Below are positions 1 through 64,000 of a DNA stretch of 64,000 nt, one piece after another (positions within the stretch are counted from its first letter, which is position 1; every line of letters starts with the position of its first letter). Origin of the DNA: Candidatus Poribacteria bacterium (GTDB taxonomy: Bacteria > Poribacteria > WGA-4E > PCPOR2b). The stretch spans positions 75,657-139,656 of the forward strand of contig JAJDUM010000063.1 in assembly GCA_022826645.1 (NCBI GenBank), given 5' to 3'. Made by a program: the position numbers and the translations under genes. The notes under the pieces are model-generated. The model made no database searches and was not told where the DNA came from. It was given only the letters and a program-made list of their open reading frames with translations.

Positions 1-742
1 CTTTATAGTGGACTAGGATATTCCCATCATCTTCGAGCTGTCTCCCTTCCACGAAGGTGGTCAGGTCTGCACAGATCTCCTCTAATTCTAAGCCGGTAAT
101 GTAATGGGCAAGATTTTCTGCGTGCGATCCAATGTCCCCGATACAGGACGAAACCCCCGCTTGGCTTGGGTCTGTGCGCCAGACTGCCTGCTTTGCACCC
201 TCTCCTTCCAAGAATGTCGCCAACCATCCCTGTGGATATTCAACAACAATTTTCCGAACCGATCCGAGCGCTCCTTGTGATACCAACTCACGGGCTTGCT
301 TCACCATCGGATAACCCGTGTAGTTATGCGTCAGCGCAAAGATTGCATCGTGCTGTTTCACCAGTCCACAGAGTGCTTCTGCATCTTCCAGTGTCGTCGT
401 CATCGGCTTATCGCAAACGACATGAAATCCTGCTTCGATGAATGTTTTGGCGACATCAAAATGAACGTGGTTTGGTGTCACAATGGACACGAAGTCGATA
501 CGTTCGCCCTCTGGCAATGCGCTCTCTTTTTCCGCCATCTCCTGATATGAATTGTATACGCGGTTAGAGTCAAGTAACAGTTCCGCACCCTGTTGCTGCG
601 ATTTTTCAGGTGATGCGGAAAACGCTCCGGCAACAAGGTTTATTTCCCCGTCAAGTGCCGCCGCTTTTCGGTGTACCGCCCCTATGAATGCGTCCGGACC
701 GCCACCGACCATTCCATAACGTATTTTTCTTCCAAGTGGCAT
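1..742 (-). CDS. Gfo/Idh/MocA-family oxidoreductase (3' end outside window)
   Basis: About 247 residues are visible, running off the left edge without a stop. The N-terminus has a Rossmann glycine run (GMVGGGPDAFIG, residues 10-21), and the family's conserved CDKP dinucleotide-binding/catalytic loop is at residues 110-113, after TPNHVH. These are hallmarks of NAD(P)-dependent sugar or inositol dehydrogenases of the Gfo/Idh/MocA superfamily. The substrate cannot be told. The ATG at 742 is preceded by AGGAG with 8-nt spacing, which supports this start. The gene is divergent from another member of the same family at 976, with 233 bp of shared upstream DNA. The C-terminal half of the substrate domain is not in view. 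Confidence 0.88.
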   Translation of the reverse strand, partial: MPLGRKIRYGMVGGGPDAFIGAVHRKAAALDGEINLVAGAFSASPEKSQQQGAELLLDSNRVYNSYQEMAEKESALPEGERIDFVSIVTPNHVHFDVAKTFIEAGFHVVCDKPMTTTLEDAEALCGLVKQHDAIFALTHNYTGYPMVKQARELVSQGALGSVRKIVVEYPQGWLATFLEGEGAKQAVWRTDPSQAGVSSCIGDIGSHAENLAHYITGLELEEICADLTTFVEGRQLEDDGNILVHYK

Positions 743-975
743 ATTATTATCTCCTGCGATTTCAAATACTGAGCCCGCCTTAAAAGTCCGCGGGTTGCAA
801 GCACCGATTATAGCACGATATATGCTTCTTGTCAAAGTGATTCAGATCTGGTCGGAAATCTGCAACCAAGCCCTTGCACTCCAAGAGCAAAAGATGATAA
901 ACTTGCTGTGATATTATCCACATAGAAGTCGTGCACTTCATACTGAGCTTGGAAAACGGCGAAAGGAAGATTTGT

Positions 976-1971
976 ATGGCATTACGCGTGGCAGTTATTG
1001 GGATGCGGGGAATCGGGAACACACACGCCGACGTCTACCATGAACACGCAGCAACATCGTTGGTTGCTGTGTGCGATATGGTCAAGGAACGTGCAGATGA
1101 GTCGGCACAACGGCTCGGCGTTAAGGCATATTACAGCGTTCCGTCGCTCTTGGAGAATGAGGCACTTGATGCTGTCAGTGTTGCGACAGGGGGTTTTGAA
1201 AACGGTGCAGCTCATTTTAAGCCAGCGATGGAGGTGCTTGAGGCGGGGTTGCATGTATTGTGCGAAAAGCCGCTGTCGAACGATGTTGCTCGTGCACGAG
1301 AAATGGTCAACAAAGCGAAGGAGAGGAACGTCTGTCTGGGAACAAATCTCAATCACCGTTTCACGCCGTTAGCGATGCAAGCGAAGGAGTGGGTAGTAAA
1401 CGGCAAACTGGGGGACCTGCTCTTCATCAACATGGCGTTGTGGATCGAAAATCCGAATGAGACTTCGCCGTTCTTCCATCTCAGAGCGTTGCACCCGCAC
1501 TCACTTGACGTGATGATGTACTTCTGCGGTGAAGTAGAGAAGGTACATGCGTTCGCAGTCCGTGCGCCGGGACGCCAGAATTGGAGCAATGCGTCGATTA
1601 ACCTCAAGTTTAAGAGCGGTGTGGTTGGACACCTCAGTGGCAGCTATGATGCGGGACGGCTAAATGAACGGTGTGAAATCGCAGGAACAAATGGACAGTT
1701 TGTCCTTGATGGGGTGTTTGAGAAGTTGACATTCTTCCCTCGAAAAGGTGGTGAGGTCGAAGAATATTTCAACCCACCGCCGGGTGCTGCAGGACACATG
1801 GACTCATTCGCGGATACCTTCCCAACACGGATTGGCGCGTGGATTCAACAGCTTGTGGATGGGGCTTCACCCGATGAAATTGATGCCTCTGGTGCCGCTG
1901 GTCTTGCAGCGCAGGAAATCATCGAGGCGGCGATTAAATCGTTCCAGACCGATACGGTCGTTACCCTGTGA
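976..1971 (+). CDS. Gfo/Idh/MocA-family oxidoreductase
   Basis: A 331-residue protein. The Rossmann motif VAVIGMRGIGNTH lies at the extreme N-terminus and CEKP at residues 96-99. These place it in the Gfo/Idh/MocA superfamily, whose members use NAD(P) to oxidise or reduce sugars and cyclitols in the cytoplasm. A later ALHPHSLDVMMYF segment resembles the helix carrying the catalytic-region histidine or aspartate. The start is taken at ATG 976 behind AAAGGAAGA. The frame stays open to 931, but the extra residues precede the Rossmann strand and have no ribosome site. The gene runs divergently from the related gene at 1-742 and convergently with an RraA-like gene only 13 bp away. The substrate is unknown. 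Confidence 0.9.
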   Translation: MALRVAVIGMRGIGNTHADVYHEHAATSLVAVCDMVKERADESAQRLGVKAYYSVPSLLENEALDAVSVATGGFENGAAHFKPAMEVLEAGLHVLCEKPLSNDVARAREMVNKAKERNVCLGTNLNHRFTPLAMQAKEWVVNGKLGDLLFINMALWIENPNETSPFFHLRALHPHSLDVMMYFCGEVEKVHAFAVRAPGRQNWSNASINLKFKSGVVGHLSGSYDAGRLNERCEIAGTNGQFVLDGVFEKLTFFPRKGGEVEEYFNPPPGAAGHMDSFADTFPTRIGAWIQQLVDGASPDEIDASGAAGLAAQEIIEAAIKSFQTDTVVTL

Positions 1972-1984
1972 CCGTCGGATTTGC

Positions 1985-2674
1985 TTAAACCGTGAATTCT
2001 AACTTACTCTCTTCTCCGGCACATACCGCTGCGTAATGTTCCTCGAAATTCAACATCTCAAACAGACTTACACCCGCTGCCATCTGCTTTAGCATCAGAT
2101 CTTCCTTCCGCTGGATCTCCTCGGCAATCGGTATCGCTGCTGCTAGCTCATCAATGGATCCGACAATAAGCCCATCATCGTCGCCAAAAATAATATCTCC
2201 CGGATTCACGATAACGCCGCCGCAGGTGATTGGGATTTGCATCTCGAAGATCTTAGAGGTTGTCCCCGCGATCGGGTTGAAAGACCGTGCATAGTAGGGC
2301 ACATCTAAAGTTCGGATCGTTTTGGTGTCGCGGCAGGGACCATCTATAACGATGCCCGCTAACCCCTTCCGCGCTGCCTCTGTCGGAAATAGCTCACCCG
2401 CCACCGCACGGCGACTCCCCTGAGTATCAATCACAAGCACCTCACCCGGTTCAGCATCCCGCAACCCTTTGATCACCGTGAGAAAGTCTTCATGACAGGT
2501 CACTGTATGTGCCCGCCCGACAAGTTTGAGTCCGGTTCGGACAGGGCGGATGGCGGAATCGATAACCCTTAGCTCCGTAACCGTGGGGTCGACAGCTCGC
2601 GCCGCCTTATTACCATCGCATACGCAGGCGGTATCGAGTGCCAATAGACGACGCTTAATACCTTCAAAGTTCAT
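1985..2674 (-). CDS. RraA-like / HMG-aldolase family protein
   Basis: A 229-residue protein of the RraA-like (formerly 'dimethylmenaquinone methyltransferase') fold. The signature G-x-x-R-D is seen as GPCRD, with R115 and D116. Upstream is the EVLVIDTQGS strand, and a later IVNPGDIIFGDDDG block matches the family's metal/pyruvate-binding architecture. Characterised members are either 4-hydroxy-4-methyl-2-oxoglutarate/oxaloacetate aldolases or the RNase E inhibitor RraA. No RNase E context is visible, so a lyase acting on an oxo-acid is the likelier role; this is inference. Its 3' end faces the oxidoreductase ending at 1971. A second, more distant RraA-like gene lies at 36448. Confidence 0.85.
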   Translation of the reverse strand: MNFEGIKRRLLALDTACVCDGNKAARAVDPTVTELRVIDSAIRPVRTGLKLVGRAHTVTCHEDFLTVIKGLRDAEPGEVLVIDTQGSRRAVAGELFPTEAARKGLAGIVIDGPCRDTKTIRTLDVPYYARSFNPIAGTTSKIFEMQIPITCGGVIVNPGDIIFGDDDGLIVGSIDELAAAIPIAEEIQRKEDLMLKQMAAGVSLFEMLNFEEHYAAVCAGEESKLEFTV

Positions 2675-2904
2675 TCAAATCTTCGCAGTGGAAATCCCCT
2701 TTTTGGGCTGGGGAGAAAACTGCGTCTCCTTTCCTCTTTTTGGGTCTACATTGTTGCCTGCTACTGTTATTCGGCCCCTTTTTAGTTCTATTTGATCTTA
2801 ATTGATGATATACTAAAATCAATCGATAAATGAAAGAAATTGTGCCTACATTGACATTTATGGAAGCCGAACTCCAATGACAATCGCTAAAGGAGACGGA
2901 AGCC

Positions 2905-3438
2905 GTGTCGATTGATCACCTGCTTAATATCTGTTTTCTCATTTTGTTTTTGTCCCTCTTGGTGATAGTGCCCTACTATCTATTTTGGAAGCGGAAAATA
3001 ATGGGACGAATCCTGTACCATCAGGCTATACCAAGATTCCACAAGGTGTTTCTGGGGGTTACGATCATTCTTTGGGTCGGTGTCATACTTACGCAAATCG
3101 TGTTGGTGGTAAACAACGGTTGGCAATCTTCGTCGAAGTTGTGGCCAATGCTAGGATTAACACTCCCTCTATGTTCTCTGTCTTCCCTAAACCGGTTTGA
3201 AATCAGAGAAGCGGGCATCTATTCTCAAGGACGCTTTACAAAGTGGAAAGACCTATACGCCTTCCAATGGAAAGAGGAAGGGGATTATAAACTCGGCTTG
3301 GGGAAAGAAGCGTATATTCTTGGCTTACACATGTCAGGTGATAGGTTTCCATGGTGGCTTGAGTGGGATAAGTTTCAACCGGATCAACGTGGAGACATTG
3401 ATAAGTTATTGTCCCAATACCTCCCAAAAACGACTTGA
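2905..3438 (+). CDS. Small membrane protein, DUF5673-like
   Basis: A 177-residue protein starting at GTG 2905, behind AAAGGAGA. Three hydrophobic segments (residues about 8-28, 48-70 and 82-98) are followed by a soluble C-terminal half. That half holds a GIYSQGRFTKWKDLYAFQW-type stretch: a conserved aromatic 'W..l..y.W' pattern seen in small bacterial PH-like membrane proteins such as DUF5673. No function is recognised. It is a single gene, convergent with the PhyH gene ending at 3456. A TATACT hexamer at 2809-2814 could be a -10 element, but no good -35 accompanies it. Confidence 0.6.
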   Translation: MSIDHLLNICFLILFLSLLVIVPYYLFWKRKIMGRILYHQAIPRFHKVFLGVTIILWVGVILTQIVLVVNNGWQSSSKLWPMLGLTLPLCSLSSLNRFEIREAGIYSQGRFTKWKDLYAFQWKEEGDYKLGLGKEAYILGLHMSGDRFPWWLEWDKFQPDQRGDIDKLLSQYLPKTT

Positions 3439-3455
3439 GATGTTGTATTGATTTC

Positions 3456-4295
3456 TCAAAGAATTGGGCGAAAGTTTGAATAAGCCTTCTGAGCGAGATG
3501 TGGAAACAGTTCATCGTGGATCTCGATGCACTGCCACAAATGGATCTTCCGTTTCTCATTGGCGGTATCAAGTATGGTCGGATAATACATGCTTGCACCG
3601 GTGTCGACGTTGTAGCCGCCGGGAGAATGGATGCTCAAGTACCGGCGCAAAGTCGCTAGGTCCGGTTCAGTCGTGCAGTGGCGGGTCAGATTCATGGTGA
3701 ACATCCGCCGCCGTTTGCCACCCCCAAAAGATGCGTGATAGGTGTCGTGATTAAAGATAACCAGATCACCCGGATTGGTTTCCAACGCAACGCTGCCGGG
3801 AAACTCCTGCGGCGGAACACCGAAAAGTTCCTCCGATTCGTTCGGGTTTATCTCTCCTGCCCTCACAAAATGGTCCGGACGCTGACTGCCGGGGATAACG
3901 CGCAGGCAACCGGTGTCAGCTGTCAGCCGATCGAGGTAGAATGCAATTTTGCAAGAAAAGAGTTGCCCCCAATTCCCGTCTGGGTGCCAACCCGTGTCGC
4001 CAGTATAATAATTCCCATCGCCGCTGGCATAGTTGAAATCCTCCCCCAAAACCCCACCGGCAACACCCAGCACACGGGGATCGTCCAGCAGTGAACAAAG
4101 CCTTGGCTGATGTTCAATTGGACCGCCGAACATGGTTCGCTTTGAGCCATCGTGTGCCTTGCCTTCACCGAAGTTCTGGATGGAGAAGTCAAATTCTTCG
4201 GTAATCCAAGCAACCTCGTCAGCCGAAAAGAGGTTGGGAAACGCTAAGTAGCCGAAGGTGTTGAAAAAATTAATCTGTTGTTCGGTGAGTTTCAT
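3456..4295 (-). CDS. Phytanoyl-CoA dioxygenase (PhyH) family protein
   Basis: A 279-residue Fe(II)/2-oxoglutarate-dependent oxygenase. The iron facial triad is visible: H104 and D106 in GWHPDGNWG, and a distal histidine in FNHDTYHASFGG (H183 or H187). The KRRRMFTMN segment just after supplies the arginine expected to bind 2-oxoglutarate. The start is ATG 4295 behind GGAGG; the frame stays open to 4310 but without a site. It is the last gene of the operon starting at 8777, 30 bp after the Gfo/Idh/MocA gene. Its substrate is unknown; family members hydroxylate diverse small molecules. Confidence 0.88.
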   Translation of the reverse strand: MKLTEQQINFFNTFGYLAFPNLFSADEVAWITEEFDFSIQNFGEGKAHDGSKRTMFGGPIEHQPRLCSLLDDPRVLGVAGGVLGEDFNYASGDGNYYTGDTGWHPDGNWGQLFSCKIAFYLDRLTADTGCLRVIPGSQRPDHFVRAGEINPNESEELFGVPPQEFPGSVALETNPGDLVIFNHDTYHASFGGGKRRRMFTMNLTRHCTTEPDLATLRRYLSIHSPGGYNVDTGASMYYPTILDTANEKRKIHLWQCIEIHDELFPHLAQKAYSNFRPIL

Positions 4296-4325
4296 GGAAT
4301 GCCTCCACATTATGAGTCAGTGGGT

Positions 4326-5387
4326 TTATGCGCGCTTTTCCTGTTCTGGGAAAGGCCTCCGAATATCGTAAGGGTCCTCTGTCAGGTCCGGGAAAACACC
4401 TTCCTTTATCAGCAGTTCAAGCGGTGATTCGCTGGTTTCAAGCGGCATCGTGACCACATTCTTGACCCGCAACGACTCGTAGATCGCCATCATGATTTCC
4501 ATTGTATACCGTCCCTGTCTGCCTGTGCTTCGATGTTCGGGAATCTTGCCCTCCATCCAGTCGATGAGTTCTTGGTACTGATCTCTCGGTTCCGGGCGCG
4601 GCTGAATCTTCTGCCAGCCACTCGCTCCATTATTTTGAAGCAGCACAGTCCCATCTTCCCCCATATTGATTTGTCCATCTGTTCCGGAAACTATCGCTGC
4701 CGAGATTGCGGGTTCGGGCAGGTCGCTTTCATAGATGCCGCGTGCACCGCCCTCGAAGCAGATTAGCCCCATACACAGATCTTCACACAGTGTGCGACGT
4801 TCCCACCTGTTTGTGGATCGAGAAACCTGACCAATTACCCAGAGTGTCTCCGGATCCGACAGATGGTATCGCATCCCATCAATAGCGTGTGTGCCGATAT
4901 TGAGCAAACCAGCATTCGGCTTTGATCTCCGATGGAGCAGCGTTGGTTGTCCGATGGCACCGTCCTGGACAAGCCTTCGGATCTCGGTATTCGCCGGGTT
5001 GAAGCGTCCGTTGTGTCCAATAACCAGCTTTGCGCCGTGTTCCTCACATACCGAAATCATAGTGTCCGCTTCCCCTAGGGATGCCGCCATCGGTTTTTCC
5101 CCGATAATTCCTTTGACTCCCGCCTTCGCCGCGGCAACAGTGATTTCGGCACGGACTCCCTGCCATGTCGTGATACTTACGATATCGAGTGCCTCTTTTT
5201 CCAACATCTCGTTGTAGTCGGTATATACGGCGGGAACAGTGAATTCTTCAGAAAGGCGTTTCGCCGATTCCACGTTCACATCCATTGCCGCAACCAATTC
5301 TGTCGCTGGATTTTGGGTGTAAGCAGTCGAATGCGCGCGCCCCATCCCACCGCAGCCAATAATGCCGGTACGATAAGTTTTAGCCAT
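4326..5387 (-). CDS. Gfo/Idh/MocA-family oxidoreductase
   Basis: A 353-residue protein with N-terminal IGCGGMGRAHSTAY (NAD(P)-binding Rossmann motif) and the GEKPMAAS form of the EKP loop near residue 97. The C-terminal half has the α/β substrate domain with GTHAIDGMRYHL, matching the conserved histidine-containing helix. The family performs reversible oxidation of polyols or sugars. It is the fifth gene of the operon that begins with hexulose-6-phosphate synthase, and is followed 30 bp later by a PhyH oxygenase. Pairing of Gfo/Idh/MocA and PhyH genes recurs at 52213-54379, so the two may act on related compounds; that is inference. Confidence 0.9.
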   Translation of the reverse strand: MAKTYRTGIIGCGGMGRAHSTAYTQNPATELVAAMDVNVESAKRLSEEFTVPAVYTDYNEMLEKEALDIVSITTWQGVRAEITVAAAKAGVKGIIGEKPMAASLGEADTMISVCEEHGAKLVIGHNGRFNPANTEIRRLVQDGAIGQPTLLHRRSKPNAGLLNIGTHAIDGMRYHLSDPETLWVIGQVSRSTNRWERRTLCEDLCMGLICFEGGARGIYESDLPEPAISAAIVSGTDGQINMGEDGTVLLQNNGASGWQKIQPRPEPRDQYQELIDWMEGKIPEHRSTGRQGRYTMEIMMAIYESLRVKNVVTMPLETSESPLELLIKEGVFPDLTEDPYDIRRPFPEQEKRA

Positions 5388-5472
5388 CGGTTTCCCCCAT
5401 TTGTTGTGGTTTTTCTATAGGATTTCCTAAGAAATAAAAGCCCCACCTTTGGCACAGGAGAGGTGTATCTAT

Positions 5473-6591
5473 CTATCCGAATCGGTTCAGTCGGAATTTG
5501 TCGATCGGATAATCTGTTTTGCCATCAGTAGCGAGTTCAGCGAGAATCTTTCCTACGATTGTTGAGAACTTAAAGCCGTGGCCCGAGAATCCTGCCCCGA
5601 CGAAAATGTTTGAATTCAGTGGATGATCGCCGATGAGAAAGTCGTGATCCGGTGTGAGCGTATACATACAGGTCGCACCTTCAATGAAGGAAGGATTCAC
5701 TTCGGGCATAATGGTTTTGAGCCACTGCGCCAGCGCGTGCTGTGTGTCTAAGTCTAACGTCCGATCAACCGTTTCAGGGGAGGTCATGGGTCCATGTCCG
5801 TCATCAGCTACCTTGATACCAGGACCATAGTAAGGAAATCCGTAGTACGCCCGATCATAGTCCGCGTAGACAGGTAAACGGTCCGGCTGATACAGCGCTG
5901 TCACCTCTTGCGGCTGGAAGTAAAATTTCTGCTGTCGCGTTACCTGAAGTGGTAACGATAGATCTTTGAGAAGGCGCGAAGCCCACGGACCGGGGGCAAC
6001 GACGAGCCGTTTACAACGATAACTGCCTGTCGATGTCTCAACTTCTGGATGTTCTTTGCTGATGTCGATATGGTGGACGGTTACTCCGCTGTGAACTGTT
6101 GCACCGAACTGTTCAGCTTGCGATACATGGGTCCGAACGCAGCGGCTTGGGTTTAGAAAACCCGAGTCCGGCGTATAGCAAGCAACGCTGTCCACTGCGA
6201 GTTGCAGTGCCGGAAATCGGGTGGCAACCTCTTCGGCGGTCAACACCTGGTGTGACGTTTTCGTGTCCTGCATGACACGGATATTCTGATCTAACCGTTC
6301 ATTCCCCGGTTTGGCAAAGGTTAACATGCCGTTAGAGGTGAGCAGTTGTTCACCGGAAAGCGCCTCTAATTCCTGCCACAGCGGCAGAGCGGCTTTCACC
6401 AAGGTTATGTATACGGGATCATTATAGAAGACTCGGAACGCCCTGGAGTGGCCATGAGAACTGCCTTGGCTATGACCAACCGCGTATTGATCTATACCAA
6501 CCGGTGCCGCACCTTGGCGAGCGAGGTGGTATAGTGCCGCGCTTCCCATCGCCCCCAACCCGACGACCAAAATCTCTACATCTCGGCGCAT
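5473..6591 (-). CDS. Monomeric sarcosine oxidase / N-methyl-amino-acid oxidase family (SolA/MSOX-like)
   Basis: A 372-residue FAD enzyme of the length typical of monomeric sarcosine oxidase. The N-terminal VVGLGAMGSAALYHLARQG (residues 9-27) is the ADP-binding motif. The family's catalytic set appears complete by eye: R50 and R53 in HGHSRAFR (substrate carboxylate), C308 in GATCMYT (covalent 8α-S-cysteinyl FAD link) and K341 in GFSGHGFKFS (oxygen activation). The expected reaction is oxidative demethylation of an N-methyl amine: O2 is consumed, and formaldehyde, H2O2 and the free amine are released. The same operon encodes formaldehyde-fixing HxlA and HxlB, which fits such a role. The exact substrate is not determined. 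Confidence 0.88.
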   Translation of the reverse strand: MRRDVEILVVGLGAMGSAALYHLARQGAAPVGIDQYAVGHSQGSSHGHSRAFRVFYNDPVYITLVKAALPLWQELEALSGEQLLTSNGMLTFAKPGNERLDQNIRVMQDTKTSHQVLTAEEVATRFPALQLAVDSVACYTPDSGFLNPSRCVRTHVSQAEQFGATVHSGVTVHHIDISKEHPEVETSTGSYRCKRLVVAPGPWASRLLKDLSLPLQVTRQQKFYFQPQEVTALYQPDRLPVYADYDRAYYGFPYYGPGIKVADDGHGPMTSPETVDRTLDLDTQHALAQWLKTIMPEVNPSFIEGATCMYTLTPDHDFLIGDHPLNSNIFVGAGFSGHGFKFSTIVGKILAELATDGKTDYPIDKFRLNRFG

Positions 6592-6630
6592 TCTAGTGTC
6601 CCCTTGTCTAACCTGCCCTACTGAACCGGT

Positions 6631-7557
6631 TCAATCAATGCCGTAGACCCGCATCGCATTTCTTCCGAGGATCATTGCCTGTGCATTGGGTGAAAGCGAC
6701 TGCGTGTGCAGTTCTGCCAACCTCACCAGTTGTGGATAGTTTAGGTGGCGCAGAAGTCCCGGCAGGTCCGTACCCCATAATATTTTCGATGCCCCGATGC
6801 GATCAACCGCAAGGTGGAGATACCGCTCCGCTGTCGGATAGGGGAAATCCTCGTCCGGCAGATAGGCTGGCAACGCAGCGGTGTCAAACCATACATTCGG
6901 TAGCAGCCCAAGGTCGATCTGATCCCACCATAAACTCCACAGTTCCGCATCTGCTTCTGCCGACGGATTCGGCTGACCCAGATGTGCGATAACAATCCGC
7001 AGATCCGGATGGACCTCTGCAATAGTACGCACCGCATCGGTCTGATAAGAACGGCTACCTATAGCCCCCAAATCAAGGGTCAGTACCAATTTGCGACGTT
7101 CAAGCGAGTTCCAAAGCCAAGCAATTTCCCGCATATCGAGCCTAGCGTTAGGATGTAAGCCACACAATCCAGTTGCTTCAGAGCATTCCAGTTTGACCAC
7201 CCGAAACTTAGAAGATGCTATAACGGCTTCAAATTCTTGACGATTGCCCGATCCCCACGGATCGAAATACGCTGCCCCGACTAAACGATCCGGATAGCGG
7301 TCCAGCGCGTCAAGCACATACGAGTTGCACTCCCCATAAAACGGTCCTTGGAGCAATACCGCCTTGGCAACACCCGCCCAGTCCATATTCGCCAGAAGCA
7401 TTTCAGGCGTGAATACGGTTGTCTCATTGTAGGGGGGCAACAGTTGGGTCTCCTCATCACCGACGGCGATGCGCCCATAACCCAGTCCGCGGGTAGGACC
7501 CCTACCTGTTGATCCTTGGACTTGGGGAAAGATATGGGAATGTGCGTCAACAATCAT
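6631..7557 (-). CDS. Amidohydrolase family 2 (TIM-barrel metal hydrolase/decarboxylase)
   Basis: A protein of about 308 residues. The first metal ligands are the HxH in VDAHSHIF at the N-terminus, followed by a VVKLECSE strand, IVIAHLGQP and a C-terminal WGTDLPGL carrying the last aspartate. This is the layout of amidohydrolase_2 enzymes (lactonases, decarboxylases, aminohydrolases). I prefer ATG 7557 because the family starts right before the HxH. The frame also opens at GTG 7581, which overlaps the hxlB stop by 4 nt but has a poor ribosome site. It sits between hxlB and the sarcosine-oxidase gene, so it may open or decarboxylate an intermediate of the same pathway (inference). Confidence 0.85.
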   Translation of the reverse strand: MIVDAHSHIFPQVQGSTGRGPTRGLGYGRIAVGDEETQLLPPYNETTVFTPEMLLANMDWAGVAKAVLLQGPFYGECNSYVLDALDRYPDRLVGAAYFDPWGSGNRQEFEAVIASSKFRVVKLECSEATGLCGLHPNARLDMREIAWLWNSLERRKLVLTLDLGAIGSRSYQTDAVRTIAEVHPDLRIVIAHLGQPNPSAEADAELWSLWWDQIDLGLLPNVWFDTAALPAYLPDEDFPYPTAERYLHLAVDRIGASKILWGTDLPGLLRHLNYPQLVRLAELHTQSLSPNAQAMILGRNAMRVYGID

Positions 7558-7577
7558 GGGCAGGTCTATCCTTACTT

Positions 7578-8138
7578 TCACTCCAGATTGGCGTGTCTGT
7601 TGAACATCGACTCCGGGGTTTTCCCTGTTTTCTCCATCAGTAGGAGGATAATTGCATCCAAAGTCAGTAGAAGGCTCTGTTCAAACAGGGACCCCATGGG
7701 TTGTACTGAACGAAAACCGAGGTCTTTGTTGACTTTTGGTGAAGGAGCGGGGAGGGTAAGAATCACGTCCGCCAATTTGCCAATCGGTGAGTTTTCATCA
7801 ATGGTGACGAGGCAAATGGTCGCACCAATCGCTTCGGCTTTGTTGGCGCTGGTCACCAAGCTGCTGGTTGAACCCGAGCCGGAGCCAATCAGCAGCACAT
7901 CTTTGTCCGTGATACTGGGGGTAACGGTCTCCCCTACGACATAAGTATCAAAACCTATATGCATCGAGCGCATAGCAAAACTCTTCATCGCTAGACCGGA
8001 TCTGCCAGCACCGGCGACAAAGACCGTCTGGGCATCCATAATGGCATCAACCAATTTTTCCGCCGGGTCGTTACAGACATGCCCCACAGTCTCGCCTAAT
8101 TCTTCGAGTATTTGGCTGATATATGCCTGTATGTTCAC
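7578..8138 (-). CDS. hxlB: 6-phospho-3-hexuloisomerase
   Basis: A 186-residue SIS-domain protein. The phosphosugar-binding motif is AGAGRSGLAMKSFAMR, followed by VVGETVTPSI and LLIGSGSGSTSS. The C-terminus, QPMGSLFEQSLLLTLDA and RHANLE, is characteristic of PHI (HxlB/RmpB). It isomerises 3-hexulose 6-phosphate to fructose 6-phosphate, the second step of ribulose-monophosphate formaldehyde fixation, in the cytoplasm. It begins 12 bp after hxlA. Close packing with the synthase supports PHI over other SIS isomerases such as GmhA. Confidence 0.92.
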   Translation of the reverse strand: MNIQAYISQILEELGETVGHVCNDPAEKLVDAIMDAQTVFVAGAGRSGLAMKSFAMRSMHIGFDTYVVGETVTPSITDKDVLLIGSGSGSTSSLVTSANKAEAIGATICLVTIDENSPIGKLADVILTLPAPSPKVNKDLGFRSVQPMGSLFEQSLLLTLDAIILLLMEKTGKTPESMFNRHANLE

Positions 8139-8150
8139 CGATCTACCTTT

Positions 8151-8777
8151 TTAAGCCAACAATTCTTTGATTTCGAGAGCAGCACGACGTGGTTCTGAAT
8201 GGTTGGTAATGAAGCCGCCCACAATGACGACTGCCGGACGATAGACGATGATATCCGGCAAAATCTTCGGATTTATCCCACCTGCTACCGCCATCTTGGA
8301 TCGCTTCAGAGCGGATTGAACCAATTGAACTTCTCGCAGGGGATCCATGCCACGGTCTTGAAGGTCAAAGGCTGTATGGACGCAGCAGTAATCTGGCGAA
8401 ATAGCCTCAAGCTGATCGATGCGCTCTCGAACATCAGTCACCGCTATCAAATCTATCATGACCTGCTTATCGAGGATGCGGGCTTGATCTACGGCGCGAT
8501 GAATCGTGACGTCATGCGCCACTCCCAGGACTGTCACAATATCAGCACCCGCTTCAAACCCAATTCTTGCCTCAATATCGCCGGCATCCATGATCTTGAG
8601 ATCCGCAAGCACTTCAAGCTGAGGGTGGGCATCCTTAATCTCCGTAACAACCTTTACACCCTCTTTCATGATCAAGGGGGTGCCAACCTCGACAATATCC
8701 ACGAGATCACTAACTTTTTCAAGGATGTGTTTGGCTTCCTGACTGTTGCTTGAGTCCAAAGCGAGTTGCAATTTCAT
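8151..8777 (-). CDS. hxlA: 3-hexulose-6-phosphate synthase
   Basis: A 208-residue orotidine-monophosphate-decarboxylase-superfamily barrel. It shows LQLALDSSN at the N-terminus, VEVGTPLI, the metal/phosphate loop LADLKIMDAGDIEA, and a VAGGINPK phosphate-binding strand. These are shared by HPS (HxlA) and 3-keto-L-gulonate-6-phosphate decarboxylase. The immediately following hxlB and the presence of a formaldehyde-generating oxidase favour HPS, which condenses formaldehyde with ribulose 5-phosphate. It is the first gene of a six-gene minus-strand operon (8777 to 3456) with a near-consensus promoter at 8820-8848. Confidence 0.9.
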   Translation of the reverse strand: MKLQLALDSSNSQEAKHILEKVSDLVDIVEVGTPLIMKEGVKVVTEIKDAHPQLEVLADLKIMDAGDIEARIGFEAGADIVTVLGVAHDVTIHRAVDQARILDKQVMIDLIAVTDVRERIDQLEAISPDYCCVHTAFDLQDRGMDPLREVQLVQSALKRSKMAVAGGINPKILPDIIVYRPAVVIVGGFITNHSEPRRAALEIKELLA

Positions 8778-8819
8778 ATTGTCATACCTACTTTTTCAAT
8801 CCGTGCGCTACCCACCGGC

Positions 8820-8848
8820 ATTTTATCACGGATGGGGTTCACTGTCAA
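8820..8848 (-). promoter_or_regulatory. Sigma-70-type promoter of the hxlA operon
   Basis: On the minus strand, TTGACA (8843-8848) and TAAAAT (8820-8825) are separated by exactly 17 bp. They lie about 43 bp upstream of the hxlA start. This is a near-consensus vegetative promoter, suggesting substantial constitutive expression. No operator was recognised beside it. Confidence 0.7.
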
Positions 8849-8872
8849 AGCAAGAAAGATGCAAATAGGCAT

Positions 8873-8904
8873 AAAAAAAGCGCCTCGGTTGCCCGAGACG
8901 CTTT
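8873..8904 (-). terminator. Rho-independent terminator after the MacA-like gene
   Basis: Read on the minus strand, a 9-bp stem (GCGTCTCGG / CCGAGGCGC, one G-T pair) encloses a four-base loop and is followed by seven T residues. It is 18 bp beyond the stop of the adaptor gene at 8922. It separates the efflux operon from the hxlA promoter at 8820-8848. Confidence 0.9.
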
Positions 8905-8921
8905 CGTCTTGAACTGAAGCA

Positions 8922-10838
8922 TTAACCTCTGCCTGGTGGACCACCTTCAGGTTTCTTTAATTCAGGCAAAACCACCCGATCGCCTTCCACCAGCCCACCC
9001 TTGATAATGACGTCAGTCTCGTTCTGCTCACCGGTTTCAATAGAGACACGCTTTCCTTTCTGGGCTTTTGAGTTATTCTTCTCTGAGCCGCCTGCTGCGT
9101 CAAGCGTGACGAACTTATCTTTCGTAATTTTGATGTTTGTCGAGACCCCGTCCGCTAACTGCTTGCCGTTTGCAAAAAGTGTGAAGGTGCGCTCACCATC
9201 ACGCAAGCCCCGCTGGGAGCTATCGAGGCTGATTGTCAATTGGTTTCCGCTAATGCTGGTGACCTTTCCTTTGAAGCTCTTTCCGGTTAGAGTTTTGAGT
9301 TCAACCTCTTGATCCGTTTTGAACGCGTCTGTATCAGCACCCACTTTCGCTGTGGCGATCGCAGATTTCTCCTCTTGGACCGCATCAATCGGCAGCATCA
9401 AAACCTCCTTCTCCTCATAGGTGATGACATCGACGTCAGCACTCATACCGGGGCGCAGCTCAGGGGGTGAACCGAGTACCTCGACCATTACCTCAAAAGT
9501 AATAATATTATCTCGCTCCTCTCCACTCGGCGAGATTTCAGCGACACGGCCCTCATACGGTGTGTCCTTATAGGCGTCAACTTTGATTGATGCCATCTGA
9601 TCCATCCTGAGCCGTTCCATATCGACTTCGTTGATATAGGTCTTCACCACCATCTTTGACAGATCTGCAATTGTCATCAACGGAGGACTTTGCGAGAATG
9701 CCGAGCGACCAGAGGTCACAATCTCCCCCTCTTCAATTTCGAGTAGGGTCACAGTGCCAGCCATCGGCGCTCTGATGGTTGTCCATTCCAACTGTTCCTC
9801 TTGGTTCTTCAAGCTACTCCGGCGTCGTAGGAGATTCGCTTGCGCGCTCACCTCGCTTTGCTTAGTAACAGCTTTTTCATTGTCAAGGGTGTCCAAAATC
9901 TCCTTAAGACGAGTTTCGGCGATTTGCAGTTGGAGGTTTCTCTCCTCCTCCTCCGCTTCTCTCATTTCACGGAGTTTATCCAAATTCATATCTTGATATG
10001 TCAGGGTTAGGTTGCGATTTGCGATTGCGCTCTTTCTTGTGGCGATGGTCTTGTCTTGAGAATTTACCGTTTCCTGCTGAGACTCTAACCGCTTAAGCGC
10101 CGTCTTATATTGCGATTCCGCACTGGCGTATCTCGATTCCGCCTCCTCCAATGATTTCTTAGAAACCAGTTTCTTCTCAAATAGTTCTGTATTCCGATTT
10201 CTCTCAGATTCGGCATTATCCCGCTCCACTTTCACAGACTCAAGTTCCGTCTGAAGTTCTGCAAGCCTTATCTTTGCCCGGTTAAGTTCGATATTTGCCT
10301 GTTCCAGCGCAATCTTATCTTGATCCAACTGGTTCGTCGTCGTTTGGATAGCCGTTTCTGCCGAAGTAATCTGTGTTTGTGAAGCTGCTTCGGTTGTCCT
10401 CAAATTCGATTGGGCAATCTTGACATTATCTTCAGCTTGTTGGCGTGCGCTCTCAAGTTCGTCGGTTTTCAATATAATATTGAGTTTTGATTGGAAGAGT
10501 TGTGCTTCAGCAGCGTTAACATCAGCTTCAGCCTGCTTCCTTTCTTCGATATACTGTTCCGGGTCAATCTCCAGCAATATCTGATCCTTTTCAACGTAAT
10601 GCCCGTCATCTACATACAGTTTTATAATTTCGCCCGCGACGTTTGCCTTGACTTCGACGTCAATGAGCGCTTCGAGATTGCCTGTCGCGCTAATTAGCTT
10701 CTGGAAGTCTCCAACTCTGACCACTTCAACCCGCTTTTCAGCTGCGGCGTCTTTTTTTCCGCGCCCTCCAATCCATCCGCATGACACGAGGGTTGCCGCT
10801 AAAATGAGAATTGCAAAAAGTCCTATTACCTTTTTCAC
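8922..10838 (-). CDS. MacA/HlyD-type periplasmic adaptor lipoprotein
   Basis: A 638-residue membrane-fusion protein starting at GTG 10838 behind GGAG. The signal peptide ends in a lipobox, LVSC, with C20 the lipidated cysteine. A lipoyl/barrel-sandwich half (VKANVAGEIIKLYVDDGHYVE) precedes a long α-helical hairpin of heptad character (about residues 105-345). The second lipoyl half (APMAGTVTLLEIEEGE) and a β-barrel domain follow. The C-terminal part, with an extra domain about residues 480-575, is longer than in ordinary MacA. It should bridge inner-membrane permease and outer membrane. The two MacB-like permeases lie directly upstream, so all three belong to one efflux or lipoprotein-export system. 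Confidence 0.88.
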   Translation of the reverse strand: MKKVIGLFAILILAATLVSCGWIGGRGKKDAAAEKRVEVVRVGDFQKLISATGNLEALIDVEVKANVAGEIIKLYVDDGHYVEKDQILLEIDPEQYIEERKQAEADVNAAEAQLFQSKLNIILKTDELESARQQAEDNVKIAQSNLRTTEAASQTQITSAETAIQTTTNQLDQDKIALEQANIELNRAKIRLAELQTELESVKVERDNAESERNRNTELFEKKLVSKKSLEEAESRYASAESQYKTALKRLESQQETVNSQDKTIATRKSAIANRNLTLTYQDMNLDKLREMREAEEEERNLQLQIAETRLKEILDTLDNEKAVTKQSEVSAQANLLRRRSSLKNQEEQLEWTTIRAPMAGTVTLLEIEEGEIVTSGRSAFSQSPPLMTIADLSKMVVKTYINEVDMERLRMDQMASIKVDAYKDTPYEGRVAEISPSGEERDNIITFEVMVEVLGSPPELRPGMSADVDVITYEEKEVLMLPIDAVQEEKSAIATAKVGADTDAFKTDQEVELKTLTGKSFKGKVTSISGNQLTISLDSSQRGLRDGERTFTLFANGKQLADGVSTNIKITKDKFVTLDAAGGSEKNNSKAQKGKRVSIETGEQNETDVIIKGGLVEGDRVVLPELKKPEGGPPGRG

Positions 10839-10883
10839 TATTTGACCGCTCCTTTGTTGATGATTCAGACTTACTCTTGACGC

Positions 10884-12599
10884 TTATGTCACCTTGACCA
10901 CGAGTGTTTTTGAAAGTTTATCGCCTAACCGCTGCTTTTTCTCTCCTAAGATGAAGATACAGTCAATCACACTGAGTATCGGCAGGGAAAGGTTGCGGAG
11001 AAAAGATTGCCACGATTTACAGGGCAAGCCACTGTTTGAATCAATGACCTGTGTTCTCATCAGTCTTTTGCCGATGCTTCGCCCGTTTAGCGCATCTTGG
11101 AAGAGTAGACACAGTACCGCAATGGAGGCAGCAACCCAAAGCACAATGTTGGAATCTTCCAATCCCATACGCATCCAAACACCGAACGGAATACCGACGA
11201 TGGCAGCGTAAACCAAGCTGTCCAGTACCTGTCCCCAAAATCTGCCAGAAAGCGACGCCAGCTTAAAATCTCCTCCCGCAATCTTAATGTTTTCGTCTCC
11301 CGGTACCTCCCTCAACGCTTCTATCGGCATTAAAATTGCTGCGCGATAGGCGGGATACAACCCGAAGATAACCCCAATACTCACAGAGACACCCATGGCA
11401 ATGAGCATAGTTGAGTATGAAATAACCGAGGGCCAATTACTGCCCTCCCACACAAATTTAGTGATGAGCATCGCGCTGCCCTTCCCGAGGAAAATACCGA
11501 GAATCGCGCCGAATATACCGCCCGTTATGCTCAAGACCAACGCCTCAATCAAGAACTGGCTCAAAATATCACGCCGCTTTGCCCCAAGTGCCTTGCGCAA
11601 ACCGATCTCCTTTGTCCGTTCTGTGACAGAGACCAGCATGATATTCATAATACCGATACCCGCTACAAAGAGTGCAATAAATGCGATTCCACCCATTAGG
11701 TATTTCATCGTGTTCCCAATTTTTTCAGCGGTTGCCAATTCCTCCTGAGCCGTCCAGTATTGATATTCCTCGCCGGAGTTGTTGTGCATCCTCCCCAAGA
11801 TTCGCTTCGCCTCTTCTTTCGCGATTTCAACGTCATCGAAGTTCGTTGCCTCTACGCGAATACGCTCGACCTCTTTCCGGCCAGTAAAACGTTGCTGAAA
11901 GGTTGAGAGTGGGATGATAAAACGCTCATCCCAGCCTTCGGTATCCATCGCATCACCTTTCTCTTCCAGCACACCGATCACTGTCAAACGTACGTCGTAC
12001 CGGGGCCCCCAGCTTGTTGTCCGCGTCGCCTTCATCTCCTTGCCCACTGGGTCTTCACCCTTGAAGACTTCATCGTAGAGCTTATAGCCAATAACGGTGA
12101 CAGTTGCCGCCCGTTCGACCTCCTCCTCAGTGAAAAAGCGTCCCATGACTGGATACCAATTGTGAGATCGATCATACCCCGCTGTTCCTGCAACTACCCG
12201 AGAGTTTCTACTCGCACCTTCGTAATTCACATTCCAGCCGGGCATATCATCTTCACCGACTACATGAGCGACGCCTCTCCCTTTTTCCATTATTTCGTGT
12301 ATATCTTCGGTTTCCAAGTGTTCCGCGCGGTTTTTGCGCCAGCGTCTCAGGGTACGTCCCGCCCTCCTGCTGAATGTCCCCGATTGCCGATCCCAATCGT
12401 CCCGAGTAATCTCAATCATGGTCAATCCACCGGTACGTTCAATTTCGCCTAACACCAGTGCACGTGAACCATCGCCGACTGAAACCATACTTACCACCGC
12501 GCCAACACCGATAGCAATGCCCAAAATCGTCAATCCGGAACGAAGTGGATTCCGACGTAAACTGGCGAGTCCAATCATGATACATTCGATGAGATTCAT
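10884..12599 (-). CDS. MacB-like ABC permease fused to a C-terminal RDD domain
   Basis: A 571-residue protein. Residues 1 to about 440 are a MacB/FtsX permease. They comprise TM1 after LRRNPLRSGLTILGIAIG, a large periplasmic MacB_PCD domain, and three C-terminal TM segments, with TERTKEIGLRKALGAKRRDI as the coupling-helix motif. From about residue 450 a second membrane domain follows: SLSGRFWGQVLDSLVYAA, then GRSIGKRLMRTQVID, the R-D-D-type and GK-R motifs of the RDD family. The start ATG 12599 has AAGGAG. There is no ATPase domain in this chain or in its neighbours. It lies in an operon with the second permease (upstream) and the adaptor (downstream, 45 bp). Confidence 0.85.
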   Translation of the reverse strand: MNLIECIMIGLASLRRNPLRSGLTILGIAIGVGAVVSMVSVGDGSRALVLGEIERTGGLTMIEITRDDWDRQSGTFSRRAGRTLRRWRKNRAEHLETEDIHEIMEKGRGVAHVVGEDDMPGWNVNYEGASRNSRVVAGTAGYDRSHNWYPVMGRFFTEEEVERAATVTVIGYKLYDEVFKGEDPVGKEMKATRTTSWGPRYDVRLTVIGVLEEKGDAMDTEGWDERFIIPLSTFQQRFTGRKEVERIRVEATNFDDVEIAKEEAKRILGRMHNNSGEEYQYWTAQEELATAEKIGNTMKYLMGGIAFIALFVAGIGIMNIMLVSVTERTKEIGLRKALGAKRRDILSQFLIEALVLSITGGIFGAILGIFLGKGSAMLITKFVWEGSNWPSVISYSTMLIAMGVSVSIGVIFGLYPAYRAAILMPIEALREVPGDENIKIAGGDFKLASLSGRFWGQVLDSLVYAAIVGIPFGVWMRMGLEDSNIVLWVAASIAVLCLLFQDALNGRSIGKRLMRTQVIDSNSGLPCKSWQSFLRNLSLPILSVIDCIFILGEKKQRLGDKLSKTLVVKVT

Positions 12600-12660
12600 G
12601 CAATTTGCTCCTTTTAGGGCATTCGTCCAAATGAATGCCTGAAACGATATCCTAATGTTC

Positions 12661-13965
12661 CTATTCTGTTCGCAATGCTTCGATAGGCGATAGTTGTGCA
12701 GCCTTTACCGCTGGATAGACGCCGAAGACAATACCGATAAATGCCGAAAAGGCGACCGAAATAATCATCCATTCTGTGGAGACGACAGCGGGCCACTCGG
12801 GGACAATCTTAACAATATTGACCGCAACATTTGCCATCCCATGACCAGCGGCGACGCCCAACCCAATACCTATAAGTCCACCGACACTACACATCGCAAT
12901 CGCTTCAACCAAAAATTGGACGAGAATGTCCCGACTTTTGGCACCAACCGCCTTTCGTAAGCCGATTTCGCGGGTCCGTTCCGTTACCGAGACTAACATC
13001 ATGTTCATGATACCGATCCCACCGACAAGCAGTGAAAATCCGGCAATCACACCGAGCACAATCTTGATAACCTGACTGATTTTGAACAGTTGTTCCATTC
13101 CCTGCTTCATCTCCCAGACATTAAAGAAGTTATCCTGATTGCGATGCCGCTTCTTTATAACCTCTGTTACCTCTTCTTTGGCTTGGTCAATCAATTCCAT
13201 GCTTTTTGCTTGGACTGAAATCATTGTGACGCGATCATTACCCGTAAATCGCTCCTGAACGGTTGTCAGGGGAAGGAGAACGCGATCATCCAGATTCCAA
13301 CCAAAACGGAGACTGCGTCCGCGCGGCTTCATCACACCCACAACAGTGAATCGTTCCATGCTTCTGTCTTGGCTACGTTGCTCCCAGCGACGGCGCCTGT
13401 TCCCACTACCGCGTGCGATTTTGATTGTTTTGCCAACTGGATCTTGCCCCACAAAGAGCTCGTTTGCCACGTCCGATCCAAGGACGCAGACTTTGGTTCG
13501 CTCAGTAACATCTTCTTCTGTGATAAAACGTCCGCTTGCAGGTTCCCAATTCATTCCAATTTGGTAGAAAGACGTAATCCCTTCATACCCTGTCCGTTTC
13601 TCGGCACCACCTTCTGCTTGAACAAGCACCCCACGCCACTGTGGGATACGAGGGATGACCCCCTCAACGGAGGGGCATTCGGCTTCAATCGCCAACACAT
13701 CCCCATACTCAAAATATTCGTTGCTGCGATTCCGCACCCAGCGATCGCCCTTGCGGATATGGCCACTCCGATATAGCGTTACCTGATTGGCACCACCGAT
13801 TTTTTGAGCATCCTGAAGCACAATCATCTTAGCTCCATCACCAATAGCGATCATTGCCAATACGGAAGCGATGCCAATGACAATCCCAAGCATCGTTAAG
13901 AGTGAGCGCATCTTATTCGCGTGAATTGCTGTCAACCCAACTGAAAATCCTTCGCCAATTTTCAT
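12661..13965 (-). CDS. MacB-like ABC permease
   Basis: A 434-residue permease from ATG 13965, chosen for its GGAGGAGAAGGA site; the frame is open to 14022 without one. It has the FtsX/MacB plan: a first TM (MRSLLTMLGIVIGIASVLAM), a periplasmic MacB_PCD domain of about 220 residues, then three TMs with the cytosolic motif TERTREIGLRKAVGAKSRDI. It is related to the next gene (10884) but lacks the RDD extension. It likely forms a hetero- or homodimer that drives efflux through the adaptor at 8922. The ATP-binding subunit must be encoded elsewhere. Confidence 0.88.
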   Translation of the reverse strand: MKIGEGFSVGLTAIHANKMRSLLTMLGIVIGIASVLAMIAIGDGAKMIVLQDAQKIGGANQVTLYRSGHIRKGDRWVRNRSNEYFEYGDVLAIEAECPSVEGVIPRIPQWRGVLVQAEGGAEKRTGYEGITSFYQIGMNWEPASGRFITEEDVTERTKVCVLGSDVANELFVGQDPVGKTIKIARGSGNRRRRWEQRSQDRSMERFTVVGVMKPRGRSLRFGWNLDDRVLLPLTTVQERFTGNDRVTMISVQAKSMELIDQAKEEVTEVIKKRHRNQDNFFNVWEMKQGMEQLFKISQVIKIVLGVIAGFSLLVGGIGIMNMMLVSVTERTREIGLRKAVGAKSRDILVQFLVEAIAMCSVGGLIGIGLGVAAGHGMANVAVNIVKIVPEWPAVVSTEWMIISVAFSAFIGIVFGVYPAVKAAQLSPIEALRTE

Positions 13966-14104
13966 TCCTTCTCCTCCCCTATTTGTGCTGAATTCCACCT
14001 TAACACTTGGACGAAACAGCACGAAATTGGTTTATCCATTTGATGATAGGTCAACGATGTCGGGATCTGAGATGTTATAATGAATGAGATCGGTAGAAAT
14101 TGCC

Positions 14105-14133
14105 TTGACAATTTGAGAAATCACTGATAATAT
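14105..14133 (+). promoter_or_regulatory. Sigma-70-type promoter of rpoZ
   Basis: TTGACA (14105-14110) and TAATAT (14128-14133) are spaced by 17 bp. They lie 55 bp upstream of the rpoZ start. The match to the vegetative consensus is close, as expected for a core polymerase subunit. Confidence 0.7.
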
Positions 14134-14188
14134 ATACCTCCCAAATTTAGTTCACCCAAATTACCCATAAATTGCGAGGTTGCTCAGA

Positions 14189-14533
14189 ATGCCACTTATC
14201 TACCTTGAGGATATCTTGGAACATGGCGGTAACAAGTATCTGTCGGTGAATATTGCAGCAAAACGGGCACGTGAAATCAATGCCGAAAACAGTCTGCCAA
14301 TGTTAATGCCTAATGCCGAAAAGCCTGTAACAATTGCAATTGACGAACTTAGATCAGGGCGCATTGAACATGAGGAGTTAGATCAGGCGGAAGAGCTCGT
14401 CGAAGAGTCACCGTTCCCTGCCATAGATGAGGAGGAGACGGATGGCGAAGTGACGGAAGAAATCCTACCGCCAGAAGAACTCGTCGAAGAAGACGATGTG
14501 ATTGATCCGGATGAAATGGAAGAAGGATTGTAA
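14189..14533 (+). CDS. rpoZ: DNA-directed RNA polymerase omega subunit
   Basis: A 114-residue protein. The first ~60 residues match omega: IYLEDILEHGGNKYLSVNIA, then AAKRAREINAE (the conserved A-x-R-A-R helix) and a KPVTIAIDELRSGRI strand-helix. Omega binds the C-terminal part of β' and aids polymerase assembly. The ATG at 14189 with GAGG upstream is preferred over the in-frame TTG at 14180. Residues about 70-114 form a very acidic tail (runs of E and D) absent from most omegas. It is alone, without gmk, which often sits beside rpoZ. It has its own promoter at 14105. Confidence 0.82.
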   Translation: MPLIYLEDILEHGGNKYLSVNIAAKRAREINAENSLPMLMPNAEKPVTIAIDELRSGRIEHEELDQAEELVEESPFPAIDEEETDGEVTEEILPPEELVEEDDVIDPDEMEEGL

Positions 14534-14748
14534 TAACATTAGTTCCGCGTTATTTGATGGGATATGTGGTAGGAAAATTCACACTTGAGGTTTTACCGCT
14601 TCTGATATCGGAAACTACCGCGCCGCGTAAAAGACCATTTTAAGAAATTAGTTCACTCTATTATGCAGGGGTTCGCACGAGAGAAAAATGAAGTTCTTTA
14701 TTCTCATGTGAGCCCCTTTTCTGTTTCCTAAGAAGTTTTGCTTTCTTA

Positions 14749-14777
14749 TTGATCCAAACCTGCAGACATGCTAAAAT
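14749..14777 (+). promoter_or_regulatory. Sigma-70-type promoter of the NHL-repeat gene
   Basis: TTGATC (14749-14754) and TAAAAT (14772-14777) with a 17-bp spacer. It lies 41 bp before the ATG at 14818. Confidence 0.55.
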
Positions 14778-14817
14778 AGGAATATAGCATTTCAAACTCT
14801 AATTTTGGAGGTCCAAC

Positions 14818-15705
14818 ATGGCGCTAGGTGAGGGCGACTATAAATATGAATTAGTTGACGGATGGCCAAATCTGCCGGAAGGCTGGGTTTTCTCTATGGT
14901 GTCGGATGCAGCAGTCGATTCCAAGGGACGAATCTTTGCCTTTACTCGCGGTATACATCCGGTTATTGTTTTTGACAAAGAGGGGAACTTCGTCACTTCG
15001 TGGGGATATGGGGATTTCGGTGTCTCCCCGCACCTGATTAGCCAATCACACGGAATCTTCATCGGACCTGACGATGAAGTCTACCTGACCGATGCGTGGC
15101 AGCATATCGTGCGCCGTTACACGCTGCTCGGCGACTTAGAGCGTGAATGGGGAACACGTGGTGTTGCTGGTGTGACATACCATAAACGCGAGTATAACAT
15201 GCCTACCGGCGTGGCACTCGGTCCTGAAGGGGAAATCTACGTCGGCGACGGATACGGTAATCGTCTCGTTCACAAGTACTCCAAAGAGGGTGAACATCTT
15301 CTCGCGTGGGGTGAAGCGGGGAGCGGTCCGGGTGAATTCGCAGTGGTCCATAACATCGGCTGCGATAAAACAGGACGCGTCATCGTCTGTGATCGTGAAA
15401 ACAACCGCATCCAGATCTTCGATCCAGACGGGAAACACATGGAAACATGGACAGATGTAGTTGCTCCCGGCGATGTGTGGATAACTGATGACAATATGAT
15501 CTATGTGGTCGAGCAGGGAGCGGGTTCACGTGTCAGCGTTTGGACCCCGGAAGGAGAGCGGTTGAGTCGGTTCTCCGGTGCGGAAAACAACGGTATCATC
15601 CAGTCGGCGCATGGTCTCTGTGTGGATGACGAAGGCAGCATCTATGTCGCCGAAATCGGTGAGCCGGGTCGCGGACAGCGGTTCCAGAAGTTTGCCCGCG
15701 TCTAA
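14818..15705 (+). CDS. NHL-repeat six-bladed β-propeller protein (PAL-like)
   Basis: A 295-residue protein made almost wholly of NHL-type repeats: FDKEGNFVTSWG, HGIFIGPDDEVYLTD, PTGVALGPEGEIYVGDGYGN, IGCDKTGRVIVCDRENNRIQIF and HGLCVDDEGSIYVAE. This resembles peptidyl-α-hydroxyglycine α-amidating lyase-like propellers. No signal peptide is seen, so it is probably cytoplasmic. Such genes are abundant in bacteria rich in PhyH and Gfo/Idh/MocA genes, and are usually annotated only as propellers. ATG 14818 has GGAGG. It has its own promoter and a strong terminator at 15739. Confidence 0.82.
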   Translation: MALGEGDYKYELVDGWPNLPEGWVFSMVSDAAVDSKGRIFAFTRGIHPVIVFDKEGNFVTSWGYGDFGVSPHLISQSHGIFIGPDDEVYLTDAWQHIVRRYTLLGDLEREWGTRGVAGVTYHKREYNMPTGVALGPEGEIYVGDGYGNRLVHKYSKEGEHLLAWGEAGSGPGEFAVVHNIGCDKTGRVIVCDRENNRIQIFDPDGKHMETWTDVVAPGDVWITDDNMIYVVEQGAGSRVSVWTPEGERLSRFSGAENNGIIQSAHGLCVDDEGSIYVAEIGEPGRGQRFQKFARV

Positions 15706-15738
15706 ATAGATTCACCCGTTTTTCGAAATTGTGCAACC

Positions 15739-15777
15739 GAAGCCGAGTTTTTGCAAAAAAACTCGGCTTCTTTTTTT
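15739..15777 (+). terminator. Rho-independent terminator after the NHL-repeat gene
   Basis: A stem of GAAGCCGAGTTTTT paired with AAAAACTCGGCTTC closes on a very short loop and is followed by seven T residues. It begins 34 bp past the stop at 15705. It lies between convergent genes but has a U-tract only in the plus direction. Confidence 0.93.
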
Positions 15778-15807
15778 GGACTTTCTTTTTCTATGAGTCT
15801 TTATTAT

Positions 15808-17070
15808 TTATCCCGCTGTCTGATCCGGCATCACAGGTCGCGTCCGATCCTGGGGAATCAGTGGGCGGCTGCCGTCAGGGGTTACAAGGAACGACTGTTC
15901 AATGTGTAGGGATCCAATCCCCGGCATCGAAATCATCGCTTCCAGGTTGAGAACCATGTTCGTTTCAAGTGGTAGGTCTGATGGGATGTCCACACAACCA
16001 TCATGAATCCGCTGCCCGTTTTCTGCGACGATGATTGGATAATCGCGAACTTCCAAACCCAGCCCATGTCCGTGCGGAGATGAGGCTGTGATACCGTGTG
16101 CGGTAAGCGTTTTCCACATGGCAGCTTGAGAGGCGGATGCTTTTGCTCCCGGCGTCATCTCTTCCACTCCCGCCTCCACGCATTCCCGCAAGGCACTATG
16201 CCTGGCAATCAGTGTCTCCGACGGTTCCCGCATCGTCAGTGTTGTGCCGCTATCAGAGAAAGCCCCTTCATAGATGCAGCCATAGTCTACATACAGTATG
16301 TCGTTGTCAGTTAGGATATAGTCTGGCTCCGTGGCAAGCCCCAAGCCGCGCATCCCAAACGCGAAGTGATCGAAATCCGCACCAGCCTTGGCGATCTGTT
16401 GTCGATAGTGTTGGACAACATCGGCGATCGGTTGCCCCGGTCGGGGGTGCGCTAGCGCTTCCATCGCTGCTGCTTCGCTAATCTCTGCTGAACGAATCAG
16501 CCGTGCCAATTCATCTTCGGTCTTAACCATCCGAATAAGGCGAATAAGGTTTGAGCAATCCTTGATGCGTGCCTTCGGTAGTCCTGTCTCGATCGCGTTC
16601 TTTGCCCTCGGTGATAACCCCTCCATCTCGATTCCGAGTCGAGCGTCAGTCAATCCTCGTTCCTTCAGGACATTCAGGAGTGCATCGATCGCTGTCGCAT
16701 TTTGCTGCGGCTTGTGGAGTATATCGAAGATCCGTTGCTCTGCATCGGACAACGCGGGCATCGGCAAGGAATCATCTAACCCGTGATCGCCGAAGATATG
16801 TACATCTTGCACCCACAGACCGGACGCGTTTACTGCGAACGTCGGGCTTACCACAAGTGTGGGCTCACCCTCCAGTGGGAAGATTGCATAAGCAGCGGTC
16901 GGATCGAGATCGCTCGGTGCGCCCGGCGCCATCATATACGCCTTGAACAACGGATCAATCCAACACCGATAATCCGAAAAGTAGGTGATATTGACCGGTG
17001 AGGTTGCTACCAAGGCATCTACGCCGTAGCGGTGCATATACTCCTGTGCGCGGGTTTTGTTAAAAAGCAC
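15808..17070 (-). CDS. M24-family (Xaa-Pro aminopeptidase-like) metallopeptidase
   Basis: A 420-residue protein with the creatinase/prolidase N-domain and the M24 'pita-bread' C-domain. The five metal ligands can be traced: D in LYVDYG, D in FSDSGTT, H in HGHGLGLEV, E in LNLEAMI and E in LHIEQSFLV. Members cleave X-Pro bonds or, as creatinase-type relatives, C-N bonds without metal; retention of all ligands favours a peptidase. GTG 17070 is the start, with AGGAG at 7-nt spacing. It lies downstream of the PorV/PorQ-like gene on the same strand (43-bp gap), so co-transcription is possible. Confidence 0.88.
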   Translation of the reverse strand: MLFNKTRAQEYMHRYGVDALVATSPVNITYFSDYRCWIDPLFKAYMMAPGAPSDLDPTAAYAIFPLEGEPTLVVSPTFAVNASGLWVQDVHIFGDHGLDDSLPMPALSDAEQRIFDILHKPQQNATAIDALLNVLKERGLTDARLGIEMEGLSPRAKNAIETGLPKARIKDCSNLIRLIRMVKTEDELARLIRSAEISEAAAMEALAHPRPGQPIADVVQHYRQQIAKAGADFDHFAFGMRGLGLATEPDYILTDNDILYVDYGCIYEGAFSDSGTTLTMREPSETLIARHSALRECVEAGVEEMTPGAKASASQAAMWKTLTAHGITASSPHGHGLGLEVRDYPIIVAENGQRIHDGCVDIPSDLPLETNMVLNLEAMISMPGIGSLHIEQSFLVTPDGSRPLIPQDRTRPVMPDQTAG

Positions 17071-17113
17071 CGTATTACTCCTTTGCCCAAACAGTGAATT
17101 TTGTTAGACGCCC

Positions 17114-18217
17114 TCAAAATTTCAAACCCAAGCTCACGCGATGCGCCCGTTGCAGAGTACCAAAATCAGCGAACGCATAATCCAGAGACAGCATTGTTGC
17201 GGCAAAATTCATGTGGATACCCAAGCCGAGCGTAAGCCCCTCTTCATCGTTGCTCCTGTCGGGACCCAGCCTGAACTTATAGCCCCCACGAATCGCTGCC
17301 ATCTTTCGATACCAATACTCTAACCCGATATTTAGCCGTTCGCTGTTGTCATTTGGATGGTTGGCGTCAAGTGCCATGGTCAGGAGGTTATCGCCAGAAT
17401 CAAGCAGATCATAGGCGATACCCAACCGAAAGTTAGACGGCAGCGGAAACTCTACAGTCTCTAATTCAGCCTTTCGCGTGGGGTTCGTTGTGTCCGGATA
17501 GGGGCGATATTCCGCATTTCGGGAATCGCCAGCCTCTTCGGCACCGGTCGCAAGGTCTGGACCGCTGAAACGCATCTCCGGACCGAAGTTTGAGAAACAC
17601 ATCCCTATCCGTAAACTTCTCCACCCTGTATGATATAAAGTACCAACATCAAGCGCAACGCCTGTAGCACTTTCCCGATGAATTTGCTGATGGATGTACT
17701 TGGCGTTGACACCGAATGAAAGATTGACTCCCGATTCTTTCTCGTAAAGCTGTCGGGAATACGCCACTGACACCGCGGCATCCCAGGCTGAGTACCAGAG
17801 GCCCGTCCCGTCTGGCTTTGCAAGCGTTGTGATTTCCGTATCCGGTACATTGAGGAATGTAACACTTGCGCCCAAGGTGCCTACCTTCTCTACCGGTGTG
17901 GCGAATGCAAGATAGTTGTAGCGGGTATCAGCGAGCCATATCGTGTGCGTGTCCGAAAAGCTGGTCTGTTTGAGTTGGCTCAATCCGGCTGGATTCCAGT
18001 AAATACTGGTGGCATCGTTAGCAAGCCCACCGAACGCGCCTCCCAAACTGTCCACCCGCGCACCGGGCCCAATTTTCAGAAACTGTGCACCAGCGGTCCC
18101 GACATTTGTTGTTGCATCACTTGGAGCTGCCCATAAAAATATAACAGTGACTAAGAGAATGGAGATTATCGAGGAAAATCGCCACATCGCTTGATTTGTA
18201 AAAATAGTGTTGTGCAT
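17114..18217 (-). CDS. PorV/PorQ-like outer-membrane β-barrel protein
   Basis: A 367-residue protein with a signal peptide (hydrophobic core about residues 14-31, cut near SDA-TTNVG). The family signature follows: GTAGAQFLKIGPGARVDSLG, then GLANDATSIYWNPAGLSQL. Alternating β-strands run to a C-terminal phenylalanine (VSLGLKF), as usual for outer-membrane barrels. PorV (LptO) and PorQ act with type IX secretion in Bacteroidetes, shuttling cargo to the attachment complex. Here the gene follows directly (24 bp) a large secreted protein with a sorting-like C-terminus, which supports a cargo-partner relation (inference). Confidence 0.85.
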   Translation of the reverse strand: MHNTIFTNQAMWRFSSIISILLVTVIFLWAAPSDATTNVGTAGAQFLKIGPGARVDSLGGAFGGLANDATSIYWNPAGLSQLKQTSFSDTHTIWLADTRYNYLAFATPVEKVGTLGASVTFLNVPDTEITTLAKPDGTGLWYSAWDAAVSVAYSRQLYEKESGVNLSFGVNAKYIHQQIHRESATGVALDVGTLYHTGWRSLRIGMCFSNFGPEMRFSGPDLATGAEEAGDSRNAEYRPYPDTTNPTRKAELETVEFPLPSNFRLGIAYDLLDSGDNLLTMALDANHPNDNSERLNIGLEYWYRKMAAIRGGYKFRLGPDRSNDEEGLTLGLGIHMNFAATMLSLDYAFADFGTLQRAHRVSLGLKF

Positions 18218-18241
18218 GTGCGTACCCTAGTTCAGCCCCCT

Positions 18242-21235
18242 TTATCGAATGATCGAAAACCGACCGATCTTGTTTCCGATAACATCGTTGCTATCATCTC
18301 GTGCTTCAACATGATAGATATAGACTCCGCTCGCAAGCGCTTGATTGTAGAGATTAAGAAGATCAAACGTTTCTGTGCCACCCTTGTCACCCTGTGCTAA
18401 ACGCTCATCTGCGTTGAAGAGTGCGAAGCTCTCATGTTCAATCTCTCGCACCAATTCACCCACCAACGTATAAATCCGAATAGTACACCGCGGCGGCAAG
18501 CGCGTGAAGAAGATCTTATCCGTTCCTACAGCAGTAACAGCCCTGTTCGTAACGAAGTAGGGATTTGGCACAACGCGGATCCGGTCTAGATCCGCTTTGA
18601 TGTTTTCAGGATCAAGCGACTCACCTTGTGTCATCAGCATCAACTCGTCGCCATCCCGCGGCGCACTGATACCGCCCATGTCAGCCATGAATACATCGCC
18701 AGCGGAAATTTCTTGGTTGGGATCTTTTATGTAGACGTACCCACCCCGAATGTAAATCCTGAAAAAGTCCGGTGTGGCTTCCCGGCTATATGTATCACCC
18801 CAACCAGCACCCAGAATTGCATATCCCTCGGCACGCTGATCGTTGAACGGAATCTCCTCGCCCGTATCTTCGTCGACCACTCTGACATGTGTATCATCGA
18901 TAAACGTGATCGAATACCTATGCGGACGGTAATACGTTGCCCAGAAGATGTTGGGCCAGGTGTTCATCCCAACACCGGGTGATTGAATATCCACCGACCA
19001 ACCCGTAACGGAGCCATCGACCAGTTCAACATTATTGATTGGGTTTTCGTTCGGACTTCCGTAAGTCACATCAACCCCCGTTATCTTCAAGACAATTCCA
19101 TCAAACATCGGGGAGAGTACTTCAACCGCCTCGCCGTGCTCCGGATCATACCAATCAAAAAATTGCTGTTCCACGACCGTCTGATTTGTTGTCGTGTCGA
19201 TAATCTCATAGGAGGGTGGTTGATATCCGGGACCTGTAATATACGCAGCGGGTCCCGTCTGTGTCGCGCCCTGCCAAACGATTTTGTACTGATGCCCCGT
19301 CACCTTATTCGGCGCAAGCACCATCGGTTCGACCGTGACAGTTCCCACCCCTTGACCTTCTACGTCAGCGCTCGCCTCTCGGTATCCAGCGGGTTGCGCG
19401 CGTGGGACAACGTGAAGCATCGTCTCAATCTGGCTGCTCTCCATTGAGATTAGCCCTGTTTTTGGGTTACCACTATCGAACGACGTTACTGCGTAGGTGT
19501 ATTGAATCCCGTTGGTTAACCCTGCGTCAGTGTAAAAATTCTTGATACCTGCATCTTCGCCGAGCGCCTGTGAAGGCGTGGATACGACACGGAAGATATC
19601 GCCCGCCACAGGGGGACCTGAAGGACCGTCGGTGATCGTAACATACAATCCCCCGAAGTAGATAAGCTCACCGGAACGGTAGGTTCCATCGGGATACGCT
19701 TCGCCTGTATTCGGATCTTTGACGATAACATATCCCTCGCCGTTCGCTGGAAATTGAGGATTATGCGCCATAACCTCCCAGAGCGTTGTATTAATTATCT
19801 CGAAGGTCGTGCTGGAAGTGAATTTGATCGCGTAGATGGCATTCTTGAAGAAGTCTGCAAAAAAGGGTTCATCCCCCCCGCTCGCAATGGTAGCGTCCGA
19901 CTGCTTGCCCACATGTGCAACGGTGAAGAAATTACCGGTCGCGCTCGGTCTATCGAACTCCATGAGCATCGTCCAATCTTCCATGGGGCTGCCGGTGTCC
20001 GAATCGTAGGAGGTGTCGCGTCGGTAGACTCTATAGCCCTCGAAGATTTTCTCCGGGTCGGTGGGATCAACATACGCTTCAATACTGTTACCTAGCCACT
20101 GTCCTTCACTTTCCCAGACAAGTGTCACCTGTCCATTGGCGGGGTAAGCGGATACCACCGGGGACGGCGGCGGGGCAGGTGCAACATAGCCGTCGTCATA
20201 CAACTTTTGCGCCCAGTCCGCAGATGCTTGGAGACCCGCAAGGCCCTCACCGATAGCCACTGCCGTAACGAAGGTGAACTCCTGTCCGGGGGCAAGCGAT
20301 TCCACAGGACCGTAGGATTGAACGAAGCGTTGGTCATCGTAGTTTGCCGGGAGTGGATCAACACCGGGAACGCTGATTAAAGCGTACATCTCCGCATCGG
20401 TCGTCGGGTCGGTATTGATGGTAATCCGTTTGTGCGCTGTAAAAGGTATTCTTGCCCCGGCAGCCTCAGGGTCATTCCCCACAAACGCGTCCAACACCCG
20501 TAAGCCGATGTACCCGGGAGCAGACGCATTAGAGAATCCGTAAGAGAGGTAACGATTCGGATGTGCGTCGGGGTTAAGCGCGTCCGGCGTTTCATCTAAC
20601 GCGATAAAGTCATCCGCAGAATAGCTCGCTGTGCCTGTCTCGTTACTGGAGACATCTACATCATATCGAAACGCCATAAACAGGTCTTCAAGCGTATCGC
20701 CACCAACGTTTTTGACCTTGTATTCGATAATAAAGAAATCGTAGAGCGGTGCATAACTCCATTGAAAACCGTTAACTTCAAGCTCTAAGCCGAGGACCAA
20801 TCCCTGATTCGCATCCGGGTTCGTATCGCTGCACTTGAACATGATCGATTGGCTCGTTGGTGTTCCCTTTGTCGTTACACCAGGCTTGTTCGAAATTATT
20901 TCAGGCACATCGTCGGTGGGCCAAATTTCGCTTGACCTGCCATCTGACGTAGAGACACCAATCTCTCCAGCTTTTTTAGCACCGATCCAGATGTCACCTT
21001 CATAGATATACGAATCGTTTGTTCCCGCGGGCCACCAACCTGAAGGATTAGCGGTCGGGTTGCTGGGAAAGCCGACGACGGCGGTGTTGTAGACCGCAGA
21101 TGACAGATTACCTACATCAAGTGCTTTCCAGTCCACGGCAGCCATCACCGGCAAAATTGTTATAATCAGTAGCCCAAATATGAGGGATACTCGTAGGGGG
21201 AGTGCTGCACGTCCGCCCGGTTTGGGGTGTTTCAT
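18242..21235 (-). CDS. Large secreted protein with C-terminal FlgD-like / type IX sorting-like domain
   Basis: A 997-residue protein with a signal peptide (hydrophobic core ending LPVMAA, about residues 18-33). The central region is a mosaic of β-sandwich modules, including fibronectin-like stretches (SPVVSAYPANGQVTLVWES, then YTYAVTSFDSGNP). The last ~100 residues read RVVPNPYFVTNRAV, CTIRIYTLVGELVREIEHE and ALASGVYIYHVEARD, ending IGRFSIIR. That is the 'PNP-F...I.iy...G..v......sGvY.y.v...' layout of FlgD-Ig-like and type IX C-terminal sorting domains. Start ATG 21235 has AGGAGG. It lies between the TonB receptor gene (26456) and the PorV/PorQ-like gene, all on one strand. No enzymatic motif is seen. 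Confidence 0.8.
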   Translation of the reverse strand: MKHPKPGGRAALPLRVSLIFGLLIITILPVMAAVDWKALDVGNLSSAVYNTAVVGFPSNPTANPSGWWPAGTNDSYIYEGDIWIGAKKAGEIGVSTSDGRSSEIWPTDDVPEIISNKPGVTTKGTPTSQSIMFKCSDTNPDANQGLVLGLELEVNGFQWSYAPLYDFFIIEYKVKNVGGDTLEDLFMAFRYDVDVSSNETGTASYSADDFIALDETPDALNPDAHPNRYLSYGFSNASAPGYIGLRVLDAFVGNDPEAAGARIPFTAHKRITINTDPTTDAEMYALISVPGVDPLPANYDDQRFVQSYGPVESLAPGQEFTFVTAVAIGEGLAGLQASADWAQKLYDDGYVAPAPPPSPVVSAYPANGQVTLVWESEGQWLGNSIEAYVDPTDPEKIFEGYRVYRRDTSYDSDTGSPMEDWTMLMEFDRPSATGNFFTVAHVGKQSDATIASGGDEPFFADFFKNAIYAIKFTSSTTFEIINTTLWEVMAHNPQFPANGEGYVIVKDPNTGEAYPDGTYRSGELIYFGGLYVTITDGPSGPPVAGDIFRVVSTPSQALGEDAGIKNFYTDAGLTNGIQYTYAVTSFDSGNPKTGLISMESSQIETMLHVVPRAQPAGYREASADVEGQGVGTVTVEPMVLAPNKVTGHQYKIVWQGATQTGPAAYITGPGYQPPSYEIIDTTTNQTVVEQQFFDWYDPEHGEAVEVLSPMFDGIVLKITGVDVTYGSPNENPINNVELVDGSVTGWSVDIQSPGVGMNTWPNIFWATYYRPHRYSITFIDDTHVRVVDEDTGEEIPFNDQRAEGYAILGAGWGDTYSREATPDFFRIYIRGGYVYIKDPNQEISAGDVFMADMGGISAPRDGDELMLMTQGESLDPENIKADLDRIRVVPNPYFVTNRAVTAVGTDKIFFTRLPPRCTIRIYTLVGELVREIEHESFALFNADERLAQGDKGGTETFDLLNLYNQALASGVYIYHVEARDDSNDVIGNKIGRFSIIR

Positions 21236-21243
21236 TTTTCCTC

Positions 21244-21624
21244 CTAAAATTGTTCAAACTTTAGTAGTGAATAGGGTTGAACCAAAATATCCGCTGGAAT
21301 GCCAAGGCCGTTGTGCAATTTCCGAATCATGTCCAGAGATAAGCTGCGTTGGCGATTTAGAACTTCTGACACGCAGGGACGCGAACCGAGATAGGGTTCA
21401 AGGTCGCATTCAGATAACCCTTGATTCTCCATGTAGTGAAGGATTGCCTCAATCGGATCTGGAGGCATAATGGGATAATGTTCCTCTTCATAAGCCTCCA
21501 CCAATGTGACAAGCACATCAAGTTTATCTCCCTCCGGCGAGCCGTAGTTTGAACCCCAGAGTTTTTCTATTTCCTTCAACGCAGCTTCATAGCCTGCTTC
21601 GGTTTTGATGGGTTTAATTTCCAT
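21244..21624 (-). CDS. HigA-like antitoxin (helix-turn-helix)
   Basis: A 126-residue protein of the COG5499 type: an N-terminal helical part with IKTEAGYEAALKEIEKLW, then DPIEAILHYMENQGLSECDL, and an HTH (YLGSRPCVSEVLNRQRSLS, then MIRKLHNGLGIPADIL). These antitoxins neutralise a HigB-type mRNA interferase and repress their own operon. No higB is present upstream: the 320 bp there contain only a hairpin element. It is either an orphan antitoxin or a solitary regulator. Its 3' end is 8 bp from the next gene on the same strand (start 21235). Confidence 0.82.
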   Translation of the reverse strand: MEIKPIKTEAGYEAALKEIEKLWGSNYGSPEGDKLDVLVTLVEAYEEEHYPIMPPDPIEAILHYMENQGLSECDLEPYLGSRPCVSEVLNRQRSLSLDMIRKLHNGLGIPADILVQPYSLLKFEQF

Positions 21625-21647
21625 GGTTATTCTTCAAAAGCACTATG

Positions 21648-21868
21648 TATTACTGTAGTTTGGACAATTTGTGCTGAGGGCATATAAAGCATACGATGCC
21701 TGTAGGTCGAGTTTCCATACTCGACAACTCGCAGCACGTAGGTTGGGTTGAATGTCCCCAACCCATACGTTCCAACAAGCTAAAAGCTGGGTGCCCCCAC
21801 GGCAACTGATTGTTCTGTAATCGTGAGCGAAACCCAACCTACGGAAAATTGTCTGAACTTTAGTAATA
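21648..21868. repeat. MITE-like element with 22-bp terminal inverted repeats
   Basis: The ends (21649-21670 and 21846-21867) are inverted repeats matching at about 18 of 22 positions, of the type ATTACTxxAGTTxxGACAATTT. Inside lies a second inverted pair, CGTAGGTTGGGTT (21737-21749) and its complement AACCCAACCTACG (21831-21843). No open frame in it resembles a protein. It fills the region between the HigA-like gene and the membrane-protein gene at 21949. No clear target-site duplication was seen. A direct-oriented relative of the right end (18 of 22) occurs at 21247-21268, inside the end of the higA-like gene. Confidence 0.65.
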
Positions 21869-21948
21869 TTTAGCGAAATTACTTGCTGCTTTATTAGGAT
21901 GCCATTCCAAGTCCATGCTATCAACTTGGAAAACACGCTTTCAATTGA

Positions 21949-22560
21949 TTAGAAGGCGTTGGGGATAAATAATATGCCAATGGCGAACATAACCATAAAA
22001 CCTCCCATAATCAAAAGGAAGATACAAGTAATCATATTTGTAGGCACAGACGACACGCGAAAATGATCGTTCATTGCCTTAACAATTTCTCTAAGTACAG
22101 AACTGTGTGTACGCTGTTTGACCTTGATTTGACCCGTTCCCATCCAGCCCTGAACAGACACTTGCAGATCAGCTTCAATAGATGTAAGCCGTATCAAAGA
22201 AAGACTTTCTTCGTAAGGCAACTGTAGCTTTTGGAGCACCTCAATTAGTGCCTCACGAAAAGACGCATCTGTAACAGCGTATGCGGTGTAACCTCTCATT
22301 TGATAACACATCATTAGAAGAATAAATCCAAATACGAGAGGATTCAGCCAATTTATCAAATTGAAATCGCTGGGCAATCGCAAGAAGAAGGACTGTAAGA
22401 TTGTTGGAATGAAAGCAGCAAACATAATCGAGAGAAACCATCTCTGTGCGATCAAAAAGGGCTGCTTGGTCAAGATACCCCGAAGTCCAATGGCAAGAAA
22501 AACAATTGCCATAAATCCAAACAGGATTGGCGACATCACGTCGTAGAAATCGAATTTCAT
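21949..22560 (-). CDS. Hypothetical membrane protein
   Basis: A 203-residue protein with three N-terminal hydrophobic segments (about residues 8-28, 38-57 and 67-86), a soluble middle domain of about 85 residues and a C-terminal TM (about 172-198). It begins at ATG 22560 behind GAGGAAG. I do not recognise the family. It sits where the distal part of a MazF/PemK-like toxin gene would be expected, just after the truncated toxin at 22606. It may have been joined to that locus by rearrangement. Confidence 0.6.
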   Translation of the reverse strand: MKFDFYDVMSPILFGFMAIVFLAIGLRGILTKQPFLIAQRWFLSIMFAAFIPTILQSFFLRLPSDFNLINWLNPLVFGFILLMMCYQMRGYTAYAVTDASFREALIEVLQKLQLPYEESLSLIRLTSIEADLQVSVQGWMGTGQIKVKQRTHSSVLREIVKAMNDHFRVSSVPTNMITCIFLLIMGGFMVMFAIGILFIPNAF

Positions 22561-22605
22561 GTTCGCTTCCTCATGCCTCTATATATCTTTCGTACTACTG
22601 GTGCT

Positions 22606-22731
22606 TTAGAGTGGTAACAATTCAGCTTGAACGATTAACGCTAGACCCGGCTTGGCTGTACGCAAGTTAGAGCTCGGAAAGAGCACTAAGATTACATCAC
22701 CGCGTTTGTAACTTGGCTTTGGCGTCGTCAT
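22606..22731 (-). pseudogene. Truncated MazF/PemK-like toxin remnant
   Basis: The frame gives 41 residues from MTTPKPSYKRGDVILVLFP on, followed by LRTAKPGLALIVQAELL and a TAA. YKRGDVILVLFPSS and KPGLALIVQA match the conserved N-terminal strands of MazF/PemK endoribonucleases. The family is usually about 105-120 residues, so the catalytic C-terminal two-thirds are missing, and no continuation is found in other frames downstream. The presumed start overlaps the antitoxin-like gene (22697-22957) by 35 bp, typical of an intact pair. It is best read as a decayed toxin. Confidence 0.6.
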
Positions 22732-22957
22732 AGTTGTCATAGGCATGCATCTCAGGATTTTCCCAGTCTTCAGCAAAGGAGACCAAACGTGCCCGTATAT
22801 CTGCCGCCTGCGCTTCGTCAATGCCACGTTCCTGTAAATCTATAGCATTGGAGGACGGAAAAGTTACAATGACGGACATACCCTCACACATATCACTGGG
22901 TGTTTCCGAGAGTTCAACCTTACCGTCGCGATAAATACCTTCAATAGTTATCGACAT
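22697..22957 (-). CDS. Antitoxin-like protein (AF2212/DUF104-type N-terminus)
   Basis: An 86-residue protein that starts with MSITIEGIYRDGKVELSE, then GMSVIVTF. This is the short β-strand unit found in AF2212/DUF104-like antitoxins that precede MazF- or PIN-type toxins. The C-terminal half is acidic (EDWENPEMHAYDNYDDAKAK), as expected for a toxin-binding tail. The ATG at 22957 has GAGGG. It overlaps the truncated MazF/PemK-like frame and follows the GIY-YIG-like gene by 5 bp. With its toxin broken it may be a relic. Confidence 0.65.
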   Translation of the reverse strand: MSITIEGIYRDGKVELSETPSDMCEGMSVIVTFPSSNAIDLQERGIDEAQAADIRARLVSFAEDWENPEMHAYDNYDDAKAKLQTR

Positions 22958-22962
22958 AATTG

Positions 22963-23439
22963 TTACCCTCTACGCCCCCTGTTGTGCTGCTTACCTTCGT
23001 AGACCGGTTGCAACCTGCACTGAACGAACGTTTCTAACAAGTTGAGCATAGGACCATAGTAATCGGCGTCAAGAATGAAATTCACCCGGTCAGTGTTTTT
23101 CTTAATCCAGCCGGAAATGTTTCTCTTATTCAGACCATATTTCTGCACAATGTCTTCATCTTTCAGAATTGATGCTGCCAAAGTGCTCGGGGCCGAACCT
23201 GCATTGTAATGCTGACTCGTATACCGAGCCTGAGATCGAGGTCCGGCTTTACCTACCTTCAGAACGCGCTCTTTATCAGAGAAAACGTATACCGCTATTT
23301 TCCCTTTCGGTAAATTGCGTGGCGGTCTATGTGGCATCATCAGAGTTTCAACGCGAATGGTATCCGGCTGTATTTTAATTTTTCCTAGCTCGGCAACAAC
23401 CAAGAAATCGGTTAAAAGCTGTGTAGGATTCCATTTCAT
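22963..23439 (-). CDS. GIY-YIG-like domain protein
   Basis: A 158-residue protein. The core KIAVYVFSDKERVLKVGKAG, then ARYTSQHYNAGSAPSTLAAS, and later VNFILDA and LLETFVQCRLQPVYEGK, follow the strand-strand-helix plan of GIY-YIG nuclease-like domains (Y, V-GKA, R, and a late E-x-F). The spacing differs from that of classical homing nucleases. Start ATG 23439 is preceded by AGGAGG. It lies 14 bp after the TonB receptor stop, directly upstream of the antitoxin-like gene. Its role is unknown; a small nuclease of a mobile or defence module is one option. Confidence 0.6.
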   Translation of the reverse strand: MKWNPTQLLTDFLVVAELGKIKIQPDTIRVETLMMPHRPPRNLPKGKIAVYVFSDKERVLKVGKAGPRSQARYTSQHYNAGSAPSTLAASILKDEDIVQKYGLNKRNISGWIKKNTDRVNFILDADYYGPMLNLLETFVQCRLQPVYEGKQHNRGRRG

Positions 23440-23453
23440 ACTTTCCTCCTAAA

Positions 23454-26400
23454 CTAAAAATCCAAACTCACGCCAATCATAACCAACCGCGGCGAGCTCC
23501 ACGAAAGCGGCGTGGAATGCTTTCTGGCGGTAAGCGGTAGGCCATACCGATCGTATGTCACCGGATCCAGCAGATCGTCCAGATTCTTCGTGTTGAAGAT
23601 GTTCCGAATATCCGCAAAGAGGGTATACGTTAACCCACTGATTCGGCTCCGCTTGCTGAGCAATACATCAACATTGTAGGTCGGCGGATAACGTTTTGAG
23701 TTCACGTCAGGTTTAATCGGCGCGCTCGGATTGGGCGTATAGGGCAAGCCGCTACCGTACCGACCGATCAGGTTGACGGCACTATCGAAGGGCAATTGGA
23801 TATCCAACGTTCCAGAAACAATATGCCGCTGATCCCAGTCTAAGGGATGGCTTTCGGTCACTTCAGGTTGTTGCCGATAATAGGTCAGGTAGCCCAAGTT
23901 TCGACTTGACCCCTTTCCCTTTGCAACGGAATAGGTATAGCTGAGCATCCCGGAAACTGGACTCTCCCCCGTGCGCCACTTGCGAACTGTCAGCTCGAAT
24001 CCTTGAACCCGTCCATAGATGTCGTTGATAAAATAGCTGTAATCATTGGTAATATCGACATGCACGCTACTCACCAGTTTATCTATATCCTTGGTGAATC
24101 CGGTGATGTCAGCCGTTAGGTCATTGGTAAATTGCTGCACCACCCCAACCTCATAGGCGATCGTTTTCTCCGGTTCCAAGTCGGGATTCCCTCTTCTACG
24201 GATTGCACCCCGCATATCAAAGTTGAGGTTTTCATAGAGGTCATCGCCGCGTGGGATCTGGTAGTAATGTCCATACGTGAAGTGCAGCTTCGCCCGATCC
24301 GTTACCGGGAACGAAATCCCAAGGCGTGGAGAGAGTGTTTGCTTAGCGGAAGCCTCAACCGGGTTCTTGATGACCGGCAGCCCAACTTTGTAAACGCTTT
24401 TATCCAATTTGATTGTTCCGTCAGGATTGAGTTCAAGCGGATCCAGTGGATCTTCAGGCGAGACCCCGTCTGGATTATACAGATCATACCGCAACCCCGC
24501 ATTGACGATCATTCCTGCATATTCCATCTTGTCCTGCACATACACGCTCATGGAGCTGGGCGCTACATCATAATACTCCATGTAGAGGTTTGAATTCCCC
24601 CAGTTGGTTGTGCCAAGATTATAAATGTCTTGCAGTGTAACGCCAACGCCCGTCTGGATCTGGTGGTTTTCCGTGACTTGGCTGGCAAAATCTGCTTTTA
24701 CTATTGACGTCGTCGAATCGCGGTCAGTCCAAGCATTATCATCGCCTGCAATGTAATAGGTTGTGTCGTTGTACGCCTGTTGGGTTGGGTTCCTTATCCT
24801 TCCTTCTTCCTGGTTTTCCTCAAAGGATTTTTCAGGATCCCAAGCGTTCTCATCAAACGTTTTATGCAATGGATCCCACAGTTTGTTTGGTTGATGACTT
24901 GTTAAGGAACGGTGAAACTGCCCGACCGTCAGCGTGTAAAAGGTGCCGGAGTTGAGGTTATGTGACAGTTGCACAGAAAGGCCCCGTCCGTCCCTGTCTG
25001 TCACCGGAGTTGCGCTGGGCAAGAAGCGTAGACTGCCACCATAGGTGTAGGATTCCCGCTGATCGAAAAGCCCGCTCGCAGTAAGCTTAATTTCAGGCGT
25101 CACCTCAAACTTTAGCTTGCCCTGAAAGGTGTATCCTGTCCCATCGCTATTGGGCAGAAAGCTTTCATCTTGTCGCAACTGGCTAGCGAACGAGAAAGTT
25201 AAGCGATTACCCCATATCGGTCCGCTGAGTGCAAGTTCCCCAATATGACTCGGACTCAGATCGTACGTTTTTGTATCGTTGAACAGACCGCTGTATTGAT
25301 TTAGATCCACAATGTAGCCATCTAACAGCGTTACCTGTTTCTTTTCATAGTCGATGAGGGTACCATCGGTGTCTTGATACGGTTGGCGTGCCATAATAAC
25401 CTCGCCCGCAGCATCCACCTGAGGCTCGCCTGTAGTGGGATCAATAACCGGCGACAGCGGGTTTTCTGTCCTGTCCGCATACACGCCGGGGACAATCTCC
25501 GTGAAAACAACCTGTCCATCGCCCTCTTGATTTGCTAACTCTTCAACCGTAGTGGGGTCTCCGCGATAGGGGGCTTGATAGTCGTAAGGTTCGCCGAGGA
25601 AGATTCCCCGGAAAGGTTCAAGTGCTACAGGGCGGAAGTTGTTGTCGGGATCGAACCAAGGACCGTATACCGGATCGCCGTGGTGTGTTGCCCACTGACC
25701 AACGCGATACCGGATTCGACCAGAAAACTTCTGAGCGCCAGCTTTCGTGATGAGGTTAATCACACCGGATTGTGCGTCACCGTGTTCTGCATTAAATCCA
25801 CCCGTGATAATTTCCATCTGTTCGAGGGCGTTGGTGCTGATATTCACACCTAAGCCGCTGCCAATTAGGTCATTGACCGGCAGCCCGTCAATCAAATATT
25901 TAATCTCCATCGAACGACCGCCGCGGATGTGGACCGCACCCGATGCATTATTTACCGCTACGCCAGCCTGAGTTTGGAGAATCCCATTCACAGTATCGCG
26001 CGGCATCGCTTCGATGTCCTCCGCTTCGATGATCCGTGTTGTTTGGGTAACATCTCGCTTAATTAGTGGCTTGACAGCTGTTACCGTTACCTCTTCGAGC
26101 GTGACGACATCGGCAGTCTTTAAGGCAAAGTTCAGAGTTGTCGTAAGCCCAGCGAACACCTTCGCGCCCGCCACAGTCTCCGAAACATAGTCGCCGAGTT
26201 CTACTTTCACATCATAACCGCCCGGTGGGATATTGACGATGACATAATAGCCTACGTCGTTTGTGGTAGTGGTGCTACTGGTTCCGACAATTGTTACTGT
26301 TACATCTGCCAGCGGTGCCTGCGTCGCTTCAGCGGTGACGACACCCGAAATCTTCCCAGTGATGGCAGCCGAAGCATCCCAAATACCTATCACGCCTACC

Positions 26401-26456
26401 AAAGCCACAATAAGTAGGAAAAGTTGTCGTTTGGTGGAAATTATTATCTTTCTCAT
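23454..26456 (-). CDS. TonB-dependent outer-membrane receptor
   Basis: A 1000-residue receptor. After a signal peptide (hydrophobic core about residues 12-31), a carboxypeptidase-regulatory-like β-sandwich spans about 34-115 (GKISGVVTAEATQAPLADV). EEVTVTAVKPLIKRDVTQTT marks the TonB-box region. The plug covers about 130-240 (GGRSMEIKYLIDGLPVNDL, then NAEHGDAQSGVINLITK). The rest is a β-barrel with the conserved LEPEKTIAYEVGV block and a final aromatic residue (VSLDF). The architecture is that of CarboxypepD_reg receptors paired with surface proteins. It is the first gene of the outer-membrane module continuing at 21235 and 18217. The ligand is unknown. Confidence 0.92.
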   Translation of the reverse strand: MRKIIISTKRQLFLLIVALVGVIGIWDASAAITGKISGVVTAEATQAPLADVTVTIVGTSSTTTTNDVGYYVIVNIPPGGYDVKVELGDYVSETVAGAKVFAGLTTTLNFALKTADVVTLEEVTVTAVKPLIKRDVTQTTRIIEAEDIEAMPRDTVNGILQTQAGVAVNNASGAVHIRGGRSMEIKYLIDGLPVNDLIGSGLGVNISTNALEQMEIITGGFNAEHGDAQSGVINLITKAGAQKFSGRIRYRVGQWATHHGDPVYGPWFDPDNNFRPVALEPFRGIFLGEPYDYQAPYRGDPTTVEELANQEGDGQVVFTEIVPGVYADRTENPLSPVIDPTTGEPQVDAAGEVIMARQPYQDTDGTLIDYEKKQVTLLDGYIVDLNQYSGLFNDTKTYDLSPSHIGELALSGPIWGNRLTFSFASQLRQDESFLPNSDGTGYTFQGKLKFEVTPEIKLTASGLFDQRESYTYGGSLRFLPSATPVTDRDGRGLSVQLSHNLNSGTFYTLTVGQFHRSLTSHQPNKLWDPLHKTFDENAWDPEKSFEENQEEGRIRNPTQQAYNDTTYYIAGDDNAWTDRDSTTSIVKADFASQVTENHQIQTGVGVTLQDIYNLGTTNWGNSNLYMEYYDVAPSSMSVYVQDKMEYAGMIVNAGLRYDLYNPDGVSPEDPLDPLELNPDGTIKLDKSVYKVGLPVIKNPVEASAKQTLSPRLGISFPVTDRAKLHFTYGHYYQIPRGDDLYENLNFDMRGAIRRRGNPDLEPEKTIAYEVGVVQQFTNDLTADITGFTKDIDKLVSSVHVDITNDYSYFINDIYGRVQGFELTVRKWRTGESPVSGMLSYTYSVAKGKGSSRNLGYLTYYRQQPEVTESHPLDWDQRHIVSGTLDIQLPFDSAVNLIGRYGSGLPYTPNPSAPIKPDVNSKRYPPTYNVDVLLSKRSRISGLTYTLFADIRNIFNTKNLDDLLDPVTYDRYGLPLTARKHSTPLSWSSPRLVMIGVSLDF

Positions 26457-26540
26457 TGTCGCGATCTAACCCCCTTTGATCTCCCTTGTCGCAGGGAGAA
26501 CGTCTTTTGCGTGGTTGCTCATTTTCTTGCCATTCCACCT

Positions 26541-26569
26541 ATTATAACCCAAGTTGCTAGTTATTGAAA
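26541..26569 (-). promoter_or_regulatory. Probable sigma-70-type promoter of the TonB receptor gene
   Basis: On the minus strand a perfect TATAAT (26541-26546) lies 17 bp from TTTCAA (26564-26569). It is 84 bp upstream of the receptor start. The -35 is weak. Confidence 0.45.
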
Positions 26570-26726
26570 ATCCCTCGATTCTCTTTTTGACTACTTTCAT
26601 TCTCTGTCAATGACGTTTTTTGCTGTGATTGCCTTATTTTTAAGGTCAAGACATTTTGTGTAAATGAAATTTTCCTTTTGTTTTGGGGTGACATCTATTT
26701 GTTTGGGACTGTGTAGATGTAGGCTT

Positions 26727-27356
26727 TTAGTCGGAATGTCGTCTTTTCCAATAGGTTTCCCATTCTTCGTGAGGGTCAAAGTCAACTCCTTGCCTTACCC
26801 AAGTTACTTTTCGGCGTAGGGTGTCTGGATGTTCTTTTAACATCGAAAAGGCTTCTTTTGAGAGTGGGATTCCTCTATTATTTGTCCCTGTTAATCTCGC
26901 TAGATAACCGGAATCGCCAAGAGTGTTGTGGGTTTCGATCTGAACAGAAAGCGGAATATAGAAGATGCTATCGGCAGTTTTGTTCCAATGTATTGTAATC
27001 CACAGGAAATCCGACTTTGGATAATATGTGGCAATTTCTTCTTCAACTCTTTGATTATCAGATGTCCAGTGAACTTTGATTGCGGTGCGAGAGTTTCCTG
27101 TTACTGTCTTGATTGCTAAATCTTCTCCGCATAGAGTAACATCAAAGTTTCTCTCGTTAGTTTTTGACGGTAATATCACCTCATCACCACCAAACATAAA
27201 CCTGAAATATCCAATAATAACCTGTTCACGGAGAAGCCCCTGTGCAGAATTGCTTGGCAATTGTTTCTCGACGACTTCAAAAGCCTCTGGTAATCCCAAA
27301 GTAAAATGAGAAAGTTTTTCTGGCTCATTCAGTAGGTCTACTATGCACTGATTCAT
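26727..27356 (-). CDS. Probable type II restriction endonuclease (ThaI-like)
   Basis: A 209-residue protein. The segment NERNFDVTLCGEDLAIKTVTG fits a PD-(D/E)xK-type nuclease core: D in FDV, then an acidic residue and K in EDLAIKT. FTLGLPEAFEVVEKQLPSN and REQVIIGYFRFMFG in the N-terminal half recall, from memory, ThaI-like restriction enzymes. The start ATG 27356 overlaps the end of the methyltransferase remnant (27325-27633) by 32 bp, the coupling expected for an M-R pair. The frame is intact over the family-like length. Its own methyltransferase is truncated, so either this enzyme is inactive or the host is protected some other way. Confidence 0.6.
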   Translation of the reverse strand: MNQCIVDLLNEPEKLSHFTLGLPEAFEVVEKQLPSNSAQGLLREQVIIGYFRFMFGGDEVILPSKTNERNFDVTLCGEDLAIKTVTGNSRTAIKVHWTSDNQRVEEEIATYYPKSDFLWITIHWNKTADSIFYIPLSVQIETHNTLGDSGYLARLTGTNNRGIPLSKEAFSMLKEHPDTLRRKVTWVRQGVDFDPHEEWETYWKRRHSD

Positions 27357-27633
27357 TTAGCGACTCCTCAACAAAAGATTGCTCATGGTATAATCTGTAA
27401 TATGCAACATCAATGTATTCTTGAGATATATCGTATCCGACCCATTGACGGCTGTTTTTCTCTGCTGCGATAGCGGTTGTTCCGCTTCCCATAAATGGGT
27501 CTAAGACAACATCACCCTCGAATGAATAGAGTTCAATCAGGCGTGTAGGTAGTTCTAGTGGAAACGGTGCGGGGTGTCCTACTTTCTTGGCAGATTCGGC
27601 AGGTATATCCCAAACACTTTTCGTGGATTCCAT
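27325..27633 (-). pseudogene. DNA methyltransferase, C-terminal remnant
   Basis: Only 102 residues remain: ESTKSVWDIPAESAKKVGHP, then LPTRLIELYSFEGDVVLDPF followed by MGSGTTAIAAEKNSRQWVGY. This is the C-terminal part of a β-class N4/N6 DNA methyltransferase with the AdoMet motif DPFxGSGT. It aligns with the complete neighbour at 27808 (EWTKSVWTFPAVSARSIGHP). The TSPPY catalytic half is missing. Upstream the frame continues as RWRYNF before reaching a stop inside a 91-bp hairpin element (27639-27729), so that element or a deletion beside it has removed the rest. Without the catalytic motif it cannot methylate. Confidence 0.85.
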
Positions 27634-27638
27634 GAAAT

Positions 27639-27729
27639 TGTACCGCCATCGGAAATTTGGCCCACAATCTCAACCAAGATTGTGATACAATACCAATCCA
27701 ATTGAAAGGAACTATCCGATGGCAGTACA
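27639..27729. repeat. 91-bp hairpin (MITE-like) element
   Basis: The ends TGTACCGCCATCGGA (27639-27653) and TCCGATGGCAGTACA (27715-27729) are inverted repeats with one mismatch in 15. Inside, CACAATCT (27663-27670) and AGATTGTG (27677-27684) form a perfect 8-bp stem with a six-base loop. A CCCCGGCGGGG palindrome follows at 27768-27778. There is no coding capacity. It lies exactly where the methyltransferase remnant loses homology to its neighbour. Confidence 0.65.
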
Positions 27730-27807
27730 GACACCACAGAGGCAGAGTGAATTACTACGACCCAAAACCCCGGCGGGGCGACAGGTGGCAACCTGCACTC
27801 ATACATA

Positions 27808-28722
27808 TTAGTCAAATAGTCTCTTTTGAGAAGTGTATCGTTCTATCCTGTCATTTGCAAGTTCAACATATTTTTCATCAATATCGTAACCAATATAACT
27901 CCTGCCTGATTTTAGTGCAGCTAAACAAGCCGTGCCACTTCCGCAAAACGGGTCTAAAACAACATCGTTTTTGAATGTGTATAACTGAATTAATCGATGC
28001 GGCAATTCTTCTGGAAACGGAGCAGGATGTCCAATACTTCTGGCGGACACCGCTGGAAATGTCCAGACGCTTTTCGTCCATTCTAAGAATTCTTCTTTTT
28101 TTATAGAATTTTCTTTCCGATTTCGTTTCCTAGAAAACGATGCTTTAGAAAAGATTAAGATGTATTCATGAATATCTCTCAAAACAGGGTTTGCTGCAGA
28201 CATCCAGCTTCCCCATGCCGTCGAAGGGCTAGCACTTGATGCTTTATTCCAAATGATTTCTCCCCGCATATAATAGCCAATTTCTAACATATCTTCAATA
28301 ATATAGCTGTGTAGCGGGATATAGGGTTTGCGTCCTAGATTTGCAACGTTAATACAGGCTCGTCCACCCGTCACCAGTTTTTTATGGGTTTCGGTAAATA
28401 CGCTCCTAAGCAGGTTTCTGTACTCATTTAGGGACAAGTCCTGATCGTATTCTTTCTTCACATTATATGGTGGGGAAGTCACCATTAGATGGAGGCTTGA
28501 ATCCGGTATCTCTGACATGCTCTCACTTGATTTGCAATAAATCTGATTGAGAATTTCATTGTCAATTGGATTTTCTATAAATTCAACTTTCCCCGCGGGG
28601 ACCTGACCTGCATAAAGTTTACTATTATAAAATTCACTAGAATCATGGTTTATTCTTCCGGAAGTCCCAAACGCACTCGTCTTTGTGCCGCGTTTTCGAG
28701 GATTCGGTTTGGCTTTATTCAT
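27808..28722 (-). CDS. Type II DNA methyltransferase (β-class, N4-cytosine or N6-adenine)
   Basis: A 304-residue complete methyltransferase. The catalytic motif TSPPYNV is at residues 82-88, and the AdoMet-binding DPFCGSGTACLAAL lies near residue 258, the order of the β class. SPPY points to an amino-methyltransferase (N4C or N6A). ATG 28722 overlaps the TAA of the restriction gene (28715) by 8 bp as ATGAATAA, so translation is coupled. Its partner endonuclease carries an in-frame stop, leaving this enzyme as the functional part of the system. The target sequence is unknown. Confidence 0.92.
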   Translation of the reverse strand: MNKAKPNPRKRGTKTSAFGTSGRINHDSSEFYNSKLYAGQVPAGKVEFIENPIDNEILNQIYCKSSESMSEIPDSSLHLMVTSPPYNVKKEYDQDLSLNEYRNLLRSVFTETHKKLVTGGRACINVANLGRKPYIPLHSYIIEDMLEIGYYMRGEIIWNKASSASPSTAWGSWMSAANPVLRDIHEYILIFSKASFSRKRNRKENSIKKEEFLEWTKSVWTFPAVSARSIGHPAPFPEELPHRLIQLYTFKNDVVLDPFCGSGTACLAALKSGRSYIGYDIDEKYVELANDRIERYTSQKRLFD

Positions 28723-29590
28723 TTTTTTTAGGCTCCAATAGTTCGAGAAATCTCTCCGCTTTCTGTTCGTAGGTTGACTCTTGATCTGCAATTTCAATGA
28801 ATCTACCAAGTTCTTCTTTACTTTTCATGCTAGAGAAAAAATTGAGTTTTGTCGAAAGCAGTTCAACTAAAGAATGCTTCAAAGACTCATAAGAATCAAA
28901 CCTTATAAATCCTTCCTTTCTCGTAGTCTTTATAGTATCTTCTTCATCAAGAGGTGTCGGGTTGGTTGACCAAAATCCCTGAATAATTCCCGATGTTTTC
29001 AAGTGGTCAACTTTATCCGTATAGCTATCTGTAATAGGAGTATTACCAATCACAATAATAGGAATTGTAGATGCCTTGGGACTTGATAGTCTGATATTGA
29101 TTGCTTTACCAATTGCTTTTAGCATGGAATCCGATCTTAACAGCCCCGGTTGTCCTCGATGCGTTCTATAATCTCCTAGGCATGTTAACTGATTGCCTTG
29201 CAATTCCCAATTCCATACCACAGACATTTTCACTTCAAAAATCACTAAAATATCTTCTGGGACAAGTGTTCTGGTGTTCTGTTTTGCAATAACAACATCC
29301 GCTGGAGATCTAGCGGATAATCCTAACTCTTCGCATATTACTCCTTGAACCGCAAACAGATTCTCAGCTCTTACACAATCTGCTAATAACTTTCTTGTCC
29401 ATGTTTCAGTATACTTGCCAATTAGGGCATTTCTATTTTGTAAGGTTGACCTGTCTCCTTGATAATCCCTAGGCTAGTAGGCAAGATATCTGCCATCGTC
29501 AGTGACATAAAAGAGTTGTTCAGTAGAAGTAAAATGCTCGATTGCTTTTTCAAAGAATTTTTGCTCTACTTCCTGATTCCATAAATCCAT
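28715..29590 (-). pseudogene. Type II restriction endonuclease gene with in-frame amber codon
   Basis: The reading frame from ATG 29590 (behind GGGAGGGG) runs 38 codons (MDLWNQEVEQKFF ... GRYLAY), meets TAG at 29474-29476, then continues open for about 250 codons to 28715. The total would be 291 residues. After the stop come PRDYQGDRSTLQNRNALIGK, then SPADVVIA and VIFEVKMSVVWNW, a PD-(D/E)xK-like core (D, then E-x-K). The next in-frame start (GTG 29245) falls after the aspartate, so re-initiation would not give an active enzyme. It is coupled to the methyltransferase downstream. Single-codon decay of the nuclease is the simplest reading; a sequencing error remains possible. Confidence 0.72.
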
Positions 29591-29646
29591 TTTCTACCCC
29601 TCCCAAAACTGACTAGCCTTTAGAATTGTTATATCAGATTGATGCT

Positions 29647-30489
29647 TCAGCCGCGTGATGGTTCTGTCATTGTCTTTCTGAGTTCACGGTGTAATTCGGC
29701 AAGATGGGTGTCGTTTTCCATCACCTGCTCCAAGTGCACCATCCGCTCTGGACTTGCGGTGCGAACCATCGCTTCACCGAGGATGCGATCGATCCAGAAC
29801 CGTGCTTCTTTACCGAACATATCACGCAATTCCCCAAGTCGCTCCTCGGGGTAACGAGAGCAGAAGTTCATTGTGTACATCCGTCGTCGCTCAGAGCCCC
29901 CAAACGCAGCGTGCTTGAGGTTTTGATTGAAGACGACAATATCGCCGGGGTTCGTCTCCAGAATGAATGCAGGGACCTCAGGACCAGACATCCCCCAGAT
30001 CTGCCCACTCTCGCGGATATCGCGTTCAATCGTGTCGGCATAAGGCTCGCCAGCGCGGTGGCTGCCGGGGATCACACGAAGTGCACCCGTATCACGGGTG
30101 AGCGGATCGAGGTAGAAAGGGATCTTGATATTCATCGGCCGGTTTCCATCGTAACCGTCGGAGTGCCAACGGGTGTCTCCGGCATAGAGGTTCCCGTCGC
30201 CGCTTGTATAGTTAAAGTCATCACCACAAATGCTGGCGGCGATGTCGTGGATACGCGGGTCATCAAGTATAGAACTGAGGTACTCACTGAGATCCGGGAA
30301 CGGGCAGATGCAAGAACGATTTACCCCGTCGTGCAGCGCACCGTTATGTCCGCCACCGTGGGCTGCCCAGACAGCTTCAAACTCGTCAATAATCTTATCA
30401 GCGCAGTCAGTCAACAATCCCGGAAAAGACAGGAAGCCAAACGTATCAAAGAATGCCATCTGTTGGTCGTTAAGTCGTGTTGACCCCAT
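29647..30489 (-). CDS. PhyH-family dioxygenase (tandem copy 1)
   Basis: A 280-residue Fe(II)/2-oxoglutarate oxygenase. The metal triad is H and D in TRWHSDGYDG and a late H in FNQNLKHAAFGG, followed by ERRRMYTMNF supplying the 2-oxoglutarate arginine. It is nearly a copy of the next gene (30658-31500), with roughly nine in ten residues alike by eye. Start ATG 30489 is behind GGAGAC, the same leader as its twin. It may act on the same or a closely related substrate. Confidence 0.88.
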   Translation of the reverse strand: MGSTRLNDQQMAFFDTFGFLSFPGLLTDCADKIIDEFEAVWAAHGGGHNGALHDGVNRSCICPFPDLSEYLSSILDDPRIHDIAASICGDDFNYTSGDGNLYAGDTRWHSDGYDGNRPMNIKIPFYLDPLTRDTGALRVIPGSHRAGEPYADTIERDIRESGQIWGMSGPEVPAFILETNPGDIVVFNQNLKHAAFGGSERRRMYTMNFCSRYPEERLGELRDMFGKEARFWIDRILGEAMVRTASPERMVHLEQVMENDTHLAELHRELRKTMTEPSRG

Positions 30490-30515
30490 TGTCGCGTCTC
30501 CAATCTCTATTGTCT

Positions 30516-30570
30516 CATGTTAAGAAATCGTGCAACAATAATCGTAGGGAACAACGATCGTTGTTCCTTA
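30516..30570. repeat. Dispersed hairpin repeat, copy 1
   Basis: The conserved arm (CATGTTAAGAAATCGTGCAA, then ..TCGTAGGG) is followed by a perfect 20-bp palindrome, GGAACAACGATCGTTGTTCC, at 30548-30567. Copies with the same arm but a different hairpin occur at 34436 and 46933. It lies upstream of the PhyH gene starting at 30489. Confidence 0.6.
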
Positions 30571-30657
30571 CTGCTTGGTTTCTCTTAGCGTTTTGCACGT
30601 TCTTTTTCTATCGGAACTTTGTCGACAGCATAACTTCAGCCAAGACCAATTGAGCAA

Positions 30658-31500
30658 TCATCCACGTGACGGTTCTGCCATCGTCTGTTTCAGTTCCCGA
30701 TGTAATTCAGCGAGATGGGTGTCGTTTTCCATTATCTGCTCCAAGTGTATCATCCGCTCCGGTCCCGCCGTGCGAATCATCGCTTCGCCGTGGATGCGAT
30801 CAATCCAGAACCGCGCCTCTTTGCCCAGTTTATCGCGCAACTCCCCAAGCCGTTCTTCGGGATAGCGACGGCAGAAGTTCATCGTGTACATCCGTCGCCG
30901 CTCAGAACCGCCAAACGCAGCGTGCTTGAGGTTATGATTGAAGACGACAATATCGCCGGGATTCGTCTCCAGAATGAGCGCAGGGACTTCAGGACCAGAC
31001 ATCCCCCAAATCTCCCCACTCTCGCGGATATCGCGTTCGATAGTGTCAGCATAAGGTTCGCCAACGCGGTGGCTGCCGGGAATAATTCTGAGTGCGCCGG
31101 TATCGCGGGTCAACGGGTCAAGGTAGAAAGCGATCTTGATACTCATCAGCCGGTTTCCGTCGTAACCGTCAGAGTGCCAACGGGTATCGCCAGCGTAGAA
31201 ATTGCCATCGCCGCTTGTATAGTTAAAGTCGTCGCCACAAATAGCGGCGGCGATGTCGTGGATACGCGGGTCATCAAGTATAGAACTGAGGTATTCGCTG
31301 CGATCCGGGAACGGGAAAATACAGGAACGATTCACCCCGTCGTGCGTTGCGCCGTGGTGCCCGCCGCCGTGGGAGGTCCAGATAGCTTCAAACTCATCGA
31401 TTATTTTATCGGCGCAATCAGCCAACAATCCCGGAAAAGACAGGAAACCAAACGTATCAAAGAACGCCATCTGTTGGTCGTTGAGTCGTGTTGATGTCAT
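30658..31500 (-). CDS. PhyH-family dioxygenase (tandem copy 2)
   Basis: A 280-residue protein from ATG 31500 (GGAG, 8-nt spacing); the frame is open to 31572 but without a site. It has the same triad layout as its neighbour: H and D in TRWHSDGYDG, H in FNHNLKHAAFGG, and ERRRMYTMNF. It is a tandem paralogue of the gene at 29647. The two differ mostly at conservative surface positions (for example FPFPDRSEYL against CPFPDLSEYL), so the duplication is recent. Confidence 0.88.
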   Translation of the reverse strand: MTSTRLNDQQMAFFDTFGFLSFPGLLADCADKIIDEFEAIWTSHGGGHHGATHDGVNRSCIFPFPDRSEYLSSILDDPRIHDIAAAICGDDFNYTSGDGNFYAGDTRWHSDGYDGNRLMSIKIAFYLDPLTRDTGALRIIPGSHRVGEPYADTIERDIRESGEIWGMSGPEVPALILETNPGDIVVFNHNLKHAAFGGSERRRMYTMNFCRRYPEERLGELRDKLGKEARFWIDRIHGEAMIRTAGPERMIHLEQIMENDTHLAELHRELKQTMAEPSRG

Positions 31501-31579
31501 GATTGTGTCTCCAATTTGGTGGATGCAGCTTCTGTTCAACGTTCTGCGTTTCCTCAATCGCGCATTTATCAAGGAATTG

Positions 31580-32050
31580 TTAAAAATCTATACGGTAGCG
31601 ACGCTTAATCCGATCGCTCCTTTTGTATAGGTGATAGAATTTCCGGGGAACCTCTACGATTTCAACAAACTTGGCTCCCACAATTTCGCACGTTCTCCTC
31701 GAAGCTATATTGTCGGGATTACACGTAATCCAGATCGGATTAATCCCATGACGGCGTGCGAGCGGCAAGATAAGTTGGCAGCTTCTCGCGGCGTATCGAT
31801 GCCCCCTGTACGCCGGTATAACATTGTAACCGATGTGTCCTGCGTATTTTTCGAGGTTCTCATCGTTCCCAATCCTCAGCGAGATATTCCCTATATTCGT
31901 ATGTTGACCGACAGGTCTCATCGCAAATTCATAAGCAGGGACATACCCCCTTAAGGAATCTGCCGGACGTTTTTCAGCCAAAATGAGTTCTAGATCGCCA
32001 TCGACCAATTGTCCGGGAGGCAAGAATCTAAAAGCATTGTCATCACTCAT
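31580..32050 (-). CDS. GNAT-family N-acetyltransferase
   Basis: A 156-residue protein with the GNAT core. It shows GNISLRIG, then HIGYNVIPAYRGHRYAARSC (motif A, with the R/Q-x-x-G-x-G/A-like pyrophosphate loop as YRGHRYA), and a late NIASRRTCEIVGAKFVE (motif B). It transfers an acetyl group from acetyl-CoA to an unidentified amine. It starts at ATG 32050 and lies 79 bp upstream of the PhyH tandem pair on the same strand. Confidence 0.85.
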   Translation of the reverse strand: MSDDNAFRFLPPGQLVDGDLELILAEKRPADSLRGYVPAYEFAMRPVGQHTNIGNISLRIGNDENLEKYAGHIGYNVIPAYRGHRYAARSCQLILPLARRHGINPIWITCNPDNIASRRTCEIVGAKFVEIVEVPRKFYHLYKRSDRIKRRYRIDF

Positions 32051-32191
32051 TGCAAACCACCTATTATGCTATTACACCTATAGTAGAAGATCTCGTTGTT
32101 TTCTGGCAGTACGCCGATCAACTCCATTCGTCACTCTCATACCCAAAATTAGTGAATCTCTCTGCCACCTTAATGTTTCACGCCTCACATC

Positions 32192-32983
32192 TTATGAATT
32201 TCCTGCGCCCACCAGTTCTTCACCCATACGTTTCAGACCAGCGGTCAATCCCCCATCCACGATGAGATTTGTTCCAGTAACGAAAGATGCTTGATCCGAC
32301 GCTAGAAAGAGCGCAGCTGCCGCAATCTCTTCAGGCTTGCCAACCCGTTTGAGCGGATACCACTTCGCCAGGCGGTCGAAGACGTTCGGATCCTTTTCAC
32401 GTACCGCTGTCCACGCAGGCGTTTGAATGGTTCCCGGACAGATTGAATTGGCGCGGACACCATGCTCTCCATAGCGGACAGCGATGTTCTGCGTCAGCGA
32501 GATAACCCCCGCTTTGGCAGCACTATATCCCTCCTCGCCGAGTCCGAGTAGGCCATTCACCGAAGCGATGTTGACAATTGCGCCTTTTTCCTGATCAATC
32601 ATGTGCGGCAATACAGCCTTGCAGCAGAGGAAAGCACTTGACAAACAACCGCTTATATTCCTGTTCCACAGTGCTTCGTCAACGGTGAGGATGTCGCCTC
32701 CATCGCAGAAGTAGGCATTGTTCACCAAGATATCAATGCTGCTGTAGATATCAACTGTCTGAGACACCATCGCTTCGATCGCGACGGAGTCTGTTACATC
32801 GGTATGCACAAACCGAGCAGTTCCACCTTCATCTTCGATTGCTGCAACCGTCTCCATTCCAGCGGCATCGTTAATATCCGCTACGACGACATGGGCGCCT
32901 TCGGCGGCGAATCGGCAGGCGATCGCACGACCTATACCCGACCCCGCCCCTGTTATAATCGCTGTTCGATTTGCTAATTGCAC
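32192..32983 (-). CDS. Short-chain dehydrogenase/reductase (SDR)
   Basis: A 263-residue classical SDR. TGAGSGIGRAIA at the N-terminus binds NAD(P), VNNAY is the structural NNAG-like strand, and the catalytic tetrad residues appear in NIASVNG (S) and YSAAK (Y, K). ICPGTIQTPAW follows, as is typical. VVVADIN after β2 ends in aspartate, which favours NAD over NADP. GTG 32983 is the start, with GGAG. It closes the likely operon RraA-like / ATP-grasp / PhyH / M20 / SDR. The substrate is unknown. Confidence 0.92.
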   Translation of the reverse strand: MQLANRTAIITGAGSGIGRAIACRFAAEGAHVVVADINDAAGMETVAAIEDEGGTARFVHTDVTDSVAIEAMVSQTVDIYSSIDILVNNAYFCDGGDILTVDEALWNRNISGCLSSAFLCCKAVLPHMIDQEKGAIVNIASVNGLLGLGEEGYSAAKAGVISLTQNIAVRYGEHGVRANSICPGTIQTPAWTAVREKDPNVFDRLAKWYPLKRVGKPEEIAAAALFLASDQASFVTGTNLIVDGGLTAGLKRMGEELVGAGNS

Positions 32984-33022
32984 AGTTTCTGCTCCTTCCT
33001 AATCACATCCGAGCGCAGAGCC

Positions 33023-34402
33023 TTACAACCCTTCCTGTTCACTGAGTCGCTCTAACAGCTTGCAATAGGCTTTCTGTCCACCCTCAAAGCTGCTGATCCG
33101 GAAAAACTCGTCCGGTGCATGTGCATTTTCATCCTCCAAGCCGAAGGCGAAGGTTACGGTATAAACATCTAATTTATCCAGAAAAAGACGGCATACCGGA
33201 AGGGTACCACCCAGTCGGGTGTAGTATGGCGTTTTTCCGTACACATCTTCGAGCACAGCGTAAGCCGCTTGATTCCCCGGATGATCGTCCGGTATTCGGT
33301 ATGCCGGGGAGGGCGCAGCTTTTGGCGTGGTACTTATCTTCACCCCCGGCGGCGTATATTTCTCGATGTGAGCGACGAGCTGCTCCAAAATCTTGTTCGG
33401 GTTCTGATCCGGCACCAAACGGCAGGTGATTTTCGCGTGGGCTTCACTCGGAATGACAGTTTTACTGCCCTCGCCCTGAAAACCACCCCAAATGCCATTC
33501 AGCTCCAGTGTTGGGCGAATCCATGCTCGTTCGAGTGCCGTATAGCCGGGCTCACCGAAGAGGCGATCCACTCCGAGTTGTTCCCTATATTCTGTTTCGT
33601 CGTGACCGATAGACGCAATCTGCTCTCGATCCGCAGCGGAGAGCGGGACTACGTCGTCATAGAAACCTTCGACCAACACATCGCCTGCCGGACTGCGCAT
33701 AGAATCTAAGAGACGCACGAGGGCATGAATCGGATTTTGGACAGCGCCGCCATAAATTCCAGAATGCAGGTCTACATTGGGTCCCACCACATCAATCTGC
33801 AGCGCACATAGTCCCTTGAACCCAACAAGCAGCGAGGGTTGATCCTCACGCCACTGCAACCCGTCGGCGCTGACCACCAGATTACAAGCCAATAATTCCT
33901 TATGGGAATCTATCGTGTCCGGGAGATGCCCACTACCGATCTCCTCCTCACCTTCAAAGAAGAATTTCAGGTTGACTGGTAGGCTCCCCTCTGCCTTTAG
34001 CATCGCTTCGGTGGCGAGGATGGGGATAAGCATATTCCCTTTGTCATCTGAGGAACCGCGTGCGTACACCCTTCCATCCCGTACCACAGGCTCAAAGGGC
34101 GGGTCAGACCAAAGCTCTACCGGATCAACAGGCTGCGTATCAAAGTGACCATAGATTAAGATAGTCGGTTTGTTCGGAGCGTGTAGCCATTCGCCGTAGA
34201 CCACCGGAGGTCCATCGGTCGGTAGGATGCGGATTCCTTCGATGCCAGCGGCGTTCATACGGTTTGCAACCCATTCACCGGCGCGCTGAATATCACCGGC
34301 GTGTTCGGATAGTGCGGAGATACTCGGAATACGGATGAAGTCCAGCATCTCATCCAAGAATCGAGACTTGTTGCTTTCCAGATAATTTTCCCAATTCGCC
34401 AT
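33023..34402 (-). CDS. M20-family metallopeptidase (dipeptidase)
   Basis: A 459-residue M20 peptidase from ATG 34402, matching the usual N-terminus (NWENYLESNKSRFLDEML, then FIRIPSIS). Metal-binding motifs are visible: IYGHFDTQPVDP (H, D), ARGSSDDKGNM (D), EGEEEIGS (catalytic E and metal E), and a late GGTLPVC region followed by the C-terminal histidine AHAPDEFF. The dimerisation domain is present (DLHSGIYGGAVQNPIHAL). It hydrolyses dipeptides or acylated amino acids. Lying 40 bp from the SDR, and downstream of ATP-grasp and PhyH genes, it may process a peptide-like metabolite (inference). Confidence 0.92.
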   Translation of the reverse strand: MANWENYLESNKSRFLDEMLDFIRIPSISALSEHAGDIQRAGEWVANRMNAAGIEGIRILPTDGPPVVYGEWLHAPNKPTILIYGHFDTQPVDPVELWSDPPFEPVVRDGRVYARGSSDDKGNMLIPILATEAMLKAEGSLPVNLKFFFEGEEEIGSGHLPDTIDSHKELLACNLVVSADGLQWREDQPSLLVGFKGLCALQIDVVGPNVDLHSGIYGGAVQNPIHALVRLLDSMRSPAGDVLVEGFYDDVVPLSAADREQIASIGHDETEYREQLGVDRLFGEPGYTALERAWIRPTLELNGIWGGFQGEGSKTVIPSEAHAKITCRLVPDQNPNKILEQLVAHIEKYTPPGVKISTTPKAAPSPAYRIPDDHPGNQAAYAVLEDVYGKTPYYTRLGGTLPVCRLFLDKLDVYTVTFAFGLEDENAHAPDEFFRISSFEGGQKAYCKLLERLSEQEGL

Positions 34403-34435
34403 CGGTTTTGGTATGTCTCCCTTTCTTCTGTGGCG

Positions 34436-34490
34436 CATGTTAACAAATCGTGCAACAGAAACCGTAGGGGCGGGGTTGCCCCGCCCGAAC
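34436..34490. repeat. Dispersed hairpin repeat, copy 2
   Basis: The shared arm CATGTTAACAAATCGTGCAA, then CAGAAACCGTAGG, is followed by an 8-bp perfect stem GGGCGGGG (34468-34475) / CCCCGCCC (34479-34486) with a TTG loop. It has the same arm as copies at 30516 and 46933 but a different stem sequence. It lies between the PhyH (34660) and M20 (34402) genes, which otherwise look co-transcribed. Confidence 0.6.
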
Positions 34491-34659
34491 TTGACAAAAA
34501 CTCAGCTTCTCTTTTGCATTTTAACTTTTTTATGAGGTCGCAGGTCGAGCTTTCTAGACCGACTGCACCACCGAACCCAGGAACGAATGGGTTTCACGCC
34601 CTGACTCGTTGGGGGTGCGCGGAACGGAATTTCACGCATCACGTTTCACGCTTCGGTGC

Positions 34660-35490
34660 CTACTTAGCACCTTCAGCCACGAGCGTCAGTTCCTCTTTAC
34701 CATCAAGCCCGGCGGCGACTGGAAACGACTTCCGTTCCGGCTTGCCGTTGCGTGGTACATAACGGACCTGCGGCGAGAAGTATGCGTAAAGTGCAGTGTT
34801 TCTCGGATTTGGTGAGCGGTTCGGGCCAGAGCCGTGCGCCATGAGGCTGTGGAAAAATAGCGCACTCCCCGCAGACAAGGGTACCTCAATCTGTCCTGAA
34901 AAATCGCGATCCTCATGGTCTGTCAGAGATTCATCCTGTTCACGAGCGATATGTCCCCAAGACTGCATCCCCCATTTGTGGCTCTGGGGAATCACCTGAA
35001 AACATCCATTCTCCGGTGTGGCGTCATTGAGTGCAATACTCACCGTTACCAGCTTCGGCGGCTCCATGGGCCAATACGCGGAATCCTGATGGATGCCGTG
35101 TGCGGAGCCGTGGAATGCTGGCTTGAACATCAATGTACTTCTGAACAGCAGGAGATCGGGTCCAAGGAGCTTTTGCACAACTTGGATCAGCTTCGGATGG
35201 ACTGAGAGGCGACGAAATACATCCGAATATTGGCGGGTGTTTTCGGCTTTTCTTAGTACCGGAAGCCTATCATCCGCGGCACCGTGGGTGGTCATTTCTT
35301 GTGACTCATTTTTGGCATAAGGTTCACGTTGAAAATGACCATTTTCGCCCTTCGCTTCCAGTTCGGCGGCAAGTTTGTGCAGGCGTAGAATTTCAGCCTG
35401 ACATTCTACCAATTCTTCTGGCGATAGTAGATTCTCTACGACGAGGTAGCCCTCTTCTTCAAAGAAGGTTTGCTGTTCTTGTTGGGTCAT
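34660..35490 (-). CDS. PhyH-family dioxygenase
   Basis: A 276-residue Fe(II)/2-oxoglutarate oxygenase. The triad is H and D in HGIHQDSAYWP and a late H in FFHSLMAHGSGPNRS, followed by RNTALYAYFS with the 2-oxoglutarate arginine. It is clearly distinct from the tandem pair at 29647-31500 and closer to the ectoine-hydroxylase/PhyH type. ATG 35490 has AAGGAG. It lies 25 bp after the ATP-grasp gene, suggesting it hydroxylates the substrate or product of that ligase (inference). Confidence 0.88.
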   Translation of the reverse strand: MTQQEQQTFFEEEGYLVVENLLSPEELVECQAEILRLHKLAAELEAKGENGHFQREPYAKNESQEMTTHGAADDRLPVLRKAENTRQYSDVFRRLSVHPKLIQVVQKLLGPDLLLFRSTLMFKPAFHGSAHGIHQDSAYWPMEPPKLVTVSIALNDATPENGCFQVIPQSHKWGMQSWGHIAREQDESLTDHEDRDFSGQIEVPLSAGSALFFHSLMAHGSGPNRSPNPRNTALYAYFSPQVRYVPRNGKPERKSFPVAAGLDGKEELTLVAEGAK

Positions 35491-35515
35491 ATCAAATCTC
35501 CTTGAGCGTTATTCA

Positions 35516-36451
35516 TCATTGGCGGTGCGGAGCACCATCCGCAATTTCCGCAAGTCGTTTGACAAGATGTGCATTAAAATTGTAGGGACTGCTGTATCCG
35601 GAGGCCTCTTGGAATTTTCGGCAGATGAACAGATGGCGACCATCGCAGTCGGCTTCGATGAGCAGTGGACGTCCTGACGGATCGCGCAACAAATCAACGG
35701 CACCGATCTCAAACCCAATCAGATCCGCCAAACGCAGAGCAAATGATACCATCTCTTCATCAAGCGTTTGTAGGAATTCATAACGCGCTCCCGTAGCAGC
35801 GTTAATAATCGACGCTTCAGCCGTATCAACACCCTCCTTCACGCGTAATGTGCCCATAACCACCTTGTTCCCGACAACATACATACGATAGACACGGTCA
35901 TTGGTTTGTGCAGCTGTGCCAATGAACTGTTGCACATAGTAGGGCGGTGCAAGCACCAGCGTCTGATTAAGGATGCGGTTGCACTCTCCAAAAGCGACCT
36001 GATAGGTCCGATCCCGCCTCCGTGTAGTTATCGTTCCTCCCTCACGCCGTAAGATCCGATGCCCCGCACCGCCGCATAGGTTCGTTGATTTCAATAACGC
36101 TATTCCGTAGCGGTCTAATATTTCTATCACTGCATCGGGGGTCTGGGAGATGGTTGTCTCAGGTGTCGGTAGCTTGTTTTCAATAATAAGCCGAGAAGTT
36201 GCTATTTTATCAATGGCAATCTCCTGCGATCGCACTGAATTGATGACAAGTCGTTCCGCTTCAATCTGTTTCAGTGTTTCAAGCGCATCGCAGGGTAATA
36301 CATAAACCAAATCTACGTCTGTCCGACCGAGCATTGCCGGGGTCAGTCGATAACTCTGCCCTCCAGCAAGCCTAATCTCATGCTCAAGCCCTCGAACCAG
36401 GTCCGCTAACAAGAACCAGTACGCGGGTTCATAGAGCAATCCGATTTTCAT
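35516..36451 (-). CDS. ATP-grasp ligase (RimK/glutathione-synthetase-like)
   Basis: A 311-residue protein. The central VIEILDRYGIALLKSTNLCGGAG-like region carries the ATP-grasp lysine and glycine loop. YYVQQFIGT and YRMYVVGNKVV form the B-domain strands, and EIGAVDLL with LLIEADCDG supplies the Mg-binding D and E residues. Members join a carboxylate to an amine through an acyl-phosphate. No fixed partner is known here. The ATG overlaps the RraA-like gene's TGA by 4 nt (36448-36451), so the two are translationally coupled. PhyH and M20 genes follow, suggesting assembly and tailoring of an amide-linked metabolite (inference). Confidence 0.82.
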   Translation of the reverse strand: MKIGLLYEPAYWFLLADLVRGLEHEIRLAGGQSYRLTPAMLGRTDVDLVYVLPCDALETLKQIEAERLVINSVRSQEIAIDKIATSRLIIENKLPTPETTISQTPDAVIEILDRYGIALLKSTNLCGGAGHRILRREGGTITTRRRDRTYQVAFGECNRILNQTLVLAPPYYVQQFIGTAAQTNDRVYRMYVVGNKVVMGTLRVKEGVDTAEASIINAATGARYEFLQTLDEEMVSFALRLADLIGFEIGAVDLLRDPSGRPLLIEADCDGRHLFICRKFQEASGYSSPYNFNAHLVKRLAEIADGAPHRQ

Positions 36452-37185
36452 AACGAATCCAGCGCACGTTTTCGGAGTTCAGCCATCTTCTCCGCAGATG
36501 CAGCCCGCGCTGACTGCCACCCTGCTAAGTCACGCTCTCCAGTTTTAAGAAAGTCGAGCACATAGCCTTCGGCTTCCATATATTCCGCGCACAGATGCGC
36601 AACACTGCCGGCAATATGGTTCGGAATAGTCGTTACGCCGTTGCAATCCCCATGTATCAAGTCACCGGGGTAGACCGTAGTCCCGCCGACATGCACCGGG
36701 ATGTTCACATCCGCTATTTGGTGGTAGCCGTGAGAGCAGTTGGTTCCGCTTGTGAAGGTGGGAAAATTGATCTCCCGCACCTGATCTAAGTCTCGACCGG
36801 CGCCACTCGTGACCAGTCCTACGCAACCGAAGGTCTGATAGGTCATGCACATCACTTCGCCAAAGGTTGCCGCAGCGGATGGAACATCAAGATCTTGGAA
36901 GACAACCACACGGGGTTCAGGAATCGAGTCGATCTGTGCGATCTGGCTATCCATGCCAGCGTAGGTCTCCCCCTCACGCGGTGGATTACCGGTAGAAAGC
37001 GCCGCTGTTGTTGCATACCCAACCATCGGCGGCATTTCCGGGAAACAGGATTGGATGCGGCCATCCATATAGCCCGCGTTGCGTGGACGCACATCAAAAA
37101 GTTCTATAACGTTACAAATTGTGGGCGTGTCTACGGCTTTAAGCAATTCTAATTCTTCGGCTGAAACTGTTTGGACTGGATTCAT
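36448..37185 (-). CDS. RraA-like family protein
   Basis: A 245-residue RraA/HMG-aldolase fold. The signature TSGAGRDLDQV gives the G-x-x-R-D motif, and TTVYPGDLIHGDCNGV matches the conserved substrate/metal strand. The N-terminus, VDTPTICNVIELFDVRP, is typical of the aldolase-like branch rather than RraA itself. ATG 37185 is behind GGGAGAG. It is the first gene of a compact minus-strand cluster (37185 to 32192). A TATAAT lies upstream on that strand without a recognisable -35. It probably cleaves a 2-oxo acid; the true substrate is unknown. Confidence 0.85.
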   Translation of the reverse strand: MNPVQTVSAEELELLKAVDTPTICNVIELFDVRPRNAGYMDGRIQSCFPEMPPMVGYATTAALSTGNPPREGETYAGMDSQIAQIDSIPEPRVVVFQDLDVPSAAATFGEVMCMTYQTFGCVGLVTSGAGRDLDQVREINFPTFTSGTNCSHGYHQIADVNIPVHVGGTTVYPGDLIHGDCNGVTTIPNHIAGSVAHLCAEYMEAEGYVLDFLKTGERDLAGWQSARAASAEKMAELRKRALDSL

Positions 37186-37667
37186 GGCTCTCCCTCTGGG
37201 GTCACTGTCGAAATGCGGAATACAAACTTCATCGGAACTTACGAAAACTGATTATAACACGATTTGATTGCGGAGACATATATTTTTTTAGAATCTGGGT
37301 CCTGCGCTTTCCAAGGGGGTGAAACATTTGTGTCTTTCAGAAACATCTGTTTCTTTCGCTCTAGACCTTGATTTTCAAAGGGTTTTCGAGCCATCTATCT
37401 CAAAATTACGCTCCCATCCGTTTCACCCCTTTTAGTTCTTTCCTCCATGCCCTATTTATATCAATTAGTGGTATCCATCCGAGTTCACAGCAATTCTGTG
37501 TAACGCTTGAAAGCAGTAAATAGAACGGTTTCTACGTGATTGTCTCCGGCGTGATATAGAGGCTAAGAGGTTGTATACTCTCACCTTGGCACATTTTGGC
37601 AGCTATTTTGCACACGATATGACAGATGTGTTGAGAAGAATCCAAAAAACAGGAAGGAGAAACCACG
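37186..37667. other. Divergent intergenic region (RraA-like / ferritin)
   Basis: No plausible gene lies in these 482 bp. It holds an imperfect tandem repeat with the perfect palindrome GAAACATCTGTTTC and a CACAG-N5-CTGTG hairpin. These could be operator sites for the flanking divergent genes, but no known box was recognised. Confidence 0.5.
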
Positions 37668-38162
37668 TTGAATCCAGTAATTCAGGAAGCGTTGAACAAA
37701 CAGATTAACCACGAATTTTACTCCTCCTACTTTTACCTTTCGGTGTCAGCCTACTTTGAATCGCTTAATTTGGGTGGTTTCGCGCATTGGATGCGGTTAC
37801 AGGGCGAGGAAGAGCGGTTACACGGGATGAGGTTGTTTGACTATCTTCACGACAGGAACGGACAGGCAACCTTTGAAGCGATTGCTCAGCCGCCTATAGA
37901 ATTTCAGTCTCCAACAGATGCTTTCCAGCAGGTCATGCAGCATGAGGCCCACGTAACAGAGACCATTGATCGGTTCTACGAACTGGCGGTCCAAGAAAAA
38001 GATTACCCCATGCAGGTGGAGCTGCAATGGTTTATTTCGGAGCAGGTCGAGGAGGAGAAGCAAGCCCGTCAGGTACTGGATCAGCTAAAAATGATCGGTG
38101 ATCAGGGGACGGCTCTGTATCTGTTAGATAAGGAATTAGGCGAACGCGAGAGCGACGACTAA
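37668..38162 (+). CDS. Ferritin
   Basis: A 164-residue non-haem ferritin of FtnA length. The ferroxidase ligands are visible: E16 (INHEFYSSYFYL), E49 and H52 in QGEEERLHG, and later E residues in HEAHVTETI and WFISEQVEEEKQA. It oxidises Fe(II) and stores iron in a 24-mer in the cytoplasm. The start is TTG 37668 behind AGGAAGGAGA; no ATG or GTG suits. It is the first gene of a plus-strand cluster ending with another ferritin-like protein at 42660. Confidence 0.93.
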   Translation: MNPVIQEALNKQINHEFYSSYFYLSVSAYFESLNLGGFAHWMRLQGEEERLHGMRLFDYLHDRNGQATFEAIAQPPIEFQSPTDAFQQVMQHEAHVTETIDRFYELAVQEKDYPMQVELQWFISEQVEEEKQARQVLDQLKMIGDQGTALYLLDKELGERESDD

Positions 38163-38410
38163 ACTTGGATTTGGTTTTTTTAATAGGAACCTCAGACAAC
38201 ACAGGAAGAATTATGGAGACTCTAACGCAAACTCTCGGTCAGGAAGCACTATTCTGCACAAGGATTGGTGAAGTTGATAGAGCGGAATCCTACGGGATCG
38301 AGTCACAATTTGGAGCGTCCGGGGGACACAAGGAGCTTGTGCCTACGGAATCCAGTCTCAGTCCCGCCGTCCAACCGAGTCCTTTGCCTGTAACGGTCTA
38401 CATGGAGAAT

Positions 38411-38794
38411 ATGGCAAAGGAACATATCCTCGTCGTTGACGACGAACAGAACATGCTTAACACCCTTGCGTTTATTCTGGAATCTGCGAATTATCAGGTC
38501 ACAACCGCTGCGGAAGGGCAACAAGCATTGGAAGAAATAGTGGCGGCACGAGAGAACGGTCACCCGGTAGATCTGCTCATCACGGATCTTCGACTACCCG
38601 GTTTAACCGGACTTCAGTTGATTGATGAGTTGCATTATCTGAAAATCAAGATCCCTGTTCTGCTCATCACCGCCTATGGAAATCGGTCACTATTTCGTGA
38701 ACTAAAGCGCACCGGTTGTGCGGACTACCTTGACAAACCCTTTGATTACAAGGAACTTGTCAAGCGTGTTGATTCGCTTGTGGAAAAAAGGTAA
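38411..38794 (+). CDS. Single-domain response regulator (CheY-like)
   Basis: A 127-residue receiver domain and nothing else. D10/D11 (VVDDE), phospho-acceptor D59 (LLITDLRLPG), T87 (LLITAYG) and K109 (DYLDKPF) are all present. The start at ATG 38411 follows TGGAGAAT. The frame is open back to TTG 38165, but those 82 codons show no recognisable domain. With no output domain it must signal by protein contact. No histidine kinase is adjacent. It lies between ferritin and a cytidylate-kinase-like gene. Confidence 0.85.
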   Translation: MAKEHILVVDDEQNMLNTLAFILESANYQVTTAAEGQQALEEIVAARENGHPVDLLITDLRLPGLTGLQLIDELHYLKIKIPVLLITAYGNRSLFRELKRTGCADYLDKPFDYKELVKRVDSLVEKR

Positions 38795-38838
38795 CTGGGT
38801 GAAAGACAAACATCAAGAAAAACAAGGAGGAAATTGAC

Positions 38839-39054
38839 ATGCTATGGGGTGAAGCGTCTTTAAGGCTCAAACTGAACGGTTTTGAGGATGGATTAAATGA
38901 TACGATAGATCGACTGACCTATGAGATCCTTCAGGAATATCGTGAAGGAGTTGATGTTGCACATCAGTTGATGCAACCCCCAATGTGGGAAATCTTTGAG
39001 GATACAGCAATTCCATTTGGCAGTCCAAGGCATGAAGCGGAGGACATTGCTTAG
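38839..39054 (+). CDS. Small hypothetical protein
   Basis: A 71-residue, acidic, mostly helical protein (LRLKLNGFEDGLNDTIDRLT, then ILQEYREGVDVAHQLM). It is not recognised. The strong ribosome site AAGGAGG before ATG 38839, and its position between two genes of the same cluster, argue that it is real. It has no TM and no signal peptide. Confidence 0.55.
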   Translation: MLWGEASLRLKLNGFEDGLNDTIDRLTYEILQEYREGVDVAHQLMQPPMWEIFEDTAIPFGSPRHEAEDIA

Positions 39055-39228
39055 ATAAGCGTAACTTCAACGTCGGTCTCTTCTGTTAGAATCTAAAGAG
39101 AGTGACCAAGCAGTAAAATTGAACATCAGCACTTAGGCAGAAAACTCAACAAGCACTACAGCAAGGCTAAACACAATCTGGATGCAGTATCTATCGCGTC
39201 CCAGTATTATAAAAGGAGGTAAACGATC

Positions 39229-40032
39229 ATGGCAGTCATTACAGTTTCCAGAGAATACTACAGTCGCGGCACAGAGATTGCCCGGCAGGTCGCCCAAGAC
39301 TTGGGATATAACTATTTTGATAAGAAGATCCTTAACGAGGTAGCACGCGCCGCCAACACTACCGCCAAACAGATCAGCCGCTACGACGAGAAGTGTGAGA
39401 ATGGACTGAAGGGTTTCCTCAAGAAACTCTTTGTCCCAGAGTTCTCGCGATACTTGGATTTCCCTTACTACTACTACCCGTCCGAATTTCTGATGGATAG
39501 CTATCCTGTCGAGAGAGATATGGCATTTGATGAGGACCTCATTCCTACTGAAACGGAGGTCTTGGGATTCTTCCGGCATATCATCGAAAAACTGTGGCAG
39601 ATGGACAATGTTGTCATTGTTGGACGTGGCAGCCAGATGATTCTCGCGGATAAACCAAATACGCTTCACGTGCGATTCGTTGCACCCGTTGCGGACCGTA
39701 TTGAACGGGTCATGAACGAACAAGGGATCGTTTATCCCTTGGCGGAGAGAGAGGTTGAAGCCGTCGACAAGCAACACGCTCAATATATCAAGCATTACTA
39801 CGATGCCGATTGGGCAGATCCAAAGCACTACGACATCGTCCTTAACACTGGATTCATGAGCGATGAACAGGCAGGAAAAGTCATCATCACCGCTGCCCGC
39901 AACCAAGAGGCTAATGAACAAAGCGATAAAGGCGTGGAGACGTGGACGGAAGCGCATCCAAGTGCACTCCCATCTTTTATCTCCTCCACTCCTCCGAGCT
40001 TACTCCGGGATCATCCGAGACATTGGGGCTAA
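39229..40032 (+). CDS. Cytidylate-kinase-like family protein
   Basis: A 267-residue protein opening with MAVITVSREYYSRGTEIARQ. This is the modified nucleotide-binding start of the cytidylate-kinase-like family (ITISRE-G-G), which lacks the standard Walker A GKS. VVIVGRGSQMILAD is the second conserved block; the R- and D-rich lid region follows (FVAPVADRIERVM), and LNTGFMSDEQAG is near the C-terminus. The last ~35 residues (from about ANEQSDKGVETW) look disordered. ATG 39229 has AAAGGAGG. A nucleotide or sensory kinase role is possible. It is adjacent to the antiporter gene. Confidence 0.78.
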   Translation: MAVITVSREYYSRGTEIARQVAQDLGYNYFDKKILNEVARAANTTAKQISRYDEKCENGLKGFLKKLFVPEFSRYLDFPYYYYPSEFLMDSYPVERDMAFDEDLIPTETEVLGFFRHIIEKLWQMDNVVIVGRGSQMILADKPNTLHVRFVAPVADRIERVMNEQGIVYPLAEREVEAVDKQHAQYIKHYYDADWADPKHYDIVLNTGFMSDEQAGKVIITAARNQEANEQSDKGVETWTEAHPSALPSFISSTPPSLLRDHPRHWG

Positions 40033-40078
40033 CGGTGCGGGCTAATGCTTTAGTTAATCCCATTGAGGTGAGGTAACT

Positions 40079-42070
40079 ATGGCAGCCTATCAAAGCCTGT
40101 TCATGTTTATCGCCGGTTTTGCGCTCGTCGCATTGGCCTCAAAACAGATTGGACAGTTTTTCACCAGATTTAAACTTCCTTTGATCAGCGGGTTTCTCTT
40201 TACCGGTATAATTGCGGGTCCCTTTATATTCGGCTTCATCTCTATAGAGGCGACTGAGCGGTTACGCTTTGTAGATGAGCTCTCCTTAGCATTTATTGCC
40301 TTTGTCGCTGGAAGTGAACTGTACCTGAAGGAGCTGAGAAGCCGATTTAGAAGCATTAAATTGGTAAGCGTTGGGATTGTTGTCAGTACCTTTATCTTAG
40401 GCAGCTTGACCGTGCTTGTGTTGGCAGATTTTATACCATTCATGCGGGGGCTTCCAGTTACAGGTCGAGTTGCCATCGCTATTCTTGCCGGTGCGATTCT
40501 GGTCGCGCGATCTCCCTCCTCCGCTGTTGCGATTATAAAAGAACTCCGCGCCAAAGGACCATTTACGCAAACAGTCATGGGCGTGACTGTTGTTACCGAT
40601 GTCTTGGTCATCATCCTGTTTGCTGTTAATGCTTCTATCGCAGGTGCCCTTCTAACCGGACTTCAGTTTAATCTGACCTTCATCGTTCTGTTACTCGTTG
40701 AATTGACAGCAGCAGTGGCAGGGGGATATGTCGTTGGAAGAATTTTACTGCGCATTCTGTCAAGCAGAATCCATCACAGCGCAAAGATAGTCGGCATCTT
40801 GCTGACAGGCTATGCCATCTTTGCCGTATCCATCTGGGTTCGCCATGCCACCCATGCCAGCCTACCGTTTGAAGTGTTTATTGAGCCACTCCTCGTTTGT
40901 ATGATTGGGAGTTTTTGGCTGATTAACAGAACCGACGCTCGTGATGAGTTCCTGAAGACGTTACACGAAGTTGGTCCGCTGATCTATATCGGCTTTTTCA
41001 CACTGACCGGTGCCTCACTTACTCTGGATATTTTGGCAGACATCTGGCCAATTACGCTGCTGTTGGTTGCGGTTCGCCTTGCCGTGATATTCATCGGCTC
41101 ATTTACCGGCGGTGTCATGGCTGGAGATCCAATGCCGCACAACAGAGTCAGTTGGATGGCGTATATCACACAAGCTGGCGTTGGATTGGGACTGGCGAAA
41201 GAGGTCGGAGGCGCGTTTCCGGCGTGGGGTCCGGCTTTCGCCACACTGATGATTTCTACTATCGTGGTGAATCAGCTTATAGGACCTACCCTTTGCAAGT
41301 GGGCGCTCGCTTGGGTGAAGGAAGCGCGGCCTCGTGCCAAGAAATCCGAGCCAGATCAGATACACAGTGCCATCATTTTTGGCTCGGACAGTCAAGCGCT
41401 GGCACTCGCTCGTCAGCTGCGCGCACATGACTGGGAGGTAAAGGTTGCATACAGTCAAGCGGGAAAGATGGAAAATGTGACAAGCTCGTATTTCGATGCC
41501 CAGCCGATTCCCGTTATTTCGTTAAGTGAATTGCAAGCATTTGGTGTGGGGGAAGCCGGGGCAGTGGTCGCCATGCTCTCTGACGAAGAAAATCACCGTA
41601 TCTGCGAACTCGCCTATGAGCATTTTGGAACAGACACGCTCGTTGTGCGATTGAACGATCTGGCAAATTATGATCGTTTCCGTGAATTGGGCGCGTTTAC
41701 TGTCAGGCCCTCTACGGCGATCATTAGTTTACTGGACCATTTTGTGCGGGCGCCATCATCGATATCACTGTTACTTGGGATGGAGGAGAACTACGATATT
41801 ATTGATTTGGAGGTCCGTAATCCCAACCTGGCAGGTATGGCTGTCCGGGATTTACGCCTACCATCCGATGCCTTAATCCTATCGGCTCGCCGTGCTGGAC
41901 ATATCATAATCACGCACGGTTATACAGAACTTCAGATTGATGATTGGGTTACAGTGGTCGGCTCGTTGGAAAGTCTGGAAGAGTTGGAGCTGCGATTTGG
42001 TGAATACGGGCAATCCGCACACGCTGTTTATTCCCTACGACACGAATTGGCTCTCGGTAAGGATACATGA
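40079..42070 (+). CDS. CPA2 cation/proton antiporter with TrkA (RCK) regulatory domains
   Basis: A 663-residue membrane protein. Residues about 5-405 hold roughly a dozen TM segments of the Na+/H+ exchanger (CPA2/KefB) fold, with the conserved GFLFTGIIAGP and ARSPSSAVAI helices. Residues about 430-545 form a TrkA-N-like domain (AIIFGSDSQALALARQLRAH), here without a classical GxGxxG. Residues about 575-655 form a TrkA-C domain (NPNLAGMAVRDLRLPSDAL). It should exchange K+ or Na+ for H+ under nucleotide control. Its stop overlaps the next start by 4 nt (ATGA), so the two are coupled. Confidence 0.92.
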   Translation: MAAYQSLFMFIAGFALVALASKQIGQFFTRFKLPLISGFLFTGIIAGPFIFGFISIEATERLRFVDELSLAFIAFVAGSELYLKELRSRFRSIKLVSVGIVVSTFILGSLTVLVLADFIPFMRGLPVTGRVAIAILAGAILVARSPSSAVAIIKELRAKGPFTQTVMGVTVVTDVLVIILFAVNASIAGALLTGLQFNLTFIVLLLVELTAAVAGGYVVGRILLRILSSRIHHSAKIVGILLTGYAIFAVSIWVRHATHASLPFEVFIEPLLVCMIGSFWLINRTDARDEFLKTLHEVGPLIYIGFFTLTGASLTLDILADIWPITLLLVAVRLAVIFIGSFTGGVMAGDPMPHNRVSWMAYITQAGVGLGLAKEVGGAFPAWGPAFATLMISTIVVNQLIGPTLCKWALAWVKEARPRAKKSEPDQIHSAIIFGSDSQALALARQLRAHDWEVKVAYSQAGKMENVTSSYFDAQPIPVISLSELQAFGVGEAGAVVAMLSDEENHRICELAYEHFGTDTLVVRLNDLANYDRFRELGAFTVRPSTAIISLLDHFVRAPSSISLLLGMEENYDIIDLEVRNPNLAGMAVRDLRLPSDALILSARRAGHIIITHGYTELQIDDWVTVVGSLESLEELELRFGEYGQSAHAVYSLRHELALGKDT

Positions 42071-42660
42071 GGATGAAATGCTATGGAAGGGAGGATGAAT
42101 TAGCTATGACCTTAGCAGAAACCTTTGATTTATGCCAAGAGATTGAACTGAGGCATGCAAAACTATACGCTACATTATCTGTCCGATTGGGCGATGTCGA
42201 TGAACGAATTGCGCGATTTTGGCAGGAGATGAGCGCAGAAGAATGGCAACACCATCTCCTCGTTGGTTTTGGACGTTCACTCTGTGCCCAGACTTTCGGA
42301 CTAGATGCCCCCGGTCCGCAGTTCGCCGATATATCTATCGAACGAATTAATGAGACGTTGAATGCGTACGAAGAACGTGTGCACACGGAACAGGTCACAC
42401 TCAATGACGCATTTGAGATCGCTGTTGCGCTTGAGACCGGTGAGTCAGATGCGATCTATGCGGAGTTGGTTTCGACCATCAAGGATGCGATTTATCAGAG
42501 CGGTAGACCCTATCTGTTGGGCCGTATCTCCCAGATGGAACAGGATATGCACGATCACGTGAATCATCTGATTGACGCAGCCAAACGGTTTTCCATCAAT
42601 CCAGATCTGGTACGAAAAGCACACCGCTTGACCGATCCCCAAACTCCGCCGCTGAATTAA
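42067..42660 (+). CDS. Ferritin-like diiron protein (rubrerythrin-like fold)
   Basis: A 197-residue four-helix protein. It has two E-x-x-H-type helix pairs: QEIELRHAKLY with AEEWQHHLL, then VALETGESDAIY with EQDMHDHVNHLID. These give the carboxylate and histidine ligands of a diiron centre, but not the rubredoxin-like cysteines of true rubrerythrin. ATG 42067 overlaps the antiporter stop and has AAGGA just upstream. An alternative start is ATG 42106 with GGGAGG. It may sense or detoxify peroxide or hold iron; it closes the ferritin-headed cluster. Confidence 0.68.
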   Translation: MRMKCYGREDELAMTLAETFDLCQEIELRHAKLYATLSVRLGDVDERIARFWQEMSAEEWQHHLLVGFGRSLCAQTFGLDAPGPQFADISIERINETLNAYEERVHTEQVTLNDAFEIAVALETGESDAIYAELVSTIKDAIYQSGRPYLLGRISQMEQDMHDHVNHLIDAAKRFSINPDLVRKAHRLTDPQTPPLN

Positions 42661-42713
42661 CACATCTCATCCAACCCCCATTGGTTTATTCAATGAACTC
42701 TTGAACCCTCCCG

Positions 42714-43493
42714 TCATACAATCTCCTCGTCACTGTCTTCCGTTAGTTCCAGAAAGATGTCCTCCAAACTCAGGTCCGTCGTTGTGCGGCTTTTGCGCAG
42801 CTCCTCCATCGTTCCCACCGCAACGAGTCTCCCTTCGTTTATGATACCTATCCGATCGCACACCCGTTCTGCAATTTCAAGAACGTGCGTAGTCATGAAC
42901 ACTGTGCACCCACGGTCGCAGCACTCACGCAGGAGCTCCCTTGCGATGCGAGCACTTTTGGGGTCCAGGCCGCTTGTGGGTTCATCCAGAAACAGAACGC
43001 GCGGCTCATGTACTAATACCGCTGTCAAAAGGATCTTTTTCTGCATACCGTAGGAGTAGCTTTTGATTAGTGAATCTGCAGCGTCGGTAAGATCAAACGC
43101 CTCCAGCAGCTCCTCCTTCCGCCGCTCTGACCGTTTAGGATCAATCTCGTAGAGATCTGCAATGAAGCGAACGAACTGCCTCCCTGTCAATGTTTCATAG
43201 AGGTGTGGTGTATCGGGCATCAGGCCCGTTATTGCCTTTACCTGCGAAGCCTGTGTCCTGACATCATAATCGCAAATCGTCGCGGTGCCGGAGGTCGGAC
43301 GGATTAAACCGGTTAGCATGTTAATAGTTGTGGTCTTCCCGGCACCATTGGGACCCAGAAAACCGAACAATTCACCTGCTTCGACCTGCATGGTCAGGCT
43401 ATCCACGGCGACAAGTTTGCCGAAACGTTTGGTCAGTTCTTTCGTGGTAATCATCTGTAGGAAAAGGGGCTCCGAAGTCGTTGCTAATTCCAT
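42714..43493 (-). CDS. ABC transporter ATP-binding protein (ABC-2/CcmA type)
   Basis: A 259-residue ATPase. Walker A is GFLGPNGAGKTTT, the signature is in IKSYSYGMQKKI, Walker B is RVLFLDEPTSGLD, and the H-loop is FMTTHVLE. A C-terminal tail resembling drug-export ATPases follows (LVAVGTMEELRKS). The signature is SYGMQ rather than LSGGQ, as in some CcmA-type proteins. No permease gene lies beside it. The start is uncertain: ATG 43493 is only about 10 nt from the expected transcription start, while ATG 43454 (MITTKELTKRFG) matches the usual N-terminus better. Confidence 0.88.
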   Translation of the reverse strand: MELATTSEPLFLQMITTKELTKRFGKLVAVDSLTMQVEAGELFGFLGPNGAGKTTTINMLTGLIRPTSGTATICDYDVRTQASQVKAITGLMPDTPHLYETLTGRQFVRFIADLYEIDPKRSERRKEELLEAFDLTDAADSLIKSYSYGMQKKILLTAVLVHEPRVLFLDEPTSGLDPKSARIARELLRECCDRGCTVFMTTHVLEIAERVCDRIGIINEGRLVAVGTMEELRKSRTTTDLSLEDIFLELTEDSDEEIV

Positions 43494-43509
43494 GTTTTAC
43501 GCTTCGCGT

Positions 43510-43537
43510 ATTATACCACACAGCCAAAGAGATTCAA
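43510..43537 (-). promoter_or_regulatory. Sigma-70-type promoter of the ABC ATPase gene
   Basis: On the minus strand, TTGAAT (43532-43537) and a perfect TATAAT (43510-43515) are spaced by 16 bp. It is divergent from the selenoprotein promoter that begins 13 bp further on. Confidence 0.55.
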
Positions 43538-43549
43538 CGGAAATAGGTG

Positions 43550-43578
43550 TTGACAGGTGCCATCGAAATTGCTATCCT
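43550..43578 (+). promoter_or_regulatory. Sigma-70-type promoter of the UGSC selenoprotein gene
   Basis: A perfect TTGACA (43550-43555), 17-bp spacer and TATCCT (43573-43578), 38 bp before the ATG. This is a strong vegetative promoter for the UGSC gene and possibly the sulfatase and HAD genes that follow. Confidence 0.7.
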
Positions 43579-43615
43579 ATCTACATACATTTCTTAAATC
43601 CATCGGAGGTTTACA

Positions 43616-44149
43616 ATGGCAAACACAACTTTACTCGATCCAATCGCTCCAAACAACCCATCGGAGAAATATCTTGCTCCGCGCCTCGATGACCTCAACG
43701 GCAAAGTGATGGGCTTACTGAACATCAGTAAAAACGGCAGCGATATCTTCCTCGACCGTGTCGAAGAACTGATGCGTGAGCATTTTGACCTTGTCGACGT
43801 TGTGCGTGTAACAAAACCAACCTTTGCGCGTCCCGCACCGCAAGACCTAATCACAGAACTCGCCGATCGGTGCGACTTCGTGGTGGAAGGGCTTGCAGAC
43901 TGAGGTTCCTGTATATCGTGCAGTGTGCACGACGGAACCGCTTTAGAAGAACGTGGCATCCCCAGCGTATCGATCTGCTCCGATGTATTCTTCGCTGCCG
44001 GGGAAGTTCAAGCGAAATCGCTCGGTTATCGCGATTTCCATCCAACCACCGTTGACCACCCAATCCAAAGCCTTACACCTGATCAGATCCGCGATCGTGC
44101 GGAGGGTATCGTTGAAAAGATTGCCGCTGCATTGACAAAGGTTTCATAG
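43616..44149 (+). CDS. UGSC-family selenoprotein (in-frame UGA = selenocysteine 96)
   Basis: Reading from ATG 43616 (behind CGGAGG), the frame gives LAPRLDDLNGKVMGLLNISK and KPTFARPAPQDLITELADRC, ending FVVEGLAD. It then meets TGA at 43901-43903, and continues in the same frame as GSCISCSVHDGTALEERGIP to TAG at 44149. The UGSC family is named for exactly this U-G-S-C motif followed by CSVHDG, so the UGA is selenocysteine 96 of 177 residues. A bacterial-type SECIS hairpin follows immediately. The protein is probably a redox enzyme with Sec and a nearby Cys. An automated caller would split it into two short ORFs. It sits upstream of a sulfatase-family gene. The sel genes must lie elsewhere. Confidence 0.93.
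43901..43939 (+). promoter_or_regulatory. Bacterial SECIS element just after the UGA codon
   Basis: After TGA, GGTTCC (43904-43909) pairs with GGAACC (43934-43939). An internal bulge separates it from an upper stem, TCGTGC (43916-43921) / GCACGA (43927-43932), which closes the loop AGTGT. Apical G and U residues, a base-paired upper stem and a position directly after the UGA are the features SelB needs in bacterial SECIS hairpins. Confidence 0.85.
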
Positions 44150-44305
44150 CGGTAAAGCAAGTTGTCATTTGCAGAATCGGCTACCGTTTCGGCGAATGAG
44201 AACCAAAGTAAGAAAATCAATGCTCGCAGTGGATTAACAAATCCACTGCGCAGGTGCGAGTACGGCTCGACTCAGCAGATCTATAAAAAGGGAGTGTGCA
44301 CATCC

Positions 44306-45937
44306 ATGAACGTCATCTTTATCATGAACGATACCTTTCGCAGGGACCACTTGGGATGCTACGGCAACACTTGGATTCAGACCCCCAATCTGGATGGGTT
44401 TGCCCAACACGCAGCCCTTTTTGAACAATTCTATGCAGCTTCCTATCCGACGGTGCCTAACCGGTGGGACCTGGCGACCGGGCGTTTCGGCTTCCCTTCT
44501 CGCGGGTGGCAGCCCTTGAGTCCGGGGGATGTGACTTGGGGGCAGCTCCTGTCTGCGAACGGCGTGCATACCCAAATGATCTGGGATACTCCAATGCTTG
44601 CGATGCACGATTATAACTACACACGCGGCTTTGGTGGGCTCAGTTTTGTGCATAGCCAGAAGGGCGATCCATGGATAACTGATCCCTCTCTGGACATTCA
44701 GCTGGGGGCACAACCCCATAAAATCCGCAATATCTCAGGTCTACAAAACTACCTCCGCAACCACGCCGCCCGTCAATTCGATCGTGAATTCTGCATTGGA
44801 CGGGGGATGTCGGAAGCGATGGATTGGCTGGAGACCAACCACAACCAAGAGTCGTTTTTCCTCTATGTCGATATGTGGGATCCCCATGAACCGTTCGACT
44901 GCCCTTGGTACGACTATGCGCTATATGCCGATCCCGATTACGATGGCGATCAGATGTTGTACCCGGAATACGGTCGTCCAACATATATGTCCGAGGCGGA
45001 GGCGGCGCATCTCCGGGCACTCTATGCTGGCAATGTCACACTGACGGATCGGTGGGTGGGCGCATTTCTGGATATGGCAGAACGGTTGGGGCTCTTCAAG
45101 AATACGCTCATCATCTGGGCGTCCGACCACGGGCACCTGTTCGGAGACCATGACCTACAAGGCAAGCCGGGAGCCGAACTCGGTAAGCTCTACGAAATCA
45201 CCGTCCGGATACCTCTCTTGATTCATCACCCCGATGGGTTGGGAGGGGGTGAACGGGTTCACGGCGTTGTCCAACCCCCTGATATCTTGCCCTCAATCTT
45301 AGAATTCCTTGGAATCTCAACACCGTCACACATCCAAGGCACCTCATTCCTACCGTTGATGAGTGGAGACACAGCAAAGATACACGATTACGCCTTCTCA
45401 AGTCGATTCCCGCCCAGCGCAGGGACGACCGGCTACACGCCGGTAGAGGGTGCCACTTTCGACGGTTGGGTCGGCTCTGACCGGAACGTTGAACCCAGCA
45501 CCATCACAGACGATGAGTGGGCTTACCTGTGTGCACCGCAGGGGATGCCTTCCGAACTCTACAATCTGAAAACCGATCCCGATCAGCAACATAACATTGT
45601 GGATTCCTATCCTGATGTGGCTGAACGGATGCGTAATGCGTGGATCGAGTTTCTGGAAAATCACGATGCCTCCGAAACGCGCATCCGTCCGTTCCAAGAT
45701 GCGGATGTCGAGGTGCACACGCCAGCGAGCGGCACAGTCTACGCATTCCGAGACGATCACGGTCAATGGATCGCTTACCCCACCGAGGGGCAGGCGCGAC
45801 GTTCTGCGTATCACAACGATGCACCGGGTCCGAAGCGGGAGATTCAAAAGATAACTTTTGGCGATCTGCTAACCGACAATCCGAAAAACCTGATTCACTT
45901 GTATGGACAGTATTATTGGGCGCAGGACCTTGCCTAA
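44306..45937 (+). CDS. Sulfatase-family hydrolase with Thr at the formylglycine position
   Basis: A 543-residue alkaline-phosphatase-superfamily protein. The N-terminal FIMNDTFRRDHLGCYGN carries the metal-binding aspartates. SYPTVPNRWDLATGRF aligns with the sulfatase C/S-x-P-x-R...TG motif but has T where Cys or Ser is converted to formylglycine. IIWASDHGHLFGDHDLQGKPG holds the later D-H ligands. The start is ATG 44306, just before the first strand; the frame is open to 44162. It may be a phosphonate or phosphate-ester hydrolase or transferase rather than a true sulfatase, since formylglycine cannot form. It is downstream of the selenoprotein and followed by a HAD hydrolase. Confidence 0.85.
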   Translation: MNVIFIMNDTFRRDHLGCYGNTWIQTPNLDGFAQHAALFEQFYAASYPTVPNRWDLATGRFGFPSRGWQPLSPGDVTWGQLLSANGVHTQMIWDTPMLAMHDYNYTRGFGGLSFVHSQKGDPWITDPSLDIQLGAQPHKIRNISGLQNYLRNHAARQFDREFCIGRGMSEAMDWLETNHNQESFFLYVDMWDPHEPFDCPWYDYALYADPDYDGDQMLYPEYGRPTYMSEAEAAHLRALYAGNVTLTDRWVGAFLDMAERLGLFKNTLIIWASDHGHLFGDHDLQGKPGAELGKLYEITVRIPLLIHHPDGLGGGERVHGVVQPPDILPSILEFLGISTPSHIQGTSFLPLMSGDTAKIHDYAFSSRFPPSAGTTGYTPVEGATFDGWVGSDRNVEPSTITDDEWAYLCAPQGMPSELYNLKTDPDQQHNIVDSYPDVAERMRNAWIEFLENHDASETRIRPFQDADVEVHTPASGTVYAFRDDHGQWIAYPTEGQARRSAYHNDAPGPKREIQKITFGDLLTDNPKNLIHLYGQYYWAQDLA

Positions 45938-45976
45938 TAACCTTTTCTACCGTCGCAAATAAGGAACTTTCAAGCT

Positions 45977-46813
45977 GTGGCAAAATCGCACACCTTAGAG
46001 AATACATCAATTGAGATTATCCACGAAATTGAGCGGGGAAACGTTCAGCACGCTCTGTTTGATTTTGACGGGACGATTTCGCTAGTCCGCGACGGTTGGC
46101 AGAGCGTGATGGTGCCCATGATGGTTGACATCCTTCTCAACGAAACGGGGACGGATGAAACGCCGGAGCAGCTGGAAGGGGTTGTTGTTGAATTTGTGGA
46201 TAATCTGACAGGCAAGCAGACCATCTACCAAATGATGCAGCTCTGCGAAGAGATTGAGAAGCGGGGTGGCGTCCCGAAGCAACCGTTGGATTACAAAGAT
46301 CTGTATAACAGCCTGCTCCTGCCAACCGTGGATGAGCGTATCGCCAAGCTGGAGAGTGGAGAGATTGAAGCCGCGGATCTGCGTGTTCCGATGTCCCTTG
46401 AGTTCCTACAGTCCTTGCAAAAGCGTGGTGTGAAACGCTATCTCGCGAGTGGGACCGACGTTGAATTTGTTCGCCATGAAGCAGGCCTCCTCGGTGCTGC
46501 GTCCTACTTCGATGGGGGTATCTTCGGAGCACTGCGGGAGTATCAGAGTTTCTCGAAGGCGATGGTAATTCAGCAAATTCTCGATGATTTCAACCTGACC
46601 GGGAGTGAGCTTCTGGTGGTCGGGGACGGTTCGGTAGAGATCGAAAATGCGAAGGCGGTCGGCGCAATCGCTGTGGGCGTAAATTCAGCGGAGAATAACC
46701 GCTACCAGATGAACGCGGACAAACGGGGCAGGCTGCTACATGCTGGCGCAGATATTCTGATTCCCGACTTTCGGGATGGGAATCGGCTATTGACCTATCT
46801 TTTTGACAGCTAA
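45977..46813 (+). CDS. HAD-superfamily hydrolase
   Basis: A 278-residue phosphohydrolase. Motif I is LFDFDGTISL (nucleophile D and acid D), motif II is RYLASGTDVEF (S/T), the K is in FSKAMVIQ, and motif IV is LLVVGDGSVEIE (D). A large helical cap domain lies between motifs I and II (about residues 35-150), which suggests a C1-type sugar-phosphate phosphatase. The GTG start at 45977 has AAGGAA. It lies 39 bp after the sulfatase-family gene on the same strand. Confidence 0.88.
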   Translation: MAKSHTLENTSIEIIHEIERGNVQHALFDFDGTISLVRDGWQSVMVPMMVDILLNETGTDETPEQLEGVVVEFVDNLTGKQTIYQMMQLCEEIEKRGGVPKQPLDYKDLYNSLLLPTVDERIAKLESGEIEAADLRVPMSLEFLQSLQKRGVKRYLASGTDVEFVRHEAGLLGAASYFDGGIFGALREYQSFSKAMVIQQILDDFNLTGSELLVVGDGSVEIENAKAVGAIAVGVNSAENNRYQMNADKRGRLLHAGADILIPDFRDGNRLLTYLFDS

Positions 46814-47549
46814 CCAGCAACCCTAAGCAATCGGGGCTTTAGCTTGGGATATTCAACTGCGTAGATCCTACTTATTTGGGAAGTGTGCATAATGTTTCGC
46901 GGTGGAATATGTTAGTGATTTTGTTTGTCGCTCATGTAAAGAATTAGTGCAACAGCACTGACTTGCCTTAAAAATCGTAGGCGGGGCATCCCCGGTCACG
47001 CTTGGTCTCGGCACGAACGAATCCTCTCAGACTTGCCCCGCAATATTTTGTTGGGAATCGGAATTCTCTCCTACTGCGTAAGTGCTATATTAATAAACCG
47101 AGTTGCTAGGGCGTGTTGACATTTTGATGTTGCTAATTGGGCAAACGCTGTAATCATCGGCTAATCTGACACATGTAGCGCAAACTGTTATTTTGCAGGC
47201 AGGGATCATCCCGATTCAATCGGGATGGTACAAAAGACCACTTTTACGAAAATGCTTTTTGAAAAGGGGACTTCCTGATGAAAAACTTTGTTGGATTTCA
47301 CTCTATCTGTCTATAAGCAGGTGTTGTTGACCGACCAAACCTCTATTGCACTTGATAAGGATTCTCGTTTAACCGTTCAGCCCAACCTACGGACTGGTAA
47401 ATGTCAACAGAACCTAATTTACTTGAGAACTCCCAGTAGGAATTTGTGTCTATGTTATAATTATAATTGTAAGGGGGTTGCCCCCCAATCTGACCACTAT
47501 CAAATCCAGAGGATAGACAACCGATTTGAAAACAGAGGAGGAACGTCAA
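46814..47549. other. Intergenic region with repeats
   Basis: No gene of coding character is seen in these 736 bp. It contains the third copy of the dispersed hairpin repeat (46933-46996), a 9-bp inverted pair around 46981 and 47033 (GCGGGGCA...TTGCCCCGC), a stable hairpin ATCCCGATTCAATCGGGAT near 47208-47226, and a CCCAACCTACG motif at 47381-47391. Confidence 0.6.
46933..46996. repeat. Dispersed hairpin repeat, copy 3
   Basis: The arm CATGTAAAGAATTAGTGCAA, then CAGC, resembles copies 1 and 2. It carries a ~20-bp insertion before AAATCGTAGGC and the stem CGGGG (46982-46986) / CCCCG (46990-46994). Confidence 0.45.
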
Positions 47550-48542
47550 ATGCACCGGAGATACAATCTGACACATTTCCTTTTAGCTAGCATTGTAGTC
47601 TTGAGTCTGACGCCGCTGATGGTAGTCGTTGAAGGACAAGCACGGATTGCCTTTGAATCTGATAGGGATGGTCACATTAAAAACAACTTTTTCGCTTCTG
47701 TAATCTACGTTATGGACACCGATGGGGGGAATCAGCGAAACCTCACTAATAATCCTGGCGATGATAGGGACCCCTCATGGTCTCCTGACGGCAAACGCAT
47801 TGCCTTTAGCTCTAATAGGAATGATAGGGGTGAGAAAAGGGACATCTACGTGATGGACGCCGACGGGGGCAATCAGCGAAACCTCTCTAACAATGACTTT
47901 GATGACTGGTCTCCCTCATGGTCTCCTGACGGCAAACGGATTGCATTCGTGTCTGGAAGACAGGGGACTAGTGAAATCTACGTGATAGATGCCGATGGAG
48001 GCAATCTGTTAAACCTCACCAATCATGATCGTTCTGACGAGGATCCCTCATGGTCACCCGACGGTAAACGCATTGTCTTTGTTGCTATTAGGGGTGGAAA
48101 CATGGACATCTACGTGATGGACGCCAATGGGGGCAATCAGCGAAACCTCACCAATAATGACCGTTTTGACGAGGATCCCTCATGGTCCCCTGACGGTAAG
48201 TACATTGCTTTTACTTCCTTTAGGAACGGGTTGGGGGGAAACCGGGATATCTATGTAATGGACGCCGATGGGGGGAATCCTCGAAACCTCACCAATCACC
48301 CCGATAGGGACTATTCACCCTCATGGTCGCTCGACAGTAAACGCATTGCCTTTGTGTCGAATAGGACGAGGGATTTTAATCCGGACATCTATGTAATGGA
48401 CGCCGATGGGGGGAATCCTCGAAACCTCACCAATCATCCCGATGATGACACTGCTCCTGCATGGTTGAACTCACCTTTTTCGGTTTCTCCCTCCGGCAAA
48501 AAGTTTACAATGTGGGGACGGCTCAAGCAGGTCAACCGATAA
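47550..48542 (+). CDS. Secreted TolB-like β-propeller protein (tandem copy 1)
   Basis: A 330-residue protein from ATG 47550 (GAGGAGG). A signal peptide is present (hydrophobic core about residues 8-24, cut after VVVEGQA). Then come seven or so PD40/WD40-like TolB repeats of the pattern IYVMDADGGNQRNLTNN, then PSWSPDGKRIAF. The final ~25 residues, FSVSPSGKKFTMWGRLK, are shared with the next gene and resemble a short C-terminal tag. The propeller is probably periplasmic or exported; no enzymatic residues are seen. It is a tandem paralogue of 48600-49637. Confidence 0.88.
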   Translation: MHRRYNLTHFLLASIVVLSLTPLMVVVEGQARIAFESDRDGHIKNNFFASVIYVMDTDGGNQRNLTNNPGDDRDPSWSPDGKRIAFSSNRNDRGEKRDIYVMDADGGNQRNLSNNDFDDWSPSWSPDGKRIAFVSGRQGTSEIYVIDADGGNLLNLTNHDRSDEDPSWSPDGKRIVFVAIRGGNMDIYVMDANGGNQRNLTNNDRFDEDPSWSPDGKYIAFTSFRNGLGGNRDIYVMDADGGNPRNLTNHPDRDYSPSWSLDSKRIAFVSNRTRDFNPDIYVMDADGGNPRNLTNHPDDDTAPAWLNSPFSVSPSGKKFTMWGRLKQVNR

Positions 48543-48599
48543 CTGCCATTATTCGGAGAATGATAAAAAAACGATTTGAGACCAGAGGAGGAATAGCAG

Positions 48600-49637
48600 A
48601 TGCAACGAAGGGACAATTTCACACATTTGATTTTAGCTAACTTTGTAGCCTTGGTGCTGACATCGCTGATGGTATGCGTTGATGCACAAGCACAGATTGC
48701 CTTCGTGTCTCACAGGGATGGGAACCCTGAAATCTACGTGATGGACGCCGATGGGGGTAATCCTCGAAACCTCACCAATAATCGCGATAAGGACTATTCA
48801 CCCTCATGGTCCCCTGACAGCAAGCGCATTGTCTTCATGTCTAATAGGGATGGGCACCTTCGAGACGATATACCCGGTATATCCACTTATGAAATCTACG
48901 TGATGGATGCCGATGGGGGTAATCCTCAAAACCTCACTAACGATCCCCGTAATGACAGGAATCCCTCATGGTCCCCTGACGGCAAACGGATTGCCTTCGT
49001 GTCTAATAGGGATGGCTTTAAAAACGACGAGCTTGTAATCACTAATGAAATCTACGTGATGGACGCTGATGGGGGAAATCTTCAAAATCTCACTAACAAT
49101 CTCAATAATGACTCTTCACCCTCATGGTCTCCGGACGGTAAACGCATCGTCTTCTCGTCTGCGAGGGATGGTCACCTTAGAAACGAATTTGTTGGAATCA
49201 CTGATGAAATCTACGTGATGGACGCCGATGGGGAGAATGAACAAAGACTCACTGAAAATCCCAAGAATGACTGGGATCCTATATGGTCCCCTGACGGTAA
49301 ACGGATTGCCTTTTCGTCTGATAGGAAGGGTGACTTGGCAAACTATGAAATCTACGTGATGGACGCCGATGGGGAGAATGAACAAAGACTCACTGAAAAT
49401 CGCGTTGATGACAAGTCTCCCTCATGGTCACCCGACGGTAAACGCATTGTCTTTTACTCTAATATGGAAGGGAACTATGAAATCTACGTGATGGAAGCCG
49501 ATGGAGGGAACCTGCAGAATCTCACCAATAATCCCAATCATGACGTTAGTCCTGCATGGTTTAACTCTCCCTTTTCGGTTTCTCCCTCCGGCAAAAAATT
49601 CACGATATGGGGGTGGGTCAAACAGCTTGACCGATAA
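48600..49637 (+). CDS. Secreted TolB-like β-propeller protein (tandem copy 2)
   Basis: A 345-residue protein with the same plan: a signal peptide (LILANFVALVLTSLMVCVDA), seven PD40-type repeats (IYVMDADGGNPRNLTN, then PSWSPDSKRIVF), and the C-terminal tag FSVSPSGKKFTIWGWVKQLD. The ATG at 48600 has GAGGAGG within a leader almost identical to the first copy's, so the duplication included the 5' region. Some repeats contain longer insertions (about residues 88-98 and 138-148). The role is unknown. Confidence 0.88.
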   Translation: MQRRDNFTHLILANFVALVLTSLMVCVDAQAQIAFVSHRDGNPEIYVMDADGGNPRNLTNNRDKDYSPSWSPDSKRIVFMSNRDGHLRDDIPGISTYEIYVMDADGGNPQNLTNDPRNDRNPSWSPDGKRIAFVSNRDGFKNDELVITNEIYVMDADGGNLQNLTNNLNNDSSPSWSPDGKRIVFSSARDGHLRNEFVGITDEIYVMDADGENEQRLTENPKNDWDPIWSPDGKRIAFSSDRKGDLANYEIYVMDADGENEQRLTENRVDDKSPSWSPDGKRIVFYSNMEGNYEIYVMEADGGNLQNLTNNPNHDVSPAWFNSPFSVSPSGKKFTIWGWVKQLDR

Positions 49638-49671
49638 CTTCCACAGTCAGGACAATAATTATGAGCCCCCT

Positions 49672-50883
49672 TCACTTATTTGAGGCGCGTTGCTGTGCGA
49701 TAACGTTTGCCGTTTCCCGTGCGACAATAATCTCCTCATCTGCTGGCACGACGAGAATCTTCGCTCGACTATCGGCAGCGGAGATTTCGCCTTCGCCGGT
49801 ATGACTCCCATTCCTCTGCGGGTCTAACAGTATGCCCTGCCACTCCAAGCCATCGCAAATTGCTGCACGCGCGGTCGGGCTCTTTTCACCAATCCCGCCG
49901 GTGAACGCAATCACATCCACCCCGCCAAGCGCGGCGATGTAAGCGCCGATATACTTCTTGACCTGATAGAAGTAGGTGTCCATCGCCAATTGCGCATCGT
50001 CGTTCCCTTCCATTGCCGCTTCTTCAACATCGCGCAAGTCGCTGCTGACGCCTGAGATTCCACGCAGCCCCGATTCCTCAATCAGTTGACGACGAATTTC
50101 GTCGGTATCCCACCCCTCCGCATCCATCAGGTAAAGCACCGCAAACGGATCTAAATCACCGCTCCGAGACGATTGGATAGGACCGTATTGCGGCGAAACC
50201 CCCATCGTCGTATCAATTGACTGACCATCACGGATAGCGCATAGTGATGAACTCCCACCGAGATGACAGGAGATAATCCGTAGATTTGCCGGGGGATCGT
50301 CGAGCAGTTGGAGGACACGCTCTGAGATGTAGCGGTGTGATGCGCCATGGAAACCGTAACGACGGATCTGGTGCTTCTCAACCCATTCCCTCGGAACCCC
50401 AAATTCAGAGGCGTAATCGGGTATTGTTTGATGGAACCATGTCTCGAAAACGGCGACCAAAGCGGTGTTCGGGAGCCGTTCCTGAAAAGCGCGGATCGAG
50501 GCGATGTAAGCCGGATTGTGGGTCGGGGCGAACGGGATATCGGCTTCGAGCGCGTTGACGACCTCCTCAGTTATCAATGCGGAACGCCAAATCCCTCTCG
50601 CGAGAATGGTCTTGAAACCTATCCCCACGAGGTCGCTGAGATTCGTCATGACCCCGGTTTCTGGGGAGGTGATCAAATCTATCGCGTGCGCGATCGCAGC
50701 GTTGTGGTCTATTGCGTCGATCTCGCCGGTCACAGTCGGTTTGCCGGGGACATCGTGCGTGAATGGCGATGGTGAATTGCCGACCCGCTCAACGCCGCCT
50801 TTAACCAACGATGCTGATGTTTCGACATCGATAATTTGGTATTTGAATGAGGTGCTGCCAACATTGGCACAGAGTATAAGCAT
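49672..50883 (-). CDS. Acetate-kinase-family protein with altered catalytic residues
   Basis: A 403-residue ASKHA-fold acetokinase. RRYGFHGASHRYI, HLGGSSSLCAI, DTTMGVSPQYGPIQSSRSGD and VIAFTGGIGEK match the acetate-kinase landmarks, and the SRSGD arginine (equivalent of R241) is kept. However, the RVVHGG motif carrying catalytic R91 is replaced by GFKTILARG, and the catalytic aspartate of FDTAFHQ is E in FETWFHQ. So phosphoryl transfer to acetate is doubtful: it may use another acid or have a non-catalytic role. ATG 50883. No phosphotransacetylase is adjacent. Confidence 0.82.
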   Translation of the reverse strand: MLILCANVGSTSFKYQIIDVETSASLVKGGVERVGNSPSPFTHDVPGKPTVTGEIDAIDHNAAIAHAIDLITSPETGVMTNLSDLVGIGFKTILARGIWRSALITEEVVNALEADIPFAPTHNPAYIASIRAFQERLPNTALVAVFETWFHQTIPDYASEFGVPREWVEKHQIRRYGFHGASHRYISERVLQLLDDPPANLRIISCHLGGSSSLCAIRDGQSIDTTMGVSPQYGPIQSSRSGDLDPFAVLYLMDAEGWDTDEIRRQLIEESGLRGISGVSSDLRDVEEAAMEGNDDAQLAMDTYFYQVKKYIGAYIAALGGVDVIAFTGGIGEKSPTARAAICDGLEWQGILLDPQRNGSHTGEGEISAADSRAKILVVPADEEIIVARETANVIAQQRASNK

Positions 50884-50924
50884 AATTGATTAGGACTTAC
50901 GCAGTTGGTTCATAAGTACCCCTG

Positions 50925-51045
50925 AACCCCTCTGATAAGAGGGGAAAGACAAGTTGCTTTGAATCCCGATCTATCGGGGGGAGAAGATCCCCTCTTATCT
51001 TCTCCCCTTGTCAGGTGCTTGCATCCCGATTTATCGGGGGGAGTT
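50925..51045. repeat. ~120-bp repeat, copy A (inverted relative to 54541)
   Basis: It consists of several hairpin-forming units: CCCCTCTGATAAGAGGGG, then CCCGATCTATCGGG, and later CCCGATTTATCGGG, with AGAAGAT-rich spacers. It is nearly identical, on the opposite strand, to 54541-54658. It lies just before the FG-GAP gene that ends at 51100. Confidence 0.85.
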
Positions 51046-51099
51046 GGGGATTTAGGTCGTAGACTCTCGGCGCAGTCGGAGGGGTTGGCTGTAAGGGAA

Positions 51100-52203
51100 C
51101 TACGCGCTCAAATTCTCATACCACTTAACGTTGCCCGTGCTCAAACCCCCCGCGATGATGTCCACCCGTCCGTCATCGTTCAGATCAAGCACGTGCATGT
51201 TACCGACCCCTAAGCCACCGTCGTCGATGAGTTCTTTCGTCCACCGGTTCTGATCCAGATCTTCTGGACGATAGAGTTGGAGGTTCCAGCCTTCGCCGTT
51301 ATATCCAGAGATAATCTCCACCCGTCCATCGCCATCGAGGTCAATTCCGTGCAACGAATGCCCGCGGTTCAACGTGTCATCAATCTGGTGTCGTGTCCAC
51401 TCACCTGTCCGCAAATCTCCCGATGCCTTGTACCAAGATAACGTATTCCCGTGCCACGGTTCAATGGATAAGATCTCGTTGACCCCATCTCCATCAAGAT
51501 CCACTGTGAAAACCTCGCTGCTCTCTTGATCGCTAATTACCCATCGGCTCCACTCACCCGTTAACGGATCCGAAGGAGGTTCAAGCCAAATTACTCCGTC
51601 CCGGCAGCCAATCAGGATGTCAAGCCTGCCATCTCCGTCCACATCGCCGACGCTCAATCCGTGGTTGAGATGCAATTCGCCATCAATTAAGTGGCGTTCC
51701 CAAGGACCGTTGACCGGATCGCTTGGGAATGGATAACACCAGAGACTGCCCGGATCGTACCAATCATCTAAACCGCCTTCGGGTCCCTGAATTGAGGCGG
51801 CGAACAGAAGGGGTTGACCGTCGCCGTTGATGTCCGCAACCGCAATCCGGTGCAGGTATGGGATCTCTTCGATGAAGTGACTTTTCCACTGTCCGCCGTC
51901 CTCCGGTGCCTCAAGCCAATGTAGATATTCGATAAGTGAGCGGTCGCCCCGATTGAATGCGCTTCCAACAAACAGATCCGGTACGCCGTTTCCCGTCAAA
52001 TCCTGAGCCGCGATGGTGATGTTGCCGGGGTGTTGATCCGAAATCAGATGCCTTTTCCAATCGGGCGCCTCGTACCAAACAATGATCGGCTCGCCTGTCG
52101 AGCCCATGATGATATCCTTCTGTCCGTTGCCGTTCATGTCGGCGACTTCCAGCCCGTAAACGCTTCTGATTGTGTCATCAACAAGATGCTCTTTGAATTG
52201 CAT
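51100..52203 (-). CDS. FG-GAP/VCBS repeat protein
   Basis: A protein of about 367 residues consisting of FG-GAP/VCBS repeats: LEVADMNGNGQKDIIMGS, AQDLTGNGVPDLFVGSAF, AVADINGDGQPLLF, VGDVDGDGRLDILIG and HGIDLDGDGRVEIISGY. The DxDGDG loops are Ca2+-binding in such propellers. No signal peptide is seen. ATG 52203 follows AGGTGA; an in-frame GTG 52212 directly abuts the PhyH stop (52213), so the two are co-translated. It belongs to the block flanked by inverted repeats. The function is unknown. Confidence 0.82.
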   Translation of the reverse strand: MQFKEHLVDDTIRSVYGLEVADMNGNGQKDIIMGSTGEPIIVWYEAPDWKRHLISDQHPGNITIAAQDLTGNGVPDLFVGSAFNRGDRSLIEYLHWLEAPEDGGQWKSHFIEEIPYLHRIAVADINGDGQPLLFAASIQGPEGGLDDWYDPGSLWCYPFPSDPVNGPWERHLIDGELHLNHGLSVGDVDGDGRLDILIGCRDGVIWLEPPSDPLTGEWSRWVISDQESSEVFTVDLDGDGVNEILSIEPWHGNTLSWYKASGDLRTGEWTRHQIDDTLNRGHSLHGIDLDGDGRVEIISGYNGEGWNLQLYRPEDLDQNRWTKELIDDGGLGVGNMHVLDLNDDGRVDIIAGGLSTGNVKWYENLSA

Positions 52204-52212
52204 GATTTTCAC

Positions 52213-53025
52213 CTACAGTTGGGGAAGTGGGTGTTCTCTATGATCGGGCATACTAAGACCCTCCATCATCACTCTCGTATACCGATTGAACTTGCTGTAG
52301 AAACGCCGAACTTCCGGGTCCGGATGGTCTCGCCATAGGTTCGGAGGCATCATCGTCACCTCGCTCAAAGAGCGGCGGTTCGGATGGCCATAATAGACCT
52401 GAATGGTGCGGCGCACCTTATCGGTTTTGCGTAGCGTGACCCCGTGCAGAGTCGCACAGTTGAAAAGGATTGCCGAACCTGCACTGCCGTAGAAATGGAG
52501 AACGCCACCGCGTTCGAGGTGCGCGTCTCTGTCATCGAGAATTTCCCCACCAGCCGGTTCCGGGCTGATAGTAAAACAGTGAGTCTTCTCATTCACATCG
52601 TTCAGATAGTAGATAACCTGCGGATAATCGAGATTCAGGGGGTGTTCGGGCCAATAGCCACGGTCTCTGTGCCATCCCGTATCGCGCGCCTCATCCTCTC
52701 CACCACGGTGGCGTACAGCAAGCTCCTCAAAGCAGATGGGACCACCCATTAATTCTCCGATAAGCGGAAGCAGCCTTTCATGGCGAATGCTCATCTCAAA
52801 CGCAGGTTCTGTCAGTAAGAGATTGCAGTTGTAGTCGGGTGAAGTTCCAGAGAACCACATGAACGGGTTCGTCTCCCGATCTCGATCGATGGCGTCGTTG
52901 AGGGTGTCGACCTCATCGGGTGAAAGTAGGTCTGGTAGGATGACATAACCGTGGGTTTTGAAGCATTCGATCTGTGCTTCCATGTCATCCGGATCTGCGC
53001 TGACGGGATCAACCAGTTTGGGCAT
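52213..53025 (-). CDS. PhyH-family dioxygenase
   Basis: A 270-residue Fe(II)/2-oxoglutarate oxygenase from ATG 53025 (GGAGG); the frame is open to 53151 without a site. The triad is H and D in TGWHRDRGYWP and a late H in FNCATLHGVTLRKT, with VRRTIQVYYGH carrying the 2-oxoglutarate arginine. GYVILPDLLSPDEVDTLN is the usual N-terminal helix. It is divergent from the Gfo/Idh/MocA gene at 53387 and abuts the FG-GAP gene downstream. The substrate is unknown. Confidence 0.88.
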   Translation of the reverse strand: MPKLVDPVSADPDDMEAQIECFKTHGYVILPDLLSPDEVDTLNDAIDRDRETNPFMWFSGTSPDYNCNLLLTEPAFEMSIRHERLLPLIGELMGGPICFEELAVRHRGGEDEARDTGWHRDRGYWPEHPLNLDYPQVIYYLNDVNEKTHCFTISPEPAGGEILDDRDAHLERGGVLHFYGSAGSAILFNCATLHGVTLRKTDKVRRTIQVYYGHPNRRSLSEVTMMPPNLWRDHPDPEVRRFYSKFNRYTRVMMEGLSMPDHREHPLPQL

Positions 53026-53386
53026 AGCTCTTATACCTCCGATATTCGATTGCCAATTACAGTTTATGATGCCGAGTATTGGTATCCAATGCCTTCTGCC
53101 GTGCTTTGGTTGGATAGGGTTTTTACGCTTGACACACCCCCACTTTTCCACTACTCTTAATGCCGAGCGATGGGGAAAGTCAATTGGAACTACCTTTGCC
53201 AGTATAATCCTATCTTATTACTCCAATGAACATATTTCAAGAGTCTGTGCTAACTTCCTCGCACAGTTTGCAACCCACGCTATTATATCACAGAAATTCC
53301 GGCGTGACGTCAGTTTTTTTGAGAACCCATTAACGAATCCGTTCTTATATGTGGAAGGGTTTACCAGAACAAAGGAGATCTAAGCG
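53026..53386. other. Divergent intergenic region
   Basis: No real gene is seen. On the plus strand TTGACA (53129-53134) with a 17-bp spacer and TACTCT (53152-53157) could be a promoter for 53387, though it is about 230 bp upstream of it. Small open frames here lack ribosome sites. Confidence 0.45.
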
Positions 53387-54379
53387 ATGGAAAAAGTCAA
53401 CGTCTGTATAGTCGGTACCGGTTGGACAGGTACGAACCATTATAACGGCTACCAATCGATTCCTGAGAAAGCGACGGTCGCCGCTGTAGTAGCGCATTCT
53501 GATGCTTCAAAGGCGAAAGCGGAGGCGTGGGGCGTTCCAAAAATCTATCGTTCATTTGATGAAGCACTCAAGGATGACGAAATTGACGCATTTAATCTGT
53601 GCACCCCCCACTACCTTCACGCGGAACAGCTGCTCGCGTGCTTGCAAGCAGGGAAGCATGTCCTCGGTGAGACGCCCGCGTGCCTTACAATTGAGGAGTG
53701 CCGAGCACTTCGCATCGCCATGTTTGAGTATCCGAACCAGAAAGCTGCTACAGGGCATATCTGCCGTTCTTGGCCCACCTTCGCACACGCCAAAGAGGTC
53801 GTCTCCAACGGGAACCTCGGCGATCTGTTCTACCTCTCATCCAACTACGCACATAAGGCAGATCCGGATGAATATCCAAGCCGTCTGACGTGGGGACGCA
53901 GCCCCCGCGCACAGATGCGTTTGGGCATCGCCTATCACTCCGTAGATCTGTTGCGCTGGATCGCTGGTGACATTGAGGAGGTATCCGGTGATTATACGGA
54001 ACATGCGAGACTTGCAATCCTGAAATTCAGGAACGGTTCGATGGGCAAAGTATTTACCAGTGCATCGGTGGTACGCCCATACATTATGTCCCTTTCCGTC
54101 TACGGGCACGGTGGGACAATTGTTTGCTGGTGGGAGGAAGAAGTCCTTCAAGGCTATCTGCACGAATCTGCCGAATGGGATCCAGAGCGTTTGACAACGA
54201 CGCCGCTGCACGGTCGCGGTTCGCCCGAATGGGCATACGAGATGGAGAACTTTATTGATAGCATCTTGAAAGATACACCGCTGGCTTGTCCACTGTCGGA
54301 AGGGATTGCGACGGTTGAAACCTGTTTAGCTGTTGAAACAGCGATGACGCATAATACCAAAGTCAAAGTGGGTACTTGA
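53387..54379 (+). CDS. Gfo/Idh/MocA-family oxidoreductase
   Basis: A 330-residue protein. NVCIVGTGWTGTNHYNGY is the Rossmann start, LCTPHYLHAEQLLACL is the family's 'TP...H' strand, and GETPACLT replaces the usual EKP loop with ETP, an unusual variant at the catalytic lysine position. GIAYHSVDLLRWIAGD is the substrate-domain helix. ATG 53387 has AAAGGAGA. The gene is divergent from PhyH 52213. Loss of the conserved lysine questions a simple dehydrogenase role, but the fold is clear. Confidence 0.88.
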   Translation: MEKVNVCIVGTGWTGTNHYNGYQSIPEKATVAAVVAHSDASKAKAEAWGVPKIYRSFDEALKDDEIDAFNLCTPHYLHAEQLLACLQAGKHVLGETPACLTIEECRALRIAMFEYPNQKAATGHICRSWPTFAHAKEVVSNGNLGDLFYLSSNYAHKADPDEYPSRLTWGRSPRAQMRLGIAYHSVDLLRWIAGDIEEVSGDYTEHARLAILKFRNGSMGKVFTSASVVRPYIMSLSVYGHGGTIVCWWEEEVLQGYLHESAEWDPERLTTTPLHGRGSPEWAYEMENFIDSILKDTPLACPLSEGIATVETCLAVETAMTHNTKVKVGT

Positions 54380-54407
54380 TACAATTGCAATTTTCATGGG
54401 ATAAGAA

Positions 54408-54443
54408 CGTAGGTTGGGTTGAATGGGGACCGTGAAACCCAAC
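54408..54443. repeat. CGTAGGTTGGG hairpin motif
   Basis: CGTAGGTTGGGTT (54408-54420), with GTTGGGTT inverted as AACCCAAC (54436-54443). The same word forms the inner arms of the element at 21648-21868 and recurs inverted at 47381-47391. Confidence 0.6.
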
Positions 54444-54540
54444 ACTAATCTGAAAAATTACGCTCCCCCGCAAATAATGTCTTTCCCTGTTTTATGGTGA
54501 ATTAGAGAAATGAGTAGACATTTACCAAAGTCCTCCTACA

Positions 54541-54658
54541 ACTCCCCCCGATGAATCGGGATGCAAGCACCTGAAGGGGAGAAGATAAGAGGGGAATCTT
54601 CTCCCCCCGATAGATCGGGATTCAAAGCAACTTGTCTTTCCCCTTATCAGAGGGGTTG
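54541..54658. repeat. ~120-bp repeat, copy B (inverted relative to 50925)
   Basis: The reverse complement of copy A, with only a few differences (for example GATTCATCGG against GATTTATCGG, and one small deletion). Together they bracket genes 51100-54379. It contains the same CCCGATxxATCGGG hairpins. The rest of the 54380-54737 gap shows no gene. Confidence 0.85.
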
Positions 54659-54737
54659 GGGATTTAGGGGGGTTACTGTGCATTGGGAGTATCTACGTAA
54701 TCCTCAAATCTACCATAGATAGCAACTGACACCGAAC

Positions 54738-56426
54738 ATGGTCAAACTAACATCAGTAATAAAATGGATTTTTATCTTCATATCTCTGATCTGGATTCAG
54801 AATGCAATCTCCGCAGAACCGCTCCCTCAATTTGTTGATATTACCGAGGAGGCAGGGATCGACTTTGTCCACAACACCGGTGCGTTTGGCGGGAAATACG
54901 TTCCAGAAGAGATCGCTTCTGGCTGTGCATTTATTGACTACGATAACGACGGTTGGCAAGACATCCTGTTGGTGAACGGTAAGGATTGGCGCGGACACCC
55001 AACCGGAAATCGGCAAACGCCGGGACTCTATCGAAACAACCAAGACGGAACTTTCACCGATACCACAGAAACTGCCGGGCTTGCCGTAGAACTGTATGGA
55101 CTCGGTGTTGCCGTTGCCGACTACGATAACGACGGCGATGATGATCTGTATGTCAGCTGCCTAACGGAGGATCGGTTGTTCCAGAATCAGGGAGATGGGA
55201 CCTTTCTTGATGCAACAGAATCCGCAGGGATTGATAACCCCGGTTTCGGGACGAGCTGTGCTTGGCTGGATTACGATAAAGATGGCAACCTCGATCTCTT
55301 TGTTGCGAACTACATAGAATGGACGTCTGAGACAAATCTTTTTTGCACATTAGACGGCGTGAATCAGTCTTACTGCGGTCCCAGATCGTATTCGGGGCAG
55401 GCGAGCAAACTATTCAGGAATCGTGGGGACGGAACCTTCACCGATGTCTCACGAATTGCCTTGATTGAAGACCCCACCAGTAAATCGCTCGGCGTCTGCG
55501 TATTCGATTACAATGCCGATGGTTTTCCCGACATCTTTGAGGCGAATGACACCCAACCGAATAAGCTCTATCAGAACAACGGGGACGGCACCTTTATCGA
55601 AAGAGGAATGCTCGCCGGCATCGCTTACGATGAAAGAGGGGTCGCGCGGGGAGCGATGGGCATTGATGCCGGGGACTATAATGGCAGCGGCCGAGAAAGC
55701 CTCGTAATCGGGAATTTCTCCAATGAAATGATGAATCTCTACCATAACGAAGGGGAGTTTTTTATTGACGATGCGCCCGTCGCCAACGTCGGATATACCA
55801 GTCTGCTAACGTTGACCTTTGGTTGCTTCTTCTTTGACTTTGACCTTGATGGAAAACTCGATATCTTTGCAGCCAATGGTCACATTGAGAACGACATCAA
55901 CGCTGTGCAGAGTGAAGTGACTTACGCACAACCGCCGCATCTGTTCCACAACATCGGTAACGGTCAGTTTGAGGACGTGGTGCCAAAAGTTGGCTCAGAT
56001 CTCCACAAACCGATCGTCGGACGCGGCGCAGCGTATGGGGACATCGATAATGATGGCGATTGGGATGTGTTGGTGAACGCTTCCAATACGGCAGCCCGTC
56101 TATACCGTAACGATGGCGGCAATAGAAACAACTGGATCAAGTTGAAATTGGTCGGGGACAAAAGCAATCGGAGCGGAATCGGCACGAAGATTACCGTGCA
56201 ATCGAGATCTGGTACGCAGACCCGTACGGTGAAAAGTGGCGCAAGCTACTGTTCGCAAAGCGAACTCACGGCTATCTTCGGAATTGGGAATGACGCTCAA
56301 ATTGATCTTATTAAAGTAGAATGGCCCAGTGGAGATGCCGAGCAACTTGCCGACGTGAAGCCGAATCAATCCCTCACGATTACTCAAACTCCCCGCGAAC
56401 CGTCAACGCACTTGCCACCGAGATGA
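54738..56426 (+). CDS. CRTAC1-like FG-GAP protein with ASPIC/UnbV domain
   Basis: A 562-residue secreted protein. A signal peptide (IKWIFIFISLIWIQNAISA, cut near residue 26) is followed by VDITEEAGIDFVHNTGAFGG and about seven FG-GAP/VCBS units (CAFIDYDNDGWQDILLVNG, AVADYDNDGDDDLYVS, AWLDYDKDGNLDLFVAN). The C-terminal ASPIC/UnbV domain shows RSGIGTKITVQSRSGTQTRT, then GASYCSQSELTAIFGIG. Ca2+-binding DxDxDG loops are plentiful. It is probably exported and involved in surface binding. Its 3' end overlaps the opposite-strand SprA-like gene by 47 bp. Confidence 0.9.
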   Translation: MVKLTSVIKWIFIFISLIWIQNAISAEPLPQFVDITEEAGIDFVHNTGAFGGKYVPEEIASGCAFIDYDNDGWQDILLVNGKDWRGHPTGNRQTPGLYRNNQDGTFTDTTETAGLAVELYGLGVAVADYDNDGDDDLYVSCLTEDRLFQNQGDGTFLDATESAGIDNPGFGTSCAWLDYDKDGNLDLFVANYIEWTSETNLFCTLDGVNQSYCGPRSYSGQASKLFRNRGDGTFTDVSRIALIEDPTSKSLGVCVFDYNADGFPDIFEANDTQPNKLYQNNGDGTFIERGMLAGIAYDERGVARGAMGIDAGDYNGSGRESLVIGNFSNEMMNLYHNEGEFFIDDAPVANVGYTSLLTLTFGCFFFDFDLDGKLDIFAANGHIENDINAVQSEVTYAQPPHLFHNIGNGQFEDVVPKVGSDLHKPIVGRGAAYGDIDNDGDWDVLVNASNTAARLYRNDGGNRNNWIKLKLVGDKSNRSGIGTKITVQSRSGTQTRTVKSGASYCSQSELTAIFGIGNDAQIDLIKVEWPSGDAEQLADVKPNQSLTITQTPREPSTHLPPR

Positions 56427-59400
56427 AATCCCGTCCCTCTTCGACGCGGTCGTTATTGTAGCTCAAGCCGAGATTCAAATCAGCAGTAAGTCGCTCGCTC
56501 AACCTATATCCAACCCGCAGAGATGTCTCATATCGCTCAGACCGTTCTTCCCGATTTGCTCCGAACCGTTCCCGACGGATAACCGTTGAGAGCGTGTTAC
56601 TGAGGTCTAAGTCGTGCTCAAGTGAAATCTTGCCGACAAAGGGGAGACGAAGTCCACCTTCTATCCGTACCCGATAGTCAACGCTAACATTCGGCGTAAT
56701 AATGAACGAGGTTGTATCAATTCCACTGCGTTCCCCAGCACGTTGTGTGAGGCGGAGACCAAATGCGGTTTTCGTCGTCTCTCTCCATGTATGACTCCAA
56801 CTAATTGAAGGCTCGTGAGCGGTGCTCTGACCAATCTGGGTATTGATATTGCTCTGATCCCGCAGCGTATAACCGTATCTCAGTTGAAGGCTCGACGTGT
56901 TTTTCGTGTTGAAAATCTTAATATCTCCCTCATAACGGAGGGATTCAGAGCGGGAGGATGTGCTTGATGACTTGGTGAAGTTATTACTGCGGTCGATGTT
57001 AGCTCCAAGTGAAGTCCAACTCCACGGATCAACCGATGTGCGGAAGCTGTAACGCGTACCCTGACGCGACTGGGTTCGTTCTTCAGCCTCATCCGGCAGT
57101 TGTAGGATGTCCGCTACCCGCATACCCGGATCCAATCCGCGTAGAGAATCTTGGTTATTAAGGCTAACGTTCGCGTTCAGCCCAAGGCTTTCGATACTTC
57201 GTTGAATTATGCCTGCCTCCTTTTCCTCCTTTTCTTCTCCCTTACTCTTTCGCTCTCTCAACTTCCGTGCCATTTCCGCCTTGTCGCGACGAATCCAGTC
57301 ACCACGTTCATTCTCTGCTTCTTCAATTATCTCAGAATCGACCCCCATCCGTTCAAGCCTGTCAAGTTCTCGCTGGCGGCTTTCCTCAAGACGCGTTTCT
57401 GCCTCAAAGCTATCAAATTCTTCGGACGGTTTAGACTGTTCACCACCCTGCTTCTTATCCTCTTCCTGTCCTTCCTTTTCTGTTTCCTGCTCATCTCCTT
57501 CTTCGGGTGGGACTTCAGGCTCCGGTTCTCGGAACAACCAACCGAACCACACCCGCGGACGGACATTGAGTCCTAAACTTATATTCGCACTGATCCGAGC
57601 ATCTTTCCGATCGCCGAACCAGTTTTCGTTTAGGCTGACTCGGTTATTAAGCGTGGGACGGATACCTAACAGATCACGATTCAGACGCGGATTCAGGGCA
57701 AGTCGATGTTCTCGTTCCGCAATGGTGAAAATCGGTACTGCTGTCGGTTCTTCTGTCTCCTCGGTTGCATCTGTGAATTGCGCGAAGGTGCCGAAACTAC
57801 CCCCGCTACGGTCATCAGGATCGCGTTTCTCAAGCGTTCGACGGACCTCGTACTGCGGGTTCAGGCTGAAACTCTCAAACGGGCTGATATCGAGTGAAAT
57901 ACTGCCGCTATCGACCTTTTCATCTCGGCTCCGTCCATAGTAACTCCCAAATGAGGAACCGCTGCTAGAAGTATCTGTTGCCGTCGATGAATCAGTTTCA
58001 ACATCCTCATGGTGGTACTGAGCGTCAAGTCCAAAAAACGAGCCAAGACCGAACTGGAAAGAGCCGGTGTAGAGATCGCTGAGCTCTGTTCCCTGCCGCT
58101 CGTTCCAAAAATCTTGACGATTGAGTGCGAATCCTAACACTGGAAGTGGGCGGAGATTAAAAGTCGCCGAAAAGTCCCGATTCTTTGTTTTGCTCTTTCC
58201 ACTTTGGAAGGAGCGAAACGAACCACGCTGACTTTCTGTTTCAGATTCCTCCTCTCGGATAGAATAGCGGATGGGTAGCCAAGAGAAGAGGCTCAGCTCG
58301 CTATTGATATTGAAATCATTGCTGGTTGTACTATAACCCAAATCGTGTCGCCGTTGACGGCCAGTGTCACCAGCGGAATTCTCAAAATCTTTGTCTTGCC
58401 TTGCAAATCCACCACCTACCTTCAACAGATTGCCGAGTTTAACATTCATGTTCGCGCGCCGTGCCCAACCTGAGCGTACAAGTGGATCGCTTAGATGAAT
58501 TTCGTTGACCCACACCTCCCCACCAACCTCCCGTGCTGTGTCGTTGCGGATGCCGATCAGGATGCCGCCAACGTTTTTTATCGAAAGCTGAGAACTGTTT
58601 GTCCCTCGTACAACGAAGCCATCCGGATGCCCATCGGGTTCATCGGTATCTACCGTTTCTTCAGTTGATAGATCTGTATCCGATGGGTCAGTCTGACCCG
58701 TCTGCGGTATAACACCGCCCAATAGACCGGCGTCCGGATACTCATTTCGCTTCAGATCGTTTAACTCGATTTCAATCAGCTTCCAACCATCAAAGTCGAT
58801 TACACGCGTGTACTCGTAATAGTCCCTCAAATTTTCGAAAACATTGATATCTTCTTCTTGATCTTGCGGATCTTCAAAGGGACCTGCGGAGCGATAGGTG
58901 GAACGGAACCCGGTGCGGATACTTGGTGCAAGACGCAATACAAATGTCGTCTCACTCCTGTCTCCGTAGATCCACAACCTGAGCGTGTCATGTTTTGAAA
59001 AATCTTGTCCTTCACCGTGTTGTAGACCGCGCAGTACCCGCGATGTCACGCCGAAAGATTCTGGCAGAAGCACATAATCCAACGTCAGCGTTTGTTCGCG
59101 CTGCTGCCGTTGTTGATAGCCGTATGTCGCTTCTGTGAAGGGATGTAACTTCTTAAAATCGTCCTCATCCTTAATCTGTTCATAGGCGGCGTGATAGTCG
59201 TTGAAGTTGAAGTTATCTTTGGTCCCAACGGTAAACCGCTCGGCGGCATCATTGGTAATGGCGTCATTCCGGGTTACTACCCCGCGTTCCCACTGAACGC
59301 CAACGACCTCAATTGATGCCCACTCAAACTTGCCCGTAACGGTGCCAGACCTGTTCTTCTGTAACCAGAAACGCAAATGTTGGACAAACCCAAGATTGGG

Positions 59401-62400
59401 TAAGCGGGTGCCTTCTAATGTCGCTGCGCTGAGAGGAATACTCAGAAATGTCCAGCCATTCGGATGTTGGCGTTTTAGCCACTCTTCAGGGATATCGTTG
59501 AGTGGAATTTTAATTTCGAGATACGCATCAATAGCGTCCAGGACCCCATCTCCATTAAGGTCTTCCGTATCTAAAACTGTGTTGCTGGAACCAACTTGAA
59601 CCGGTTGGAACCCGGCACTATACTCCCAGCCGACATCCTCTCCTGTATCCAAAGAACCATTTGCGCGGAATTTTTGAGAGGCAGGTAGGTTTTCCAGATC
59701 AAGGTCCAACGTGTCAATTTTTCCGTCCCCATTAATATCTTCCAGTTCCGGTGGAAGATCTTCGGTGTCAAGTCGGTTATCCAAGTCACTATCCTCGCTC
59801 ACGACACCCAGATCGATATGCAAGGTCACGTCGGAGTCGCCGCTTACTCGAAACCAAATTTCGAGGAATTGGCGCTCCGAGAAATCTTCCCCAGAGGCGG
59901 AAAGACCGTAGGAGAAACCGCCCCACTCTTCGATGACATCCGTAAGGTCATAGCCGATTTCCATGACGAGGCGCTCTTCGGTCGAAGTTGCCAGCGGATT
60001 GATTACCGATGCAGGCACCTCGCGATTGCGCATATAGTTGCCGACAGCTTGGGATTCATTGCGATCCTTTGCAAGCACACGGAATAGCGCCCGATTGTCC
60101 AGAGTTAAGCCTTCTGCTACAGGTAGGCTGCTCACGCGCCAGTGATGTTTGAACGTGGGAGTATTTGACGCCTCTCGTGCCCCTTCCATGCTATCAATTA
60201 GGGCGAGACCAACACTGTTCGGGTTGTTGTGGGAGAACGCTGTTTCCCCGCTGAAATTTATAGACAGCGGGAGATTACGCATCGCGACGAGTGGCAACGG
60301 ATTCAACAGCGGTGCCAAATTGAAATCTCTACCAAAGGTAGTGTTGAAGTTAACAGCTTGCAATCGGCTCGGTGCACCATTGACGTCAGGAATACGAGAC
60401 GGTTTTTGTCCAGTGTTCAGGATATAGCCTGTCGCGAAGCTAAATCCTTTTTGGAAGGTCGGACTGAAGTAGCTGCCGCCTCCTGCACGCAATCCTCGCC
60501 TCGATCGACCACCGAAACTTGAATATCCGCCAAAACCACCACCGCCGAACCCACCTCCAAACCGCCCAGACTGACCGCCGCCAAATCGGCTGCCACCGAA
60601 CCTGCTACCAAATCCATCGGAAGACCTGCGCCCAAAGGTGGTATCGCTCGTTTCAAACATAGTGTCAGTTTCCGGACGATCGGTTGTGCCGATGAGCCTT
60701 TCAAACCGGTCCAACTCCTGCTCCTCTTTTTGCTCTACTCTCTGTTTGGGGACGTAGGAATATTCTAACCACAGGCCAGCGACCGTCTGTTGCAATGATC
60801 CGCCGAATGGAGTCCTCTCAAATTCGACCACAATCTCATCGAATTCATCAAGTTCAGTAAAGAAACGGATGCTTCCTACCTCATACACCATCGTGTAATC
60901 AACATCGCGTTGCAGTTGTCGCCCGTTGAGTCGGACTTTCTCGCTACCGGGGATTACAAACAGCCCGACGTTATACGTTTCCGATTGAAAAGAATAATCT
61001 ACGATGATTGTATAGGCGGCATCAGTCGTCCGTGGATTCTCATGGTAGATCGCTTCGTTACTCAGCCGATCACTAAATTGGAAATACGGGCTTTGAGGGT
61101 CATCGATGACAAAGGGACGCAAATCAGGGAATGTCAGGAGGCCCCTGTCAAAGTCAATAAATTCTGGATCAACGATGCCATCCCCATTTTCATCGAGTCC
61201 GAAGATCTGGATGTACGGGACTTCTGCGCTCCCTGTATCAAAAGATTCGCCGCTCCCCTGACGCACGATCACGATCTGATAGTCTCGTGGACTAATATTC
61301 CGGTTCCCGAGGCTGTACACACGCCGCGATTCTGTTCCGCGCAGGCTTTTCCCTTTGATGGTGACATAGCCGATTTCCTCACCCTCTTCGTCGACCGTAC
61401 CGTCCCCGTTTTCGTCTGCAAAGACATTTCCCGGATTCCCAACCACGCCACCACCATCGCCGAGATACTCATAAGCGACAACGATTTCGTAGCTGGCGGA
61501 AATCGGGCTTAAGAACTCAATTTCGCCAGTTTCGTAATTGATGTTATAGTCCTGACCTGCTTGCTGTAGATTGAAATACCCACGTCCCGTCCGTACACCG
61601 CCTTGGTTGTTGCTTGCGACGTTGTCGTCAATATAGATCTCCTCGCTGCCGTGCTTAATTGGACGGTAGGCGTCGTGGAGGAGCTCATCTTCGCCGAGTT
61701 GAATTAGGTAAAAGCGTTCTTTAACATAATTTGCGTCGGGAATTTGGAGACCCCTTCCGCCTGCCGCGCGTCGCGATTCCCCGCGGAAACGGCGTATATC
61801 CGAAAGACCTTTGCTACGAGAGCCGAATGCAGTCAACTTTGCGCCCCCAAGTTGGGCGACCGCCTCAAGCCCAAATAGATTGCGATTGACATTCAGAAAG
61901 CGAGCGTTGGGCAGATTGAGTGTCAAGTCACCAAACGAGAGAGTTTTGAGGATGCTTGTCTCCGTCCCTTCATACCAAACACGGATTTTCTGTTCTTTCA
62001 TCCCACCGTATCCACCCCCATAACCGCCACTATAGCCCCCATATCCGCCCCCGTATCCGCCGCCATATCCACCTCCAGAGTCGCTATAATCCACCTCGAC
62101 GTGCGTGTGCTCCCCAACCCGCCCGTGTAGACCTACTTCGAGAGTTTGGCGAATATTTATCCCAGTATCGCGAGGCACCCCATAACGACCGCCTCCAAAA
62201 CTACTGCCATATCCGCCGCCATACCCTCCACCATATCCGCCGAACCCTCCGCCGAATCCACTCCCATAGCCCCCACCATATCCTCCACCGAAACCACTAC
62301 CAAAGCTATCGTAGCTGTAGGAGGAGGTCAACCCGAGATCGAGTCCAGAACCGAAACTGCCGCCTCCGTAGCTGCCGCCGTAACGATTAATATCGCCTTC

Positions 62401-62961
62401 GCCAAAATAGTGTGTTTGGTGTAGCTCAACCGTCACCGACTTATGGCCCGTAATCTGTAGGTTGGACTGGAGCGGGAGCGCAATTCCCTTCTCCTGTTCT
62501 TCCCGTTTTCCTGCGCGCAGGTCATCAAGGTCGCGGAGGTCGAGCAGGTAATCTGGATTCTTCCACCGGCGCAACGACTCATAATACGGCGCCAACATCT
62601 CGAGGCGAATGTCCTGTTCTTCGGTTTCCTCGTCGGTCGGAGGCGGCGGCGTTTTCCACGGATCTGTATCTGCTGGGGGTGCCCAGAAATTCTGGGTTTT
62701 CGACGGTTCTGCGGGGTCGGATGGAGGGATATCTTCTTTCGGGTCGAGCGCCAGGGAGCGGCGTTGGATGTAGGATTCCGTCAACGATACGTCTTTAAGG
62801 ACAGGTTCGGCGTGAGCAGCGGGAGGATGTAGCGTAGCAAAAATAAGTGCAAGGATGAAAAGGGAAGGACGGCGGAAAATTTTTGTGACGAGCAAATTCA
62901 ATACGTATCTCCGTCGGATCTGGGATCGGATAAACCGGTCACTAATTTGGCAGATCGCCAA
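56380..62961 (-). CDS. SprA-like giant outer-membrane protein (type IX translocon-like)
   Basis: A 2193-residue protein. A signal peptide (RRPSLFILALIFATLHPPAAHA, about residues 30-51) precedes a very long series of β-strands. The region IRVWYEGTETSILKTLSFGD, then NVNRNLFGLEAVAQLGG, and blocks such as LRGTESRRVYSLGNRNIS and GQDYNINYETGEIEFLSP, recall SprA/Sov, the type IX outer-membrane translocon of about 2300-2500 residues. Three low-complexity Gly/Tyr/Ser/Phe stretches interrupt it (residues 194-260, 295-320 and about 805-850). A charged E/K/Q-rich stretch near 1850-1960 separates the last barrel-like part. The start is uncertain (TTG 62961, no good ribosome site). It faces the CRTAC1-like gene. 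Confidence 0.72.
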   Translation of the reverse strand: MAICQISDRFIRSQIRRRYVLNLLVTKIFRRPSLFILALIFATLHPPAAHAEPVLKDVSLTESYIQRRSLALDPKEDIPPSDPAEPSKTQNFWAPPADTDPWKTPPPPTDEETEEQDIRLEMLAPYYESLRRWKNPDYLLDLRDLDDLRAGKREEQEKGIALPLQSNLQITGHKSVTVELHQTHYFGEGDINRYGGSYGGGSFGSGLDLGLTSSYSYDSFGSGFGGGYGGGYGSGFGGGFGGYGGGYGGGYGSSFGGGRYGVPRDTGINIRQTLEVGLHGRVGEHTHVEVDYSDSGGGYGGGYGGGYGGYSGGYGGGYGGMKEQKIRVWYEGTETSILKTLSFGDLTLNLPNARFLNVNRNLFGLEAVAQLGGAKLTAFGSRSKGLSDIRRFRGESRRAAGGRGLQIPDANYVKERFYLIQLGEDELLHDAYRPIKHGSEEIYIDDNVASNNQGGVRTGRGYFNLQQAGQDYNINYETGEIEFLSPISASYEIVVAYEYLGDGGGVVGNPGNVFADENGDGTVDEEGEEIGYVTIKGKSLRGTESRRVYSLGNRNISPRDYQIVIVRQGSGESFDTGSAEVPYIQIFGLDENGDGIVDPEFIDFDRGLLTFPDLRPFVIDDPQSPYFQFSDRLSNEAIYHENPRTTDAAYTIIVDYSFQSETYNVGLFVIPGSEKVRLNGRQLQRDVDYTMVYEVGSIRFFTELDEFDEIVVEFERTPFGGSLQQTVAGLWLEYSYVPKQRVEQKEEQELDRFERLIGTTDRPETDTMFETSDTTFGRRSSDGFGSRFGGSRFGGGQSGRFGGGFGGGGFGGYSSFGGRSRRGLRAGGGSYFSPTFQKGFSFATGYILNTGQKPSRIPDVNGAPSRLQAVNFNTTFGRDFNLAPLLNPLPLVAMRNLPLSINFSGETAFSHNNPNSVGLALIDSMEGAREASNTPTFKHHWRVSSLPVAEGLTLDNRALFRVLAKDRNESQAVGNYMRNREVPASVINPLATSTEERLVMEIGYDLTDVIEEWGGFSYGLSASGEDFSERQFLEIWFRVSGDSDVTLHIDLGVVSEDSDLDNRLDTEDLPPELEDINGDGKIDTLDLDLENLPASQKFRANGSLDTGEDVGWEYSAGFQPVQVGSSNTVLDTEDLNGDGVLDAIDAYLEIKIPLNDIPEEWLKRQHPNGWTFLSIPLSAATLEGTRLPNLGFVQHLRFWLQKNRSGTVTGKFEWASIEVVGVQWERGVVTRNDAITNDAAERFTVGTKDNFNFNDYHAAYEQIKDEDDFKKLHPFTEATYGYQQRQQREQTLTLDYVLLPESFGVTSRVLRGLQHGEGQDFSKHDTLRLWIYGDRSETTFVLRLAPSIRTGFRSTYRSAGPFEDPQDQEEDINVFENLRDYYEYTRVIDFDGWKLIEIELNDLKRNEYPDAGLLGGVIPQTGQTDPSDTDLSTEETVDTDEPDGHPDGFVVRGTNSSQLSIKNVGGILIGIRNDTAREVGGEVWVNEIHLSDPLVRSGWARRANMNVKLGNLLKVGGGFARQDKDFENSAGDTGRQRRHDLGYSTTSNDFNINSELSLFSWLPIRYSIREEESETESQRGSFRSFQSGKSKTKNRDFSATFNLRPLPVLGFALNRQDFWNERQGTELSDLYTGSFQFGLGSFFGLDAQYHHEDVETDSSTATDTSSSGSSFGSYYGRSRDEKVDSGSISLDISPFESFSLNPQYEVRRTLEKRDPDDRSGGSFGTFAQFTDATEETEEPTAVPIFTIAEREHRLALNPRLNRDLLGIRPTLNNRVSLNENWFGDRKDARISANISLGLNVRPRVWFGWLFREPEPEVPPEEGDEQETEKEGQEEDKKQGGEQSKPSEEFDSFEAETRLEESRQRELDRLERMGVDSEIIEEAENERGDWIRRDKAEMARKLRERKSKGEEKEEKEAGIIQRSIESLGLNANVSLNNQDSLRGLDPGMRVADILQLPDEAEERTQSRQGTRYSFRTSVDPWSWTSLGANIDRSNNFTKSSSTSSRSESLRYEGDIKIFNTKNTSSLQLRYGYTLRDQSNINTQIGQSTAHEPSISWSHTWRETTKTAFGLRLTQRAGERSGIDTTSFIITPNVSVDYRVRIEGGLRLPFVGKISLEHDLDLSNTLSTVIRRERFGANREERSERYETSLRVGYRLSERLTADLNLGLSYNNDRVEEGRDFISVASALTVRGEFE

Positions 62962-63245
62962 AGCATACCTGCTGGCTCCATAACGAACTTAATACACGGT
63001 AGGAGTCTTTCATGACGACTTAACCTGATTTGGAGATAAACGCAGAAGAGAAAGAGCTAGTTTACAGAAAAAAGTTCTTAGGTGAAGGAATAGGTTAATT
63101 CTCCTGTGCAGTTGGTTGGTACAATGGAACAGATTGTATGCAATAAGCGATGCGTAAGGGTGCATTGATCAAATGATGATCTCCTTCAAAGAGAACATCA
63201 TTAGGCAGATAACCCCTCACGCATTACTCGTTACTCGTTATGCTT

Positions 63246-63833
63246 CTATAAGGTACCTTTGGTTGAAAGTACACCGCTGACGCGATCATCAATACTTGTG
63301 GAGCCATCAAGCGCTTTTGCAACTGCCTTGAAAATCGCTTCAATGATATGGTGGCGATTGGTTCCGTAGGGGACATTGATGTGTAACGTCGTTCCGCTGT
63401 GGTTGGCAAATCCATGGAAAAATTCCTCAGCAAGTTCTACGTCAAACGTGCCTACCTTTCCATAGTTGAGTGGGGTTTGGTAGTGAAGGTAGGAGCGACC
63501 GCAGAGATCCAGGTCAACCTGCGCAAGCGCCTCATACATCGGAACGGTGAAACTGCCAAATCGACGCATTCCTGCCTTGTCTCCAACTGCCTCCCTAAAA
63601 GCATCGCCTAAGCAGATACCCACATCTTCAACGGTGTGATGTGCATCAACGTGAAGATCGCCGGTGGCATTTACTTCAAGATCAAAGAAGCCGTGTTTGG
63701 CAAAGAGTTCAAGCAGGTGATCGAGGAATCCAACACCGGTGTTGATATTGGAGGTTCCTGAGCCGTCAATATTGAGTTTGAGTCTAATTTGAGTCTCCCG
63801 CGTTTCGCGGACTACTTCGGTTTTACGTTCCAC
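63246..63833 (-). CDS. hisB: Imidazoleglycerol-phosphate dehydratase
   Basis: A 195-residue protein, the usual length of monofunctional HisB. DHLLELFAKHGFFDLEV, DAHHTVEDVGICLGDAF, the HHxxE metal motif in HHIIEAIFK and the FANHSGTTLHI block are all diagnostic. It dehydrates imidazole-glycerol phosphate to imidazole-acetol phosphate in histidine synthesis, with Mn2+ bound by the HHxxE histidines. GTG 63833 (AAGGAGACGGT upstream) is preferred over GTG 63881. No other his gene is visible in the window. Confidence 0.95.
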   Translation of the reverse strand: MERKTEVVRETRETQIRLKLNIDGSGTSNINTGVGFLDHLLELFAKHGFFDLEVNATGDLHVDAHHTVEDVGICLGDAFREAVGDKAGMRRFGSFTVPMYEALAQVDLDLCGRSYLHYQTPLNYGKVGTFDVELAEEFFHGFANHSGTTLHINVPYGTNRHHIIEAIFKAVAKALDGSTSIDDRVSGVLSTKGTL

Positions 63834-63941
63834 ACCGTCTCCTTGCGTGAAACGCGAAGGTTCCCATCTATAGGGTTTCACGCTTCATTTTACAATTAGA
63901 GATGCTACGATTGCCAATCGCCTCTCAAGAATCAGGTAATA

Positions 63942-64000
63942 CTACCCTTCCAAAGCTTTTCGAAAATCGTCACCGTTCCGCTTCCACCAATCGAAGAGAA
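63942..64000 (-). CDS. C-terminal end of an unidentified protein (start outside window)
   Basis: The frame reads LFDWWKRNGDDFRKALEG and stops at TAG (63942-63944). It is open to the window edge, and the composition looks coding. It is too short to identify. If real, it lies 108 bp upstream of hisB on the same strand. Confidence 0.35.
   Translation of the reverse strand, partial: LFDWWKRNGDDFRKALEG

Follow-up and report, generated by a model that had tools for sequence, protein, structure and literature searches.

A UGSC family gene with an in-frame UGA in a poribacterial genome, its predicted selenocysteine and a candidate partner protein

The UGSC family of selenoproteins was already known by 2008. 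It ranks among the selenoprotein families met most often in aquatic surveys (PMC2398784), and two further papers list it as a selenoprotein (PMC9312934, PMC13188914). In a 2026 review it still figures as one of the families whose function is largely uncharacterised, and the same review describes GrdB with a UxxCxxC motif (PMC13188914). SelA and SelB have been noted earlier in sponge symbionts (PMC5649159); a link between Poribacteria and UGSC was not found in the literature searched. The gene described here lies in a window of 64,000 nucleotides, by which we mean the whole stretch of DNA that was analysed, taken from a 6.04 Mb Candidatus Poribacteria genome in 127 contigs. The nearest relatives of its locus are found in Candidatus Poribacteria assemblies, at up to 96% identity. 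The gene product shares with the UGSC family (PF24696/NF041046) a whole-length match, the UGSC motif, a coding-region SECIS and a host with Sec machinery, and nothing essential differs, apart from the position of a partner gene that lies away from UGSC in most Poribacteria. As far as the literature searched shows, what is new is the systematic pairing of UGSC with this partner and a profile link to PrdB/GrdB. Taken jointly, we give the selenoprotein identity of the gene and the assignment of its partner a probability of about 0.85.

The reading frame opens at an ATG (43616), runs for 95 codons to the TGA at 43901-43903, and continues in the same frame for another 81 codons to a TAG; the two codon counts are those of the preliminary description of this DNA. 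The peptide read through the UGA is ...EGLAD-U-GSCISCSVHDG..., in which the UxxCxxC motif is formed by U96-G-S-C99-I-S-C102, and U96-G-S-C99 supplies the Sec or Cys that the family carries in [U/C]GSC. Membership of the UGSC family, also claimed earlier, holds along the whole protein at both curated cut-offs: the read-through product matches the Pfam UGSC model (PF24696) at 1.9e-50 and 171.8 bits (cut-off 25) over profile positions 2-171 of 172, and the NCBIfam model UGSC_fam (NF041046) at 161.5 bits (cut-off 125). When the two halves are aligned as one protein, they match consecutive parts of the single Pfam model, positions 2-92 before the UGA and 94-171 after it (of 172). Expression signals precede the gene (Table 1). 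They had been called near-perfect; the GGAGG ribosome-binding site is indeed present, whereas the promoter is good rather than near-perfect.

Table 1. Coordinates of the UGSC gene, its signals and its downstream neighbours, as positions in the window
Feature	Position	Strand	Remarks
Sigma-70-like promoter, TTGACA-17-TATCCT, TG before second hexamer	43550..43578	+	10/12 matches; consensus match only
GGAGG ribosome-binding site	43605..43609	+	Six bases upstream of ATG
UGSC family selenoprotein gene (predicted)	43616..44149	+	177 residues with Sec96; TAG stop 44147-44149
In-frame TGA, predicted Sec96 of UxxCxxC	43901..43903	+	TGA in 87/87 aligned poribacterial loci, which include overlapping fetches of one gene (codon table: 59 distinct genes); no Cys codon, no other stop
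Lower stem 43904-43909/43934-43939 around hairpin	43904..43939	+	Not conserved outside the window's lineage
Candidate bacterial SECIS apical hairpin, 7-bp stem, loop GUG 43923-43925	43916..43932	+	19 nt after UGA
Sulfatase-family gene	44306..45937	+	Genus-restricted neighbour; judged outside the system
HAD hydrolase gene	45977..46813	+	Genus-restricted close neighbour; judged outside the system

We suggest that the UGA is read as selenocysteine, a reading that is strongly supported by sequence comparison and secure as a prediction. A profile search placed UGSC above cut-off in 60 of 85 poribacterial genomes, and the TGA is kept in all homologous poribacterial loci down to 46% identity, as well as in a fusion that is 27% identical; these homologues continue past the TGA rather than ending at it. 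Were the UGA a true stop, the gene would be a truncated pseudogene or the result of a sequencing error, and the standard code and most gene callers do end it there. However, the TGA persists in 59 distinct genes, and the half downstream of it is intact under both amino-acid and codon constraint, which leaves that reading with a negligible probability. No more credible is a genome-wide reassignment of UGA to another amino acid. It would fit a frame that is open once the TGA is read, but of the window's 34 ORFs with 250 residues or more, 14 end at TGA, on which count we rejected it; the host, moreover, has a complete Sec machinery, and most UGSC relatives from other phyla carry Cys at the Sec site. 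The codon that precedes the UGA (43898-43900) is GAC in 59/59 genes, GAT being synonymous, and selection may therefore also act on the bases 5' of the UGA.

Published rules for bacterial SECIS elements specify a loop of 3-9 nt with G in the first two loop positions, a stem of 4-16 bp, a distance of 16-37 nt from the UGA and an MFE of -7.5 kcal/mol or lower (PMC13188914). The region after the UGA folds into a hairpin that conforms to all of these, with a GUG loop, 7 bp (UCGUGCA 43916-43922 with UGCACGA 43926-43932), a distance of 19 nt and about -17 kcal/mol. Since 6 of 200 shuffles fold equally well (MFE -17.1 kcal/mol, z = -2.0), folding energy by itself is weak evidence for a SECIS. Conservation, by contrast, is strong evidence: across 44 distinct RNAs, base pairing holds in 307 of 308 upper-stem cells, and among the 59 distinct genes the stem codons at +5, +6, +7 and +9 after the UGA are TCG (59/59), TGC (58/59), AGT (59/59) and CAC (59/59). 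These codons are frozen although serine alone has six, and most other synonymous positions hold about 1-2 bits; locus L020 carries a double synonymous change that turns a C-G pair of the stem into U-A. The element had been described as having two stems. Its upper stem and loop are borne out, but the lower stem is unconserved, being paired in just 169 of 264 cells (64%) in relatives, and is therefore mainly a feature of the window's lineage. An Rfam search of the SECIS region returned no family above chance.

The host genome was searched family by family for the selenocysteine machinery. It holds selA (599 bits, cut-off 268), selB (369 bits, cut-off 242) and tRNA-Sec in that order (C2:3388-6861), the last scoring 76.6 bits (selC, cut-off 47) with anticodon TCA by ARAGORN, together with selD (367 bits, cut-off 125). 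With selA, selB and selC side by side and selD in the same genome, the earlier claim that this organism decodes UGA as selenocysteine is supported. Host selD (G000:C13:2928-3848, L104) is a selenoprotein gene too, with an in-frame TGA in TCG-U-AAK. A second selenoprotein candidate, PrdB/GrdB-like, lies at G000:C42:13892-14326 (L127); its in-frame TGA stands before P[LM]CNQS and is conserved in relatives (L125, L128-L130, L134, L136), and the standard code ends the protein at FLTPV. A GRDB-like match with an in-frame TAG (L131, G031:C179:19326-19820), in a genome that has neither UGSC nor the partner, is possibly a decaying copy. A gene caller that treats UGA as a stop only will thus split the UGSC gene and at least two more selenoprotein genes of this host, selD and the prdB-like gene.

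The partner is an unclassified protein of about 315-360 residues. As encoded with plasmid-borne UGSC it has about 330-370 residues and the motifs ...TDGLPVVPPT...NAVMAGC...VNGPI...ANATIGRA..., and no Pfam or NCBIfam model matches it. In all 16 plasmid records with UGSC, some of which are close relatives of one another, it is encoded within about 300 bases of UGSC or fused to it; these plasmid-borne UGSC homologues come from haloarchaea, Actinomycetota and Pseudomonadota and are Cys forms where inspected. Most poribacterial genomes encode the partner away from UGSC, including that of the window (C124:19618-20535, about 314 residues), while the two genes are adjacent in two genomes (G023, G025) and fused in a third (G005). 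Among 83 poribacterial genomes, 60 have both, 20 neither, one UGSC only and two the partner only, an agreement in 80 of 83 (Fisher 6e-16, in a test that ignores relatedness). Of the genomes from the same order that have neither, most retain selA, and the absences are scattered on the SelA tree; therefore, the pair was probably gained or lost jointly several times. Because a paired test on well-supported branches gave 5 concordant, 0 discordant and 1 neutral comparison (sign test p = 0.06), we grade the link as strong but not proven: the working partner of UGSC appears to be this protein of about 315-360 residues, and not the sulfatase or the HAD hydrolase. Viral contigs yielded no confirmed relative of the partner, a PDB search with its profile gave nothing useful, and a comparison of the UGSC and partner profiles showed no kinship. 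In Halorientalis and Halalkalicoccus (L109, L111), one UGSC gene is flanked by two different partner genes, which suggests that the partner is heteromeric. The 2008 ocean survey reported UGSC fused to a conserved domain called 'Unknown_1' (PMC2398784), which is probably the partner found here.

Several comparisons bear on the fold and kinship of the UGSC protein. Its AlphaFold model (pLDDT 74, pTM 0.76) has five strands alternating with helices and places Sec96 directly behind the third strand; its matches in the PDB are short and mostly to flavodoxin-like proteins, with TM-scores of only about 0.4. Searched by sequence against the PDB, the UGSC protein gave only weak and unconvincing matches, and the host's prdB-like protein gave nothing useful. 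Profile-profile comparison, in contrast to shallow alignments (P 0.09), aligned UGSC with PrdB-type proteins at P = 7.8e-6 and a score of 45 by hhalign when deeper alignments were used, with Sec aligned to the Sec/Cys site; the PrdB-type profile included the host's UGA-containing prdB-like gene (C42:13892). One hundred column shuffles scored 12.6 +/- 2.0 (maximum 17.7), and control profiles (reversed GRDB, partner, SelA, TrxB, CoA-transferase) scored 12-23. The comparison ties UGSC to the selenocysteine segment of PrdB (D-proline reductase) and GrdB (glycine reductase selenoprotein B), with which it shares a strand-UxxC-helix-strand arrangement and, in some genomes, a link to thioredoxin reductase. 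The UxxCxxC of GrdB corresponds to U96-xx-C99-xx-C102. Unlike PrdB and GrdB, however, UGSC has a different partner protein, and aligns with them over just 66 columns; for the window protein, a direct match to Pfam GRDB (PF07355) is lacking even with the threshold relaxed to E <= 10. PrdA, GrdE, GrdA and GrdC were not seen beside UGSC.

Two other accounts of what UGSC does have to be set against this kinship and partner. The preliminary description took the sulfatase-like and HAD hydrolase genes of the window as a clue to function, and they do lie on the same strand as UGSC and are conserved with it in five genomes of the genus. Yet the sulfatase adjoins UGSC in only 5 of the 60 poribacterial loci compared, all of the window's genus, and is missing from the rest; the HAD gene is downstream of UGSC in those five and one relative, 4-6 kb upstream in three others, and not close in nearly all. 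Nor do the plasmid UGSC loci examined have an annotated sulfatase. The neighbourhood comparison therefore largely refutes the two as partners, and we hold their working with UGSC to be very improbable. The other account makes UGSC a selenoprotein of thioredoxin-like fold for general thiol-disulfide or peroxide handling, and not a substrate-specific reductase subunit. It has more to recommend it, in that such a fold was suggested in the 2008 ocean survey (PMC2398784), the protein has a UxxC motif, and trxB or trxA lies nearby in some loci. The matches of the model are mostly flavodoxin-like, although at TM-scores of only about 0.4; the older idea of a thioredoxin-like fold may thus still hold but gains no support from structure prediction. 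A specific substrate is suggested by the constancy of the partner and by the catabolic genes nearby (for CoA-transferases and TRAP/TTT transporters). We regard a general thiol-redox role as unlikely, although clearly less so than a role with the sulfatase and the HAD hydrolase.

Other genes near UGSC in Poribacteria can be described briefly. In about 48 of the 60 poribacterial loci (e.g. L069), the gene immediately upstream of UGSC encodes a TPR protein of 110 residues; it has the same orientation as UGSC, ends shortly before it and may share a transcript with it. The window's locus has no such gene. At 47526-49637 the window has two adjoining genes of repeated TolB-like units (YVMDADGGN..NLTNN..SPSWSPDGKRI).

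The Cys-form UGSC loci sit among genes for CoA-transferases, CoA-ester lyases and TRAP/TTT transporters, and therefore the substrate of UGSC is probably a small carboxylic acid. As for the source of electrons, Arthrobacter has both trxB and trxA near UGSC, Roseovarius and Variovorax SRS16 have trxB there, and V. boronicumulans has a TrxB-like gene; haloarchaeal UGSC loci have no trxB annotated next to UGSC, and in the window genome trxB is on a different contig from UGSC. In fusions of UGSC and partner from Sporomusa termitida (L194:7323-9047) and Vibrio europaeus (L195:6374-8059), DMGTS replaces [U/C]GSC, and genes for aconitase X and DUF126 adjoin. Since these fusions lack the motif thiols, redox activity cannot be common to the whole UGSC family, and they hint at a branch that is not redox-active and serves a different substrate.

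For the UGSC of the window, the ribosome is predicted to read UGA 43901-43903 as selenocysteine by means of the coding-region SECIS and the host's SelA, SelB, SelC and SelD. We propose that the UxxCxxC loop, which closes a beta-strand, would serve as the redox centre of a reductase made of two parts and akin to the selenocysteine segment of PrdB/GrdB, in which the partner would hold the substrate, a small organic acid. Sec96 would be the catalytic nucleophile that attacks or reduces the substrate, forming a selenenylsulfide with Cys99 or Cys102, and thioredoxin and thioredoxin reductase would supply the electrons that restore it. The most likely role we can name for UGSC is thus to provide the selenol in a reductase of two parts that is fed by thioredoxin and acts on small organic acids, even if we put reductase chemistry for UGSC and its partner at somewhat below even odds.

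At this locus, the immediate neighbours of UGSC in the window mislead about its function. More tentatively again, UGSC and its partner may belong to the proline/glycine-reductase superfamily as a branch not described before. Such an enzyme would be a selenol or thiol reductase of a small organic acid, built of two parts and coupled to thioredoxin, and would occur in bacteria and haloarchaea as well as in sponge-associated Poribacteria. A constant partner that no model describes and the kinship measured with PrdB/GrdB turn the function of UGSC into a defined two-protein assay.
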